From NCBI RefSeq assembly GCF_000026365.1, contig NC_012991.1:744001-808000 (forward strand): a stretch of DNA of 64,000 bases, in the 5' to 3' direction. Shown here one piece after another: positions 1 to 64,000 of the stretch. The notes beneath the pieces were generated by a model. The model saw nothing but the letters and a program-made list of their open reading frames with translations, searched no databases and had not been told where the DNA came from. The translations under genes were made by a program, and so were the position numbers. Each line of letters starts with the position of its first letter. Position 1 is the first letter of the stretch. This DNA is from Zygosaccharomyces rouxii. Its lineage: Eukaryota; Ascomycota; Saccharomycetes; Saccharomycetales; Saccharomycetaceae.

Positions 1-1121
1 CCGTACAACCGCAATCCAATGTCACCAAAGGAAGTTACACCAACGACCTCCTTGGCTCTGATCAAAATATAATAACACCAAAACGAATATAATCCAAAAA
101 ATAACAACATGACTATACTGAAGAATAACCCACCGTTAGAAAAGGCATGTGGTAGGAAAAGGACACCAGTACCAATGAATGATTTCAATAACAACAAAAA
201 TGCTTTTGAAGTTGGCGTAATACCAACTTTAACAGCCGCGGTAGCAGAGGTAGCAGCATGGCCATTTTCCTCCAAAAGTAAGGAAGCTCTCTCCCCCATA
301 TTTTTGGGTAACTTTACGTCTTCTGGCAAGAAGTCATCTTCAAAGGATTCACCAGCAAAATGACCATAAACGTATAGAAATTCCAAAAAGTTTCTCGTCA
401 AAAAAGGAATTTGATCAATATCGTTCTCACCAGCGAGCCCATCTTCCAAATCTTCAATTGGGGAGCTCATTGAAGAATTGGGTTGAGAACCATAGTCCCT
501 TGGTTGCTGCTGTTGTTGTCTCATCTTGTTAACAATAAATTCTCTTCTAAATCCACCAGGAACGTTAAGACCGCTAGCGGTTGACTGTCTTCTTTGGCGC
601 TCCGATTCCAAGGGTACATCTTCCATTGACTTTGCACCTTTCGAAGTCTTATCACAGTCTTTATTGGCCAATTTGTAAATGTCTCTAACGATATCACCTC
701 CTGCGCATGAAAGTTTCCCATCTTGACTCTTACCAACAGATTCAGTATCTGAATTAGAATGATTACTCCTGTGATCCATCACAACAGTACCACTAGTGGC
801 AGATTGACTCCTGGTACTTGTTCTTGAATCCTTTCCCATATTATTTGTCAAATAGTTCTTTCTAAAGCTGTTAAGGATCTCTTCATTCTTCTCTGGATGC
901 TCAATCTTAAAATTTGGCGAATCAATATCGATCATCGCATGAGAATCAATGCTTTTACCCAGTTTGGATCCTTGTGCCACTGGAATTGATCTTGATAAGG
1001 AAGTCTTCCTGCCCTGCAATGATCCGGCGACTAAGGCAGAAGATCTCCTACCATTTGGAATAGTAATAGCTGTCTTGGGAACCAATAATGGTTCTTCCAT
1101 TGATCTACGACGTGAACTCAT
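1..1121 (-). CDS. AVT4: Vacuolar amino-acid exporter Avt4/Avt3-like, N-terminal part (runs off the window)
   Basis: The reading frame opens at an ATG at 1121-1119 (MSSRRRSMEEPLL...) and stays open to base 1, about 373 codons, so the C-terminal half lies outside. A long hydrophilic Ser/Asn/Gln-rich N-terminus is followed from about residue 305 by the first membrane segments, with the motif KSFIGTGVLFLPHAF and then a segment ending VVGVTSFGDIGLRLY. These are typical of the AVT3/AVT4 amino-acid/auxin permease family. In S. cerevisiae these proteins (about 690-710 aa) export neutral amino acids from the vacuole. It lies next to POL1 in the same orientation, as AVT4 (YNL101W) does in S. cerevisiae, which favours AVT4 over AVT3. 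In a pre-duplication genome it would be the single ancestor of both. Confidence 0.9.
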   Translation of the reverse strand, partial: MSSRRRSMEEPLLVPKTAITIPNGRRSSALVAGSLQGRKTSLSRSIPVAQGSKLGKSIDSHAMIDIDSPNFKIEHPEKNEEILNSFRKNYLTNNMGKDSRTSTRSQSATSGTVVMDHRSNHSNSDTESVGKSQDGKLSCAGGDIVRDIYKLANKDCDKTSKGAKSMEDVPLESERQRRQSTASGLNVPGGFRREFIVNKMRQQQQQPRDYGSQPNSSMSSPIEDLEDGLAGENDIDQIPFLTRNFLEFLYVYGHFAGESFEDDFLPEDVKLPKNMGERASLLLEENGHAATSATAAVKVGITPTSKAFLLLLKSFIGTGVLFLPHAFSNGGLFFSIVMLLFFGLYSFWCYYILIRAKEVVGVTSFGDIGLRLY

Positions 1122-1215
1122 TCAGCACTCTTGTCTATTTTGCTCGATAAATAATGATAGTGGTAAATGACTATAATTGTTTGATCGATTGCTGATTATA
1201 TATATGAGACAGATG

Positions 1216-1422
1216 TTACAGATTTCTCTGGCCCCAGATGAATTTCAGTTCCCAAAGTTTCTTTATGTTACTAGGAGCGAGATTTCTCATCCAACGGTCA
1301 AAGAATCCTTCTAAAGGATTTCTTAGTTTCAAGTTTTCGTTATCTTCCTTATAAACAACTCTGACGGTTTCTCCTTCAAGATGAACCTTATCGATCTTCG
1401 CAAACAAATAAATAACCCCCAT
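1216..1422 (-). CDS. Small unrecognised protein of 68 aa between POL1 and AVT4
   Basis: An ATG at 1422-1420 opens a 68-codon frame ending at 1216. It starts about 90 nt after the POL1 stop and ends about 95 nt before the AVT4 start, on the same strand. The composition looks like a real folded or membrane-associated peptide: a hydrophobic start (MGVIYLFAKID), then a basic, tryptophan-containing half with FFDRWMRNL and KKLWELKFIWG. An in-frame stop lies 14 codons upstream, so the start is well bounded. I do not recognise the family. The short length and the hydrophobic start followed by a basic Trp-rich tail would fit a small mitochondrial protein, but that is inference. It could also be a chance ORF in the AVT4 5' leader. 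Confidence 0.45.
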   Translation of the reverse strand: MGVIYLFAKIDKVHLEGETVRVVYKEDNENLKLRNPLEGFFDRWMRNLAPSNIKKLWELKFIWGQRNL

Positions 1423-1514
1423 CGGGAGAAAGATGCAACAAGAACAAACAGCCTCAAAAATTTAAATGTCATGATTTACAACACGTATATCAATCGAACA
1501 ATACTGTCAATTGT

Positions 1515-4500
1515 CTATTTAGCCGGGGTCATAAAATCGAATATGTTGCTCATATCAACGTATCTACGCCCGCAGTCACCTAAATACTTCTGTACAACGC
1601 CGCGACCCACATCTAAGTAGTCTCTATTTTGTTCACTTAGCGCCTTGATAGAAGAATCCGTCAGTAGGTCTCTTGGGAAATCTGTATCACCTTCTACATA
1701 CAACGGTTTTAGTTGCTGTCTTTTGTTCTTTTCGCAATCGAACAGGGAATCGAAATATAACAGTTGATTGTAGAGCTGCTTGTCGCTGTATCGGTAGTGG
1801 ACTACACCTGTGCAGCCGTCATTCAAGCAACGTTTACCAAAAACTGAAATTTGTCGTCTAACGCTGTTATTACAAGTACGGTCGTCACACTGCACCCATC
1901 CAGCGTAGTACAGTGAAATGTGTAATCTAATGCATCTTTCCAATTGGCATGTCAATTGCAATGGTGTAAACAGATGGTTACAGTGCTTGCACTGTAGACC
2001 ATTGTAACACATCATATAATGGTTCGAAGAAGCAATACCACCAAAAGGAAATTCTTGATCACATTGTGGGCATCTAATTTGGAGAGGTTGTACATCTCTA
2101 AACCTCTCCGCATCAGGTATAGTAGTTTCAAGTGGTTGCAACGAGTCGATTCCACCAGCACTATTTTCAGCCGTTTGTCCTCTGTTCAAGTACCGCCTGG
2201 TATCCAACCCCAGGGATTGAGTTAGCCGCACAACGTCAAAACTCTCAATTCTTTCAAGAAGTCTTTCCACCGGGGCAAATATCTGTTTCTCGAGATAATA
2301 AGCAGGATCGGGCCTTAAATTATTGCCTTTGACCATGACTTCATTTAGGGCACGCGCTCTTTCGGGTACTGGTGGTATTTCCTTGTCTTCTAATTCAGAA
2401 TTATCTTGCTTAGTGATTACAAACGTTATCACAGTACCTGCTTTGACGACTCTACCGACTTTCCTCATTCTTAGTGCTACTTGCACAGCTGGCATGCTTT
2501 TACCGTTAGGATAAGAATTGGGATCTTTTGATAACTTTGTATTAATCTTGTACTTGTCAACTCTTATTTCATTATTCTCCATTTGAACTCTAACACGCTC
2601 CAAATACTCATAAATATCAGACAATGCCTTTTCTGAATCATCCTCTGACAAAACTGTATTCAATACGTGAATACTCACATCTCTAGATAGTGGACAGAAT
2701 TCACGTCTTTTCATATCTAAACCTTTCACTTCCAAAATGGTACGTTCATTTCCCTCTTTATCTAATGAGACAGTCAATGCAGCATATTTTTTCTTGGCAT
2801 GAAGTAACAGTTTTTTAAAGACATTGTCAATATCGATTTCTAACAATTTGTAGCGCTCATTGACCAACTTCTTAAACTCGTTTCCTACTTTAATAGCATC
2901 GGCATAATTATCACATTTACTGTCAATCATGACCGAATCTGTATCACCGTATACCACAGTAAGTTCTAAACTTTCAGCCAATTGCCTTGTATTCATAAGA
3001 ATCTCACGACCTTTGTTGGTGACAAGCATGGCTAAAGGTTTGGCATAAAATCTACTATTCACATAACCCAAACAACCGTACATGGAGTTGGCGGTTAGCT
3101 TTAACGCCTGCTGTTTAATGTCACATTGGGTACGCTTATGAGGATCCCTTTCAGTAGCCATGATCTTTTTCACTTCACGACGACGTTGCACTAAATTGGC
3201 CAATAATCTTGGTAAAACTCCCTTACCTCCGTCATTGGAAGGAACCTCAGGAAGCTCATCAGTATCTTCTAAATTTCTATCCACAGTTGTAAAACAAATG
3301 TTAAATTCTTGAATGATGGATGGGTACAATGAATTGAAATCCATCACTAGAACATAATTCTTGTGTAGACCTTTTTCAGGTTCGAAGACCAGACCACCTT
3401 GATATTTAGCCTTCTTCGAAGACACAACAGGATCGCCATTACCGGAATCACCATCAGGAGCACCAGTAGTGTCTGGTCTTTTCGAAGTCCTATTCCTTGA
3501 ATTTTCTTTATCTGGCAAAATGTATCCATTTCTCGAGAATTCATGAAGCAGAATATATTCATTTCTACCAGCTCTAGTACCGCCCAGAGTCTGAGACCAA
3601 GCATTACCAGCCAAATTGGTCAATTGTTTCGTTAGAGATAGTAATTGAATTCTAAAGGAGATTTCAGCAATTATCATTGAGTTTTTAATATTTTCTCTTA
3701 ATGCCATTGCCATTGTGTCGGCATCTTCTCGATAATGTGGGTTTTGATAATTAATATCAAGAGGTGTAGAATCTTTACCACAGGCAACTAGATACATCTC
3801 TGGAAGATCCCATGTTTGGCACTTAGGGGTCAAAGATTGACCCATGTCATTAGCAATATCACACAAAAGTCTACCTGCTATTAGTTCTTGTATGAAGAAA
3901 TGAATCAAATTGGAATTATTCTTACCAAATCGGTCAGGCCAAGCTCTTCTAGCACGACGTCCCAATGCACTGAACGTAGGGATGTTCAACTCGTGAAGCC
4001 TATGGACCAATACATCTAATTGTAAGGATTCTAGACGGTGTCCTATGAGTATATCAGGATCTGACCTCAATAAAAGAGCACAGAAACATGATAATAGGAT
4101 TTTCTCATTATTGCAGAAACGAACTTGACCCTTCAATTTTTGATCAGCAATACCTTTCAACCCGGAAGGGAAACTGGATCCTACAGGTGGCCTTACCAAT
4201 GTGGTCACATCGTTTGGTTGTAAGTCTTCTGGGATCGGAGAATCAACCGCAATACCCCTGTATGAAGAAAGAGTTATGGCAACGATCTCTTGTTTGTTCT
4301 CTTTAACATTCATAATGGTTTGAATTGTTAATGAAACCCCATTGAGCTCGGGTATATTTTTGGCATCTAAGGGTTTAACATTCTGAGGTCTATCAACCGC
4401 CAACTCAACGCTACAATTAGAGGCATTCTGTAGAGCAGAAAAATCACCATTCTTAATTTCTAACCAGCAGGGCCCCATAATCTTATTCTGAACTACAAAA

Positions 4501-5885
4501 CTCTCAAAGGCACTACTTTTACCGCCAAATACGTGATAAAAAGTATCACTAGAAAGATCTGGAGGTATAGTTTCGTATTTGCATTTTGGTGTATTTATGG
4601 GCATCAATACCTTCAAATAATCAGCTTCACGAGGAATATCCGGGAGCTCAAATGCATATTTCATCTTTTCACTCTTAGCGCGAATATTGTCTAACCCATA
4701 TTTACCCATTAGCAGCGGGATGATTTCATCATGAACGTCTTGAGGAGTCTTGTCTTCACGTGGCAAAATATACAGCTCCCTGCAGATTCCATTGATTTGA
4801 ACCATTCCAGAGACCAATGATCCATCTCTTGCTTTAATTTTACCGAATAGCACTAGAGTATTATCCACTTCACAAAAATCTAGCCAGAACATTTGGAAAC
4901 TTTCTGTTTCTGGATCTACAATCTGATCCTTACCCAACTTACCTGTGGATAAGTTCAATGGCTCTGGTGAACTTAATCGTTGTGATTGTGAACCTGCTTT
5001 ACTACTACTCTGTGGTGTACCTGGTGCTACTACAGGAGAAGCTAAAAAATTCGATTTTGAGCTTAAATTGATTTCTCTTTTAGCCGCTACTCGCTTAACG
5101 GGTCTTCTACCAACAAAAATATCATCATCACTTTCATCATCATCATCATCATCATTACTTTCTTTATTATCATTTTGTAGTCCAGAACTTTTGGGAGCCG
5201 TGGGAGAGCTACCTATATCTTTAGTAGGTTCAGCATTTAAGTCTACTTGACTTCTTTTAATACTACGTGGTTTTAGTGGTGAAGAGTTCATTTCAAAATC
5301 TTCATCAGCATTATTTTCCAAATCCACCTTAAGTCTCTTGTTAGAAACTTCTTGAGACGCTGGTATATTCCTTTTAACACTAGTATTATTACGATTGATA
5401 CTAGGTGGTGAAAGTACTGGCCTTATATGAGTAGGTTTTACCATAGGTTCATTTTCATATTCACCCAATATATCATCAAATTCATCAATATCTTTGGCTT
5501 TCTTTGTGGGTTTATTCAACTGTACTGATGCCCGTTGTAATCGAAGCATATCACCTATATTCCTTTCACTGCTGCCATTATTATTATTAGCACTTTTAGC
5601 TTTAGTCTCCTTTGACTTTTTTCTGTTATTCACATTATCGTTTTCTATATCTTCATCGCTGTAGTGATCTTCTTCCACATCTTCTACACCACGGTCAACG
5701 TATCCAAAACCATCATCATCTTCAACAAAATCATCCTGAAGTAGTTCTTTGTACTTCATATGTCTGTATTCCTTCTCATCTATTTCATCATAGAGTCTAT
5801 CGTCATTACCATCGTTACCACTATTACCTCCATGAGATGCTTGCAACTTCTGCAACTTCCTTAACTTCTCAGCACGACTACTCAT
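1515..5885 (-). CDS. POL1: DNA polymerase alpha catalytic subunit
   Basis: 1456 aa (S. cerevisiae Pol1 has 1468). It extends RNA-DNA primers made with primase at origins and on the lagging strand. The family-B motifs are intact: DFNSLYPSIIQ near residue 848, KLTANSMYGCLGY near 927, and the catalytic YGDTDS near 978. Two C-terminal zinc modules follow, with CPQC/CKHC cysteines from about 1270 and CDDRTC/CLNDGC from about 1333; the second contacts the B subunit. Near residue 140 the segment FDDILGEYE matches the short Ctf4-binding peptide of Pol1. The start MSSRAEKLRKLQKLQ matches the S. cerevisiae N-terminus. The acidic low-complexity stretch around residues 240-250 is usual. MluI cell-cycle boxes lie upstream. 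Confidence 0.98.
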   Translation of the reverse strand: MSSRAEKLRKLQKLQASHGGNSGNDGNDDRLYDEIDEKEYRHMKYKELLQDDFVEDDDGFGYVDRGVEDVEEDHYSDEDIENDNVNNRKKSKETKAKSANNNNGSSERNIGDMLRLQRASVQLNKPTKKAKDIDEFDDILGEYENEPMVKPTHIRPVLSPPSINRNNTSVKRNIPASQEVSNKRLKVDLENNADEDFEMNSSPLKPRSIKRSQVDLNAEPTKDIGSSPTAPKSSGLQNDNKESNDDDDDDESDDDIFVGRRPVKRVAAKREINLSSKSNFLASPVVAPGTPQSSSKAGSQSQRLSSPEPLNLSTGKLGKDQIVDPETESFQMFWLDFCEVDNTLVLFGKIKARDGSLVSGMVQINGICRELYILPREDKTPQDVHDEIIPLLMGKYGLDNIRAKSEKMKYAFELPDIPREADYLKVLMPINTPKCKYETIPPDLSSDTFYHVFGGKSSAFESFVVQNKIMGPCWLEIKNGDFSALQNASNCSVELAVDRPQNVKPLDAKNIPELNGVSLTIQTIMNVKENKQEIVAITLSSYRGIAVDSPIPEDLQPNDVTTLVRPPVGSSFPSGLKGIADQKLKGQVRFCNNEKILLSCFCALLLRSDPDILIGHRLESLQLDVLVHRLHELNIPTFSALGRRARRAWPDRFGKNNSNLIHFFIQELIAGRLLCDIANDMGQSLTPKCQTWDLPEMYLVACGKDSTPLDINYQNPHYREDADTMAMALRENIKNSMIIAEISFRIQLLSLTKQLTNLAGNAWSQTLGGTRAGRNEYILLHEFSRNGYILPDKENSRNRTSKRPDTTGAPDGDSGNGDPVVSSKKAKYQGGLVFEPEKGLHKNYVLVMDFNSLYPSIIQEFNICFTTVDRNLEDTDELPEVPSNDGGKGVLPRLLANLVQRRREVKKIMATERDPHKRTQCDIKQQALKLTANSMYGCLGYVNSRFYAKPLAMLVTNKGREILMNTRQLAESLELTVVYGDTDSVMIDSKCDNYADAIKVGNEFKKLVNERYKLLEIDIDNVFKKLLLHAKKKYAALTVSLDKEGNERTILEVKGLDMKRREFCPLSRDVSIHVLNTVLSEDDSEKALSDIYEYLERVRVQMENNEIRVDKYKINTKLSKDPNSYPNGKSMPAVQVALRMRKVGRVVKAGTVITFVITKQDNSELEDKEIPPVPERARALNEVMVKGNNLRPDPAYYLEKQIFAPVERLLERIESFDVVRLTQSLGLDTRRYLNRGQTAENSAGGIDSLQPLETTIPDAERFRDVQPLQIRCPQCDQEFPFGGIASSNHYMMCYNGLQCKHCNHLFTPLQLTCQLERCIRLHISLYYAGWVQCDDRTCNNSVRRQISVFGKRCLNDGCTGVVHYRYSDKQLYNQLLYFDSLFDCEKNKRQQLKPLYVEGDTDFPRDLLTDSSIKALSEQNRDYLDVGRGVVQKYLGDCGRRYVDMSNIFDFMTPAK

Positions 5886-6619
5886 CTCTAATAGACTTCC
5901 AATTGGTATTACAAGAGAATGGACTAATTCCTGATAGCACAGAGCTTTCTTGACAGTGGAAAGTAATTGTAAAAATGGTCATGGCACTTCTACTGCGAAG
6001 ATTCGATGAGCTTATGAAACGCGTAAAGGGTAACGCGCAACGCGTAAAGTGTCAAAGTAAAAGTAATGGCGATGAAACGACCACATATATAAGAGTTCTA
6101 CGTTATAAGCCTTTCAACCTTGAACCGAGCATGGATTAAAACATTACCAATACTCCGCTATCATCGCATGCCTATTTCTTTTTCTATTCCCCCATCTTTA
6201 AGGACACTGCTCTCAACAACTGTGTACCCAGGAAAAGAATATCCAGGTTAGGGAATCCGTACCAGTCCAACAGTAGTTAGGTCTGTGAAAAGGTTTTCAG
6301 TAGCCATTTCAAATTATAACACGTCCTCTACACACGAACTCATCATTGTACATTTCTCGTCTGTTAAAGCATCTTAAAATAAAATCTTATGCGTAGAACC
6401 ACATAACCACTGAAAAGGCGCTGCTTTAGTAAAAGAATAATAATATCAATCCATTGCAACAATAGGAAACAAGTTTCACCTTAACAACTATTCCCTTAGT
6501 TACCATTAACTACTATTTCAACATCGCGGGTTCAAAAAAATGGGGCATTAAACCATACACAATTATAACATTAAATTTGAACAAATAACGTTGATAGAGA
6601 CAGATCATATAGGTCAACA
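5886..6619. other. Divergent POL1-VAM3 intergenic region
   Basis: 734 bp shared by two divergent promoters. The POL1-proximal part holds the MCB cluster and a TATA-like ACATATATAAGAG near 6083. The VAM3-proximal 400 bp is A/T-rich with nothing else that I recognise. I found no tRNA or snoRNA signature. Confidence 0.6.
6019..6045. promoter_or_regulatory. Pair of MluI cell-cycle boxes (MCB) upstream of POL1
   Basis: ACGCGT occurs at 6019-6024 and 6040-6045, with a near match ACGCGC at 6033-6038 between them, about 135-160 bp upstream of the POL1 ATG. MBF (Mbp1-Swi6) binds ACGCGT and drives G1/S expression of replication genes, POL1 included in S. cerevisiae. Confidence 0.85.
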
Positions 6620-7444
6620 ATGTCAAATTACGATTTGGAAGCTCAAAATGGTGATAATAGTACAGAGGTAGCTAGAAGTCTTATTGAAGAGTTAGCGGAA
6701 CAGCTCAAGAAACTGAGTAGGGAAACAATCAAAGTTGGTACTAAGAGGGATTCCATCGAAGTGAGATCAAATATTGAAACGGGACTTATACCTAATTGCA
6801 ATAGTATACGTCATAAAATTGAAAAAGAAAGCTGGGGGTCATCATCACAAGACCGAGTCATACAAGGTTCTAAACTGTATAATGATTTTGTTATGCTTAA
6901 AGGTGAATTACAAAAACTACAAAAAGATTATCGTGAATCCAAGTCAAAACATCCTTTGAAAAATGATAATGGTTCAGCTACAAAAGTGGTACGAGGAGAT
7001 CCTGAAAGTAATTATTTATCTATTCAAGTTAATGAACAGACACCTTTATTACAAGAAGAGGAACAACAAGAACGACAGCTGTTACAGCAACAACAGCAAC
7101 AGCAACAACAACAACTGTGGCAGGAATCGAATGCCAACCAAGATGAAGTAGATTTCCATACAATCATTCTAAGAGAAAGATCCCAACAGGTAACAAGAAT
7201 TCATTCTGCCGTACAAGAAGTTAATGCCATTTTTCGCCAATTAGGATCATTGGTAAATCAGCAAGGGGATCAAGTCGATGAAGTTGATGCAAATATTGGT
7301 CAGCTGGCAAATAATATGCAAAAGGCCAATTCTCAACTTCATAGAGCCGATCAAAATCAAAGGAAAAAAAATAGATGTGGACTAATCACATTAACTATTA
7401 TGGTTATATTTGTACTTATAGTTACACTTTTGGTTCTAAGTTGA
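6620..7444 (+). CDS. VAM3: Vacuolar Qa-SNARE (syntaxin) Vam3
   Basis: 274 aa (S. cerevisiae 283). Vam3 is the vacuolar t-SNARE that pairs with Vti1, Vam7 and Nyv1/Ykt6 in homotypic vacuole fusion and AP-3/CVT delivery. The start MSNYDLEAQ and the segments GTKRDSIEVR and ETGLIPNCNSIRHKIE in the N-terminal regulatory part resemble Vam3 rather than Pep12. PESNYLSIQVNEQTPLLQEE contains the acidic di-leucine AP-3 sorting signal (EQTPLL). A polyQ run follows at about residues 155-165, then the SNARE motif (ERSQQVTRIHSAVQEVNAIF to NMQKANSQL, about 190-240) with its central Gln in LGSLVNQQGDQ. A C-terminal membrane anchor ends the protein. It converges on MET4 with only 31 bp between the stop codons. 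Confidence 0.95.
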   Translation: MSNYDLEAQNGDNSTEVARSLIEELAEQLKKLSRETIKVGTKRDSIEVRSNIETGLIPNCNSIRHKIEKESWGSSSQDRVIQGSKLYNDFVMLKGELQKLQKDYRESKSKHPLKNDNGSATKVVRGDPESNYLSIQVNEQTPLLQEEEQQERQLLQQQQQQQQQQLWQESNANQDEVDFHTIILRERSQQVTRIHSAVQEVNAIFRQLGSLVNQQGDQVDEVDANIGQLANNMQKANSQLHRADQNQRKKNRCGLITLTIMVIFVLIVTLLVLS

Positions 7445-7475
7445 CAAGAGTCTATGTCATTTAATGTATATTTAC

Positions 7476-9467
7476 TTATTCATCATTTGAACCATTAATC
7501 TTATCCATTATTTGTTTTCTAATACTTTCCGCCTTTTCAATTCCTTCTAGTTCGCCACTTGATCGAACTAGATTTTTCAACAATTTGTTTTCCATCTCTA
7601 ATGTGTGAATCTTTTGCTGTAGTGAAATAGCTAATTCACTCAACTCAGTTACGGAATTTTCCAATTCTCTTTCTTTTACTTTTCTTCTTTGATGTGTTTT
7701 TTGAACCTGAGCTGATGTAGCACTTGTTGTTGTCGATGGTGGTGAAATCGCCACACCGTTAGAAACATTTCTTCTTTTCGCATTAGATGATGATGATAGG
7801 GCTTCTTCTGTGGATTTTGATCTTTTCAAAGGTCTTGATGACGTAGGGTTGATAATTTCAGTATCTTCTTCTTCCTCATCTTCTTCAAATTCGATTCCAC
7901 TAATGGAATGTTCCCTCTTAATTCTTCCTTGGCCTCCGTCTTGTGATTCACTTCGTATTGGATCTCCGCCTTGATCATGCGTACGTGGATCCAATTGTAA
8001 GAGTGATTCGACAAATCCCTGTTGATCCCGTTGTAGCTGCTGCTGCTGTTGTTGTTGTTGTGACCTAGAATCTCGCGACAGAATACCTAATAGAAATTCT
8101 GCACCTCGAGATGCATCTTGGTCATTAACGTTATTAGGTTGAGATTCAATTGATACACTCTCTTCAGTATGTCGTTTCGACTTTTCTTGCTCGTGGTGTG
8201 CAATAATTGCAGCAATTGCATGGATTTGTTCTTGATTAAATCCACTGTTTACCAAAGTTCTATGCGCACCGGGCGGGACACTGACTCTTGGTAACAATGC
8301 CACTAATGTAGATGTCGGTATGGTGGAATAATCAGGAACATGAATTTGAGGACGAGTTTGATTCGAGGCAGCAGCCGCTGGTACTTGAGGATCAGATGCT
8401 ACAGATACAGAATCTGAAGGTCTCGATGTAGTAGTAACTGGGCTAGCTGAAACGGAATACGGTTGCATGACTTGAGAGGCTAATATATTGCTCAAAGGTG
8501 ATGGAACGTTCGGAGTATGCTGTGGAAATCTCGGACTTCTCGTATCATCATTAGCACCGGCAGGAGCACCACCACCATTACCGCCCGAAACAATGTCTAC
8601 ATTGGTAAAACCACCGTGATCCTGCAAAGGTGATCCAGTCACACTATTGGAGGTTACATTACTGGTAGTATTGGCGTTATCCTGGTTACGTGATGATGAT
8701 GACGCTTCTTCGTGTTGTTGTTGTTGTTGTTGTTGACTCTCTGCGTCCCTTTTCTCTCTAGATTTGGAACTAAATCTCGATTTACTGTGGTCGTACTGCG
8801 ACGTCAGAAACGTATTACGTCTCTGAGTAAGAAAATGCGCACTTCTTCTACCTGTTCCCTGCTGTCTCTCGCTGTTGTCATTGTTATTTGCATCATTGCC
8901 ATCTTCAAATTCACGAGGATTACCGTACAGATCATTATCATTATTGTCAGGATTATTGTTATCACTATTACCGCTAACAGCACCACTGATGCTCTGTCTC
9001 TGTCTCTTGTCTTCATCAGGGAAAATAAACGAATCATCCGCAAATGCACTAAGTTCTGCCGCCAGCCTTTCATCAAATCCTAGTCCGCTCTCATTTAAAC
9101 GTTGACCATTACTACTACTATTGCCGCCCAACGCCATCGCCGTAGAATCACTTCCAGGATCTTGGAGTATCCATGAATCTAAATTCGCGAAATCTTGTTC
9201 CAGCGATGGCATAAAATTATCAACGTAAGCTAACTGCTCTAAAAGTATACTTGGTGTAATATTACTATTATTTTGACCACTTGACTGCTCCTCAAACATT
9301 TGCATTGGTTCCTGTGATAACAGAGATGACGGCTGTATAGAATTTATTGGATCAGGACCAGCTCTATCTCTTCCATTATTATCGTCATCGGTGTGGCTAT
9401 CACCACCAAAAAGGTTCCTGAATTCGGAGCGGTAAGTGGACCCATCAGCTCCACCTTCGTTACTCAT
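7476..9467 (-). CDS. MET4: bZIP transcriptional activator of sulfur metabolism
   Basis: 663 aa from the first ATG at 9467; the frame extends upstream only through a TTG. Met4 activates sulfate-assimilation and methionine genes when recruited by Cbf1/Met28 or Met31/Met32, and is restrained by SCF-Met30. Visible features: N-terminal STYRSEFRNLFGGD, then SILLEQLAYVDNFMPSL at about 70 and ELSAFADDSFIFPDEDK at about 136 (the conserved activation/ubiquitin-binding part), HFLTQRRNTFLTSQYD, and a C-terminal zipper at about 592-640 (ENSVTELSELAISLQQKIHTL). The basic region before the zipper (HQRRKVKEREL) is degenerate, as expected because Met4 does not bind DNA alone. Two polyQ runs are encoded by CAG/CAA repeats. 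S. cerevisiae Met4 has 672 aa. Confidence 0.95.
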   Translation of the reverse strand: MSNEGGADGSTYRSEFRNLFGGDSHTDDDNNGRDRAGPDPINSIQPSSLLSQEPMQMFEEQSSGQNNSNITPSILLEQLAYVDNFMPSLEQDFANLDSWILQDPGSDSTAMALGGNSSSNGQRLNESGLGFDERLAAELSAFADDSFIFPDEDKRQRQSISGAVSGNSDNNNPDNNDNDLYGNPREFEDGNDANNNDNSERQQGTGRRSAHFLTQRRNTFLTSQYDHSKSRFSSKSREKRDAESQQQQQQQHEEASSSSRNQDNANTTSNVTSNSVTGSPLQDHGGFTNVDIVSGGNGGGAPAGANDDTRSPRFPQHTPNVPSPLSNILASQVMQPYSVSASPVTTTSRPSDSVSVASDPQVPAAAASNQTRPQIHVPDYSTIPTSTLVALLPRVSVPPGAHRTLVNSGFNQEQIHAIAAIIAHHEQEKSKRHTEESVSIESQPNNVNDQDASRGAEFLLGILSRDSRSQQQQQQQQLQRDQQGFVESLLQLDPRTHDQGGDPIRSESQDGGQGRIKREHSISGIEFEEDEEEEDTEIINPTSSRPLKRSKSTEEALSSSSNAKRRNVSNGVAISPPSTTTSATSAQVQKTHQRRKVKERELENSVTELSELAISLQQKIHTLEMENKLLKNLVRSSGELEGIEKAESIRKQIMDKINGSNDE

Positions 9468-10694
9468 CGAAGAACAAACAAAAGCGTGCGTCAATTTGAA
9501 TCGAGTATTACCAACTATTTAATTTCAAATTCAAGTTTGGCTATCTCTTCGTCGTCTAAAAGTTTAGTCTAAACTTGATAAAGTGTCGATATCACGTTTG
9601 CTTACTCTTATTTGAAGGATGCCATAATTATTATTTTTTTCGACTCAATGTGACTAACTGCAATGAAAAAAGACGCCACACTTTTTGTTCCCTTTAAAAA
9701 AAGGAAAAAAGAAATGACTCCGTGTTCACGTGCGAGTGGCAGATAAACGCATACAGCCGTATGCACTGTAAACGAATACCATGTGACCAGGTTTATTCCG
9801 CTTATCATTTTTTCTTTTTTTTTCCTTTTCTTTTTTTTTCTTCTTTCTTTTTTCATTTCTTTTTCCTTTTCCTCTTCCATTCTAGACCAAGGTTGTCTGT
9901 CTCGGGCTTTCCCCTTCACATTCTAGGCGGACGTTGACTTCTAAGAGCTCACCACACTTCACCGCACACTAAGAGTAGTACAATCGATTGTATAGACGGC
10001 AGATAAAAAAAAAATGGACCAATTTGATATCTATAGCGACTTCCGTCGTTACTATGGTGCAGGTTGCTAGATTGGAATAAACGTGTTACTATATATCCAC
10101 ATATATATAATACAGTGAATTACTACAATCTAGCCTGATGATTCATTTGTCCGATGGCTATCGTATCGGCTACTCGATGAAACATTCCTAGCAACTCATT
10201 GCCATTTTTTTTACAACAACCGAAGCAGCTGAAATTCATTTACAACCACCATTGTGAGAGTTACTTAGCCTTTCTATTTGTCTCGGATATTAACTTAGGA
10301 TTATAACTTCGTCCTGTGCTCCGTATTCCTACCTTACTGAAATATACCGCTCAGTACTCTCTTCTCCAATACCCACTACTATACAAGCTACTACACCCAC
10401 TATCTTACACACTACAATACTCTCATTTTTCCATACTTGAGACTGGTACGGCTGTTATTAGTGTGATTTCTTTTTTTCGTTTTTCAATTATAGTTTTTCA
10501 TTTTTTTTTTTTTCCATTTCTTCCTCCTGCATAAGAACAGGAACATTCACATTGAAAACGGAAGGGCATCGAAATAGAGCCATACGGTAAGTACTAAGAA
10601 TACAAGTACAACGGTTTCTTAAAAAAAGAGACGAAGAAGTAAAGGAAGTTTTTCAAAGTTAGATGAAGTCGCTAGTAGAGTAGGGCTCCTCGTA
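9468..10694. other. Long divergent MET4-RGS2 intergenic region
   Basis: About 1.2 kb with no convincing gene. It contains a CACGTG site at 9727, long T-rich tracts at 9807-9870, 10467-10515 and elsewhere, and a TATATATAA-type stretch near 10100. The short ORFs on both strands here are Lys- or Phe-rich readings of the T tracts. Its length suggests an extensively regulated promoter for one or both neighbours. Confidence 0.6.
9727..9732. promoter_or_regulatory. Cbf1 E-box upstream of MET4
   Basis: TTCACGTGC contains TCACGTG, the preferred Cbf1 site, about 260 bp upstream of the MET4 ATG. Cbf1 recruits Met4 to sulfur genes, so the site could let Met4 act on its own promoter. That consequence is inferred. 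Confidence 0.6.
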
Positions 10695-11513
10695 ATGCAA
10701 TGTCATGAGAATTCTTCAATCCCCAGTTTGCATGAGGTATTAACGAAGTCAGTTCAAGATGAGATAGAGAATGACCCTTATACGTTGAACAAATTTGAAC
10801 AGTTTTTACTGAAATCACACTGTGAAGAGAACTACGAATTCTGGAGAAGCTGTGATGGATACCTTTTAAAATATGATAATGATGATTTTGACATACAGAA
10901 AGGGAACTCCAAAATTTACAAAAAGTTCATTAGAGCAAATTCACCGATGGAGTGTAACTTACCCGAGGATATAAAACAAAATTTTAGAGAGAGCTACCAC
11001 CATGGTTCGAGAGTTCCAAAGGACACTTTGTGTAGAGCAAGACAACATTCATGGTCATTAATGAAAGATGCTTATAGACAGTACGTTAGGCAAGTTTGCA
11101 AAAGGAGTGGATGTTGCAATAGTAGATCCGTTAGTCGAAGTGAATCGCCATCAGAAGTTACTAGAATACGATCTGATCTATCACATACAAGTTTAACGAT
11201 TCCAATAATTGAGCTCCCGACATTAGCAGTGACTAATACTAGTAAACCAACAGGCGCTAGTCATGCATTTAGAAGGAGTAGTAGTTTCAGTTCAAGTGGA
11301 CCTGAGACATCAAGCAGTAGTGAAGAAAGCCCTACGGAACCGCCAGATGCGATTGGTGCTGGTACCCAAAGATTATTTTCGAAGGGTAAAGAATTCATGA
11401 GTCGATTTAGGTTAAAGAACAGACGTACATCATTTGCATCTCAGTCATCAACAAATTCTATCTATACAAACTTTGAAAGAAGGGCTAGCGATAGAACTTT
11501 GTATCAGAAATAA
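10695..11513 (+). CDS. RGS2: Regulator of G-protein signalling Rgs2
   Basis: 272 aa (S. cerevisiae about 309). The N-terminal RGS domain spans about residues 12-135: SLHEVLTKS, FEQFLLKSHCEENYEFW, the KIYKKFIRANSPMECNL stretch and FRESYHHGSR to ARQHSWSLMKDAYRQYVRQV, in the order of the nine-helix RGS fold. The remainder is Ser-rich and ends with a basic patch (FMSRFRLKNRRTSF). Rgs2 is a GTPase activator for the glucose-sensing Galpha subunit Gpa2 and so damps cAMP signalling. It lies between MET4 and LEU4/LEU9, as YOR107W lies beside LEU9 in S. cerevisiae. Confidence 0.93.
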   Translation: MQCHENSSIPSLHEVLTKSVQDEIENDPYTLNKFEQFLLKSHCEENYEFWRSCDGYLLKYDNDDFDIQKGNSKIYKKFIRANSPMECNLPEDIKQNFRESYHHGSRVPKDTLCRARQHSWSLMKDAYRQYVRQVCKRSGCCNSRSVSRSESPSEVTRIRSDLSHTSLTIPIIELPTLAVTNTSKPTGASHAFRRSSSFSSSGPETSSSSEESPTEPPDAIGAGTQRLFSKGKEFMSRFRLKNRRTSFASQSSTNSIYTNFERRASDRTLYQK

Positions 11514-11667
11514 AGTAAGTTGTAACGAATATTAAGCATTATATTTTTTATTTTTAATTTTTTTTTTTTTTTCATTGCATATTTCATTGCATGTCGGTAG
11601 ATTTTCTTTTTCTCTTTTTTTTCTTCCTATGACCTTACGGGCCGGTTTCGCTGTGTATAATTGAACA

Positions 11668-11674
11668 TGACTCA
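11668..11674. promoter_or_regulatory. Gcn4-binding site upstream of LEU4/LEU9
   Basis: ATGACTCAGTCAT contains TGACTCA at 11668-11674, about 130 bp upstream of the start codon. Gcn4 recognises TGACTCA and induces leucine biosynthesis in general amino-acid control. I saw no complete Leu3 site (CCGG-N4-CCGG); only one CCGG half site lies at 11642. Confidence 0.75.
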
Positions 11675-11803
11675 GTCATGAAAAAATTCTACTTACAAGT
11701 AAGCAGATATAAAAGAGGTTTAACTACTAGCTTTCACTAACGAATCTCGATATTACCGAGTCTTAAGGCCAAACAAGCAGTAGTCGGATAAAAGTCAAGA
11801 GAC

Positions 11804-13642
11804 ATGATTCGAGAAACAGCTGTTAGATTAGCTCAAAATGTTGGGAGGGCTGGTAAAAGCATTCCTCCCATCAAACTGGCATATAAGAATATGTTGAAAG
11901 ATCCAAGTATCAAATACAAAAAATTTCAACAGAACCCTTTCCCACAGAGACAGTGGCCAAACCGTGTTATCGAAAAGGCTCCACGTTGGCTTTCTACAGA
12001 TTTGAGAGATGGTAACCAATCACTCCCGGATCCTATGTCTGTAGAACAGAAAAAGGAATATTTTCATAAATTGTTAGAGATTGGATTTAAAGAGATCGAA
12101 GTTTCATTCCCATCTGCATCTCAAACAGATTTCGATTTCACCAGATATGCTGTCGAAAATGCTCCTGATGATGTTAGTATTCAATGTTTAGTTCAATCAC
12201 GTGAGCATTTGATTAAGCGTACAGTTGAAGCTCTAACGGGTGCCAAAAGAGCTACTATACATTCTTATTTGGCAACAAGTGATCTTTTCCGTAATGTGGT
12301 TTTCAAAATGTCCCAAGAGGAAGCTGTTAAAATGGCTGTTGAATCCACTAAGCTGATTAGAAGCTTGACAAAGGATGATCCAAATCAACAGGCAACCCGC
12401 TGGACCTATCAATTTTCACCAGAGACTTTCAGCGATACACCAACTGAATTTGCCGTTGAAATCTGTGAGGCTGTGAAGGCTGCATGGGAACCTACTGAGG
12501 AAAATCCAATTATCTTTAATTTACCTGCCACCGTGGAAGTTTCAACACCAAATATTTATGCGGACCAAGTCGAATATTTCTCAACTCATATTTCTGAACG
12601 TGAAAAAGTTAGCATTTCTGTCCATTGTCATAACGATCGTGGTTGTGGTGTCGCTGCAAGTGAATTGGCTATATTAGCAGGCGCTGATCGTGTGGAAGGC
12701 TGTATCTTTGGTAACGGTGAACGTACTGGTAACGTTGACTTAGTGACCATTGCTCTAAACATGTATACTCAAGGTGTTTCTCCAAATTTGGATTTCTCTG
12801 AGTTGACTAAGCTCATTGAAGTTGTGGAGCGTTGTAACAAAATTCCAATTTCTCCAAGAGCTCCTTACGGTGGTGAGTTAGTTGTTTGTGCATTTAGTGG
12901 TTCTCATCAAGATGCTATCAAGAAAGGTTTTGCCGCTCAAGAGCAAAGACGTGCTCTTGGCGACACTATCTGGTCTATTCCATACTTGCCACTTGACCCT
13001 AAGGATATCGGTCGTGACTATGCTGCCGTGATCCGTGTCAACTCTCAATCAGGTAAGGGTGGTGCTGCATGGATTATTTTGAGATCTTTGGGTCTTGATC
13101 TTCCAAGAAACTTACAAATTTTGTTCTCTAAAGAGGTTCAAAATACCGCTGATTCTTTAGGTCGTGAACTAAAGTCCACTGAAATTTGTGATTTGTTCAA
13201 GGAAAAATACAACTTCAACAACGAGCATTTCAACCATATCAACTTGTTGGATTACGACATCGTCAAAACCGGTTCCGACCGTAGAAGCCTAAACGGTCAA
13301 GTTGAAATTAACGGTCAAGTTCATGACATCCAAGGTTCTGGTAACGGTCCAATCTCTTCATTGATTGATTCATTGTCTAATTTGCTAAGCGTTAGACTAA
13401 CTGTTGAAAGTTACGCCGAACACTCTCTAGGTTCAGGCTCATCAACTCAAGCTGCTACTTACGTTTCTTTAGCCTACAGACGTGAATCCGATAACGAAAT
13501 CACTTGTCAATGGGGTGTTGGTACTTCAGAAGATGTTGGTGATGCATCATTTAGAGCTATCCTGTCTTCTGTCAATAGCATCTTTAACGCTGGTGAAATT
13601 ACTTTACCTAAAACAGCGGATTCTGCTGCAGGCTCTCAATAA
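11804..13642 (+). CDS. LEU4: Alpha-isopropylmalate synthase (single Leu4/Leu9 ancestor)
   Basis: 612 aa (S. cerevisiae Leu4 has 619). It condenses acetyl-CoA with 2-ketoisovalerate, the first committed step of leucine synthesis. The catalytic TIM barrel shows RWLSTDLRDGNQSLPDPM near residue 63, SVHCHNDRGCG near 281 and FGNGERTGNVDL near 304. The C-terminal regulatory domain (about 440-600) has the GSGNGPISSL and EHSLGSGSSTQAA segments of the leucine-feedback site. The first 29 residues (MIRETAVRLAQNVGRAGKS) are basic and amphipathic like a mitochondrial presequence. Met30 in AYKNMLKDPS matches the second, cytosolic start used in S. cerevisiae Leu4. In post-duplication yeast this gene became LEU4 and LEU9. 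Confidence 0.97.
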   Translation: MIRETAVRLAQNVGRAGKSIPPIKLAYKNMLKDPSIKYKKFQQNPFPQRQWPNRVIEKAPRWLSTDLRDGNQSLPDPMSVEQKKEYFHKLLEIGFKEIEVSFPSASQTDFDFTRYAVENAPDDVSIQCLVQSREHLIKRTVEALTGAKRATIHSYLATSDLFRNVVFKMSQEEAVKMAVESTKLIRSLTKDDPNQQATRWTYQFSPETFSDTPTEFAVEICEAVKAAWEPTEENPIIFNLPATVEVSTPNIYADQVEYFSTHISEREKVSISVHCHNDRGCGVAASELAILAGADRVEGCIFGNGERTGNVDLVTIALNMYTQGVSPNLDFSELTKLIEVVERCNKIPISPRAPYGGELVVCAFSGSHQDAIKKGFAAQEQRRALGDTIWSIPYLPLDPKDIGRDYAAVIRVNSQSGKGGAAWIILRSLGLDLPRNLQILFSKEVQNTADSLGRELKSTEICDLFKEKYNFNNEHFNHINLLDYDIVKTGSDRRSLNGQVEINGQVHDIQGSGNGPISSLIDSLSNLLSVRLTVESYAEHSLGSGSSTQAATYVSLAYRRESDNEITCQWGVGTSEDVGDASFRAILSSVNSIFNAGEITLPKTADSAAGSQ

Positions 13643-14099
13643 ACGAGGGTAGGTAAGTGAATGATACACCACCACTATTTATATACGTAGGACACTTTTA
13701 CGTTATTTACGTACTAAGAAAGAGCATTCATAGCAAACATGATTGAGTCAATTGGTCTTCTTTATTCGTAATTCTTACATTCGTTACCATGTTTCTTCTT
13801 AATAGGCTGTCGAATTCTTTGTAGTTATATTTTTTTTTTTTTTTTTCAACATCAACAGACGAAAGGGGTCAAACTAAACAAACCATCACCAAGAAGTTCA
13901 TTGCAATTCCAGAAATCAATAGAGGTTTAGGTAGAATCTAAGTGGTTTAAACTGGTTGAATTATTGAATTCGTAAACTTTGTCTTTCACCTAGAAAAGAA
14001 ACTGAAGAATACTCACCTTTTGGCCATTTTTTTTTTCCCTTTCTCTTTTTTGTTATTAAAAAAACTCACTCTCTTTAGCACTGCACTTCAAAACCTGTA
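13643..14099. other. LEU4-INP52/53 intergenic region
   Basis: 457 bp between co-directed genes. It has T tracts at 13830-13846 and 14027-14035 and AT-rich sequence, presumably the LEU4 3' end and the promoter of the phosphatase gene. I recognise nothing else. Confidence 0.5.
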
Positions 14100-17000
14100 A
14101 TGATTATATATCTGTCTAAGAGGCTTGAGAGGAGGATTGCAATAGTTTCTGAATCATTTGCATTGATTTTCAAATCTGTATCAGTTGGTGATGCGGATTC
14201 AAGGCGGCCTCGTTGCGCCATTGAACTTTTACCCAAGGATGAATTAAGCAATCAAGGATTCAAGAAGTTATCATCACATGAAATTTACGGGTTTATTGGT
14301 CTCATAGAAGTAGAAGGTTTAATCTTTGTTGGTGCTATTACTGGGAAATCAAAAGTTGCACAACCGACACCCGGTGAAACGGTTAATAAGATCTTCGCAG
14401 TTGATTTTTTCTGTTTGAACAGTTCAAAGTGGGATTTTGTAGAGATAGACTCATCAGGATATCCTGTTTCATCAGAGGGTGAACCAAATTATGCAGAATC
14501 GTTCCCTAGGCATCCATGTTATGAATTGAAAAAACTATTATCCAACGGATCTTTTTACTACAGTTCAGATTTCGATCTAACGTCAACTTTACAAAATAGA
14601 GGATTTGGTGATCATTCATTAAGTGCGGATAATTACCAGGAGGAGTATATGTGGAATTACTTTTTAATGCAGGAGATAATTACTTATAGAGATAGATTGG
14701 AACCTCATGCAAAACAAATTTTAGATGATCAAGGGTTTTTAACTACAGTGATACGTGGATTTGCAGAAACGTTTGTTACTTATCTTAAAAGGTTAAAAGT
14801 TGGAGTTACAATAATTTCCAAACAGAGTTGGAAAAGGGCAGGAACAAGATTTATTGTTCGTGGTGTAGATGATGAAGGTAATGTAGCCAATTTTGTCGAG
14901 ACAGAATTTATCATGTATTCGTCACAGTACTGTTATGCATTTAGTCAAATTAGAGGCAGTATCCCTGTATTTTGGGAGCAAGATACTTCTCTAATCAATC
15001 CAAGGGTTCAAATCACTAGGTCAGTTGAGGCTACACAACCGATATTTGATGAACATTTTTCCAGATTGGTGGAAGAATATGGTCCTGTACATGTGGTAAA
15101 CCTACTATCAACAAAAACGAATGAAATTGAATTGTCCCAGCGTTACAGGCAGCATTTGAAGAACTCGCCCAAATTGAAGTTGGGGCAAGATGTGTTCCTT
15201 ACAGAATTCGATTTTCATAAAGAAACTTCACAAGAAGGTTTTGCTGGCGTCAGGAAATTGATCCCCATGATAATGGATTCCATGTTAGTAGCAGGTTATT
15301 TCTCTTATGATGTTAGAGAAAAAAGATTGATATCCGAGCAACAAGGTGTATTTAGAACCAATTGTTTGGATTGTCTCGATAGAACCAATTTGGTGCAACA
15401 AGTTTTGTCATTAACTGCCTTTAAAACGTTTTTGGAGGATTTCCATTTGGCTAATGTTAAAGTCTATGTTGACAATGAAGACTTCGTCATTAAACATAAC
15501 ACACTTTGGGCTGATCATGGTGACCAGATATCACAGATCTATACAGGTACCAATGCTCTAAAATCATCGTTTTCTAGAAAAGGAAAGATGTCATTTGCAG
15601 GTGCTCTTTCAGATGCTACTAAGTCTGTTAGTAGAATGTACATCAACAACTTTATGGATAAAAATAAACAACAGAATATTGATACACTTTTGGGTCGTCT
15701 GCCCCATCAACAGTCTGTTCAACTATATGATCCAATAAGTGAATATGTTGATGATAAATTGAACGGTCTATCAGATCAATTTACTTCATATTCAACTACA
15801 AACATTCTAGTGGGTACATTTAATGTTAACGGTACTTCCAGACATGCGGATCTTTCCAAGTGGCTTTTCCCCATTGGTGATAAATTTAAGCCTGATATCG
15901 TTGTTTTGGGACTTCAAGAAGTAATTGAGTTATCGGCTGGATCTCTTTTAAATGCTGACTATTCCAAGGGCTCCTTTTGGGAAAATATGGTCAATAAATG
16001 TTTGAATCAATACGATGAAAAATATCTACTGTTAAGAGTGGAGCAGATGTCTTCATTGATCATACTATTCTTCGTCAAGGCAGATAAAGCACATATGGTT
16101 AAACAAGTGGAGGGTGCCACTAAGAAAACTGGATTTGGGGGTATCACAGGTAATAAAGGTGCTGTTGCGATTAGATTCGAATATGGGGGTACGTCATTCT
16201 GCTTCGTAAATGCTCATTTTTCTGCAGGCGCAAATAACATCGATGAACGTCGTAGTGATTATGAGAGTATCGTGAAGAATATTATATTCACTAGATCCAA
16301 GACTATTCCGCATCATGATTCCATCTTTTGGCTTGGTGACCTGAACTACAGAATCATATTACCTAATGAAGAAGTCAGAAGAGAACTATCGGCGAAAAAA
16401 GAAGGCTATATAGAAAGACTATTGCGCTACGACCAATTGACCCAAGAGATTAACACGGGAGTTGTGTTTCAAGGATTTAGAGAACCTACTCTTAAATTTA
16501 GACCCACTTACAAATATGATAATAACACAGACAATTACGACTCTTCAGAAAAGGCCAGAACGCCTTCATGGACTGATAGAATTGTGTACAAAGGTACTAA
16601 CTTACACCCATTAGCTTATTCCGATGCTCACTTGATTATCAGTGATCATAGGCCTGTCTATGCTGCTTACAGGGCTAAGATTACTCTGATCGACGAGAAT
16701 ATCAGACTGGATCTGACAAATCGTCTATACCGCGAGTACAAACAGGCCCATCCAGAAGTGGCAGAGCAACACTATAATCACCTCATTGATTTAGAAGAAG
16801 GAAAATCACCTGCCAAAAATATTCCTGCAAGTCCCGGGTTTGATCTTCTAGACTTACATGGCACAATGAAACCTAAACCTTCGCCGATCTCATCTCTCTC
16901 ATCGGCTTCTCCAGAACCTACTGTATCCATAAGGCGTGAAAGTTCACCACCTCTGAGCGATACTCATCCCGGGCAGAAATTGCGTCCACCTCCACCACCC

Positions 17001-18188
17001 GCGCCCAGATCCTCTTCATCTGTTAGGGTATTGCAATTGGCTGATACAGATACGTCCTCCGTCTCTAGGAAATCATCTGAATCTTCAGTGCCATCTCATC
17101 AAGATTCCCAATCAACCAACTCAGCACGACCACCAGTACCCCAGTCTAGAAGATCGGTACCACCTGGATTTAACGAAACTATTTTGACCCCGAAGAATAC
17201 TAGCAGATCTAGTACTCCCGTTAGCATTCCTAAGGTGGAGGCACCAGCACCACGGAAGGCGGCTACGTTCCCCGAGAGCACCATAGTTGCATCAAACGGT
17301 TCACCACAACCACGTTTGGCCGCAACAAAGACAGATTCAGATATCGTGGCTACACCAAAGAAAAAAGGGCCACCGGTGCCACCACGTTCACCTGGGCTTC
17401 GTTCGCATTCTGCTAGTTCAAACCCAGAGATACTTTCACTACCGCTTGAACTTCAGAAGAAAGTTTCCACAGTTCCGTCTGTCTCCAATGAGACTGAAAC
17501 ACAACCTTTGGAATCTGCTCATACAGATTCGAGTAATGCAAATAATCTGCTACCTAAGAGGACACCCCCAGTCCCACCACGTGCCAATGCATCGACACCA
17601 GAGTTACATTCGGATGTCAATACGTCAACATCAAGTATTTCTAGTAATACTAATACGTTGGTTCCCAAGAAGAAAGTACCACAAGTGCCATCTCATATTA
17701 ACGAACAAACAACAACGAAGACCAAATCGGAATCAGACGTTCCAGTTAAGAAATTACCGCCAGCAGCGCTGCATGCGAATGAACTGACCCCTCTGGCACC
17801 TGCACCAATTTCATTGGAAGAATCAGAGGGGCTAATATCCAAGAAAAGGGTTCCGCCACCGGTACCTTCTCATTCAAGTCAATCGAATTGGAGTGCTGCT
17901 AATACCTTAATACCCAAGAAGAAAACGCCACCTGCTTCTACAACTGAACTGAAATCTACGAATACCAAGGAGTCCAACCCACAACTTACAGAGGATTCCC
18001 CTGCTCTTACTAGCACCTTATTATCCAGGAATAAATCGCCCGCACCTCCTGTTCCTAGACAAGTCAATGAACACACCGAGGAGGCAGAATTTAGTAATGT
18101 CAAGAAAACACCGCCTGCTAAACCTACCAAGAAACCTGAAGTAGAAAATTTGAGCCTAGATTCTTGGAAACCTTTGACTCCAAAATGA
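14100..18188 (+). CDS. INP53: Synaptojanin-like inositol polyphosphate 5-phosphatase with a long proline-rich tail
   Basis: 1362 aa. The N-terminal Sac1-type domain (about 1-480) keeps the active CX5R signature in RTNCLDCLDRTN (Cys near 421), as in Inp52/Inp53 but not Inp51. A 5-phosphatase domain follows (about 570-860) with NILVGTFNVNG, FWLGDLNYRI near 743, PSWTDRIVYK near 822 and SDHRPVY near 848. The tail from about 930 is Ser/Pro-rich and contains many P-x-x-P motifs preceded by basic residues. Such enzymes dephosphorylate PI(4,5)P2 and other phosphoinositides at the plasma membrane, endosomes and TGN. The gene corresponds to both INP52 (YNL106C) and INP53 (YOR109W); the symbol follows the latter only for convenience. 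It is longer than either paralogue (about 1183 and 1107 aa), mainly in the tail. Confidence 0.95.
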   Translation: MIIYLSKRLERRIAIVSESFALIFKSVSVGDADSRRPRCAIELLPKDELSNQGFKKLSSHEIYGFIGLIEVEGLIFVGAITGKSKVAQPTPGETVNKIFAVDFFCLNSSKWDFVEIDSSGYPVSSEGEPNYAESFPRHPCYELKKLLSNGSFYYSSDFDLTSTLQNRGFGDHSLSADNYQEEYMWNYFLMQEIITYRDRLEPHAKQILDDQGFLTTVIRGFAETFVTYLKRLKVGVTIISKQSWKRAGTRFIVRGVDDEGNVANFVETEFIMYSSQYCYAFSQIRGSIPVFWEQDTSLINPRVQITRSVEATQPIFDEHFSRLVEEYGPVHVVNLLSTKTNEIELSQRYRQHLKNSPKLKLGQDVFLTEFDFHKETSQEGFAGVRKLIPMIMDSMLVAGYFSYDVREKRLISEQQGVFRTNCLDCLDRTNLVQQVLSLTAFKTFLEDFHLANVKVYVDNEDFVIKHNTLWADHGDQISQIYTGTNALKSSFSRKGKMSFAGALSDATKSVSRMYINNFMDKNKQQNIDTLLGRLPHQQSVQLYDPISEYVDDKLNGLSDQFTSYSTTNILVGTFNVNGTSRHADLSKWLFPIGDKFKPDIVVLGLQEVIELSAGSLLNADYSKGSFWENMVNKCLNQYDEKYLLLRVEQMSSLIILFFVKADKAHMVKQVEGATKKTGFGGITGNKGAVAIRFEYGGTSFCFVNAHFSAGANNIDERRSDYESIVKNIIFTRSKTIPHHDSIFWLGDLNYRIILPNEEVRRELSAKKEGYIERLLRYDQLTQEINTGVVFQGFREPTLKFRPTYKYDNNTDNYDSSEKARTPSWTDRIVYKGTNLHPLAYSDAHLIISDHRPVYAAYRAKITLIDENIRLDLTNRLYREYKQAHPEVAEQHYNHLIDLEEGKSPAKNIPASPGFDLLDLHGTMKPKPSPISSLSSASPEPTVSIRRESSPPLSDTHPGQKLRPPPPPAPRSSSSVRVLQLADTDTSSVSRKSSESSVPSHQDSQSTNSARPPVPQSRRSVPPGFNETILTPKNTSRSSTPVSIPKVEAPAPRKAATFPESTIVASNGSPQPRLAATKTDSDIVATPKKKGPPVPPRSPGLRSHSASSNPEILSLPLELQKKVSTVPSVSNETETQPLESAHTDSSNANNLLPKRTPPVPPRANASTPELHSDVNTSTSSISSNTNTLVPKKKVPQVPSHINEQTTTKTKSESDVPVKKLPPAALHANELTPLAPAPISLEESEGLISKKRVPPPVPSHSSQSNWSAANTLIPKKKTPPASTTELKSTNTKESNPQLTEDSPALTSTLLSRNKSPAPPVPRQVNEHTEEAEFSNVKKTPPAKPTKKPEVENLSLDSWKPLTPK

Positions 18189-18281
18189 GAATACGATTAT
18201 ACCTAGGACATTTCTATTTTTTTTTTTTATAGAATTCTTATTTCATTATTATTATTATTATTCTAGTTTTAAAAAATTCGT

Positions 18282-18935
18282 TCATTCCTTTAATTGTTTA
18301 TTTACCTTGGCCTTTAGTTCTTCAATCTCTGAATCTACCTGTTTTATACCCAAATTTATCCTATCAATTTCTTCCTGCTCTAATTGTTTAGAGAACGCAC
18401 ATGAATCAGATTTGTTAGACGGCAGTAAATTACCAGGTGTACTCAACAGAGTTTTGAAGAATTGCTCGTTGGGTTCATTGAACACTATCTCATCATAAAA
18501 AACTGAAGAAATCTCATCATCAGGCTGTTGCGGACTATCTGGATTAACGTTGTGGTAGGGATGTAGTCTCAAATGGTGATAAAAGCTCAACATCTTTTCA
18601 TTTGCTTCATCAACGAAATGTATTTTGACGTTAATTTCAAATTCACCCCAACCCGTCTCTGTCAATTCAAATGGCGGTGCTTCTACAGTCCTGGTAGCAT
18701 TGGGATAAGTATCGTGCAGCTTAAATACCACTTTCTTGATGTAGTAGGAGATATCTTCATTTTGAGGTCCCCTTACAAAAATAGTCCATATATGTGTGTG
18801 TTCAGCTGGAGCATTGGGGGGTTTGATTTCACCAAGCTTCTTTGCAGTATTACCATAGACGATCGGTCTCGTTACAGAAAGGGTCTTAACTCTCTTTGAT
18901 GTGCCTGTAGCCATCTTCTTATGCGACATTGTCAT
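18282..18935 (-). CDS. YAF9: YEATS-domain subunit of NuA4 and SWR1 complexes
   Basis: 217 aa if the first ATG (18935) is used. The ATG at 18914 gives MATGTSKRVKTLSV, which aligns better with the S. cerevisiae start, so either may be used. The YEATS domain covers about residues 10-130: RPIVYGNTAKKL, EHTHIWTIFVRGPQNEDISY, and ELTETGWGEFEINVKIHF, which carries the aromatic acyl-lysine-binding loop. A C-terminal coiled coil (KQLEQEEIDRINLGIKQVDSE) is the Swc4-binding part in S. cerevisiae. It is expected in the nucleus in NuA4 (H4/H2A acetylation) and SWR1 (H2A.Z exchange). It converges on the phosphatase gene upstream. Confidence 0.96.
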   Translation of the reverse strand: MTMSHKKMATGTSKRVKTLSVTRPIVYGNTAKKLGEIKPPNAPAEHTHIWTIFVRGPQNEDISYYIKKVVFKLHDTYPNATRTVEAPPFELTETGWGEFEINVKIHFVDEANEKMLSFYHHLRLHPYHNVNPDSPQQPDDEISSVFYDEIVFNEPNEQFFKTLLSTPGNLLPSNKSDSCAFSKQLEQEEIDRINLGIKQVDSEIEELKAKVNKQLKE

Positions 18936-19060
18936 TATAGTGTGAAGTTTCTAGTGTTAATGAACTTTTTTCATCATGAGATGAACAAACAGTTGTTTCT
19001 TCACTACAACAAAAGATCAAGAAATTAAAATTGTAAGAAGGTTAAAGAAAAGGTTTTCGG

Positions 19061-20335
19061 ATGGTTGTTAGAACCATCTATATTGCTAGGCATGGCTACA
19101 GGTCAAATTGGTTACCACAAGGTCCATATCCATTACCACCAACAGGAGTGGATAGCGATGTCCCTCTAGCGAAACACGGTATTGATCAAGCGAAAGAGCT
19201 AGCTCATTACATTTTATCCCTGGGGAATCAACCTGAAATGATTTTCTCATCTCCATTTTATAGATGTATTGAAACTAGTGAACCTATTGCTGATATACTC
19301 GAGTTACCGATTAACGTTGACGCTGGTTTAGGTGAGTGGTATAAGCCAGATAGAGAGGTTATTCCGGTACCAGCACCATTGGAGTCCCTGGAGAATTTCT
19401 TCCCCCAGAAATTGAACAAGAACTGGGAATCTAGTGTGATACCAAGTGATAAAGGTGAGACTGAAGAGGAATTGTACCTAAGGTGTAAAAACTTCTGGCC
19501 CAAATTTATCAGTAGAGTGGAAAAGGATTTTCCCAACATCGAGACTGTACTATTGGTGACACATGCTGCATCAAAGGCCTCTCTGGGGATGAATTTGCTT
19601 GGGTTTTCCAATTGGAGAGAACCGTTGGATGAAGATGGTAATATCATCAGAAGTGGTAGTTGTTCATTGGACAAATTCGAATTAGTCCCGTCAACTAGTG
19701 ATGAGGGTGAAGAGACTTTGCCATTTGAATCTAGACAATGGAGAATGACGATGAATGGTAATACAGAATTCTTAACTAAAGGTGAAGAGATGAATTGGGA
19801 TTACAGAAATGCATTTGAAGCTGGTTCAGATGCAGATATGAAGTTGAGACGTGAGGCTGCTGCCGCCGCTGCTACGGAAGCTGCTGCTTCTGCGGCTGTT
19901 GAAGGTCCCTATGAACAACCGACGGAATCCGTTTATGTCAGTGTAGATTTACCCTCTAACAGTTACAGAGAAAGGGCAGAAATCGACAGAACCGCATCTT
20001 TACAGTACTCTGGATTGAACACACCACATCCATTATTTAAAATTGGTAATAAACTCTATGAAGGTGATTGGAAGAAATTAGTAGGTACAGAATTGGCATT
20101 CTTAGGTGAAGCTGTATTGAACAAGAAGTCAAGAGGTGAACAATTAGATAAGAATGACGCTGATGATGCTGGCGATGAAGTTGAAGGTGGTGATGGTGAG
20201 TCTGGGGCAAAATTGGAATCAGAGTCTCATCAGGAGAAGGATGGTGAAATGCAGCAAGAGGATGAAGAGGAACATTCAGAAAGGATTTATAGAATTACCG
20301 ATAGGATAGCTTTGACAAGAGTTCAACCTATGTAA
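19061..20335 (+). CDS. TFC7: TFIIIC tau55 subunit, histidine-phosphatase fold
   Basis: 424 aa (S. cerevisiae Tfc7 has 435). The N-terminal half is a phosphoglycerate-mutase/histidine-phosphatase domain with [10 protein letters not shown] (RHG at residues 10-12) and a second histidine in [11 protein letters not shown] near 165. The C-terminal half, with an Ala-rich stretch (about 265-285), the [19 protein letters not shown] segment and an acidic tail, is the part of tau55 that binds tau95 in TFIIIC, the factor that recruits TFIIIB to tRNA genes. The length and tail distinguish it from the shorter paralogue YNL108C (about 270 aa), which would have arisen from this gene by the genome duplication. 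Only 69 bp separate it from the next gene. Confidence 0.93.
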
Positions 20336-20404
20336 AGGGTCGCGTCGCGTACGCACGTAACTAACTTAAGTATTCTATTCTATAATATACAAAAGGTTCT
20401 AACG

Positions 20405-21097
20405 ATGATCAATCGAGTTATAGAGTCCATTGTATCTCAGTTTCAAATCGTGCTAGGTAGTTCATCTGAACGTAGATATGAAATTTTACAACAAGTTATG
20501 GGGGTCCCCCAAATTACCATTATGAAGCCAAGTTTTGAAGAAGATTTGAATAAAAGTGAATTCAGTAACCCTGTGAATTATGTAATTGAGACTTCACGTC
20601 ACAAGGCATTGGGTATTGTTAACGATTTGAAAGATAATAAAACCACTTCTGCTGTTGCTAGTCCCCCAAAACTAATCGTTTGTGCAGATACTGTGGTTAT
20701 AGATTCACAAGGTAATATACATGAGAAACCCCAGTACAAGGAGATTCAATTGAAGAATCTGAAAAAATTCTGTTATGAATTGAATGAACCACTGAAAGTC
20801 GTTACTGCTGTCACTGTTGTTAGGTGGAATCACAGTGGTGACTACGAGATTAGAGATACTTTTACCGAGGAGACTAAACTGTATATGGATTCTCAGACAC
20901 CTCTAGATCTGTTAGAAGACTATGTAGCAAGTGGTGAAGGAACTCAAGTGGCAGGAGGGTTCAAGATCCAGGGCGCTAGTGCCGTTTTTATCAAAAAGAT
21001 CGATGGTGACTATTATAATGTTGTGGGACTGCCATTGAACAAAACATTCCAAGCATTGTACAGAGAACTACAGAATACTGGAACATCAGCAATATAA
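20405..21097 (+). CDS. Maf/YhdE-family nucleotide pyrophosphatase-like protein (YOR111W)
   Basis: 230 aa (S. cerevisiae YOR111W has 232). It has the Maf signature: VLGSSSERRYEILQQ near the N-terminus, the ICADTVV-type motif with catalytic Asp (LIVCADTVVIDSQG, about 95-108), and a C-terminal VASGEGTQVAGGFKIQG loop. The family hydrolyses non-canonical or modified nucleoside triphosphates to the monophosphate. The yeast member is little studied. The position between TFC7 and NOP15/CEX1 is the syntenic place of YOR111W. Confidence 0.93.
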   Translation: MINRVIESIVSQFQIVLGSSSERRYEILQQVMGVPQITIMKPSFEEDLNKSEFSNPVNYVIETSRHKALGIVNDLKDNKTTSAVASPPKLIVCADTVVIDSQGNIHEKPQYKEIQLKNLKKFCYELNEPLKVVTAVTVVRWNHSGDYEIRDTFTEETKLYMDSQTPLDLLEDYVASGEGTQVAGGFKIQGASAVFIKKIDGDYYNVVGLPLNKTFQALYRELQNTGTSAI

Positions 21098-21135
21098 TTA
21101 ATTACCATCTCCTCTTCTTCCCTTTCTGTTGTATT

Positions 21136-21195
21136 CGCTTAGGCGACTGTTGCAAATTTTTCAATTTTAAGCTCATCTCATCTCATCTCATCTCA
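21136..21195. promoter_or_regulatory. RRPE plus tandem PAC-core repeat in the NOP15 promoter
   Basis: GCAAATTTTTCAATTTT at about 21152-21168 resembles the RRPE element (AAAWTTTTC). It is followed by GCTCATCTCAT..., four perfect CTCAT units and a fifth CTCAA at 21172-21196, i.e. GATGAG on the other strand. GATGAG is the core of PAC (GCGATGAG), bound by Dot6/Tod6 at ribosome-biogenesis genes. Confidence 0.7.
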
Positions 21196-21257
21196 ACTAT
21201 TTGAAAAAGTAGCATACAATATTGGAACCAGACAACCGAAACAAGCTCATTATAACG

Positions 21258-21854
21258 ATGGTCAAGCCCAGTGAGAAAGTTGTTAAGTCTAAGGAACCTG
21301 TTAAGGAACCTGTCGAATCTTCAGAATCTGATGCAAGTTCGTCAGATTCCGAACTAGAAGGTTTGCCAGATGCTGAAGATGATCGTTCACATAAAGTCAA
21401 GAAGTTAAGCAAGAAGCCTGCCCAAAAGCAGCAGCAGAACAGTTCACAAGATGAGTACTCAGGTATCGTATTTGTGAGCAGGCTACCACACGGTTTCCAG
21501 GAGAAGGAGTTATCCAAGTATTTCTCACAATTTGGTGATTTGAAAGATGCACGTTTGGCTCGTAATAAGAAAACTGGTAATACAAGACATTATGGTTTTA
21601 TTGAATTCGTTAATAAAGATGATGCTAAGGTAGCTCAAGAAACAATGAATAACTATCTGTTGATGGGACACTTGATACAAGTACGTCTGCTACCAAAAGG
21701 TTCCAAGATTGAAAAATTGTACAAGTACAGACACAGATCATTCCAATTTGCATCAGTGAAGAAGAGCTCAGAGGAGTTGAAGGAAAGAGCTCGTAAGAAG
21801 CACGATGAACGTGTTAATAAACTGAAGAAAGCTGGGATCGATTTCAAATGGTAA
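21258..21854 (+). CDS. NOP15: RRM-containing 60S ribosome biogenesis factor
   Basis: 198 aa from the first ATG at 21258 (S. cerevisiae 220). An acidic, Ser/Lys-rich N-terminus (residues 1-75) precedes one RRM at about 78-155: IVFVSRLPHGFQEKELSKYF (RNP2), the linker LKDARLARNKKTGNTR, and HYGFIEFVNKDD (RNP1). A conserved basic C-terminus ends in GIDFKW, matching the end of Nop15. The protein is a nucleolar pre-60S factor needed for processing the ITS1/ITS2 region of pre-rRNA. Apparent upstream codons begin with TTG and are probably 5' leader. Confidence 0.95.
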   Translation: MVKPSEKVVKSKEPVKEPVESSESDASSSDSELEGLPDAEDDRSHKVKKLSKKPAQKQQQNSSQDEYSGIVFVSRLPHGFQEKELSKYFSQFGDLKDARLARNKKTGNTRHYGFIEFVNKDDAKVAQETMNNYLLMGHLIQVRLLPKGSKIEKLYKYRHRSFQFASVKKSSEELKERARKKHDERVNKLKKAGIDFKW

Positions 21855-22041
21855 TTTTTTTTTTTTATGTACTATGCGTTTAATGTATATTTTACCGATA
21901 TTTTCTCAATATTTTCCAACATTTTTCGAACAACACATCTTACCAACTGCAAACTACTGGAAATACATAAGAGACATACGTGTAAGTCCATTGTACTTCT
22001 CTCATTCTCAATCTCATATTCAGTCTTCGTTCGTCGTCGAA

Positions 22042-22425
22042 ATGTCTAAAGTCTATACGTTTGAACAAGTTGCAGAGCACAATACTCCTGAAGACGCGTG
22101 GTTAATCGTTGACGGTAAAGTTTACGACGTTACCAAATTTGTAGAGGACCATCCAGGTGGTGATGAAATTATTTTGGATCTAGCTGGTCAAGATGGTACT
22201 GAAGCTTTTAACGACATTGGACATTCTGAAGATGCTGTCAATATGCTAAAGGATTTTATAGTGGGTTCATTAGATCCTGCTAGCAGACCTGCCAAGAGTG
22301 AGAAGGTTGCAAATGTCGCTCAAACTAGTGGTGTTACTACTGGTGGTGAAGGTAATGGTTTCTTGGCATTAGCTTGCGCAGTTGTCTTCTTTGCTGTTGC
22401 CTATTACTTGGCAAATATGAGCTAA
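22042..22425 (+). CDS. CYB5: Cytochrome b5
   Basis: 127 aa from the ATG at 22042 (S. cerevisiae 120); longer in-frame codons upstream lack similarity and are likely leader. The heme domain (1-85) has KVYDVTKFVEDHPGGDEII with the first axial His and FNDIGHSEDA with the second. A Ser/Gly-rich linker and a C-terminal tail anchor (GFLALACAVVFFAVAYYLANMS) follow. Cyb5 sits in the ER membrane and passes electrons to fatty-acid and sterol desaturases and hydroxylases. Confidence 0.96.
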   Translation: MSKVYTFEQVAEHNTPEDAWLIVDGKVYDVTKFVEDHPGGDEIILDLAGQDGTEAFNDIGHSEDAVNMLKDFIVGSLDPASRPAKSEKVANVAQTSGVTTGGEGNGFLALACAVVFFAVAYYLANMS

Positions 22426-22680
22426 TTGGTAACTTTCACACAACTGGCAATTACAATTGATAGAAGATGTGTTATAGAAAGTGTGAAAAGACTTCGAAGC
22501 TCGACGGACCATAGTAATATGTACTTTTATATGCTATTTATTTGATTACCTGGCACCAATCACTTCACGTGTCAGCTTTCTCTGTTGAAGGACCATTAGA
22601 TGTTTTTATTGACATTAGAATGCAAACAACTGCCCAATATTAAATCCTTAAGTATAAGTGAAAGGCGGACACCAGCTACG

Positions 22681-24936
22681 ATGAGTTTTATTAATTTGTT
22701 CAGGTCAATTTCTAATTTCCAATTCCCCTATACCATTGAAGAGAAGCCAATTCAAGAGACTTTGCTATGGCAGGTGTTTTACGGTTCAAGAAAGTCTGAT
22801 TCGCTACCGGTAACCATATTCAAAGCCAATAGAAATGAAAAGACAGAGCCGTTAATTGCGAATGCCGTTCACAAATCTAAGATCTTGAGAATTCCTGGCC
22901 TTTGTAGAGTCTTGGAGACCTTTGAATCTGACCCACAATCAACGTTTATTGTTACTGAAAGAGCTACGCCGTTCCCATGGGATCAATTAAACAACTATTC
23001 AAGGAATAAAGAAGCACTTGAGGTGGGTATCTTGGAAATTTTAAACACATTGTCGCATTTAAGCAATTTTGTGTTGGGTACATTGAGTGAACAATCGATC
23101 TTCATCGATTCTAAAGGACAATGGATTCTATTTGGATTTGAACTCTGTGCCGATAGGAAACAAATGGATCCAGGGATCTTTGGGTCTCATATGAGACTAT
23201 ACAACAATCTAAATGAAAAACCAACACTCTCTGATGACCCCACTAGGGTTGATGCTATGCAACTGGGTAAATTAATTACTAAACTATTGGGTGGTACTGC
23301 TGGAGTACCAAAGGATTGGTCCACGGCATTACAAAGTTTATCACAGGGCCGTACTAGTATTCAACATTTCAATAAAAAATTACAATCTACAAGTACGTGG
23401 ATCAATAACCCTTTGATTTCTTTACATCAACAATTGGAAGAAATTCATATCAAAGATTCTCAAGGGAAATTTATTGTAATGTCCAATTTACAAATTGCAT
23501 ATTTTGAAAATAGATCTTTATTCCATCATTTGTTACCACAGTTCGTTAGAGGTATGTTAATTCCAGAGTTAACCAAGGTTATCAATTGGCTTATCTCCAC
23601 TCAAAGTGGAAACCCATCTGTACTTCCAAAGATTATTCCACTTTTAGCAATTTTCCTAGATTTAACCATTGAACAAGAATATTTTCCTGAAGATTCTAAA
23701 CAATTGCTTTACAGTAGTTTTGCATTACAAGATAGACAAGTTAGATTCTTACTTCTGATCTATCTGCCTAAGATTATCACCCGTTTGGAGAAAAAGGAAA
23801 TCTCTGATAAAATATATCCAAGGTTCTCGATGGGATTAGCTGATACGGATTCTACTTTACGTTTACAGACTTTGAAAAGTATCCCAGTTGTCGTTTCTTA
23901 CATTACCGAAAGACAGTTAAACAATGAATTGTTGCGTTATTTGGCCAAGACACAAGTGGACGTAGATGTGGATATCCGCGCATGGACTATTATTGTTATA
24001 ACTAAGATTTCTACAATGTTGTCAAGTTCTTCCGGTAATAGAGCTAATATCTTAGCAACTGCATTTACCAAGTCTTTAAAAGATCCTGATGTGAAGGCAA
24101 GACTGGCCTCCTTATATGGGCTAAATAAAACGATTGACCTCTTCGACGTTAAAACAATCGCCAATAAGATTTTGACAGTCATTGCTCCTGGTCTATTAGA
24201 TAAGGAGCCATTGGTGAGATCTAAGGCAAAGGCTCTTTTCCAGAAATATTTAAATAAGCTGGAAGATGAGGCTAAATTATTACAGGATAGTGATGCTTCC
24301 GCAGAGCCTCAAACAAAGGATATCAATTTTGATTCATACTGTGAAATGGATTCATCAAATGTCGATGAACTGGCTAAACAATTCTTATCCTCTATCCTTA
24401 TTACCACCGGACCTGGGTTTTCAGATACTGATACAGCTACCTCTGGAGTTATGGATGATGATGTTTGGGCCAATTTTGGTGAAAAGAATTCTTCTACAGT
24501 CTCTGATGATTTTGGCAGTTTCCCGGCTAAAGTGAGTCAAGCTCAAGATTCCTTTGACGACGACGATGTGGAAGCCGATTTCGATGAGAGCGGTTGGGGG
24601 GATTTCTCATTCGATGAACCCCAAGAGATAAAATCACCTAAACCCGTTAGTGGTAAACCTGTTAAGGTGCAAAGATCGTGGAACTCTCATTTAAGTGATG
24701 ATGAACCTACCGCTAGTCGGTCATTGACACAAGCCCCAGATAAAAAAACAAGTATCTTGAACAGGCCCAAGGTAAGTAGTAGCATTTTAACCCCACGTTC
24801 TAGTGCTAGTCATTCGAGGTCAAGCACACCATCTTCGCTATCGAGGACTGCGAAACCAGCTGCTAGAGCGAGTAAGCTTCAGAACAAGCCAGTTAAGGAT
24901 GAATTTGATGATGATGCTTGGGATACAGCCTGGTAA
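22681..24936 (+). CDS. CEX1: Scy1-like pseudokinase, cytoplasmic tRNA-export adaptor
   Basis: 751 aa from the ATG at 22681 (S. cerevisiae 761). A further in-frame ATG at 22600 would add 27 residues without resemblance to the family. The N-terminal kinase-like domain (about 15-290) lacks a normal catalytic loop and DFG: ILFGFELC sits where DFG is expected. HEAT-type helical repeats follow (about 300-560), then an acidic tail with tryptophan motifs (DVWANFGEK, SGWGDFSF) ending DDDAWDTAW. In S. cerevisiae Cex1 takes aminoacyl-tRNA from nuclear exporters to eEF1A at the pore and also associates with COPI. It converges on DBP2. Confidence 0.93.
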   Translation: MSFINLFRSISNFQFPYTIEEKPIQETLLWQVFYGSRKSDSLPVTIFKANRNEKTEPLIANAVHKSKILRIPGLCRVLETFESDPQSTFIVTERATPFPWDQLNNYSRNKEALEVGILEILNTLSHLSNFVLGTLSEQSIFIDSKGQWILFGFELCADRKQMDPGIFGSHMRLYNNLNEKPTLSDDPTRVDAMQLGKLITKLLGGTAGVPKDWSTALQSLSQGRTSIQHFNKKLQSTSTWINNPLISLHQQLEEIHIKDSQGKFIVMSNLQIAYFENRSLFHHLLPQFVRGMLIPELTKVINWLISTQSGNPSVLPKIIPLLAIFLDLTIEQEYFPEDSKQLLYSSFALQDRQVRFLLLIYLPKIITRLEKKEISDKIYPRFSMGLADTDSTLRLQTLKSIPVVVSYITERQLNNELLRYLAKTQVDVDVDIRAWTIIVITKISTMLSSSSGNRANILATAFTKSLKDPDVKARLASLYGLNKTIDLFDVKTIANKILTVIAPGLLDKEPLVRSKAKALFQKYLNKLEDEAKLLQDSDASAEPQTKDINFDSYCEMDSSNVDELAKQFLSSILITTGPGFSDTDTATSGVMDDDVWANFGEKNSSTVSDDFGSFPAKVSQAQDSFDDDDVEADFDESGWGDFSFDEPQEIKSPKPVSGKPVKVQRSWNSHLSDDEPTASRSLTQAPDKKTSILNRPKVSSSILTPRSSASHSRSSTPSSLSRTAKPAARASKLQNKPVKDEFDDDAWDTAW

Positions 24937-25103
24937 GCTCCTAATCTTATTGTTATCGTTCTTTCAATATTCAAAAAGTATGCATATCCCAGTGATAACA
25001 ATATATTAATTATATAGGAAAGAATAATAGTTTAACTAAAAGGGAACAATTGTAATATACATATTCGAATCAATGACGAAGAAAATTAAAAAAGCTAATG
25101 GCT

Positions 25104-27425
<2,322 letters not shown>

Positions 27426-27479
27426 TCAACAGCCTTTTGAAAATGTAGGGAGTGAACTAAATATTGTAATACCTTGTCT

Positions 27480-27567
27480 GCGATGAGCTTGATCTTTATA
27501 CTAAGTGAAAATTTTTCAGCGCGATGAGCTTCTAAAAAAAAGAAATTTCATGCTCGAAGCTCATCGC
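27480..27567. promoter_or_regulatory. Three PAC sites and an RRPE in the DBP2 promoter
   Basis: GCGATGAGC occurs at 27480-27488 and 27521-27529 and inverted as GCTCATCGC at 27559-27567. TGAAAATTTTTC at 27506-27517 is an RRPE. Together they form the standard ribosome-biogenesis promoter architecture, within 170 bp of the DBP2 ATG (27401). Confidence 0.85.
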
Positions 27568-27643
27568 CCATAGTAAAAGTGAAATAAGTTGAAATATTCT
27601 ACATTACAACAGTGTTCTTATATTATACATTCAGTAAATAAAT

Positions 27644-28036
27644 CTATAGTTCTCTGATTTTCTGTGTAAATTTATCCTCTACAGCGTCGCATAGATCCAT
27701 CAGGTCTTGTAGTCCCTTGTGTAGTACGTCGACCGCCGTGACGTTTCCGTAGGTTTGAACTCTGATATTTAGCAAGTTTTCTGATGGATGTGGGATCGAA
27801 TAACCACAAAATTCTACATCAGGGTTCTTCATTATCATATAACGAAGGGCATTACCCAGGGTATGATCTTCTTCGGCAATTTGGAAAGATGCACATGTAC
27901 CATCTTCGGATGTAGCTTGTGGTAAAATCTTGATCTTTTCTCTGTCCGGCTCATCTTCGAACTCTTCTACAGGTTGTTCATCCTTAGTCATATCCACATC
28001 TTGGCTGACAGGATCTACTTTAGCTGATTCTGACAT
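27644..28036 (-). CDS. RPC19: RNA polymerase I/III shared subunit AC19
   Basis: 130 aa from the ATG at 28036 (S. cerevisiae 142), chosen because MSESAKVDPVSQDVDM resembles the acidic family N-terminus; an in-frame ATG 15 codons upstream gives no similarity. The alpha-subunit dimerisation domain reads EEDHTLGNALRYMIMKNPDVEFCGYS and SENLLNIRVQT. AC19 pairs with AC40 to form the alpha-like assembly platform of Pol I and Pol III. It lies head to tail behind DBP2, as YNL112W and YNL113W do in S. cerevisiae. It is the last gene of the chromosome XIV/XV-type block. Confidence 0.96.
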   Translation of the reverse strand: MSESAKVDPVSQDVDMTKDEQPVEEFEDEPDREKIKILPQATSEDGTCASFQIAEEDHTLGNALRYMIMKNPDVEFCGYSIPHPSENLLNIRVQTYGNVTAVDVLHKGLQDLMDLCDAVEDKFTQKIREL

Positions 28037-28358
28037 CTTTGCGTATATATGTGTTCGTTCTGTCGTATTGATAATATGCACTATATTGTGGTATTGGTGA
28101 ACCTTTTGAAATGATATTAGAAAAGATTGTGATGCGGGTTACCCGGATACACGTCATAACAAAGGTTGGTTTAGGCGGCTAAGGGGGGGGATCTTTCTAT
28201 TTTTCAAGTATAATTCCCATTGATTCTCTAAAATTTTATGCTTATTTTGATATAAGTCTTGGCTGGTGTTTGACAGCATTCGAAGAACTACAATACCGAC
28301 TTGAATTCATCTCGAATAATAAATAAATAAATAAATAAATAAGTATACAAACAGAGCA
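28037..28358. other. RPC19 upstream region with Reb1 site and AAAT microsatellite
   Basis: 322 bp between the RPC19 start and the permease 3' end. It holds TTACCCG (28139-28145), the Reb1 general regulatory factor site within a palindrome-like CGGGTTACCCG, and an (AAAT) repeat of about five and a half units at 28319-28342. This is the start of the synteny break. Confidence 0.7.
28139..28145. promoter_or_regulatory. Reb1-binding site upstream of RPC19
   Basis: TTACCCG (CGGGTAA on the other strand), about 100 bp upstream of the RPC19 ATG. Reb1 keeps promoters nucleosome-free and can terminate transcription. Confidence 0.65.
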
Positions 28359-30117
28359 CTAGCAAAAAATTTTAAATGTTCTGTACCACCATGGTTTCAT
28401 TCTGAATGCTTCTTTTTCATCTGCTATTTCTTGTTTTAACAGTTCTAAATCCACTTCTCTACGACCGGTGTCTATATCCATATCCTCTGGCTTGATGAAG
28501 ATCTTCCAATTTCTTTTCCAAATCTTGTGACCCAAGTACATGGATAGTATAATGGGGAAAGATAAGTAAGATTCAAAGAAAGATTCTGCACTTGGTGGAG
28601 ATCCAATGGGAAAAAGTGCTACGTAGAACTCCGAGATTAATTCAATAACACAGATGAAAAACCCCCACATGGAACCGTAGACACCAAGTGGCGATTTGAA
28701 TGACAGTTCATCAGTCGATCTCCCCTGAGCAGATAAAGCTCTGCGAAATCTGATGTGACATAGACAAATACCAGCCCAAGTGAACAATGCAGCTAATCCT
28801 GATAGTGCCAATAACCAATTAAAGACATCACCTTCTTTATCAGATTCTGCAATAAATGCAATTAGAGCAAATATTGAACAGAAGATAATACTAACCAATG
28901 GTCTGCCCATACGATCAATATATGCGAAACATTTTGGCAAGAAACCTTGGTCTGCTAAAGCTGATAATGATCTTGAAGCTGCATAAATATCTGAATTACC
29001 CACTGACAAAACTGCAATCAATATCACTACATTTATCACTGTAGGCAATCCACTAATTCCTTGATTTTTAATGGCAATGACGAATGGTGAAGCCGCAGCA
29101 TCCACAGATGAACTACCAATGAGCCTTTTATCACTGTAAGGAACCAATAGACCCACGAGGAAAAGGCAAATCACGTAAAAAAGTGTAATTCTCCAAAACA
29201 CTAGCGGCAGCAGGGACATCCTTTCTGGGATTGGCCGCTTCTGCACTTGCCATGCCAACCATTTCACTCCCAGAATAAGAGAATGCGGCTGTACTGAAAA
29301 CTGAACAGAAACCCTTAAATTTCTCACCTGAAGTTTCACCAACAAATGCACCTGGGTGATGCCAATATTTGGCACCAATATATCCAGTATGTGGACCACC
29401 ACCGCAGATAAGAACGACAGCTAAAATTATGAAACCAAGGATCATTATAATTTTGCAAAGACAAAATATAAATTCAGCTTCACCATACCCTTTTGCACCA
29501 AATAGATTAATAACGACGATGACTACCCAAAACAATGCAACAAACCCATCTCTGTATTTTTTATCTGTATGCCAATAATTAACCGTAATGGATGCAGAGA
29601 CAATTTCTAATGGTAAAGTACATAGAGTTGAAAGCATATAGTTGAAATTATTAGCAAATCCAAACGATTCATCAACAAATCTTGTAGCGTATGTGGTAAA
29701 CCCACCTGATACAGGGAATGCAACCGCTAATTCAGCTACTGACATAACCACACAATAAATCATAGTACCTGAAATTATCCAACCCAATAGAACACCAGCA
29801 GGACCAGCAGTTCTCAACGCAGTACCACTTCCAACAAAGAGACCTGTACCAATGGCACCACCAATGGCAATCATTTGTAAATGACGATTTTTTAGAGTAT
29901 GCTTCAATGGTGAGCGTGCAGTTGCAATGGCAATTTTCTCTGCTGATGTCAAATTTGGATCTAGTTCTGATAATTCCTGTCTTTTGAATGAATCCTTTAT
30001 CCTCTGCCAACGTGAACGTGAACGTTCATCAATACTATTAGAATCCACATGGTCAATAATCTCTACCTGACCAATTTCTTTGTCTTGAACTTCAGTTCTA
30101 TCCTTCTCTAAACTCAT
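28359..30117 (-). pseudogene. GAP1: GAP1-like general amino-acid permease broken by a frameshift
   Basis: The first frame (30117 to 29131) encodes the N-terminus and about half of an amino-acid/polyamine/choline permease: SPLKHTLKNRHLQMIAIGGAI, GTGLFVGSGTALR, GGFTTYATRFVDESFG, GFVALFWVVIVVIN and KFKGFCSVF. After DVPAA the protein similarity jumps to another frame, near 29202, and continues as VFWRITLFYVICLF... to the normal end (GDVFNWLLALSGL, ELSFKSPLGVYGS, MDIDTGRREVDLELLKQEI, WYRTFKIFC). The second frame has no own start. In GAP1 relatives a Lys-Gln pair sits at this point, so about five bases seem lost. The unshifted product would be about 328 aa, followed by unrelated residues and a stop. 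Apart from this break both halves look intact, so the event is recent or is an assembly error. GATA-type sites lie upstream. Confidence 0.85.
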
Positions 30118-30973
30118 GATGAGATATTATGTACCTCTCTATTTTCTGGGCATTGCGAACTCTAGAATTCATATCTTGGTCTGGAACTGCTTCTTATACT
30201 TCTCGAGCCCTATCTGGTTGCATTGATGGTTGTAGCAAGGTCAATCATTTGATAAAATAGACGTAGTGGTTTGAGGTCAATCATCGTTTACTATCGTTAA
30301 CATTCTCCGTTAATCTAAATACATAAGAAGACAATTGAATCCTTATCGGTACGAATTCTTCGATAGTTTATCTATCATGATAACTATTGATATTGCTACC
30401 GATGACAGTCTTTGTCCGGCATAAAAGCGGGCCCGTGCCAGTCTTTGTCCGATATGAAATGCTATGTCTTGAATAACAGTATTTTAAGATTGAATTGAAG
30501 AAGATTTCTATCTGACCAGCTGAGCTCATGTACCATTCGTGATCACAGTGAAACATATTGTCCATGTAATTACCCATCTAATTACTCACGCAATTACCCA
30601 TGTCTCGCATGGATGATGCTGCCAGCTCTCAAATGCCTTTGCATCTGTCCCTTCTCAATTATTTCCGCAGTTTTCCTTCCCTAATATGACGGAGACATGC
30701 TATTCGACCAATTGTAATGCTACTGGGATCGCAATGACATTTGAAATAATTCAAATTTCGTCTTCATCTCGTCTTTGCGATTTCACCCGTAGAAAAAGAG
30801 TATATGTGGATTATTTGTAAAATTACTAACCCTTTGAAAAAGTCATTCATACGGACATATATATATATACATATAAGGGATAGAATTGCAACTTCATCCA
30901 TTTTCACTGTTTCTAAAGAATAGATGTGAAAATAGATAGTCAAGTATTTTATTTTATCAATTCGAGTTTTAAA
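30118..30973. other. Divergent permease-ECM4 intergenic region
   Basis: 856 bp without a supported gene. It holds CTTATC (30342-30347, a GATAAG NCR site) and several GATAA/GATA cores around 30252-30390, a 13-nt direct repeat CAGTCTTTGTCCG at 30406-30418 and 30439-30451, repeated AATTACCCAT-like units near 30570-30602, and TATATATATATA near 30860 close to the ECM4 start. Confidence 0.6.
30342..30347. promoter_or_regulatory. GATAAG nitrogen-catabolite site upstream of the permease
   Basis: CTTATC on the plus strand reads GATAAG toward the permease. Other GATA cores lie nearby (for example at 30252 and 30378). Gln3/Gat1 activate GAP1 through such sites in S. cerevisiae. One hexamer alone is weak evidence; the cluster is what makes it plausible. 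Confidence 0.45.
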
Positions 30974-32083
30974 ATGTCAAAGCAGTGGGCTTCAAGAGAC
31001 GGTTCTTTCAAGAGACAAGTGTCAAAATTTCAGGAAATAATTTCACCTGATCATCCAGTTTTCAAGCCAGCCAAGGGTCGTTACTGGTTGTACGTTTCTT
31101 TGGCATGTCCATGGGCACATAGAACTTTACTTACAAGAGCTTTGAAAGGTCTAACTTCCGTTATTGGTGTTAGTGTCGTCCACTGGCATTTAGATAATAA
31201 GGGATGGAGATTCCTGCCAATTGATGAAGCCACTCTAGAGATGGCAAATCAGAAAAACTTATACAAGGATAAAGCAGGCGGCATTGTCGGTGCCCTAAGT
31301 GATAAGTCCTCTCCTGTCGGTAAAGTTCCTAACGATAGCGCCAGATTGTTTGTCGACGGTACATTTGATCCAAACGAACATGCTCAAAGACTAAGTGACC
31401 TTTATTACAAGGCAGATCCGGAATACGATGCTAGATTTACTGTTCCAGTTCTTTGGGATACCAAGCTGAAAGCTATTGTTTCTAACGAATCTGCTCAAAT
31501 CATTAGAGTTCTTAACAGTGGTGTTCTTGATGAAGTAGCTGGTGATGAAGCTACAAAATTGGATCTAGTCCCCAAGGAACTGGAGTCACAAATTGATGAA
31601 TTTAATAGTTGGGTTTATGATAACATTAATAATGGTGTCTATAAGGCGGGTTTTGCTGAAAGTGCTGAAATCTACGAGAAGGAAGTCACCAACGTTTTCC
31701 AACATTTAGACAAGGTTGAAGGTATTTTAAAGCAAAAATACGAAACTTTGAAATCAAAATACAAGGGTCTGGATGAAGTTTTATCTCGTTATTTTACCGT
31801 TGGTGAGCAATTGACTGAAGCTGATGTTCGTCTCTACACTACGATTGTAAGATTTGATCCAGTTTATGTGCAACATTTCAAATGTAACCTGAATACTATT
31901 AGAGATGGTTATCCGTTTATTCACTTGTGGTTACGTAACCTGTATTGGAATTACGATGCTTTCAGACATACCACTGATTTCGATCACATTAAGTTGCATT
32001 ACACTAGATCTCACAGTAGAATTAACCCATTGGGTTTAACTCCATTGGGACCATCTCCTGACATTAAACCATTGAGAGACTAA
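30974..32083 (+). CDS. ECM4: Omega-class glutathione transferase (Ecm4/Gto family)
   Basis: 369 aa from the ATG at 30974 (S. cerevisiae Ecm4 has 370), starting MSKQWASRDGSFKRQVS. The active-site cysteine is in the family motif ACPWAHRTLL near residue 47. The thioredoxin-like domain is interrupted by an insertion (about 75-125) typical of S-glutathionyl-hydroquinone reductases. The all-helical C-terminal domain has TEADVRLYTTIVRFDPVY and ends GPSPDIKPLRD. Members reduce glutathionyl conjugates and have dehydroascorbate or thiol transferase activity. S. cerevisiae has three related genes (ECM4, GTO1, GTO3); ECM4 is chosen from length and the cytosolic-looking N-terminus. In S. cerevisiae it is not adjacent to the flanking genes here. 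Confidence 0.88.
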   Translation: MSKQWASRDGSFKRQVSKFQEIISPDHPVFKPAKGRYWLYVSLACPWAHRTLLTRALKGLTSVIGVSVVHWHLDNKGWRFLPIDEATLEMANQKNLYKDKAGGIVGALSDKSSPVGKVPNDSARLFVDGTFDPNEHAQRLSDLYYKADPEYDARFTVPVLWDTKLKAIVSNESAQIIRVLNSGVLDEVAGDEATKLDLVPKELESQIDEFNSWVYDNINNGVYKAGFAESAEIYEKEVTNVFQHLDKVEGILKQKYETLKSKYKGLDEVLSRYFTVGEQLTEADVRLYTTIVRFDPVYVQHFKCNLNTIRDGYPFIHLWLRNLYWNYDAFRHTTDFDHIKLHYTRSHSRINPLGLTPLGPSPDIKPLRD

Positions 32084-32501
32084 GCAAGTTTTGTATAGTA
32101 AACGTAACGTTTTATGTGTTAATGAGTAGTTTTATTTTTTAAGCACTATACCATTTTACATTTTGTAAATCATTGAGAACTTTCCGGACATTATTCCTCA
32201 ATGTTGGAATGAGAGACTAGGAACATAAAGATCTCGTTCTATCTATAAGAAAGTATATGTTAGATTTACTACAAATTCAAATAGTTGAAACGGGATATTT
32301 TGTCAGTGGGCGCAATACGTATGCCATTTCCATTATTTAGACATATTTCTACATATTTCTAAACTATTCTACAATCATTTCAAAGTTCAAAAGAAGATGA
32401 GTTTGTTGGAGCCCGAAGAAAATCTGAGCGGTGAATCATTTTGAATAGATTCCCAGTTAAAGAAAGTTAGTGAAAAGAATAACCAGCTTTTTCCATTCCT
32501 C
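32084..32501. other. ECM4-MRX12 intergenic region
   Basis: 418 bp, AT-rich, between co-directed genes. A short tandem ACATATTTCT pair lies near 32340. I looked for box C/D or tRNA features and saw none. It is the right-hand edge of the synteny break. Confidence 0.5.
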
Positions 32502-34013
32502 ATGTTGAAAAGGTATTTCACCAGTTCTGTAAAATGCCTGAATGGCAAGGTACATTTCGAGCCGGTATATGCAAACTTATTAAGACAAGAATGTTTTAAA
32601 CCTTTAGCCGAAGAATTACCAAAGAAATATGGCCAGTTGGATCCCTATGAACTTTCTGAGTTTGTCAACAAAGCTCTTGCTAAGCAATCATTAAACACTG
32701 AACAAGTAATACCTATCCATAACAAGATGATTGAGGAGCTCAGTAGGTATGAATACGGTATCAGTACTGTTCATGCTAAAAAATTGGAACAAATTGGGGG
32801 ACAGCTGAGCGAAAAATCTCTACTTGAAATAATTAGAAATAATCCTGGTAGAGTTCATGACTCTTGGGAGCTTTTGAAGAGGTTTCCTAAGGAATTTTGG
32901 GTAGATGATTTGCTTTTGGCGGCTGTGGAAAATACTATTTCAAGGAAGACTTATGAGGAAAATGGGAAACAAATTCTGCCATTAAAATCACTAGCTCAAT
33001 GTATGATCCTGCTGCAAAATATTGACCATAAACAAAACATCAAGCAAGATGTCTTGGACGTTTTAGTTGGTCATATTTTAGAGGGGAAAATCAGTAATGC
33101 ACTCCAACCTTTGCTGCAATATGGTACTACTTCGTTAGAACCCTTTCTAGAACGAATTGAAGAATTAACTCCGTACCAGATTTATCAAATCTATAAGAAT
33201 TTTCCCTTGGATTCGTTAAAAACGGAAGAAGGACTCTTTTTTAAAATTGTCAATACACTGGGAAAATTTCAAAAACCCGTTTTCTCTCAGGAAGAAGTCC
33301 AAACAAGTGATGAATTCAAAAAATCTCTTCAAGAATTTGGTGAATTTTCTGTACTCAATGATTTATCTCATTCGGAAGATCTATCTCAGGAATATTTACA
33401 ATTAAGACAGTACATTAGCGAAAACGAATTGGATAAAAAAGATTTGAAACTAGCACTTAACCTTTTGAGAATTGAAGGTGTTTACAGGAATAACTTGGAG
33501 CGAGCTCTAGAGCTTTACCATTCTTACCTTTTAAGCCATGGGAATAAAGCTAATAAATTGATGTTTGAGATTCTTTTAAGCTTTGCATCTCAAAGCTTCA
33601 AAAAGTCAAACCCAGCCATGCTTCAATATTCCCAAGTTTTCTTCCCTGCTGATAACTCTGAAAGTGATACTGTTAACATTATTCGCACCTTAATGTTAGC
33701 TAATTCCAAATTTGACGTTGAGAAATCATTAGAACTTTACAATACTAATATCGAAGCATTTGCTAAAAGGAACGAAGAGTCATTGGAAAGTAGTTTGTTA
33801 ACCGAGTCACTTATTATGGCTTACTTGGCGAACCAGGATCTCAATTTCGCTCGTGTAATTTTTGAAGGAGCTATAAGAGAGAAGATACTTACTTCCCATG
33901 CCATCATCAAAAACTTAAAAGACCTGTTCAAAACTTATGGGGAGGCTGTAGAAAAGGGTAATGTGAAAGATGTGATGCAAGAGAAAATTTTACAAACATT
34001 TGAAACAATTTAA
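32502..34013 (+). CDS. MRX12: Mitochondrial protein of the Mrx12 (YJR003C) type
   Basis: 503 aa (S. cerevisiae YJR003C has 519). The start MLKRYFTSSVKCLNGKV is basic and hydroxylated like a mitochondrial presequence. The rest is helical with loosely repeated amphipathic segments and no catalytic motif that I recognise, somewhat like PPR-type organelle proteins. In S. cerevisiae Mrx12 associates with the mitochondrial organisation of gene expression (MIOREX) complex. The call rests mainly on position (next to NOC3, MPP10 and AVT1, in the expected orientation) and on length and targeting signal, since I cannot align it here. Confidence 0.75.
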   Translation: MLKRYFTSSVKCLNGKVHFEPVYANLLRQECFKPLAEELPKKYGQLDPYELSEFVNKALAKQSLNTEQVIPIHNKMIEELSRYEYGISTVHAKKLEQIGGQLSEKSLLEIIRNNPGRVHDSWELLKRFPKEFWVDDLLLAAVENTISRKTYEENGKQILPLKSLAQCMILLQNIDHKQNIKQDVLDVLVGHILEGKISNALQPLLQYGTTSLEPFLERIEELTPYQIYQIYKNFPLDSLKTEEGLFFKIVNTLGKFQKPVFSQEEVQTSDEFKKSLQEFGEFSVLNDLSHSEDLSQEYLQLRQYISENELDKKDLKLALNLLRIEGVYRNNLERALELYHSYLLSHGNKANKLMFEILLSFASQSFKKSNPAMLQYSQVFFPADNSESDTVNIIRTLMLANSKFDVEKSLELYNTNIEAFAKRNEESLESSLLTESLIMAYLANQDLNFARVIFEGAIREKILTSHAIIKNLKDLFKTYGEAVEKGNVKDVMQEKILQTFETI

Positions 34014-34166
34014 TCCAAATCCGTTTCCTAATTAATAATAAAAATAATGATAGTGATAGTGTTAGAAAAAATTATGTGACTTTAATGAACTGCAAAACCA
34101 ATTGCTTGAAAGTCATTCGTGTAAAAAATTTCAAAATCATGAATCTATTCTTCTTTCGTCCTGCGA

Positions 34167-34934
34167 TTATTCGTAATCCTTGTGTTCGGTCCTATTCTTA
34201 CCATTCATTTTGACCCTAAAAGTGCACGTTGAATAACCCTGTATAGTTTGTAATTGCGCATTATTCTTGTTAAGTTTTAACCTTACATCGGAGCTGAATT
34301 TTCTGCCGAATACAGGCAGTCCGGTAAGGCAATCATTATTTGCAAATTTATTAGAGGTTCCCATTTCAGACCCGCTGTGAGAACGCTCATCTGCAAATTC
34401 TTTGTCTAAAGAACTTGGTAGCTCAAATAGCCCATTCCGATAATTATTGAACCCTTGAGGTTCTTTAAAATTCATTACGCCCAAATTTGAAAACTTATCC
34501 GATTCCATATGCCTCTGACTTGTTGGTGTTGCAGTTGGTGTTGGTGATCGATTAGATATCGAGGGTAAAAATGTCAATTTCTTACTTTTGTTCCCAGCAT
34601 AATCATTCAGTTTCTTATTACTCATAGAGATCTCCAACTGTGAATTATTGTATCTAGGATCAGTCTTGATAACTAAAGGACTCTGTTGATTTTTCCTACC
34701 ATCACCACCACGAGCTTCCGCATCCTGTGAAATTTGATCTAGTCTCGCATTATTACTCATTTCATCGACTCTAACGTGGTGGAACATTATTGGGGATATG
34801 TTCTTGTTGTTTTCAATGGACTTCAACTGATTATCAGATCTCTTACGCATCTTGCATTTATTCTGCATTCCTAGGGAAGATCTCGACCTGCCTTTGCCGG
34901 GGCAATTGGGATCGTATTTAACCACTCTCATCAT
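34167..34934 (-). CDS. Unrecognised Ser/Asn-rich, basic protein of 255 aa
   Basis: An ATG at 34934 opens 255 codons ending 34167. The N-terminus is strongly basic (residues 1-35, with GKGRSRSS and KCKMRKRSD). The middle is Asn/Ser-rich with PTPTATPTSQ near residue 133, and the C-terminus is basic (TEHKDYE at the end). There is no membrane segment and no domain that I recognise; it looks largely disordered. It is divergent from NOC3 across a 246-bp promoter carrying RRPE and PAC-type repeats, and converges on MRX12. I could not place it among known genes from S. cerevisiae chromosomes X or XII. It may be a fast-evolving or lineage-specific gene. Confidence 0.65.
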   Translation of the reverse strand: MMRVVKYDPNCPGKGRSRSSLGMQNKCKMRKRSDNQLKSIENNKNISPIMFHHVRVDEMSNNARLDQISQDAEARGGDGRKNQQSPLVIKTDPRYNNSQLEISMSNKKLNDYAGNKSKKLTFLPSISNRSPTPTATPTSQRHMESDKFSNLGVMNFKEPQGFNNYRNGLFELPSSLDKEFADERSHSGSEMGTSNKFANNDCLTGLPVFGRKFSSDVRLKLNKNNAQLQTIQGYSTCTFRVKMNGKNRTEHKDYE

Positions 34935-35064
34935 GTTGTCATGAGTTCAAAATAATATTGAATTGGAGTAGCGTATAACATCCATGACCCCCAAATGTTA
35001 ATAATTGTTGTGTCTTAACATTTTCTATTTTGTAGAAATTGTTTTGCGCCTCTCGCCTGGTCCG

Positions 35065-35112
35065 AAAATTTTAAAGCGATGAGATGAGATGAGATGAGAT
35101 GAGATGAGATGA
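35065..35112. promoter_or_regulatory. RRPE followed by PAC expanded to seven GATGA units (NOC3 promoter)
   Basis: AAAATTTT at 35065-35072 is followed by GC and then seven perfect GATGA units (35078-35112) ending GCTC. The first unit completes GCGATGAG, the PAC element. It lies about 70-115 bp upstream of the NOC3 ATG and the same distance scale from the divergent unknown gene. Confidence 0.75.
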
Positions 35113-35180
35113 GCTCAAGTTAAAAATAAATCATTCACCACTTCATTACAAACAACATTGAGCAAGTAGTACTGTTTAAA

Positions 35181-37217
35181 ATGGGTAGGAGGAAGAGATC
35201 ACAATCAGAAATCAAGGCAGGTACTGCAAAGAAACGGAAGCAAGAGGATGCTTTGTTAGAACAAGGTGGTTTTGGATCCGCTGGTAGCGATATCTCGAAT
35301 GATGATGATATGTATGAGGATGCTGTCTCTAAACCGTCAGATGATGATGATTCATGGGACAATTTAGAGCAAGATTATGAGAAAAGATCAAGAAATCTTA
35401 AACATCAAGAGGATAACATGGTGGAAGGTTTACCTATCAAGATAAACGGTAAAATTGAGAGGAAAATGATCAGACAGCAACCAAAAAAGAACGAATCTAA
35501 GGATACTTCTGATCAATCTGAACAGGATGAGGATGCATCTGAACGGGAATCTGAATCTAAGGGAGAAAAAGAGGAAGAAGATGAGGAAGACGATGAAAAT
35601 GAACAAGTGCCTGATACAGAGGAAAAAATTGTTCAGTTGAAAGAAGAAATAGCGGACCTTGTAGAAAAGATATTAGAAGAGCCAGAGGAAAATGTTCCAG
35701 CACTTTCGAGGCTTTGTAGAATGGTGAAATCTAAGAATCCGAATACTTGTAAGTTTTCCATGTTAGCGCTTGTCCCCGTTTTTAAGAGTATTATCCCGGG
35801 TTATAGGATTAGGCCTCTAACTGAATTAGAAAAAAGGGAGAGAGTCAGTAAAGAGGTCGGAAGGTTAAGACATTTTGAACAATCTTTAGTGGGAATCTAC
35901 AAAAATTATGTCGATATTTTGAAAGAATTGAGTAAGGTACCTAATAATGATGATCCTTTAAAAGTTCAAATAGGTGCTTTGGCAACTCAAGCTGCGAACG
36001 AATTAATATCTAATGCATCCCATTTCAATTTTAGAACTGAAATGTTCACTTTGATCATTAGACGTATTTGTAAACCCAATTTGAGAGCAGATTCGATGTC
36101 TGAAAGATCTATCAAAACTTTGGAAAGTCTTTTAAATGATGATGAAGATGGTATTATTTCTCTAGAGATTGTAAGAATACTTTGCAAAACAGCAAAGACA
36201 AGAAAATATAATGTGGAGGAATCTGTGATAAATATCTTACTCTCACTCGATGTTCTGTCTGATTACGATCCTAATACTAGAGAAGAAAATGAGCAAGAGA
36301 AGATTAGAATGAAGAAAAAGGACAGAGTTCATCTTTCTAAAAAGCAGAGAAAATCTAGAAAAGAGATGAAGCAAATTGAGGAAGAGATGCGGAAGGCCGA
36401 ACAGTCAGTAACCGTTGAAGAAAGGGAGAGAAATCAAGCAGAGATTTTGAAACAAGTTTTCTCTTTGTATTTGAACATTTTGAAAGTCCAAAATCCTAAG
36501 CTTGTAGGAGCTGTTCTGGAAGGTCTAGTTAAATTCGGTAGTATGGCTAATTTTGAATTATTAGGGGATTTTCTGGAGGTTATGAAAGAACTTATCAAAG
36601 ATGCTGATTTGAATAATATTTCTTCTTCAGAAGTGAGAAAAGTTCTTTTATGCATCGTGAGTTCGTTTTCGATCGTTTCAAATCATAGTCAAATGAAATT
36701 CAATGTTGATTTGTCCTCTTTTGTGGACGCTCTTTATGCTCTATTGCCCTCCATATCGTTAGATGCTAATATTGAACTTTCTCATAAATCAATGAGACTA
36801 GCAGATCCTCTCGGTAGTGAGATTTTTAAGCCATCAGTAAACGTATCCACCAAGGCTGAACTTCTTCTAAAGGCTCTAGATTACATTTTCTTTAGATCTA
36901 AATCAGGGACCAAACAAAGAGCAGCTGCATTTACCAAGCGAATTTACATGAGCATGGACCATACTCCTGAAAAAACTTCTATTGCATTGTTGAAATTTTT
37001 GGATAAATTAATGAATAAGTATCCAGAAATTGGCGGTTTGTATTCAACCGAAGACAGGATAGGTAACGGTAACTTTATTATGGAAGCTGATACGCCCGCT
37101 CTTTGTAACCCGGAGAGTGCGACCCTATGGGAAAATAGCCTTCTAGTTAATCATTATTGCCCTACTGTTGTCAAGGGGATTCGTTTTCTTGGAACAAGAT
37201 CTAAGGAAAGCCAATAG
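35181..37217 (+). CDS. NOC3: Nucleolar complex protein 3, pre-60S export factor
   Basis: 678 aa (S. cerevisiae 663). The start MGRRKRSQSEIKAGTAKKRKQ is a nuclear/nucleolar basic stretch. A strongly acidic region (about 110-150) is followed by the Noc N-terminal domain (KKLKEEIADLVEKILEEPEEN-type helix near 155) with the CKFSMLALVPVFKSIIPGYRIRPL segment. A lysine-rich linker (about 375-400) leads to the Noc C-terminal HEAT-like region with the YDYIF-like LLKALDYIFFRSK near 565. Noc3 joins Noc2 on pre-60S particles and has also been linked to origin licensing in S. cerevisiae. It corresponds to YLR002C. Confidence 0.93.
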   Translation: MGRRKRSQSEIKAGTAKKRKQEDALLEQGGFGSAGSDISNDDDMYEDAVSKPSDDDDSWDNLEQDYEKRSRNLKHQEDNMVEGLPIKINGKIERKMIRQQPKKNESKDTSDQSEQDEDASERESESKGEKEEEDEEDDENEQVPDTEEKIVQLKEEIADLVEKILEEPEENVPALSRLCRMVKSKNPNTCKFSMLALVPVFKSIIPGYRIRPLTELEKRERVSKEVGRLRHFEQSLVGIYKNYVDILKELSKVPNNDDPLKVQIGALATQAANELISNASHFNFRTEMFTLIIRRICKPNLRADSMSERSIKTLESLLNDDEDGIISLEIVRILCKTAKTRKYNVEESVINILLSLDVLSDYDPNTREENEQEKIRMKKKDRVHLSKKQRKSRKEMKQIEEEMRKAEQSVTVEERERNQAEILKQVFSLYLNILKVQNPKLVGAVLEGLVKFGSMANFELLGDFLEVMKELIKDADLNNISSSEVRKVLLCIVSSFSIVSNHSQMKFNVDLSSFVDALYALLPSISLDANIELSHKSMRLADPLGSEIFKPSVNVSTKAELLLKALDYIFFRSKSGTKQRAAAFTKRIYMSMDHTPEKTSIALLKFLDKLMNKYPEIGGLYSTEDRIGNGNFIMEADTPALCNPESATLWENSLLVNHYCPTVVKGIRFLGTRSKESQ

Positions 37218-37420
37218 ATAGATAAACAAGATACTTGTAACATAGTTTGTAAAGATCGATAATAGGTTTTTGTACCCCCTAGAATTGCTTATACAGTTTC
37301 ATCTATTTTTATTTTAGATATCTTGGGTTGGCCATGTTAGCCGATTAGTTAAATGGCTGCCATATTTTACAAAATGCATTGAAGTAAAATACAAAAAAAT
37401 TTCTTTGAGTCTCCTCTACT

Positions 37421-39313
37421 TCACAATTTTATTTTATTGATATTTTCGTTTCCCTTAGTACCTTTAACGTTACCCCTAACATCATGCTGCTCTCCCTTTT
37501 TGTTGATAACGGTAACGTTCTTAGCATTCGACAAGGTCGAGATCGTAGCGTCTTTCTTACTCTTCTTCTTTTGCTGATCGCCAACATGGTTGTTGGCTCT
37601 CTTTCTCTTCATGGCTCTACGTAGCCTCTGTTTGTCATCTCTGGTCAATTCCTCTTTGGCCACTGGCATACCATTTTTGAGTTTGATCTCATTAGGGTTC
37701 TCACCCTTTCCTACTCTATAAATTTCCTGAGGAGCTAGAGATTGTTCAGTGGACATAGTTAGTGGCTGGGTATCCTCCATAGATACAGCAGGTGTTTCCA
37801 CTCTGACCTCTAAGGATTTTTTGGATGGTTTTGGGATAAAGTGTGCGGATGATAGAGCATCCAATTTGTAAAATAGATTGTTGAACATGTCGGAGATCTC
37901 ATCATGTTCTTTCTGCAATTCTTCACTTACAGCTGCATCCTGTGATACACCCTTGTAGTCCTCCTCATATAATTCGGCCAAGGACTTCGAAGATTTCTGG
38001 TCACTCAATTGGAAATCAGGTTTGTAACTCTTCAGATTGCTATCTGTTACCACTCTTCTAGGCAAATCATCGAAACCTTTCTCTTTAATTCTCCTTCTGA
38101 TCATATCTTCGAGAGATTCAGTGACTTCAGTTGTTATTACAGGCACCGGCTTCGAAGTTCTATCAAATTCCACATCCTCTTCTAACAATGCATCCTGAGG
38201 ACGATCCTTTGATTGTGCTTCACCTTTTAAAGCCCATTTTTTCTCAGCAACAGCCTCTTTTTCTAACTGTTCTATTTGCCTCTGGATGTCTAATTGCTGC
38301 TTTTCAAAAGTTGATAGCTTCTTCTCGGAATCAGTATCTTCATCTCCTCCCTTCGGTTCCTTGTCATCATCTGCAAATAGATCCAATTTGGCAGAATCAA
38401 CAGCCGCATCGTAATCCTCTTCTGTGAAGTCAGGTTCCGCTTGTTGCTTCTTCTTAGGCTTTTCACTGGTGACCTCCTTTTTAGTAGACTTTTGAGACGT
38501 TGGTTCGTCAAAGAAATCGTTATAGTATAAGGCTTCTTCTTCATCTTCAGAGGGTAAATCACCAAAATAATCAACTTCTTCATCATCTTGCTCATTACCC
38601 TCTCCTTCCTCGGCCTCTAGAGTTTGTCTGTTGAATTCATTTAAATCAAAAAATTCATCGTTAAGATCTTTCTTCTCAGAATTGGAATAATCAGCTTCAT
38701 TTGAAGATTCTTCCAAGGCACCTTCCTGATCACTTTCCTCATAATCATCTTTTTCTTCCAGCTCCTCCTTACCCTCTTCTTCACTAACATCAGCAGGTTC
38801 TCCTGACATGGCACTGTCATCATACCTTTCAATTTCTTGTACTTTTCCAGTATCGTTGTCGTCTTCGTCCTCTTCTTCGTCCTCGTCCTCTTCTTCTTCT
38901 TCTTCTTCTTCTTCTTCTTCTTCACTTCCCTCATTTTGCGAGCCCTGATTTGATTCATCTCCAGAAGATTCTGATTCTTGAGATTCTTGCTCTAAATCGT
39001 TTCCTTCCAATGAAGAACCATCTCCTTCTTCTTCGTCAAAATCGTCATATGTTTGACTCTTCAAATCGTATATTCTCTCCATGAGGTCACCACCAACATT
39101 ATCGACAACCATTTTAGCTTGCCACCAAACTTGATTAGCATCGAGTCCATCAGTAATAATCTCATCAAGTTCTGTCTTTGCAGCACTTCCACTTTTTTTG
39201 TATAGTGCAAGAACCTCATCGAGGTAGGATTTCACCAAATCTAAAGCCTGTGAAGGCTCTTTGGAAAGAATCCCGATAGGTTCTGACTTCAAAGTGTCAG
39301 AGAAATTCGACAT
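37421..39313 (-). CDS. MPP10: U3 snoRNP / SSU processome component Mpp10
   Basis: 630 aa from the ATG at 39313 (S. cerevisiae 593); one codon upstream is TTG. The conserved N-terminus has ELDEIITDGLDANQVWWQAK near residue 48. A very acidic centre follows, including a 13-residue Glu run at about 135-147. Then comes the Mpp10 core (DDEEVDYFGDLPSEDEE, EDYDAAVDSAKLDLF, LEDMIRRRIKEKGFDDLPRR, SLAELYEEDYKG), and a basic C-terminus. It binds Imp3 and Imp4 and supports early cleavages that yield 18S rRNA. It corresponds to YJR002W and lies between NOC3 and AVT1. Confidence 0.94.
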   Translation of the reverse strand: MSNFSDTLKSEPIGILSKEPSQALDLVKSYLDEVLALYKKSGSAAKTELDEIITDGLDANQVWWQAKMVVDNVGGDLMERIYDLKSQTYDDFDEEEGDGSSLEGNDLEQESQESESSGDESNQGSQNEGSEEEEEEEEEEEEDEDEEEDEDDNDTGKVQEIERYDDSAMSGEPADVSEEEGKEELEEKDDYEESDQEGALEESSNEADYSNSEKKDLNDEFFDLNEFNRQTLEAEEGEGNEQDDEEVDYFGDLPSEDEEEALYYNDFFDEPTSQKSTKKEVTSEKPKKKQQAEPDFTEEDYDAAVDSAKLDLFADDDKEPKGGDEDTDSEKKLSTFEKQQLDIQRQIEQLEKEAVAEKKWALKGEAQSKDRPQDALLEEDVEFDRTSKPVPVITTEVTESLEDMIRRRIKEKGFDDLPRRVVTDSNLKSYKPDFQLSDQKSSKSLAELYEEDYKGVSQDAAVSEELQKEHDEISDMFNNLFYKLDALSSAHFIPKPSKKSLEVRVETPAVSMEDTQPLTMSTEQSLAPQEIYRVGKGENPNEIKLKNGMPVAKEELTRDDKQRLRRAMKRKRANNHVGDQQKKKSKKDATISTLSNAKNVTVINKKGEQHDVRGNVKGTKGNENINKIKL

Positions 39314-39369
39314 CAATGATCTGGTTTCTTTTGTTCCTTTCTTTCTTATATCTGTTTCGAAACTATATA

Positions 39370-39394
39370 GCTCATCGCAGTCTCTAAAATTTTA
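39370..39394. promoter_or_regulatory. PAC and RRPE in the MPP10 promoter
   Basis: GCTCATCGC at 39370-39378 is PAC (GCGATGAGC toward MPP10), and TAAAATTTTATC at about 39385-39396 is RRPE-like, 60-80 bp upstream of the start codon. Confidence 0.75.
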
Positions 39395-39468
39395 TCAATT
39401 TTCTTCCCACAACCGCCGTGCCAGCATCTGGAGGAAAAGTGAAAAATAGTCATTATTATAATTAAATA

Positions 39469-39493
39469 CGAAGTTCGAAGTTCGAAGTTCGAA
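39469..39493. repeat. Heptanucleotide tandem repeat CGAAGTT
   Basis: Three perfect CGAAGTT units plus a partial fourth, between the MPP10 promoter and the AVT1 stop codon. It contains overlapping TTCGAA palindromes. Its function is unknown. Confidence 0.8.
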
Positions 39494-39525
39494 AGTCTGA
39501 CAAAGTAGTAGTAATAGACGAATAA

Positions 39526-41355
39526 TTACGAAGCAATGGCGGCACCGATTCCTAGAGTAGCCAACAGCATGCTCACTGAAATTGTGAGGTAACAGAGGAT
39601 CCTTTCCCACCATTTGATGGACGATTTGCAAATCTTCAAGTAAAATAGGCATGGAAGAATTAGACAGATCATAAAACATAGCCCAGCTCCCAAAAATGCA
39701 ATTAGTTTGTCAAATTTGGGGAATATTATTGCGATAGTCACAAAAGCTACATTGACAAAAATTCTGTTGAAAAGCTGAACCAATTCAGCAGTTTTTGATC
39801 GGTTATTACCGTTTTTGAGTTCTATACCGTCGACACCCATCAAAGTATCTAAAACTGAGATAATCGGTCTTGCATTTAATGGCGTCTTGGCAATAGGGAT
39901 CAAGGACATTAGTGAAGAGATTAAAACGTAGACAAAACTAGGATATCCCTCAGTGAGTAAAACATTTCTTGTAATTTCATCATCAACCAGGCTTCCAAAC
40001 ATAAAATATCCAACGACGCTTGATCCAATATCTGTTATGGTGGTAATTTTGTAAGTAGTTTTTAGACAATCGAAAAACTTGGTAGGATGTCTCATATCAG
40101 ACTTCAAGTTTGGAAAAACGGCATGTCCACCCCAGCATGCACTCAGCAATCCAATGGAGAGACAAAAGCTTTTAAAGTCTTTAGGCCATAAATCCGTGGG
40201 CATTCTATCAATTAAGGAGCCCGGTGCTTCTTTCTTGTAAAACCCACAGAGGGCAGTTATGACTACTGTTCCAATCGTCGAGGTAATACCTAGTAAAGAG
40301 ATATTGGATAGGATACTCAAAGGAATAAACACACCAGGAGTCACTGCGAAGAACCCTAAAACTTTGAAAAAATTGGAAGAATATTTGGGAATCAGAGCAT
40401 TTAAAGAATCACCAAATAAAATGATTAACGAAACACCGCTACCCAATAGGTCCAAAGTAAATAAGCATGAAATGAGAATACGACCTTTACTCCCATAGGC
40501 TGCATACCCCAAATCGGCGTAAGACATTAAGGTGGGATCAGTATCCAAACATCTTGAGAGTAGCTCAGCACTACAAAAAGTAGCAAGTGCCAAGATACAC
40601 AATAGGCAAAGGCCTGGAATCCAACCTGCATTTTTCAAGCCTAGTGGAAGAGCTAGAAGGCCAATACCAATTAAAATATTCACCGAGTTGAAAATAGTTT
40701 GTGGACCAGTTGATTTACCTGCTAAAACTGTAACCACTTCGCCATCTTTACCTTCCACTTTTCTCAGGGTAATTAATTCGTTGTCAGCGGCTGTCCCGAT
40801 GTTAGAAATACCTGGAACAATAACAGATTCCACCACGGACGCACCATCTCGAAATTGTGACTGGGAATCACTTATGACACTCATTCCAGTAGCACCATAA
40901 TCATCTACATCTTGAACTGCAGGGCCACTTACTCTTCTATCTCGAAAATTAGCAATCGAAGGTCTAACAGCAATACTACCAGCTCTACCTAGCGCAACAG
41001 ACAATTTACGACCATCTGGAGCGGGTTCCATGGTTTCAGGATTAACCAATTCATCATTAGATTGTTCAAAATAGTTTCTCTGCACATCAGGGTGAACATC
41101 GATATGTCTAAAGGAATTAGCTCTTTTCAAAGAAGTGGCAAATCTACTCAAAGAATTTACACCTCTAAATGAACCAAATGGTTGATCTAAGATTGAATGC
41201 CTCCTATGTGAAAATGATGATCCAGCATTAAACGGAGATTCCCCCACACCATGACTGTTGTTTCCATTACCATTAACTGGAATTGAAATATAATGAACAG
41301 GACCTTGATTCGAATTTTCCCCTCGTAAGGGCTCCTCCTCTGAGGTACCGGCCAT
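39526..41355 (-). CDS. AVT1: Vacuolar amino-acid importer Avt1
   Basis: 609 aa from the ATG at 41355 (S. cerevisiae 602). A hydrophilic N-terminus (about 1-215) with [19 protein letters not shown] and NYFEQ precedes about eleven membrane segments beginning at [25 protein letters not shown]. Later motifs are [15 protein letters not shown] ([17 protein letters not shown]) and [11 protein letters not shown]. Avt1 is a proton-coupled importer of neutral amino acids into the vacuole. It corresponds to YJR001W, the first right-arm gene from CEN10 in S. cerevisiae, which fits the nearby centromere here. Confidence 0.95.
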
Positions 41356-41968
41356 CAAACTGCTCCTAACTGCTCCTAACCTAACCTAGGTTATCTTGAT
41401 TCAAGAAATGTAAAAGTTAAATTTTTAATCCTTCCTTCTTTTTAAAGCTCGCGATTAATATCGGGAAGTTCCTGAGATTAATTTTGAAAAACATAAAAAA
41501 TATACAACAATCAAGAAATAAGTAGATTTTAATTTATGGAGAATTTTTTTTCCCTTCTTATCCTTTTCTCCATCTTGAATTGTCGCATGATGAGATTGAC
41601 TTTACCCGATTTCTTAATACTTCAATCTGTATTGATAACGATGTGCTCGTAAAAAAAAATTAGGAGGCCATTAATTTAATTGAAAAAAAAAAAAAAAAAA
41701 AAAAAAATGTAAGGTAATATTAAAATGGTATTCCATCTAATATTATGTGCCCTGTCCAACTACCGCGAAACGATTTGCAATATTACTGGATCATGGTATT
41801 AATATGGTTCGCCCAGAATCATTCCAAACGGAAGATGTGCATTGCCGATGATAACATGTGGAGAAAACCGCACTTTAAAGTTATCGCTAATTCTACCCTG
41901 GGCTCTAAAGCCCTTTGAAAGAAATACTCGAATTTGCTCTTTAGTACATTGACAGGTATTGAAGCCTG
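41356..41968. other. Divergent AVT1-YLR001C-like intergenic region
   Basis: About 610 bp. Directly next to the AVT1 start is a decamer pair TGCTCCTAAC (41361-41380) continued by CTAACCTAGG. A run of 25 A bases occupies 41683-41707, and T-rich sequence lies near 41545. I see no supported gene; a minus-strand ORF from 42029 overlaps the next gene's start and looks fortuitous. Confidence 0.55.
41683..41707 (+). repeat. A25 homopolymer
   Basis: Twenty-five consecutive A bases in the promoter interval of the fasciclin gene. Poly(dA:dT) tracts exclude nucleosomes in yeast promoters. The exact length is prone to sequencing error. Confidence 0.85.
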
Positions 41969-44437
41969 ATGAAGCTCTTGTGTTATGTTCAGATCTTTTT
42001 ATCATGGTTTGGATTGGTGTTGACAGCAAGCAGCAACAGTAATGTTGGAATCCAAGATAATTTTCCCTTCACCTCTGTCGTTGACATTTTATCTCAGAAT
42101 GTTGAGTTTTCTACATTTCTAAGAGCTGTGCAGAGGAATGGATTTATCCCGTATTTGAATGAATTACAAAATTATACATTGATGGCCCCTGTAAATTCTG
42201 CATTCATTGATAATGAGCCAGAAGATAAGAATTATAAGTTTGACATTGAAAATTATTTGATCCATGATTCTGTTCTATTAACTTCTGGAATTGATCAAGG
42301 AATTTCTGTCATATCTGAGGGAGTGAAATTTCCCTATGTTTTAGAAAAGTTAAGCGATGATACAATTATTGTTAACGACGTTAAATTGGTAGATTCTGAC
42401 TTGCTACCGAATTTCCAAAATGCTAGTGTACACGGTATCGGGGAAAAAATCAATACGCCTTTTGGATTAAGGAACTTTTTACAAAAGATTGAGCATGATT
42501 TTAACGACTTCCATTTGTTTAATAATTTTACTCGAAATATACCTGCAGTTGAATCAATAACGACCAACCGTACAATATTGATACCTTCAGATTACAATTG
42601 GCATAATTTTTTTTCAGAAGTTGAAATAAATTATATCACAGATGCTTTCAATAGTCTGCAGAGAATGGAAGGAGACACTAGATATATTTGGAATACCGAT
42701 AGACAAAATTTTATTCAAAATATTATAATTGATAAAATCTTGGGTGGCATGGTACCCGATGTACATTATCCGGAAAATCTGAATGGCGATCCGCTTGATT
42801 TTCAAAGTGAAAGAAATGGATCCGTCTTGCTTGTTAATGGCTCAAAATCTTCAGATCTTTCAAATATGGCTTTTAACAGGGGGCTAGTTCATTCCTTTGA
42901 TAATTTAGAGATCATTAAAGATATTATCAGTTTTACTGCTGAGAAATATTTGCATGGGATTAATTGCTCAGATTTTGTCAGAGAACTATATTTTCGTAAT
43001 TTACAGTGCTTGATTAGGGATTCAAGAGAAACTCAAGGTGAGGAAAAAACTATTTTTGTTCCAGATGTTCCTTCGGCTGCTTATGATGGATTCAGTAGAC
43101 CTGGGCTACTGTACCATTTCGTCGGTAGCAAGATCTGGTTGGATCAAGAGTTTTCAGAAGAGAATCTTGGGAAAAGTAGGATGTTTGAGTCCAAGTTTTG
43201 TGATTCTGATGAAAATTTAGGTGGTAATTGTCAGAGGATTAAGATAATTAAAGATCGCGGTGAATACTTCATAAATGAAAAATATAGGGTAATTCATGAG
43301 GAGCCTTTTCAAATTGGAAATACTCTCATTTATTTGGTATCGGACAAAATGAAATTACCAGGAGATTTAACGCCTTCGATAAATCCATTTTACGGATGTT
43401 CCAGGTCATTGATGTTCCTAAGCCAGTTAAATATTCTCGATTTACCTTTGAACAAGGAAGGGTATACTATTCTTATGCCTTGCTTCGATTCGTGGGAATT
43501 TTTGGAGCTGAATCTGCAATTTCTTGAAAACAATATGACTGCCATCAATTCCATAATGAAGAACTTGATTATTGATGGACTTATCTATTCTGATTCAAAG
43601 GATACCACTTTTGAGACGAAAAATTTGCTGGGTGATTCTATATTGGTACAAGCAGAACGCCTGCATAATGGTGAAGGTACGGAGTTGAATCTAAATTTGA
43701 GCAGTGTGGGAACAAAAATAAAAATAAAAAATGACTTAGATTTATTCTTCAGTCAAGGCGTGGTACATCCTTTAGGGCAATTATACCTTCCAAAATCGGT
43801 TACTGTGACGTTGATAGATCTCATCCGTACTACAGGCACTACCCAACTCATTGAGCTTTTCGAGAAATTTGATGACCTTTCCTCAATTATACACGGGAAT
43901 AAACCCTATTCCCTGTTGGTTCCAACGGAGTCATCTCTGTCACTTGTCGGTGATATTCTTAATTCCACTAAACTTCTCAATTTGTTGAAATTGCATGTTA
44001 TAGAAGGAGATTTTACGTCAAGCCTCTTACACTGTGAAGGCAATGTTACTACTTTACTGGGCGATTCGCTGTTCTGCAGGAAAGATTCTCAGGAAAACTA
44101 TTTCTTAGGTGTCCTCAATGGTGCTCAGAGAGAAGTAAGAATCATGAAAAAAGGGTGTTCTTCTCATAATTCCTGTGTCTTTTTGATTGATCGACCAATT
44201 TCCTTACAGTGGTTAAATCGGAGGAAAATTTGGTTTGGGTTACCAAGAAGCCCGTTGGGCATTGCAATGCTCACTGAAACAGTCATATTGTTCATCGGTC
44301 TCTCTCTTTTTTTCTTTAAAAGGAAGAAGGTACCGGGCACTAACTTAGTGTCACCTAATAACGATGATGCAGAAATCACACGTCCCCTTATCGCTCCTGG
44401 CGAAAACACGAGTCCTGACGGTAGAAATGAAACTTAA
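41969..44437 (+). CDS. Fasciclin-domain membrane glycoprotein (YLR001C-like)
   Basis: 822 aa (S. cerevisiae YLR001C has 861). A signal peptide (about 1-20, MKLLCYVQIFLSWFGLVLT) is followed by a large luminal part with FAS1-like segments: VVDILSQNVEFSTFLRAVQRNGF with NYTLMAPVNSAF near residue 30-75, RTILIPSD, and YSLLVPTESSL near 650. Many N-x-S/T sites are present. A single membrane helix near 770 (IAMLTETVILFIGLSLFFF) and a short cytosolic tail with KRKK follow. FAS1 proteins are usually surface adhesion or matrix proteins; the yeast protein's role is not established. It is the last gene before the centromere, exactly as YLR001C borders CEN12. Confidence 0.9.
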   Translation: MKLLCYVQIFLSWFGLVLTASSNSNVGIQDNFPFTSVVDILSQNVEFSTFLRAVQRNGFIPYLNELQNYTLMAPVNSAFIDNEPEDKNYKFDIENYLIHDSVLLTSGIDQGISVISEGVKFPYVLEKLSDDTIIVNDVKLVDSDLLPNFQNASVHGIGEKINTPFGLRNFLQKIEHDFNDFHLFNNFTRNIPAVESITTNRTILIPSDYNWHNFFSEVEINYITDAFNSLQRMEGDTRYIWNTDRQNFIQNIIIDKILGGMVPDVHYPENLNGDPLDFQSERNGSVLLVNGSKSSDLSNMAFNRGLVHSFDNLEIIKDIISFTAEKYLHGINCSDFVRELYFRNLQCLIRDSRETQGEEKTIFVPDVPSAAYDGFSRPGLLYHFVGSKIWLDQEFSEENLGKSRMFESKFCDSDENLGGNCQRIKIIKDRGEYFINEKYRVIHEEPFQIGNTLIYLVSDKMKLPGDLTPSINPFYGCSRSLMFLSQLNILDLPLNKEGYTILMPCFDSWEFLELNLQFLENNMTAINSIMKNLIIDGLIYSDSKDTTFETKNLLGDSILVQAERLHNGEGTELNLNLSSVGTKIKIKNDLDLFFSQGVVHPLGQLYLPKSVTVTLIDLIRTTGTTQLIELFEKFDDLSSIIHGNKPYSLLVPTESSLSLVGDILNSTKLLNLLKLHVIEGDFTSSLLHCEGNVTTLLGDSLFCRKDSQENYFLGVLNGAQREVRIMKKGCSSHNSCVFLIDRPISLQWLNRRKIWFGLPRSPLGIAMLTETVILFIGLSLFFFKRKKVPGTNLVSPNNDDAEITRPLIAPGENTSPDGRNET

Positions 44438-45249
44438 GGAGGTATTCTTGGAAGGAGAGGATATCTTTATACATGAGGTATTCAATCTTTTTCATAGCTA
44501 ACTCGGAGAAAATATTTTTGATTTAAATAATGTCTTTCAAATTGGTTAAAGTAGAACAAAACGTAAATGTTTAATATGATGGAATATGGATATTATGACA
44601 AATTGTTTCAAAAGATACTGGTCACAGATGGCCACTTAATATACTTTAATCAAAGACAAAGTATGATCTAAAGTAGAGTAGATGTAAAAACCGCAATCCA
44701 TTAAAGAGCTTTAGAAGCTGTGTAATTTAATCACATGATATAATAATATATATTATAAGACAGTATATAATTTTATTTAATACTTTCAAAATTAATACAA
44801 ATAAAGCTTTAATTCTATTTTTTGATAATTATCTGTTTTAAAAGCGTTTAAAAAATATTCATTATTTTTGTTGTGGCTTACTTCCGAAACCTCTAATTTG
44901 TTTGATATGTGAGAAACTTTTTCGGAACAAGATTACTGAAGCCTACTTTGAACAAGTTTTTACGTACCTACAAACTAAACTGTTTCGTCTTATCTTCTAG
45001 TATTAATAACGACAGGAAGGTTGGTTCACAAGGAAAAATCTCAGACTAACTACTGAAAAAAATTGCCTAGACAATTTTCGCAATTACAGTTTCTCGCCAT
45101 AAAGAAGATGAACGACTTTATATCGTAAGCTGGTAATAAACAAATGCCTTAAAGCAATTGAACAATATAGGAAGCCATTACTGCAGAATTACACAATACT
45201 TCACTTAAATACAAAGAACCCGAACATACTAAGATTCTTTCCGTAGTAT
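44438..45249. other. Gene-free centromeric interval
   Basis: 812 bp without a supported ORF between the YLR001C-like gene and DNM1. These two flank CEN12 in S. cerevisiae, and AVT1 and PRE3 nearby flank CEN10. The interval contains the centromere DNA elements described separately. Confidence 0.85.
44730..44897 (+). other. CEN: Point centromere: CDEI-CDEII-CDEIII
   Basis: CDEI: ATCACATG at 44730-44737 matches RTCACRTG, the Cbf1 site. CDEII: 44738-44871, 134 bp with 17 G/C, i.e. about 87% A+T, in A and T runs. CDEIII: TGTGGCTTACTTCCGAAA at 44872-44889. It retains TGT at the left and the invariant TTCCGAAA around the essential CCG bound by the CBF3 subunit Cep3; the spacing from TGT to CCG is 12 bases, as in S. 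cerevisiae. The middle of CDEIII (GGCTTAC) departs from the S. cerevisiae TTTTGNT. Gene context is that of CEN10/CEN12. S. cerevisiae CDEII is about 78-86 bp and Kluyveromyces lactis about 160 bp, so this one is intermediate. Confidence 0.93.
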
Positions 45250-47592
45250 TTACAAGGTACCACTAATAATATTCGATGCCTTCTTATAAGTGGCCAATAC
45301 TTGAATGCATTTATCTCTTTCCTGTGCCAAAGTCTGGTCCTCCATTAATAGTTCTTCAAACATGGATTCTTTGTACAACTTGGTAACCAGCCTATTTTGA
45401 ACAGTTTCTTTGGAAAAATTGACAAGCAAGCACATGACAGCCTTTGGAATCTGATCCTCGATCATTTGGCGGATAATATCGAAATAGGATACAATCAACC
45501 TCCTAATTAGCTCACATTCAAGTTCTTCCCTTTCTGTTAATTGCGGCTCTTTGTTTTCTTCACTATCATCCGAACTATCTTGTTCAGCACCGCTTCCATT
45601 GATTTGGAGGTTTTTCATATCAATTAATGTTTGGCCGTTCATATCATTTTGAGCGGAGTACTGCTGTCTACTATGGCCATGGGTACCTCCGTGATGTTGA
45701 TGATCTTGAGATGATTGTTCCTTACCGAAAAAATATTTCAAAAATGAATCCTTTGATTGTTTCATGTCTGCGTTATCACCATCCTCATCCGATTCACTCT
45801 CTGCAGTAGAATCAGATTCAACTCGAGGTGATTCGGGATTTGATTCGTGTATCCCTTCTGCATCTCTTTCTTTTCGAATCTCTCTTTGTAAAAACTCCTT
45901 CTTTTGTTGGAGTTTTTGTTTAGCAAGAAGCTCACCGTTTCTCTTGCGTGTTTCTACAATATCAGCCATTGCCTCTGTAGCACTGAGGAAATTAGGATGA
46001 TTGGTATTGATGTAGGATCTATGAATATCAATGAGGCTTTCCACATAAGACCTTGTGGGGCCCAAGCGTTCTCTCAATAGTTCGCTAACTACTTCGATTA
46101 ACATGCTATGCAATTTTGGGTATCTGGCTAACTCATTGGTACCACAATTATGACAGATCTTCATCAATTCCTCATACACGAGTTCCACACAACGTTGAGA
46201 TGGATCTAATAATAATTTAATCTGTGGTTTGACCAAAAGATCAAATGCAAGTTCAGGGACAAAAAGAGATGGTCTTGGCCCCGTAGAATTCCTAATGGCG
46301 GTTCTAATATCCATGATAGTCAAATTGGCAGTAGGGCTAATAGATCTAAGCGAATTGCCAAAAATGTTGTTGTAAATGTAATAGATACGTGCACCACCAC
46401 ATAGCTCCTTCGTACTAATAGCAGATGAAGTACCATCAATAGAAGAGATAAAATTTGTAGCAAATTTGTTCATTAATTGTAAAACAAGACCTGCCCTATT
46501 TTCACTAGTGATATCCCCAGTATCACCTAGAGAAGCCAATTCCTGCTCTGATTGGCCAATCAGAGTGTTCAATCTTGCCTTAATATCTGGTAATTTATCT
46601 CTAATGTGAGACATCAAAATTTGGTTTAACAGTTTAGCCAAATACCGAGTACCACATCTGCTAGAAATAGTTCTGTAAACGGGATGTCTATTAAAATATT
46701 CTTGTTCATTATCTAGGGCTTCCTCTACAGTCTTATTCAATTGAATATCTTGTTGAGAACGGTTAACCACACCGACAAACCCTAGTCTTAAAGGATATAA
46801 CTTACCTGATAAAATGTCAAGAGCATTGGTTCCAGAATCCATTAAATCTAGTTTAGTAATAACACCTATGGTCCTCTTACCATGAGGATCAACTTCTCTA
46901 GCTAATTTCAAAGACTCAGAGTTTACCAAATCGACATTTGCAGGCGATACCGCTAAAATGATACAACTAGGAGTAGCAATATATTCCAAAAGTAAATTTT
47001 TAATCTGCTTTTCAATATCATGAGGTTGTTCACCAATCGGGACCTTAGTGATACCTGGTAAATCCACTAAAGTCAAATTTAATACACGGGGTGAAAAAAT
47101 CTTTAAATTTATAGGCACTTTACTGATACCTTTATCTTTACCGGCAATTCTTGCAGTTTCATTAGCAATCTCTTGTCTAATTTGTTTGAAATCGTAAAAA
47201 CGACGACCTGGTAAATGTAAGAATTCCCCCCATTCTTCATGCGTGGGCGGTTGGTAATTCTTGTTATTCTTTCTCAGATGATCTTCTAAAGTCATTTCAT
47301 GTTCACCATTCTCTTGTACATCCTCTGCGGTCTGACTTCCCTGATATTCATGGATCAATGGTGAATCTGGAGAAATGTTATTCAATTGCAAAACCAATGG
47401 TCTTCTAGTAACAATACCCGTACCTCTTGGTAAAAAATCTTTACCGACAAGTGTCTCTAGAATTGATGATTTACCGGATGATTGAGAACCTACGACGGCT
47501 AGGATAGGGAGATCTAATGTATCAATCCCAGCATCGTACATAACATCCTGAAGTTTGTTGACTGTGGGGATCAAATCTTCTAGACTGGCCAT
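45250..47592 (-). CDS. DNM1: Dynamin-related GTPase for mitochondrial and peroxisomal fission
   Basis: 780 aa (S. cerevisiae 757). The GTPase domain (about 1-330) has the P-loop GSQSSGKSSILE near residue 34, the switch-I T in GTGIVTRRP, DLPGITKVP near 182, and TKLD near 250. The middle/stalk region follows, with an acidic and Ser/His-rich insert B (about 590-680), then the C-terminal GTPase effector domain (LECELIRRLIVSYFDIIRQM to the end). Dnm1 forms rings on mitochondria with Fis1 and Mdv1. It corresponds to YLL001W, the first left-arm gene of chromosome XII, next to the centromere. Confidence 0.97.
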   Translation of the reverse strand: MASLEDLIPTVNKLQDVMYDAGIDTLDLPILAVVGSQSSGKSSILETLVGKDFLPRGTGIVTRRPLVLQLNNISPDSPLIHEYQGSQTAEDVQENGEHEMTLEDHLRKNNKNYQPPTHEEWGEFLHLPGRRFYDFKQIRQEIANETARIAGKDKGISKVPINLKIFSPRVLNLTLVDLPGITKVPIGEQPHDIEKQIKNLLLEYIATPSCIILAVSPANVDLVNSESLKLAREVDPHGKRTIGVITKLDLMDSGTNALDILSGKLYPLRLGFVGVVNRSQQDIQLNKTVEEALDNEQEYFNRHPVYRTISSRCGTRYLAKLLNQILMSHIRDKLPDIKARLNTLIGQSEQELASLGDTGDITSENRAGLVLQLMNKFATNFISSIDGTSSAISTKELCGGARIYYIYNNIFGNSLRSISPTANLTIMDIRTAIRNSTGPRPSLFVPELAFDLLVKPQIKLLLDPSQRCVELVYEELMKICHNCGTNELARYPKLHSMLIEVVSELLRERLGPTRSYVESLIDIHRSYINTNHPNFLSATEAMADIVETRKRNGELLAKQKLQQKKEFLQREIRKERDAEGIHESNPESPRVESDSTAESESDEDGDNADMKQSKDSFLKYFFGKEQSSQDHQHHGGTHGHSRQQYSAQNDMNGQTLIDMKNLQINGSGAEQDSSDDSEENKEPQLTEREELECELIRRLIVSYFDIIRQMIEDQIPKAVMCLLVNFSKETVQNRLVTKLYKESMFEELLMEDQTLAQERDKCIQVLATYKKASNIISGTL

Positions 47593-47898
47593 TTTTGTAG
47601 ATGCGCGATTCCCTTTTATTAGTTCTGAATCTTATTTCAAAAAGCACAAAGTTTTGAGAGAGTCCTCCACACACACAGCACACCTCAAAACTCTAAATGG
47701 TAATATCCACGCTCAATCGAACCTTAACTCTTAAACTTTCAGCAGAAGAGTTCTATCTTCAACCAATCGGACCCGATCAAAAAGAGAAAAAAATGAAGGG
47801 GGTCGTTTTGAACGAAAATTTAAGGTTTCGGTTTCAGTGTGAAATAAGTAATGGTAATACGAAGTATACACTTCTAGTTCTTCTACCTTGCAATTCCA
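47593..47898. other. DNM1 promoter / RTT109 3' interval
   Basis: 306 bp between tandem minus-strand genes. No gene and no regulatory site that I would name. Confidence 0.4.
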
Positions 47899-49221
47899 TT
47901 ATTTCTTGGGTTTCTTTCTTGTTTGTAAAGTTGTAATTACGTTGACTCTTTTGAGGTTTGACGTCTGTGTCTGTGATGGATCCGTGCTTGTTGAATTCGG
48001 CTCCTTAGCGCCCAGGATTGAAAATACTGGACGGTTCAATCTTATTTTGAAGAAATCTCTGATGTTAGCAAAAGCCTCGAGAGCACCTTCTTCCGTATCG
48101 TACTCCTCTCCTGTAATGTAACTTTTGATATAAGCAAACTGTTTCTTGGAATCTGCAACGTAGATCTCTTCTTGATTTTGATACAAGGGTGAAGTAGGCC
48201 AATGTGAAGATGCTTGTAATAGCGTACCTTGAACACCTATGACTGAGGCAATAACACTGAGGCGGAATTCTTGTCTTTGTGCCAATTCTGTCCAGAAAGT
48301 CGCAAGGTTGGTAGTGTGGATTCTACCCTCTTCAACCAATTGACGTAAGAATCGAGTCTTAGGATCATCTGGAAACAATGGTACCGTAAAAGCCGCCAAT
48401 TCTCCCACATGACGACCAAATATATCACCAACTTGCCAACCGGCGAACCGAACGGTCTTCAAGTGACGGTTCACTTGTGCTGAATCTTCTCCGGGGATTT
48501 GCAATCTGGCCTGAGCAGTTACCTGGAAATCTTGGCAAAGAATATCATCTAAAATGGAAAGCCACCATTGAAGCAATTGAGACCCATCCAAGCAGTGCTT
48601 TTGTTTATTCCGTGACGATTCTGCAAATAAGTATTGAGGTTCAGGTCTAGTGAAAAGACTTATCTTCGTAATGTAATTTGGAGGAAACCTTAAATTCAGA
48701 TAAAAATCGTTTGGTATACTTGGTGGATCTAAGGATGAGAGATGTCTTTTCGATAGAATACGTAACGATTTAATGACTTCTGTACGTTGAGTAAGAAGAT
48801 CCGCTTCTTGGTCATACTTCCTTTCTCGAGGCTTCACCTTTTGTAAGTAATAATTCGGATCAATGCTTAAAATGTATTTGATCAAGTTCTTGGTTAAACT
48901 CTTAAAACTGATTTTAGTATTACAGTACCCATTGGTATCTGCCTTAGATACAAATATCAACCTCTCAGCGGGAGCGTCTTTGTTATGCAATGTAAGAAAC
49001 ACATAGATTTCTAGTGCAAAAATGACTTTCTCTTGGTGGAATAGGGAGAAAAAGTGTTGAACTTTTACTGTTAAAGGTGTACTTTCTGATTTTGGAACGG
49101 GTGTCACTATTGAATGTGTCTGGGTAGGTAAACTTTGCAATTGAAGTACTTGGAATTCCTCATCTTTTGGTAAACAAGATTCTAACAATCGAGCTAAAAC
49201 TTGAGATTGGTTATGATTCAT
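47899..49221 (-). CDS. RTT109: Histone H3 lysine acetyltransferase Rtt109
   Basis: 440 aa (S. cerevisiae 436). The fold is that of fungal Rtt109/p300-type acetyltransferases, with FSLFHQEKVIFALEIYVFLTL, VSKADTNGYC (acetyl-CoA region near 90), SRNKQKHCLDGSQLLQWW near 208 and VRFAGWQVGDIFGRH near 260. The last includes the autoacetylated-lysine and catalytic loop neighbourhood. A Lys-rich tail (LQTRKKPKK) ends it. With Asf1 or Vps75 it acetylates H3K56 and H3K9/K27 on new histones during S phase. It corresponds to YLL002W. Confidence 0.95.
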   Translation of the reverse strand: MNHNQSQVLARLLESCLPKDEEFQVLQLQSLPTQTHSIVTPVPKSESTPLTVKVQHFFSLFHQEKVIFALEIYVFLTLHNKDAPAERLIFVSKADTNGYCNTKISFKSLTKNLIKYILSIDPNYYLQKVKPRERKYDQEADLLTQRTEVIKSLRILSKRHLSSLDPPSIPNDFYLNLRFPPNYITKISLFTRPEPQYLFAESSRNKQKHCLDGSQLLQWWLSILDDILCQDFQVTAQARLQIPGEDSAQVNRHLKTVRFAGWQVGDIFGRHVGELAAFTVPLFPDDPKTRFLRQLVEEGRIHTTNLATFWTELAQRQEFRLSVIASVIGVQGTLLQASSHWPTSPLYQNQEEIYVADSKKQFAYIKSYITGEEYDTEEGALEAFANIRDFFKIRLNRPVFSILGAKEPNSTSTDPSQTQTSNLKRVNVITTLQTRKKPKK

Positions 49222-49496
49222 TGTCAGAGATCCGAGTTCATGAGAGAAGCGACAGTGAAGGGCTATTCACTCAAATCTATATATTAATTTATTGCTAGAC
49301 ATTTTACCTGTACTTCGCGAGCACCTAAACGACAGGGCAAATATAATCAACTACAAAGAAGGTCGATTTGGGGATCAACATAGAAACCTTAGCGTATTCT
49401 ATTAGACTAAATGTCTAGCTAGTACTTACCTTACATCCAAATACTTGTCTTTTTTCTTTTTCCTCTTTATAAAAATGCTTTCATTTTGATATACAT

Positions 49497-50227
49497 CTAC
49501 AAATTCTCAAATTCCTCTGGGTAGACTATCAAACGTTCAACGCCATTCTTCGTCAAAACAACCATTCTGATTACACCGCCAGAAGAACCATCCCATTTGA
49601 TGGCCTGAGAGAGCGAATGTTTGATGAAATCTACAGTTTCGTCCTTAGTCATACCATCTTTGTAGTTCTTATCACAGTACCCATATATGAAAGTGGAACC
49701 TGAACCTGCAATGGCATACTTCTGCTTATGAAGAGAACCACCGATTGGTATACTATAAACTTCTCCCTGATTCTTTTCGTCATAACCCGCCACGATAATA
49801 CCTGCGGTTAGAGCATCCTTGTTCTCATAACATAGTTGTTGAAAAATGGCAGCCGCAGTGCGCGTGGAAGGTTCACCATATTGTGCAGTATATAGATCCA
49901 AATAGTACTGTACGATGTCAGCTACCGCTTGTGTATCTGCTGCAGAACCGGACCTGCAGCACCAGACTTTATCGTGAACACGAGTCAATTTATCCGTAAC
50001 ACGGTTGGCAACATATGGTCCCATAGTAGTACGTGAATCAGCACCTAATATTACTCCATCCTTGAAAGAAACTGCCATACTGTTTTAAATGCATTGTTAG
50101 TATAAACGCCCCTTCAACAATTAACTTAGCTCTTGGTATATATAACAAAGCGCTTAACATACATTGACGTCCCCAGACTGACTTCACCCTTTTTAAGGTG
50201 ATTCACATCGACTTGAATCCCATTCAT
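49497..50227 (-). CDS. PRE3: 20S proteasome beta1 subunit, two exons
   Basis: Exon 1 is 50227-50163 (MNGIQVDVNHLKKGEVSLG TS...) and exon 2 is 50079-49497. Together they give 215 aa, the same length as in S. cerevisiae. The propeptide ends at Gly19, and Thr20 (in SLG|TSIMAV) becomes the N-terminal nucleophile of the caspase-like site. GVILGADSRTT (with the conserved Asp and Arg), the Lys in VTDKLTR, and SGSAADTQA and AGSGSTFIYGYCD follow. Without exon 1 the reading frame would begin at an internal methionine and lack the nucleophile, so the spliced model is required. It corresponds to YJL001W, the left-arm neighbour of CEN10, and has a PACE site upstream. Confidence 0.97.
50080..50162 (-). other. 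PRE3 intron (83 nt)
   Basis: GTATGT at 50162-50157, TACTAAC at 50102-50096 and an AACAG end at 50080. The reading phase is kept across the junction: codon AT|T, Ile22. S. cerevisiae PRE3 also has one intron near the 5' end. Confidence 0.95.
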
Positions 50228-50329
50228 ATTAACTCTCGATAAGCTTTCAATGACTCTCCAAAGTTCTATAATCTACAATAACTTTAAGGTTCCAATTGTT
50301 AACTTGACGCTGTACCTTATAAGTTCCCT

Positions 50330-50338
50330 TTTGCCACC
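50330..50338. promoter_or_regulatory. PACE (Rpn4 site) upstream of PRE3
   Basis: TTTGCCACC, i.e. GGTGGCAAA on the other strand, is an exact proteasome-associated control element, about 105 bp upstream of the PRE3 ATG. Rpn4 binds it to induce proteasome genes. Confidence 0.9.
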
Positions 50339-50447
50339 GTTTTGAAAGAGCGATGATAGTCCATCTCAGGATCCATGTGCGGGTAACACCAAAAGTGACT
50401 ACTAGAATACAAATGTTATCTGTACAATATATGTATATTTCTTACAG

Positions 50448-53400
50448 CTATGACCTTCTAGTTGGCGATTCATCGAATTCGGCTTCATCCTCTTCGACTT
50501 TGAGTAAAGATCTATCGATAATTGGGTTAAATTGAGAATCTGAATTAATAAAAGGTTCCAGCCTTACTTCTGGGATTCTCTCGAAATTAATTCTATCAAT
50601 TTTGGAGGCTAAATTCTTATTGATTCTTTCTAGTGATAGCCTTGGAGGCGGTGGCAATCTTTGATTTTGCTGCTGCTGCTTCTGTTTAGAGCTAAAAAAG
50701 ACATTGTCCTCTTCATTTTCAATTTTTTTCTTGGCGGTAGAATTCAGTGATAGCGAAGATTTCACAGGGCTCGGTATTGCCCTTCTTACTCTACTATAGT
50801 GCGACTTCATGGCTTCAATACGGTGCATTTTCACTCCCTCCGAACCTGGAATTGTGTTACTACCTTTAGGTGATAACTTTTTTATGGGGGTTTTTACTTC
50901 GAAATCTTGTTGCACAATTTCCTGTCTCCCTGGAGAATGTTCTACACGAGTTCTCCAAACTAATAGTAAACCCCTCACAGTGGCACGGTCCCAACGGTTC
51001 CGAAAGACTTGAACAGCTTCATAGTTCCTTCTACTCTTTAAAATTCTCATACTCCAATTATTCAAATAGTTGAGTAAAAGTGCCAAATTCTTTCGGTTAA
51101 TTTCCACCTCAAGTCGAGTATTCATTTCTGTCAATCGATTCAAATGGACAATCCAAATGTAGAAAGTAGATAAAGTAACGGAATTATTCCGGAAATTGTC
51201 TGAAACTTCGACTTGAGCAGCATAATTCTGTAATTTTTGTCTAACCGCTTTGAGAGTCACTCTTTGCAAGGACCTTTGACGTATTTCATCTGCTCTCGAA
51301 ATACAAACATCTTGGTAAAAGTGACTCTTTCGATTCCATAAACTGAAAAAGTTTGATTTCAATTGAAATTGCTGCTCTTGTTCATAACTCTGCAACAAAT
51401 CTTGCAGCCTCTGCTGATTCTTAAGTGCCAAATGTCCTCTCCATATGTTAAAATGTTTGGATAAGAAGACCTTTGAGATCATTAACTTAGCAAATGAATC
51501 TCCCAATTTTTTCACTTCTTGGAAGTGGGCGATACCTTTTTTAACCATCATGACTGCCCGCAGTCTCTGCAATATTTCAGCTCTTTGATTTAGTTCTCTA
51601 AGGAAAATTAGCTTATGGTGCCAATAAATCATGAAGTGAATTTTCAGCACTTGTTCGTGACTCATATCAGCTATGGTTCGAAGCCGTATATCTTCATTTC
51701 GGCGGCTGGCCCATTGCGAAAAAATTGGCTTCAACAAGAAAGCGGTCTGGAATTTACGTGCTCTTTTTTCCAAAGCAGCCCTTTCTGAAAATTTGTTGAA
51801 AGCGGCTTCTTGTTGTCTTTGAGATCTTTTCGCTATAAATAATTTGCACTTCAATTCAGATCTCCATTTGCCTAAGTGCCACTTGAGGGCATGTGTTCTC
51901 GCAAGTTCAACGGCTTTTAAATCAGTAAAAAGTCTTTTCTTCCACTGAGCAAAAAATTTACCCTCTATTCGTTCATTTTGAATACTCCACAGAGAATAAA
52001 GGTGAAGTCGCTCTTGAAACCTTTTAAACCATAATTCCTGTAATACAAATCTTACGAACAATGTATCGAGATGTTCCGAGACAGCGTACTCTTGTCGCCT
52101 TCTTCCCAATTGATCTTTAAAGATTCTTATTGTTTTCCCCTTGATGAATTTCTGTTCTAACTCCATCAAATGAGCTGATTGACTATCTAATGATTTTGTC
52201 CTTTCATGCCATTTCTTAAGGAAAGGTGAAATTTGCCAATTGTGTTTGAAGATATCAGCACGATCGTTCATTGATTGATAAAATTGTAATCTCTGCTTAA
52301 GTCTCTCCAATATTCCCCTTTGTAAACTGGGACTAGTCCCTTCAAATTGAGTTTCGCGATAGTTAAGTCTCCATTTCGACAAAGTCCACTTCATAACATT
52401 AGCATCATGGAAATCTCGAGATCTATGCTTTCTTGAATCCAGTGCATTTCTCCTCTTTTTAATCCTTTGGAAAACGTGATTTAAGAAGTAGTGATCAGCT
52501 AAACCCCTTCTTGCATCATTAGAATCTATCTTGTCAAGCCACTTATCAAATCCAAACGAAACCAGTGTAAATTTGTTAAATTCCTGGGACTGGTGAACCC
52601 AATGTAATGCAAATTCTTCATATTTCTGGTTCCATTTTATTAAAAATTTTCTTTGTACATATTCATGCCAAAGCCCTGCCAATTTTGCTAAACTTCTCTT
52701 TAGTTCTCCATGTAATTTCCAAGTTTTCATATATCGTCTTAAAAGATCATGAGCACTGTTATGTTCAAAGAGGCTCAATTTCATGATAAGATTCTCAGGT
52801 CTCAACAGAAATTTGTTTAAAATATCCTCCATCATTGGGGTAAATTCAAAACTTTCACTGAGTTCATTCTGTAACGACAAAAAATACTGATCTTCTAGAG
52901 GATCCAAGCCATTTTCTATCATATGGCCGATGTATTTTTTAAATATTTTGAGAAACTCCAATGACATCCCATTGCGCAACAAGAAGACTTGGATCCTATT
53001 AAAAAGCAATGAAAAGATAGGATTTCCCTGAGGTTGCCCCATTCTTTTCCTCGAATTTTGTACCTGATCATAGGCATCATTCATATCCTCTGCTATCGTT
53101 GTCAAGGGTTTACGACTCAAGTCTGAAGGTCTGTCACCATTAGTTTCGAGGGGCCGATACATGTCGCTTCCAGGCAACAAAAATGATGTCGGTGGTTGAT
53201 TCCTGTCCACATCCTCACTGTCCTCATAATCATTACCATTATCACTGTCATTATCCACACCATCATCCTCTTCTCGTCGCCCTGGCACTTGAACAAAAAC
53301 CTGATCAAGTAATTCTCTCACATCTTTATTCACCAAAGATCCAGTAGACGTCCCAATGTAATCCTCATTGATCAATGCTTCTGTAGATACACTGCCGGCA

Positions 53401-53459
53401 CTCTCTTGGGCAAAATCGGCCCCCCTCAATATAGAATCTGTAGATTCATCAAAGCTCAT
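50448..53459 (-). CDS. SFI1: Spindle-pole-body half-bridge protein Sfi1
   Basis: 1003 aa from the first ATG at 53459 (S. cerevisiae 946); codons further upstream begin with TTG. The central ~600 residues are a long helix built from centrin-binding repeats, seen as recurring hydrophobic/Trp-basic units such as FLIKWNQKYEEF, FGFDKWLDKID, MKWTLSKWRLNYRE, FLKKWHERTKSL, FFAQWKKRL, FSQWASRR-type and FNIWRGHLAL. The N-terminus is acidic and Ser-rich. The C-terminus has proline-flanked Ser/Thr sites (SPVKSS, DESPTRRS) like the Cdk1 sites that restrict half-bridge duplication. It binds Cdc31. It corresponds to YLL003W. Confidence 0.92.
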   Translation of the reverse strand: MSFDESTDSILRGADFAQESAGSVSTEALINEDYIGTSTGSLVNKDVRELLDQVFVQVPGRREEDDGVDNDSDNGNDYEDSEDVDRNQPPTSFLLPGSDMYRPLETNGDRPSDLSRKPLTTIAEDMNDAYDQVQNSRKRMGQPQGNPIFSLLFNRIQVFLLRNGMSLEFLKIFKKYIGHMIENGLDPLEDQYFLSLQNELSESFEFTPMMEDILNKFLLRPENLIMKLSLFEHNSAHDLLRRYMKTWKLHGELKRSLAKLAGLWHEYVQRKFLIKWNQKYEEFALHWVHQSQEFNKFTLVSFGFDKWLDKIDSNDARRGLADHYFLNHVFQRIKKRRNALDSRKHRSRDFHDANVMKWTLSKWRLNYRETQFEGTSPSLQRGILERLKQRLQFYQSMNDRADIFKHNWQISPFLKKWHERTKSLDSQSAHLMELEQKFIKGKTIRIFKDQLGRRRQEYAVSEHLDTLFVRFVLQELWFKRFQERLHLYSLWSIQNERIEGKFFAQWKKRLFTDLKAVELARTHALKWHLGKWRSELKCKLFIAKRSQRQQEAAFNKFSERAALEKRARKFQTAFLLKPIFSQWASRRNEDIRLRTIADMSHEQVLKIHFMIYWHHKLIFLRELNQRAEILQRLRAVMMVKKGIAHFQEVKKLGDSFAKLMISKVFLSKHFNIWRGHLALKNQQRLQDLLQSYEQEQQFQLKSNFFSLWNRKSHFYQDVCISRADEIRQRSLQRVTLKAVRQKLQNYAAQVEVSDNFRNNSVTLSTFYIWIVHLNRLTEMNTRLEVEINRKNLALLLNYLNNWSMRILKSRRNYEAVQVFRNRWDRATVRGLLLVWRTRVEHSPGRQEIVQQDFEVKTPIKKLSPKGSNTIPGSEGVKMHRIEAMKSHYSRVRRAIPSPVKSSLSLNSTAKKKIENEEDNVFFSSKQKQQQQNQRLPPPPRLSLERINKNLASKIDRINFERIPEVRLEPFINSDSQFNPIIDRSLLKVEEDEAEFDESPTRRS

Positions 53460-53732
53460 CACAAATCGAGGGGGCAAAAAAGGAGCATAAAGAGAATCGA
53501 ATCGACGATAATTCTCAAAGATTCGAAATCAGTTAACCGTATTATCTTTATCTCAAAATAGCTTTAGCTGCTTGCAGTAAGTTATAGTTACCCTTCGCTC
53601 GTTACATTACCTCTATAAATTTTTGTATGGTGCTAAAGAACACGAAACCGTAGAAGAAAAATAAAAGCAGTTATAGCCTCCCATACTACTAAACATTTGA
53701 ACAAATTTCAATTGTAGAAGTTGCATTATAAT

Positions 53733-53752
53733 TAAGCTAAGCTAAGCTAAGC
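53733..53752 (+). repeat. (TAAGC)4 pentanucleotide repeat before OST1
   Basis: Four perfect TAAGC units, ending 16 bp before the OST1 ATG, so probably in the 5' leader. The function is not known. Confidence 0.85.
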
Positions 53753-53768
53753 TGAAGAATTTTCGAGG

Positions 53769-55172
53769 ATGGTTCAATTGTCCCTTTGGTGGCTAACGGT
53801 ATTTTTATGGTCACTGAAATCCGTTTTATGTGAACAATTCCAACCACCTCAAGTGTGGGAAAATGTGGAATTTAAGAGATTGGTGGATGTGGAACATGTT
53901 TACACTATTGAATCACTAGAATTGACTATTAAGAATATCGACAATAATGCTAACAGTGAATACTTCCTTGCGTTACCAAAGTCCACGTTTGATCACTTGT
54001 CTATCTTTTCAGTTCAATTGAAGGATAAGCAAGTCTTTATCGATTCTGGATTCATTGAACAGACAACTCAATTGGAAGATGGTAGTGAAGTTGCATATGG
54101 TATAATTCAATTTCCTACGCCAATTGAACCAAATGAGGATGTTGTTTTCAATATTAACATGTCTTACAACGTGGGAGGTGTACCATTTCCTGAACATATT
54201 GCTCTAACAGATGAACAACATCTACTTTTGAGCACTACAAGATATCCGTTGTCAGCATATGAGACTAAGAGAGGTACGACTGAATTTTTTGGAAGTGACG
54301 ATTTCCAAGAATTCCATCCAGCTAAGGGGTATGAATTGGAAAAGAGAGCACCAGGATTAATTGGTACTTGGGATAATATCCGTGCATTCGACAAGGGTCC
54401 TGAACTTCAAGTGCTTTATTCTCATAATGTCCCCATGAAACAAGTAGTCAATCTACAAAGAGACGTATGGGTATCTCACTGGGCTGGTACGATTCAGTTC
54501 GAAGAGTACTACGAACTTCTTAACAGTGGTGCTAGATTGAATAAGGGTTTTTCTAGATTGGAACACATGCTCGACCAACAAAACATGAAATTAAGTCACT
54601 ACTGTGGTGTCTTAGAGATGAATCTACCTGAGGACTCTAGTGAACACTATTTCACCGACAAAGTCGGTATGGTTACCACTTTCCGTATACTAGGCGATAA
54701 CATCTATTTGAAACCAAGATATCCAATCTTTGGAGGCTGGAAATATAATTTCACCACCGGATGGACCAATCCATTGACCAACTTTTTACGTGTTAGTGAA
54801 GGAGGTGATCATTCCTATATTATTTCTGTTCCTCTTTTGAATGGACCAGAGGATACAATTTACGATGATGTAACTCTTTCCCTTTATTTGCCCGAGGGCG
54901 CTAAGGTTGAAACTATTGGATCAGCAACACCATCAATTAATACAGATGTTACCGCTCAAAAATCTTATTTAGATTTGAACAATGGTCACGTCAAAGTTAC
55001 TTTGAACTTCAAGAATTTGATTGACCAAGTTGGTACAGGTGAGCTTCTGGTCAAATACACATACGATCACGAAACTGCGTACAAGAAGCCCTTGAACGTT
55101 GCAATTTACATCTTCACAGCTCTTATGGGATTTTTCTTTTTGAAAAGTGTTAACCTAAATGTAAGCAATTAG
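53769..55172 (+). CDS. OST1: Oligosaccharyltransferase subunit Ost1 (ribophorin I)
   Basis: 467 aa (S. cerevisiae 476). A signal peptide (1-21, MVQLSLWWLTVFLWSLKSVLC) is followed by the ribophorin I luminal domain: WENVEFKRLVDVEHVYTIESL near 32, HLLLSTTRYPLSAYETKRGTTEF near 150, LNKGFSRLEHM and the CGVLEMNLPE region. A single C-terminal membrane helix (YIFTALMGFFFLKSVNL) ends it. Ost1 is an essential ER subunit of the complex that N-glycosylates nascent proteins. It corresponds to YJL002C. Confidence 0.97.
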   Translation: MVQLSLWWLTVFLWSLKSVLCEQFQPPQVWENVEFKRLVDVEHVYTIESLELTIKNIDNNANSEYFLALPKSTFDHLSIFSVQLKDKQVFIDSGFIEQTTQLEDGSEVAYGIIQFPTPIEPNEDVVFNINMSYNVGGVPFPEHIALTDEQHLLLSTTRYPLSAYETKRGTTEFFGSDDFQEFHPAKGYELEKRAPGLIGTWDNIRAFDKGPELQVLYSHNVPMKQVVNLQRDVWVSHWAGTIQFEEYYELLNSGARLNKGFSRLEHMLDQQNMKLSHYCGVLEMNLPEDSSEHYFTDKVGMVTTFRILGDNIYLKPRYPIFGGWKYNFTTGWTNPLTNFLRVSEGGDHSYIISVPLLNGPEDTIYDDVTLSLYLPEGAKVETIGSATPSINTDVTAQKSYLDLNNGHVKVTLNFKNLIDQVGTGELLVKYTYDHETAYKKPLNVAIYIFTALMGFFFLKSVNLNVSN

Positions 55173-55329
55173 ACTAAATGTAGATAAAGTATTATTCCAA
55201 TTTTTAAACAAAAAAGATAAAGAATCCTTCTACAGGAAAACCATCAAGAAACAAAAAAAAAACAAAAAAAAGGATGGGAAACATCTGCAGCAACTATGAT
55301 TTGGAGTAGGTCTGTCCTAAATTTTTCCA

Positions 55330-57240
55330 TCATATGCCTCTCCATATACATTTTTCTATGACGTCGTAATTCCTATTATTTTGGGTTTTGATAATACCCA
55401 TATGATCGAAATCGAATATTGCTTGCATAAAAAGAGCAAGTGATACTTTATCGAAAACTATGTCCTTTTCATTGTTCAAAAAGAAACGATGTATATTAGA
55501 ATCGATATCTGATGTCTCATCTAGAAAATCCATAATTTCTTTCTTGGGCAATGTGTCTCTGAAAGTTGTATAGAAATCATAAACGTTAATCAAAGAGTTC
55601 GCTTCCCTGTACAATTTGAACATATGGCCCACTACGGGTGCCATAGAGTTATCTAATTTTATCAGTGTTTCGTTGTTTGCTTTGCTTTGACCCAGCGGCA
55701 AGGTGTGCTCCCAATGGAGCATGTCGTTTTCCAAATTTGACTTATAACAGGGGAAAAGAGCCTGCGATAGAAGTTCGTTATTATTGTCTAGTGTGAATAA
55801 CTCCTGGAATATTGTGTCAATTGGTTCAAATTTCAATTTCTGTTCTGAATTCCGATAGGCCGGCCATCTTTCTAAATAGGATTCTAACTTACCCACCAAT
55901 AAGTTATAATACAGTTCGATCAAATTGTAATTATAAATATGGAGTTCGTTTTCTAGAATACCTGCAACATGCTTGGCATATCCATTTATTGGATTTTCTC
56001 TTACAAGAAATTCTGCGAAAAATTCTGCCAAAGCAGAATCTTTATTAGTGAGAAGAGACCTTATTTCTTCGGAAGGAGCATTTTGTTTAATGAGACCCTC
56101 AACAAAAAACATAAACGTTGGACACCTTATTAGCATATCCAAATAATCCTCATTTAGGAAATCAATATTAACAGGATCAATGAAAACTGAAAAAGGGTTA
56201 TGAAAAAAATATGACATTAACGAATAATCTAGGATCTTGACCAATAGTTGTAAATTATGATTAGAATTATTAGCCATTTTGCTTAATAAGAAATCGACGA
56301 ATCTTGAAGACAAGTTCAATTTTCCATCAACTGTATCTAAAAAACTTTGAAAAATTCGATTCCCATATTTAAATCCTTTATTACTAGAAACATCCAAAGT
56401 GTGATAATTTCTCCTTAAAAATCGTATCGTAGATTGGGTCAGATTCTTTTCAATATTGGACATATTGGTATTAATGTTAAAAACCAGATTTATTTGTAAA
56501 TGCTCATTTTTTAGTGCATTCTTCAAAACCGCGATAAAATTGTCTAAAGTATGGAAATTGATTGAATCCACATCCTTGAAATTAAATACCATGTTTAAAT
56601 TTTTACCAAATAATGTCTTGAAATTTTCCACCAGAGATAAATCGTAGGATACATCTGCTTGACCAGCCCCGTCATCTTCGTCTTGAAAACCTTCCCCCGT
56701 TATCTCATCTTTAACTTCTACACTTTCCTCATAGTCACTCACACTTTCATGGTTTAATTCTCTTTTAACTGGAGCCTTGCTATGCAATTCTGCATCAGCA
56801 GATGTAAATAGTTTAAACATCGATCTTCGAAGCATCATTCTCACATTGGGGGACTCCTTTGGTGTCAATTCGACCAGCACTTTAAAGACATTGGAATCAG
56901 TAGGCGGTAATTCAATCTTTGTGGTACTGTCTGATCCTAATAAGAAAAGTGTGTTAAAACATGGCTTGCTATCCCTTCTCTTATTTTCATTGAACAGAAT
57001 GTTGGAAATTTCACCTTTGAGATCAACTTCAATGTTTTCAACAATATTTGTTACCTGATCATGAAAATGTGAGTGTAATTGATGATATAATTCCCATCTT
57101 CTTTCGACGTTTTGAGTCAGTTCCTTACCATCCAATAACTCAACAAATGGGATTCTGCGTCCACCTTTCTTCCTTTTCTTCAATGTAGGGTACACCGTAT
57201 AATGACTCCTCTGGGCGTCAGCAAATTCATTAACGTTCAT
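55330..57240 (-). CDS. ORC3: Origin recognition complex subunit 3
   Basis: 636 aa (S. cerevisiae 616). It has the Orc3 N-terminal domain: FVELLDGKELTQNVERRWELYHQL near 33, the strand CFNTLFLLGSDSTTKIELP of the degenerate AAA+ core without a Walker A, an acidic insert at 155-190, and FLRRNYHTLDVSSNKGFKYG in the middle. A helical insert and a winged-helix-like end follow (KVSLALFMQAIFDFDHMGII, near 600). ORC binds origins and loads Mcm2-7 with Cdc6 and Cdt1. It corresponds to YLL004W and lies beside OST1, COX16 and SPO75 as expected from the merged X/XII order. Confidence 0.92.
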   Translation of the reverse strand: MNVNEFADAQRSHYTVYPTLKKRKKGGRRIPFVELLDGKELTQNVERRWELYHQLHSHFHDQVTNIVENIEVDLKGEISNILFNENKRRDSKPCFNTLFLLGSDSTTKIELPPTDSNVFKVLVELTPKESPNVRMMLRRSMFKLFTSADAELHSKAPVKRELNHESVSDYEESVEVKDEITGEGFQDEDDGAGQADVSYDLSLVENFKTLFGKNLNMVFNFKDVDSINFHTLDNFIAVLKNALKNEHLQINLVFNINTNMSNIEKNLTQSTIRFLRRNYHTLDVSSNKGFKYGNRIFQSFLDTVDGKLNLSSRFVDFLLSKMANNSNHNLQLLVKILDYSLMSYFFHNPFSVFIDPVNIDFLNEDYLDMLIRCPTFMFFVEGLIKQNAPSEEIRSLLTNKDSALAEFFAEFLVRENPINGYAKHVAGILENELHIYNYNLIELYYNLLVGKLESYLERWPAYRNSEQKLKFEPIDTIFQELFTLDNNNELLSQALFPCYKSNLENDMLHWEHTLPLGQSKANNETLIKLDNSMAPVVGHMFKLYREANSLINVYDFYTTFRDTLPKKEIMDFLDETSDIDSNIHRFFLNNEKDIVFDKVSLALFMQAIFDFDHMGIIKTQNNRNYDVIEKCIWRGI

Positions 57241-57532
57241 TATACCAACCTACAAAGTCTAGCGCTAGCACTTCTTGGTTCTTTTTCGTTTGAATGAACA
57301 CAACTGAAGCCTACCACTGATTTAAAGTTCATCTCGGATTTTCATTCTTGTCAAATGATACTAATCAACAACCAAACGTAAAACCTACAAAAGTTATAAA
57401 AAGTCAACAGTTTCCCAGAACCTCGATGCAAATACTGCTTGAAATACATCATCAATTACTCTTGTTGTTTCTAGATATATACACGATCGCTCCTAATAGA
57501 AGTTACGACTGCAACAACTGTTGAGAACCAGT

Positions 57533-57889
57533 TTACCACACATTCTCGGACTCACCATCTTGCCTTGGATACCTCTTGATATCATAATCCTCATCAGCAA
57601 GACCTTGCAAACGATAGTATTCCTCTTTTAAATCGACAGGACGCTTATTCGTCCTCACATTAATGATATCTTCTTCACGCAACTCCTGTACCCTTCTATC
57701 ATGTTGTTCATATCTCACAGCTGTGAAACCAGATAACCAATAGTAACCTAATACCACTAAACTGCAAAAGGGTAATCCAAAATATAGAAATGGGTTTTTA
57801 TTCAAACGCTTTTGATATCTTCCCGACAGGGACTTTTCATAAGCTGACTGCTGTCTCCTACTTCTGAAAACTCTACCTCCTAGTGGCAT
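57533..57889 (-). CDS. COX16: Cytochrome c oxidase assembly factor Cox16
   Basis: 118 aa from the ATG at 57889, identical in length to S. cerevisiae; an ATG-less extension upstream adds unrelated residues. MPLGGRVFRSRRQQSAYEKS is basic; one membrane helix follows (NPFLYFGLPFCSLVVLGYYWLSGF, about 33-55); the C-terminus has KEEYYRLQGLADEDY and ends SENVW as in S. cerevisiae. Cox16 sits in the inner mitochondrial membrane and helps Cox1/Cox2 assemble. It corresponds to YJL003W. Confidence 0.96.
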   Translation of the reverse strand: MPLGGRVFRSRRQQSAYEKSLSGRYQKRLNKNPFLYFGLPFCSLVVLGYYWLSGFTAVRYEQHDRRVQELREEDIINVRTNKRPVDLKEEYYRLQGLADEDYDIKRYPRQDGESENVW

Positions 57890-58234
57890 GATGAAGAGCT
57901 TTAGATCAAAATCCACGGGCAATACCTCTGCGAGCTAACCAAGGGGATCTTCTGATTTAAACTTTAGTCGAGTCTTATTCAACTCTGTTTAATGATGATT
58001 CTAAAATGTGAAGAGTACAAGATTGCGTCACATGCGAAGTGTCACAAACATCTGTCGTTGTCACTAAATAGTAATATAATATTAGAGAAAAAAAAAAAAA
58101 AAAAAATTACATGACAAATTGAAAACCTTATCGTTTACTGGGAATATCATAAGCCAGTTTTAATTTGATTGACTTTTTACTTTTTATTTTACTCTCTTCA
58201 TCCTTCCCCTTCCTGTCCTCAGCACGCATCTACT
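57890..58234. other. Divergent COX16-SPO75 intergenic region
   Basis: 345 bp. A run of about 20 A bases lies at 58087-58106. Otherwise unremarkable AT-rich sequence. Confidence 0.5.
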
Positions 58235-60988
58235 ATGGATGCAAATATTCCTGCTAGCACTGCTATTTCGAATTATCTGTCAGATTACATTTATACCTAC
58301 CTTGACATTGACGACGAAACGTCACTTTTAGTACTTAAATTCAACGAGGACAAAGATAAACCAGACTCTGAATTTAGAAATGTGACATCTTCAATTTTGT
58401 CTAAATTTCTCAATACTACTAGGACTACTAGAACAGGATCAGCGCATCAACAAGCTGGTATTTCAGTAAGAACATTTCTTTCTAGTATGCTTGTGTCTGC
58501 TTTATATTTCGTTGTGCAAGTGCTTCTTTTCACATTTTTGAGAAATAAATTGAAACATCTCTACCAAGCTAAGACCGTCCTTCATCCAATAAAGAACCAA
58601 AATGATGAGAAATTGGAAATCAGGACTAGTGGAAATAAAAACGTAGTCCAAGAATTTTTCAAAAATACGTTTGGATGGGTAACGATGGTAATTTTTTGTC
58701 CTATCGACAAGTATCGAGATCTTGCTGGGTTAGATGCATATTTTTTCCAAAGGTTTTTATACATGCTAATATTTCTTTTCTTTAGCTTTTCAGTGATAAA
58801 TTTACCAATTTTAATTCCCATCCATTATTTATCAGGCTTTATAGATCTACAAGGCTTAGTTGACCTACCCAGGGATGTCCAAATCAATACACCTTGGCTG
58901 GATAGAATTAATATGTCGAACATAGTGCTTAAGGATCCCAACAAGTTAATTTTCCATCTATTTCTAAGCATCTTTGTCATTGTTTGGTTTCATATCATTT
59001 TGATATCAGAGTTGAAGCATGTGCATGAAATCTCGAGAAAGATCCCATTAAGCGCTGAATACCAGTCGATTTTATATGTGGAAAATATCCCTGAATCCAC
59101 TCAAGGTAATAAAATAAAAATTACGGATTTTTTCAATTCGATATCCCCAGACTGTTTAATTAGCATTAGATTCTTACCACGAAGATGTGACCGACTTCGT
59201 AAATATTACAGAGAGCTGAAGGACCTTGAAACAAAATTAGAGAAATTGGCTATGGAAATCATATTGGAAAAGTATTTTCTTGTCGCAAACTCCAAGTTGG
59301 GCGTCAACGGCGATAAAATAAAAAGGTATTGGAAAAGATATCAACTGTTTTGCAACAGAGTTGCCTTTATTCTTAAGACTCCCCAAAGATATCGTGGGTA
59401 TTTTAAACAAACAAACTGGAAGACAATTTTATACCAATCTCATAAACCGTGGTTTCAAGTTCGGTTGAAGAGCAAGCAATTGTACATTGAAGAAAGGTAC
59501 AATTTCTTCAAACTGACTTCACAAAAATACCAAAGTCACCTCAAGGTATGGCAAGAAAAATGCCAGGCTTTGGAAAAATGGAACAATGAGCAGTACTTGC
59601 TTGAACATAAGGATTGTAAATCACAAGTATTTTTAAGCAAGGCATTTATAACTTTTAGTTGCCCTGCGATCGCTCATACATTTGATAAATTATTAACCTC
59701 AGGTAACATTCGTGAATGGAATAACACTCTAGTGGGTACTAATCCTCACGATATAATTTGGAGTAACATTAGTGTTTCTAATGCTACGATAAAGTTCATG
59801 AGATCAGCACTGGCGAGCACTTTGTGTTTTCTAATAATTATAGGTTGGGTGATCCCCGTGGCATTTATCGGGTTGGTCTCCCAAATTCCTTATGTCGCAT
59901 CTATCATACCGCTTCTGTCGCAAGTGACTACCAAATCCGAATTGGTTAATGATATAATAGCCGGTATTTTTCCAGTGGTAACTTTAGTCTTCATCACGGA
60001 GTTTGTACCATTCATTTTGAGATGGTTCAGTTATTTGAAATGCTGCAGAACTGGGGCAGAAATGGAAATCGATATTCAGAAATGGTTCTTTGTTTTTTTA
60101 TTCATACATGTCTTTTTAGTGGTGACCATTTCTTCTGGTATATCACTTGTAGTGGAGAGAATTCTGTACAATCCAGTCAGTATTCCAACTCTTTTAGCAC
60201 ACGATTTACCCAAAAGTTCCAATTTTTTTTGTTCCTTTGTACTCATAAGAGGGATGGCATATTCTGGCGGTAACTTAATCCAGTTGAAAGAGCTACTATT
60301 CGAGCTCTTCTACTATAAAATCACCATGTACAATCCTCATAAACGGTGGAAAAGAATGAGAAACATCCCAATTTTCCAATGGGGTTCAATTTATCCTATT
60401 TTCTCAGTATTAGGTTGTATTGGCATCATTTACAGCGTCATTGCTCCATTAATCTTACCACTCTGCTGCATAGCATTCGCACTAGTTTTATTCTCTTTCA
60501 AATACTTGTTCATCTACCAAGTCGAAGAAGGAACGCCGTCAGAAACGTTCGGAAGACTTTACCCACAAGCCCTTATGCAACTATACGCGGGAGTTTATTG
60601 TATGGAGTTCTGCATGATGGGATTGTTCGCTCTGTCCAATAGCTACAAACTGTGTACATGCATGGTTGTAGCGTTTGCATTGACGATTGTTGCACATTTC
60701 AAAATTTCAGAAATGTATCTGTCTAAAGTGCACGGTTCACCATTCCAAACCCATTCTCAATTTTTTGACAAATATGATAGACTGGAAGAGAACTTAAATA
60801 AAGAGTTTAAAATCCCATTTGCTGATGGTAAACACAATGCTTGCCTGTGGTTACCTCAAGATGATGCCGGAATAACCGGAAGAGAATCCGCTATCTTCAC
60901 TAGAGAAGAGATTACGTGTGATTTGGAAAAATGCTTTCTAAGTCCCTGTGGGGACATAATTTTGAACCCTCAAGATGACTGCAGCTAA
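58235..60988 (+). CDS. SPO75: CSC1/OSCA-family membrane protein Spo75
   Basis: 917 aa from the ATG at 58235 (S. cerevisiae 868); the frame also extends 22 codons upstream without similarity. The topology is that of the CSC1/OSCA/TMEM63 superfamily: a first helix near 90-110 (FLSSMLVSALYFVVQVLLFTF), helices near 175 and 250, a long cytosolic insert (about 270-510) containing ILYVENIPESTQ, then the 7-helix channel-like domain (SALASTLCFLIIIGWVIPVAFIG onwards). Family members form osmo- or mechanosensitive cation channels. Spo75 itself is a sporulation protein in S. cerevisiae. It corresponds to YLL005C. Its TAA stop overlaps the MMM1 stop. Confidence 0.9.
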   Translation: MDANIPASTAISNYLSDYIYTYLDIDDETSLLVLKFNEDKDKPDSEFRNVTSSILSKFLNTTRTTRTGSAHQQAGISVRTFLSSMLVSALYFVVQVLLFTFLRNKLKHLYQAKTVLHPIKNQNDEKLEIRTSGNKNVVQEFFKNTFGWVTMVIFCPIDKYRDLAGLDAYFFQRFLYMLIFLFFSFSVINLPILIPIHYLSGFIDLQGLVDLPRDVQINTPWLDRINMSNIVLKDPNKLIFHLFLSIFVIVWFHIILISELKHVHEISRKIPLSAEYQSILYVENIPESTQGNKIKITDFFNSISPDCLISIRFLPRRCDRLRKYYRELKDLETKLEKLAMEIILEKYFLVANSKLGVNGDKIKRYWKRYQLFCNRVAFILKTPQRYRGYFKQTNWKTILYQSHKPWFQVRLKSKQLYIEERYNFFKLTSQKYQSHLKVWQEKCQALEKWNNEQYLLEHKDCKSQVFLSKAFITFSCPAIAHTFDKLLTSGNIREWNNTLVGTNPHDIIWSNISVSNATIKFMRSALASTLCFLIIIGWVIPVAFIGLVSQIPYVASIIPLLSQVTTKSELVNDIIAGIFPVVTLVFITEFVPFILRWFSYLKCCRTGAEMEIDIQKWFFVFLFIHVFLVVTISSGISLVVERILYNPVSIPTLLAHDLPKSSNFFCSFVLIRGMAYSGGNLIQLKELLFELFYYKITMYNPHKRWKRMRNIPIFQWGSIYPIFSVLGCIGIIYSVIAPLILPLCCIAFALVLFSFKYLFIYQVEEGTPSETFGRLYPQALMQLYAGVYCMEFCMMGLFALSNSYKLCTCMVVAFALTIVAHFKISEMYLSKVHGSPFQTHSQFFDKYDRLEENLNKEFKIPFADGKHNACLWLPQDDAGITGRESAIFTREEITCDLEKCFLSPCGDIILNPQDDCS

Positions 60989-62349
60989 TAGTGCGTTTCT
61001 CTTCCTGGTTCTGATTCATCTACATCCGCTTTACCTTCTCTAGTATTTTTACTACGAGGCCAGACACTAGGCAGTTTTATAAATTGAAATCGGGGTTCCA
61101 CACATCTTTCAACGAACCATTTTTTAATCTGATATTCAACCAGACTACCTATCTTGGGAATATTTTCCAACTTAGATCTGGCGCCAATTAGGGATTGGGT
61201 CTCGAATTCCATTCTATACTCAGGTGCAAAGGAAAACATTAAAAAGTAACCATCATTATCATCTTCATCTACACTTTCTGGTGAAGTTGGAACGAATTCT
61301 TCAGCTTTAGTAAGAGAAACCGTTAGGCATGCCTGAAATCTTATGATGGACACGGTGACATTAATCGGCAAGGATGCCGTTAAAGGCTTGGGATAATTGA
61401 GCAATAGCCTAGTCTCTATACCAACAGCCAAACGATCATTCAAATCAATATCTATTTTTGCTTCCAATTTTCTACCATTGGAGTTTGGTGAATACTGAAT
61501 TCTGCAGTTAGAAAAAATTGGGAAATCATGACCAATGTCTAATTCTGTAATTTTTATACTATCCAAGTAACTAGGTAGTTCCTGAGCCTTTCTTTCAATG
61601 AATGCATTCAATGAATATACTATATTATCCTTTTTCCATGCTTCCTCTCTTAATTGCTGTATAGTTTGCCCAATTAAAACGTTGAACCAATCTAGGGATT
61701 CGGCAGGATGAGTATCGACGTTATAATAAGTTTTCTCTAAAATATCATCAATTTGACGCGATCTTTCGTTTTCATCATCGTTAGATTCAGCTTGTTCATT
61801 ACCCTTTCTATTCATTATCGATGTAAAGAAATGAGGTGAAATAAAGGAACGAGACTCTGATGACAATCCTGATAATGAATTAGTAGATGAAGAATTCTTA
61901 GCAGGATTTGGATTTGTCTTAGTAGATGAATCACTAAAGATGAAGAATTTAATGAAGAAGATCAGCACGAGAACGACGCTTACTTGGCCAACTATTAAAC
62001 CTTGTGCAAATGACCAAGAGGAAAATGATCCTTGTGTGTTGGATGTAGCACTAATCAATCGAGGTAGAGTTTTCTCTTGTTGTCGTAGCAATTCCACGAA
62101 TAATCCATCTGGTGCTAAAACATTGTCGTTTACCAATTCTTGACTTGCTCTTTTGAATTCAATGGCCTTCTCCAAATCTTCCATAGTTAGAAGAGGCCCT
62201 TGAGAGTTACCATCTTGAAACAACGCCTGTAGATGCATTGGTAAGGCATTGTGTAGGAATTCATCAACTGAAATTAAGGTACCATTTCCAACGCTAACTG
62301 TCCCATTCAAAGCCCAGTTACCATCCATACCAGTATAATTCGACTCCAT
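60985..62349 (-). CDS. MMM1: ERMES subunit Mmm1
   Basis: 454 aa (S. cerevisiae 426). A short luminal N-terminus with N-glycosylation sites (NYTG, NGTV, NGTL) and a hydrophilic spacer precede one membrane helix near residues 118-140 (GLIVGQVSVVLVLIFFIKF). The cytosolic SMP lipid-transfer domain begins about 207 (ESLDWFNVLIGQTIQQLREEAW) and includes SIKITELDIGHDFPIFSNCRI and KIDIDLNDRLAVGIETRLLLNYP, ending with IKKWFVERCVEPRFQFIKLP. Mmm1 is the ER anchor of ERMES and with Mdm12 passes phospholipids to mitochondria. It corresponds to YLL006W. Confidence 0.97.
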   Translation of the reverse strand: MESNYTGMDGNWALNGTVSVGNGTLISVDEFLHNALPMHLQALFQDGNSQGPLLTMEDLEKAIEFKRASQELVNDNVLAPDGLFVELLRQQEKTLPRLISATSNTQGSFSSWSFAQGLIVGQVSVVLVLIFFIKFFIFSDSSTKTNPNPAKNSSSTNSLSGLSSESRSFISPHFFTSIMNRKGNEQAESNDDENERSRQIDDILEKTYYNVDTHPAESLDWFNVLIGQTIQQLREEAWKKDNIVYSLNAFIERKAQELPSYLDSIKITELDIGHDFPIFSNCRIQYSPNSNGRKLEAKIDIDLNDRLAVGIETRLLLNYPKPLTASLPINVTVSIIRFQACLTVSLTKAEEFVPTSPESVDEDDNDGYFLMFSFAPEYRMEFETQSLIGARSKLENIPKIGSLVEYQIKKWFVERCVEPRFQFIKLPSVWPRSKNTREGKADVDESEPGRETHY

Positions 62350-62662
62350 ACTACCGTTTAAACCCCCGAGGACAAAGAATTAGGGTCTCTAATGATCTCA
62401 ATTTTGGAATGAGCCTATCAATCATTTGGAAAATCAGTCAGTAGAATTCACCGAAGTGGAAGAACGAAAAAAATTACAGCATAGAAGAATAAGATCATGA
62501 CTTACAATGACTGAAATGATCACATCTTCCTTTATAGAAACCAGGTTTCAAGGCTTAATCCTATAAAATACATTTTCAAGAACTTTCTACCGGAGGATTT
62601 CCATATCTGCCAACTAGGAAGTCTGCCATTACCATAATTACTATAATTTTAGTATATTCACA
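62350..62662. other. Divergent MMM1-LMO1 intergenic region
   Basis: 313 bp promoter interval for two divergent genes. I see no strong named site. Confidence 0.4.
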
Positions 62663-64000
62663 ATGGATGATGCCTACAGGGTCCAACAGTTGTTGGCACA
62701 AAATGAAAATTTATCTTTCGATCAATCTCGAGAGTCCTTGAAGGTTATTCTACGTACCATCGATGAGACTAACGATCCCTTTCAATTCGATTTTGCACAA
62801 TTTCTCTTGAATTGTGACGGTAAGATTCTTTGCAGAGAGGCTACGCCAGAGACTCACTTTTGGGAAATATTTGAAGAAACAATGTCAGAATCACCTCCTG
62901 AAACATTAGCGATATGTTTAACCAGAATCTGTACCCTTTCCCTGAGGGAATCTGGTGTCTACTTGGAAGCCGTTGTCCATCTCTGCAGGTTTTTATCATC
63001 AAGTGAAATCATATTACCAATCCTATGTGCTAATTTGTCTACACAAAGATCAAGTATTAGGCTGAATTTTGACATTTTGGAATCGATAGATGGGGTACTA
63101 CGTTGTTTGACATGCCTTTGTGAAAGTGACAAAGTAAACGCTGCCATCATTATTCCATCATGCTTCTTTATGTTTCATGATTGTGGATTTTGGAGCATTC
63201 TAATTTCTTTGCTACCGATGGAAGAATTGCAATCAGAAATCTTAGAAGTGATTTTACCATTGAGAGATAAGATTTCCAAATTTATGTCAGCCTTGACTCT
63301 AAAAGAATATGCTACACCATTGGAAACAAAGATGTTCGAAGCTGTGGAAGATGCTTTAAGCTTAGATTCAAGCATGAAAGAAAAATTTGAAGAAGTAAAT
63401 CAAGGTTACAACGATTTACGCAGTATCAAACTGATTAATGCTTATCATTTGGTAGTTTTTTTAAAGAATTCCAATCTTTCATTCAAAAAAACTTTAGGTG
63501 AAGAATTATTATTCGTTAACAATCCGTTTCCTCTTTACAAGGCATTTTTCAATATTTTAGACCAATTGGACCAATTTCTAGACTTCAAGACAAAAGATAT
63601 TTTAACTACATTATACCACGCCGCTTTCCTTTTGAGTAAAGATGCCTTTATCTATGCGCTTATGGATAAGCTACTCAAAATGTGGGTGGCATCACAAGGT
63701 AAAACAAGAAAAGATATGGATTCACTTCTGGAGACGGTGCCTATCATGCTAGATCAGGTTGATAAATCTATGAAACGCCCTTCCGATATTTCCCCACGTG
63801 GATCTGTAATCATAGCACTAGAGACTTTAGAAGGTATTGACTATGGCATTGCACGACAATTACAATTAGAAAGCATCAAGGAAAAACATTACAACAAATG
63901 GTCGAATTCCATTGGTGATTTCGATGAATTACTATCCGAACAAGTTCATGATTATGTTAGGCACCAAAGACTTTTACAGCTTCAAAAGGGAGCTTGGGTT
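62663..64000 (+). CDS. LMO1: ELMO/CED-12-like protein Lmo1, N-terminal part (runs off the window)
   Basis: The ATG at 62663 opens a frame of 446 codons still open at 64000 (S. cerevisiae Lmo1 has 665 aa). The visible part begins MDDAYRVQQLLAQNENLSF and is helical, in keeping with the armadillo-like N-terminus of ELMO proteins (FQFDFAQFLLNCDG, PPETLAICLTRICTLSL, LLKMWVASQGKTRKD). The PH-like C-terminal part would lie outside. ELMO proteins pair with DOCK-type exchange factors; Lmo1 with Dck1 acts on Rho5 at mitochondria and in mitophagy. The call depends largely on the conserved order ORC3-SPO75-MMM1-LMO1 (YLL004-YLL007). Confidence 0.8.
   Translation, partial: MDDAYRVQQLLAQNENLSFDQSRESLKVILRTIDETNDPFQFDFAQFLLNCDGKILCREATPETHFWEIFEETMSESPPETLAICLTRICTLSLRESGVYLEAVVHLCRFLSSSEIILPILCANLSTQRSSIRLNFDILESIDGVLRCLTCLCESDKVNAAIIIPSCFFMFHDCGFWSILISLLPMEELQSEILEVILPLRDKISKFMSALTLKEYATPLETKMFEAVEDALSLDSSMKEKFEEVNQGYNDLRSIKLINAYHLVVFLKNSNLSFKKTLGEELLFVNNPFPLYKAFFNILDQLDQFLDFKTKDILTTLYHAAFLLSKDAFIYALMDKLLKMWVASQGKTRKDMDSLLETVPIMLDQVDKSMKRPSDISPRGSVIIALETLEGIDYGIARQLQLESIKEKHYNKWSNSIGDFDELLSEQVHDYVRHQRLLQLQKGAWV

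What the first reader, a model, noticed from the sequence alone, without database searches (positions are those of the whole stretch)
44730..44897. Point centromere with an intermediate-length CDEII and a divergent CDEIII core
A complete CDEI-CDEII-CDEIII array lies in a gene-free interval, and the flanking genes are those of S. cerevisiae CEN10 and CEN12. CDEII is 134 bp and about 87% A+T, between the lengths known for S. cerevisiae (78-86 bp) and K. lactis (about 160 bp). CDEIII keeps TGT and TTCCGAAA at the usual 12-base spacing, but its inner bases (GGCTTAC) are unlike the T-rich S. cerevisiae version. It gives a data point on how CBF3 specificity and CDEII length evolve together.
Basis: partly seen in the sequence, partly recalled or inferred. 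Interest (0 to 1): 0.75.

Follow-up and report, generated by a model that had tools for sequence, protein, structure and literature searches.

The report
Ordinary point centromere of a yeast
This is the normal short centromere of one yeast chromosome, built to the same plan as the centromeres found on the six other chromosomes of the same genome, and its odd-looking inner bases are simply the part that differs from chromosome to chromosome.

Summary
Window 44730-44897 holds CDEI ATCACATG, a 134-bp CDEII (87.3% A+T) and a 26-bp CDEIII with TGT 12 bp before CCG. Such an array with at least 80% A+T appeared in 0 of 200 shuffles. The assembly has 7 contigs and 9,764,635 bases, which fits Zygosaccharomyces rouxii CBS 732.

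A matching array was found on 7 of 7 contigs, the six others each beside a gene that by recall flanks a S. cerevisiae centromere. CDEII is 134 bp in six and 136 bp in one. The shared motif is (T/A)GT-N7-TTCCGAA. The seven inner bases differ on every chromosome, so GGCTTAC is local variation and not a species-wide change of CBF3 specificity. Cep3, an Ndc10-domain protein and Ctf13 are encoded.

Gordon 2011 cites a 2007 paper on Z. rouxii centromeres and gives sequences of each centromere in a table that I could not read. Verdict: a real point centromere, already known. Mildly interesting: the central G that crosslinks to Ctf13 in S. cerevisiae is missing on 3 of 7 chromosomes, this one included.

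The parts
44730..44737 (+). CDEI, ATCACATG (Cbf1-type E-box)
   Evidence: Sequence; the same place in the six other arrays holds RTCA(C/G/T)RTG
44738..44871 (+). CDEII, 134 bp, 87.3% A+T
   Evidence: same length in 6 of 7 arrays, 136 bp in the seventh
44872..44897 (+). CDEIII, 26 bp, TGT-GGCTTAC-TTCCGAA-ACCTCTAAT; CCG at 44884-44886
   Evidence: pattern (T/A)GT-N7-TTCCGAA in 7 of 7 arrays
44921..44927 (-). Extra TTCCGAA on the minus strand, 23 bp after CDEIII; probably chance
   Evidence: in 1 of 7 centromere flanks (200 bp each side)
41969..44437 (+). Fasciclin-domain protein (left neighbour; YLR001C-type by recall)
   Evidence: Pfam Fasciclin E 2e-23
45250..47592 (-). Dynamin, DNM1-type (right neighbour)
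   Evidence: Pfam dynamin domains and GED; best PDB matches Dynamin-1-like protein; the name DNM1 is recalled
47899..49221 (-). RTT109 histone acetyltransferase
   Evidence: PDB RTT109 E 2.4e-127
49497..50078 (-). PRE3 proteasome subunit (193-aa ORF)
   Evidence: PDB PRE3 E about 1e-109

Best explanation
This is the functional point centromere of contig 2 of this assembly (inferred to be Zygosaccharomyces rouxii CBS 732). Cbf1 binds CDEI, a single Cse4 nucleosome sits on the A+T-rich CDEII, and CBF3 is fixed in register by one Cep3 zinc cluster on the CCG of CDEIII, with the TGT 12 bp upstream as a weaker second site and Ctf13 over the bases between. The seven bases between TGT and TTCCGAA are spacer in this species. 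Shown here: the anatomy, its repetition on all seven contigs with near-constant CDEII length, the neighbouring genes, and the presence of Cep3, Ndc10-domain and Ctf13 genes. Inferred from S. cerevisiae: all binding steps. A further inference: if CCG keeps its place on the nucleosome, a CDEII about 50 bp longer than in S. cerevisiae puts CDEI roughly five helical turns further out, on linker DNA or on a longer wrap.
For: Array and chance test. Arrays on 7 of 7 contigs, CDEII 134 x6 and 136 x1, 82.1-88.8% A+T. The six others lie beside genes that by recall flank S. cerevisiae centromeres: trehalase (C1), PHO80-type cyclin and RRP6 (C3), BTB-ankyrin, TRAP-alpha and RRM genes (C4), DOM34-type and septin genes with citrate synthase further out (C5), HAT1 (C6), 3-beta-HSD/ERG26-type (C7). 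The eighth ancestral place by recall, MET14-VPS1 on C2, has no such array, in line with the one centromere loss reported for Z. rouxii. CBF3: Cep3 E 4.1e-178 to its best PDB chain, zinc-cluster cysteines aligned; Ndc10 domain II E 3.6e-73 on C7, with two weaker pieces in a frame on C4; Ctf13 E 1.1e-94.
Against: The scan was not exhaustive for every CDEI variant, so 'one per contig' holds for the stretches examined; of the 37 hits, the loci of 33 were held and filtered. One weaker site on C4 (L009: 76.3% A+T, no TGT at -12) was set aside. The common expression was written after seeing the seven arrays. CDEIII position 8 lacks the G described as completely conserved in S. cerevisiae.
Confidence: 0.96

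Rival explanations
1. A dead or relic centromere: the array persists at the ancestral place, but the chromosome uses another centromere.
For: C2 also carries the MET14-VPS1 place, by recall another ancestral centromere place, so this contig may descend from a fusion.
Against: The MET14-VPS1 interval shows no 134-bp stretch above 75.4% A+T at 10-base steps, while this array keeps every element and the common CDEII length. The rest of C2 was not examined base by base.
Confidence: 0.02
2. The array marks a real change of CBF3 specificity in this lineage, read out by the GGCTTAC core.
For: The inner bases differ from the T-rich S. cerevisiae form (recalled); G at position 8 is missing in 3 of 7.
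Against: Inner bases differ on every one of 7 contigs and carry 0.03-0.55 bits per column against 1.18-1.68 for the invariant columns. Cep3's zinc cluster aligns closely to its PDB relative and the Ctf13 arginine at the place of Arg308 is kept.
Confidence: 0.04
3. Chance A+T-rich intergenic stretch with look-alike motifs.
For: Without the A+T condition, loose arrays occur about 0.1 times per shuffled window (20 in 200), and short CDE patterns alone are near their controls.
Against: 0 of 200 with the A+T condition; the same spacing on 7 of 7 contigs.
Confidence: 0.005

Closest known systems
Zygosaccharomyces rouxii centromeres (Pribylova et al. 2007, PMID 17487563, not held, seen only as an entry in a reference list; Gordon et al. 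2011, PMC3141009, passages seen, its Table S2 of centromere sequences not read)
   Same: Very probably the same objects: species of 7 chromosomes with one centromere lost, centromeres cloned in part and inferred by the genome project according to Gordon 2011
   Different: I could not compare letters or published CDEII lengths
Saccharomyces cerevisiae point centromeres
   Same: CDEI, A+T-rich CDEII, CDEIII with TGT 12 bp before CCG; CBF3 genes present
   Different: CDEII 134 bp against about 80-90 bp; inner CDEIII bases not T-rich; G at position 8 in 4 of 7 and not invariant; A at position 18 only in this centromere
Kluyveromyces lactis / Eremothecium centromeres
   Same: Same three-part plan
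   Different: Their CDEII is about 160-164 bp

Membership tests
Saccharomycetaceae point centromere (CDEI-CDEII-CDEIII) | CDEI E-box (RTCACRTG type) at the 5' end | tested here: met
   ATCACATG at 44730
Saccharomycetaceae point centromere (CDEI-CDEII-CDEIII) | CDEII A+T 76-98% and little length variation within a species (Gordon 2011) | tested here: met
   87.3% A+T; 134 bp in 6 of 7, 136 bp in 1 of 7
Saccharomycetaceae point centromere (CDEI-CDEII-CDEIII) | Invariant CCGAA in CDEIII (Gordon 2011), with TGT 12 bp upstream of CCG | tested here: met
   TGT at 44872, CCG at 44884; CCGAA in 7 of 7 arrays, TGT in 6 and AGT in 1
Saccharomycetaceae point centromere (CDEI-CDEII-CDEIII) | Conserved pericentromeric synteny | tested here: met
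   Genes; S. cerevisiae order recalled; one search names one ancestral centromere by synteny to S. cerevisiae chromosomes X and XII
Saccharomycetaceae point centromere (CDEI-CDEII-CDEIII) | CBF3 subunits encoded in the genome | tested here: met
   Cep3, Ndc10 domain II, Ctf13; Skp1 not searched
Saccharomycetaceae point centromere (CDEI-CDEII-CDEIII) | Cse4/CBF3 occupancy and plasmid stabilisation | not testable with these tools
   Needs ChIP or a plasmid-loss assay
S. cerevisiae CDEIII consensus in the narrow sense | Central G (position 8) between the half-sites, completely conserved in S. cerevisiae | tested here: not met
   T at position 8 here; G in 4 of 7 arrays

The most novel reading that the evidence does not exclude
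In this species the middle CBF3-DNA contact has loosened: the Ctf13 arginine modelled to face the central base pair in S. cerevisiae is kept, yet the central G is present on only 4 of 7 chromosomes (G at position 8 or 9 on 6 of 7). This centromere is the one that lacks G at both, and it alone carries a second, inverted TTCCGAA 23 bp downstream, which might act as a helper CBF3 or Ndc10 site.
Probability: 0.04. Interest if true: 0.4.

Novelty: already known. Interest (0 to 1): 0.15.

Why it matters
It shows that a CDEIII core that looks divergent in one centromere can be pure between-chromosome variation, so a claim about CBF3 specificity needs the whole set of a genome's centromeres. The seven-centromere set is also a clean case of the length rule: CDEII of 134 bp, about 50 bp (five helical turns) above S. 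cerevisiae, held to within 2 bp on seven chromosomes.

Tried and rejected
L001, L003, L004 (TGT-N7-TTCCGAAA hits): no A+T-rich CDEII beside them by eye; L003 looks like coding sequence. L009 on C4: 139 bp, 76.3% A+T, GCA and not TGT at -12; dropped. The CDEI expression used wrongly left out CACATG; searches used wider ones. Internal duplication of CDEII (the 84-bp module idea of Meraldi 2006): the best self-shift in this CDEII was reached by 8 of 300 shuffles, but by 31 to 297 of 300 in the other six, so no support overall. A CDE0-like flanking element (recalled from K. lactis): no 8-mer shared by 4 or more of the seven flanks of up to 300 bp, either side. CDEII letters are not alike between chromosomes (43-51% ungapped identity in the 15 pairs of equal length). 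No direct repeat in 44430-45250.

The paper that first described these centromeres is not held. Library searches for rouxii + centromere + CDEIII (5 papers), Zygosaccharomyces + CDEII (7 papers) and Z. rouxii + CEN (49 papers, 20 listed) were read as listings, with passages opened in three of these papers (PMC3141009, PMC5499181, PMC3276169); I met no printed length for Z. rouxii CDEII.

Full report
Observation. The window reads CDEI ATCACATG at 44730-44737, CDEII 44738-44871 (134 bp, 87.3% A+T) and CDEIII 44872-44897, TGTGGCTTACTTCCGAAACCTCTAAT, with CCG 12 bp after TGT. It lies between the stop codon of a fasciclin-domain gene (44437) and the end of a dynamin gene (45250); the interval holds no ORF of 100 aa or more, one of 34 codons, no tRNA and no Rfam family at gathering score. 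In 200 dinucleotide shuffles of the window no array with at least 80% A+T appeared, and 20 appeared in all if the A+T condition was dropped.

Where it is. The window is G000:C2:744001-808000 of an assembly of 7 contigs and 9,764,635 bases. A review table gives Zygosaccharomyces rouxii CBS 732 as 7 chromosomes and 9.8 Mb (passages seen); I infer that species, and the size agrees with my recall of that assembly. Neighbours are MPP10, an amino-acid transporter (AVT1-type by recall) and the fasciclin protein on the left, and dynamin (DNM1-type), RTT109, PRE3, SFI1, OST1, ORC3 and COX16 type genes on the right. By recalled S. cerevisiae order this is the interleaved gene set of CEN10 and CEN12; the Eremothecium paper names one ancestral centromere by synteny to S. 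cerevisiae chromosomes X and XII (passages seen).

The species test. Genome-wide searches for TCACRTG-gap-TTCCGAA (11 hits, backwards control 3) and TCACRTG-gap-CCGAA (37 hits, control 29) are loose by themselves. Of the 37 hits the loci of 33 were held; filtering all held loci for more than 75% A+T left four arrays on C2, C4, C5 and C7 and one weaker site on C4 that I dropped. The missing three were found through pericentromeric genes: C1 beside the trehalase gene, C6 between HAT1 and the next gene, C3 between a PHO80-type cyclin gene and RRP6. All seven passed one common expression, written after seeing them, with one hit each in the stretch searched. CDEII is 134 bp on C1, C2, C3, C4, C6 and C7 and 136 bp on C5; A+T 82.1-88.8%. 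The place between MET14 and VPS1 on C2, the eighth ancestral place by recall, has no such array, which agrees with the one centromere loss Gordon et al. report for Z. rouxii (passages seen).

What CDEIII looks like. Columns 2, 3 and 11-17 (GT and TTCCGAA) are the same in 7 of 7; column 1 is T in 6 and A in 1. The inner columns 4-10 carry 0.03-0.55 bits each. GGCTTAC is therefore not a species motif. Column 18, the last A of the finding's TTCCGAAA, is A only here and G or C in the six others. Column 8, the central G that S. cerevisiae keeps on all chromosomes and at which Ctf13 crosslinks (passages of PMC3141009 and PMC6077249), is G on 4 of 7; G at 8 or 9 is found on 6 of 7, and this centromere is the exception (columns, read by eye; post hoc, seven sequences only). 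It alone has a further TTCCGAA, inverted, within 200 bp; C6 has a shorter five-base match 111 bp upstream.

Proteins. The genome encodes Cep3 (E 4.1e-178 to its best PDB chain, with CGVCARRKVKCDRLIPCTNC aligned to CSVCTRRKVKCDRMIPCGNC), a strong Ndc10-domain match on C7 with two weaker pieces in a frame on C4, and Ctf13 (E 1.1e-94). Counting along the alignment by hand, the S. cerevisiae Ctf13 pair Arg307-Arg308 corresponds to Lys-Arg here, so Arg308 is kept; the third aligned chain (6p7v, K. lactis by recall) has Gln-Asn there. So the central protein contact is kept although the base is not fixed.

Mechanism. From S. cerevisiae work, one Cep3 zinc cluster reads CCG, the only triplet whose substitution is not supported, while changes at TGT cost far less, and the Cse4 nucleosome covers CDEII and CDEIII; all seen as passages. 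The anatomy here fits that scheme. The longer CDEII would move CDEI about five helical turns away, in line with the roughly 10-bp steps described in 2025 (passages of PMC12925627).

Known or new. Gordon et al. 2011 state that Z. rouxii centromeres had been cloned (their reference 58), that genome projects had inferred the others, that sequences of each extant centromere are in their Table S2 (not read), and that CDEII length varies twofold between species and little within one. That their length figure includes Z. rouxii is my inference from this text. The 2025 atlas of 138 Saccharomycetaceae gives about 50 to nearly 200 bp; its main text has 0 occurrences of rouxii or Zygosaccharomyces, so whether its figures show this species I did not see. 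I file the finding as already known.

Limits. No ChIP or plasmid data; species inferred; not every CDEI variant was scanned genome-wide; published Z. rouxii letters were not compared.

Noticed in passing
window 25104-27401 (-): A DBP2-type DEAD-box gene is split into a 426-aa ORF and a 107-aa ORF with GTATGT at 26137 and TACTAAC at 25479: it looks like a large intron near the 3' end, as recalled for S. cerevisiae DBP2.
   Followed up: partly
window 28359-30117 (-): An amino-acid permease gene is broken into two overlapping ORFs in different frames, the first matching profile positions 1-230 and the second 232-466: a pseudogene or a sequence error.
   Followed up: partly
L053:6702 (C6) and L055 minus strand from position 1187 (C3): CDEI of two of the seven centromeres reads GTCATGTG, that is the CACATG E-box in the opposite orientation.
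   Followed up: partly
L051:8429-9262 (C2, MET14-VPS1 interval): By recall an ancestral centromere place; no CDEII-like stretch there, on the same contig as the window's centromere: probably the centromere lost in this lineage.
   Followed up: partly
window 1515-27401 against 37421-57889: The left part carries DNA polymerase alpha, isopropylmalate synthase, synaptojanin-type, TFC7-type, RRM, cytochrome b5 and DBP2-type genes (by recall a block of S. cerevisiae chromosome XIV left arm), the right part the CEN10/CEN12 set, so a synteny break probably lies between them.
   Followed up: no
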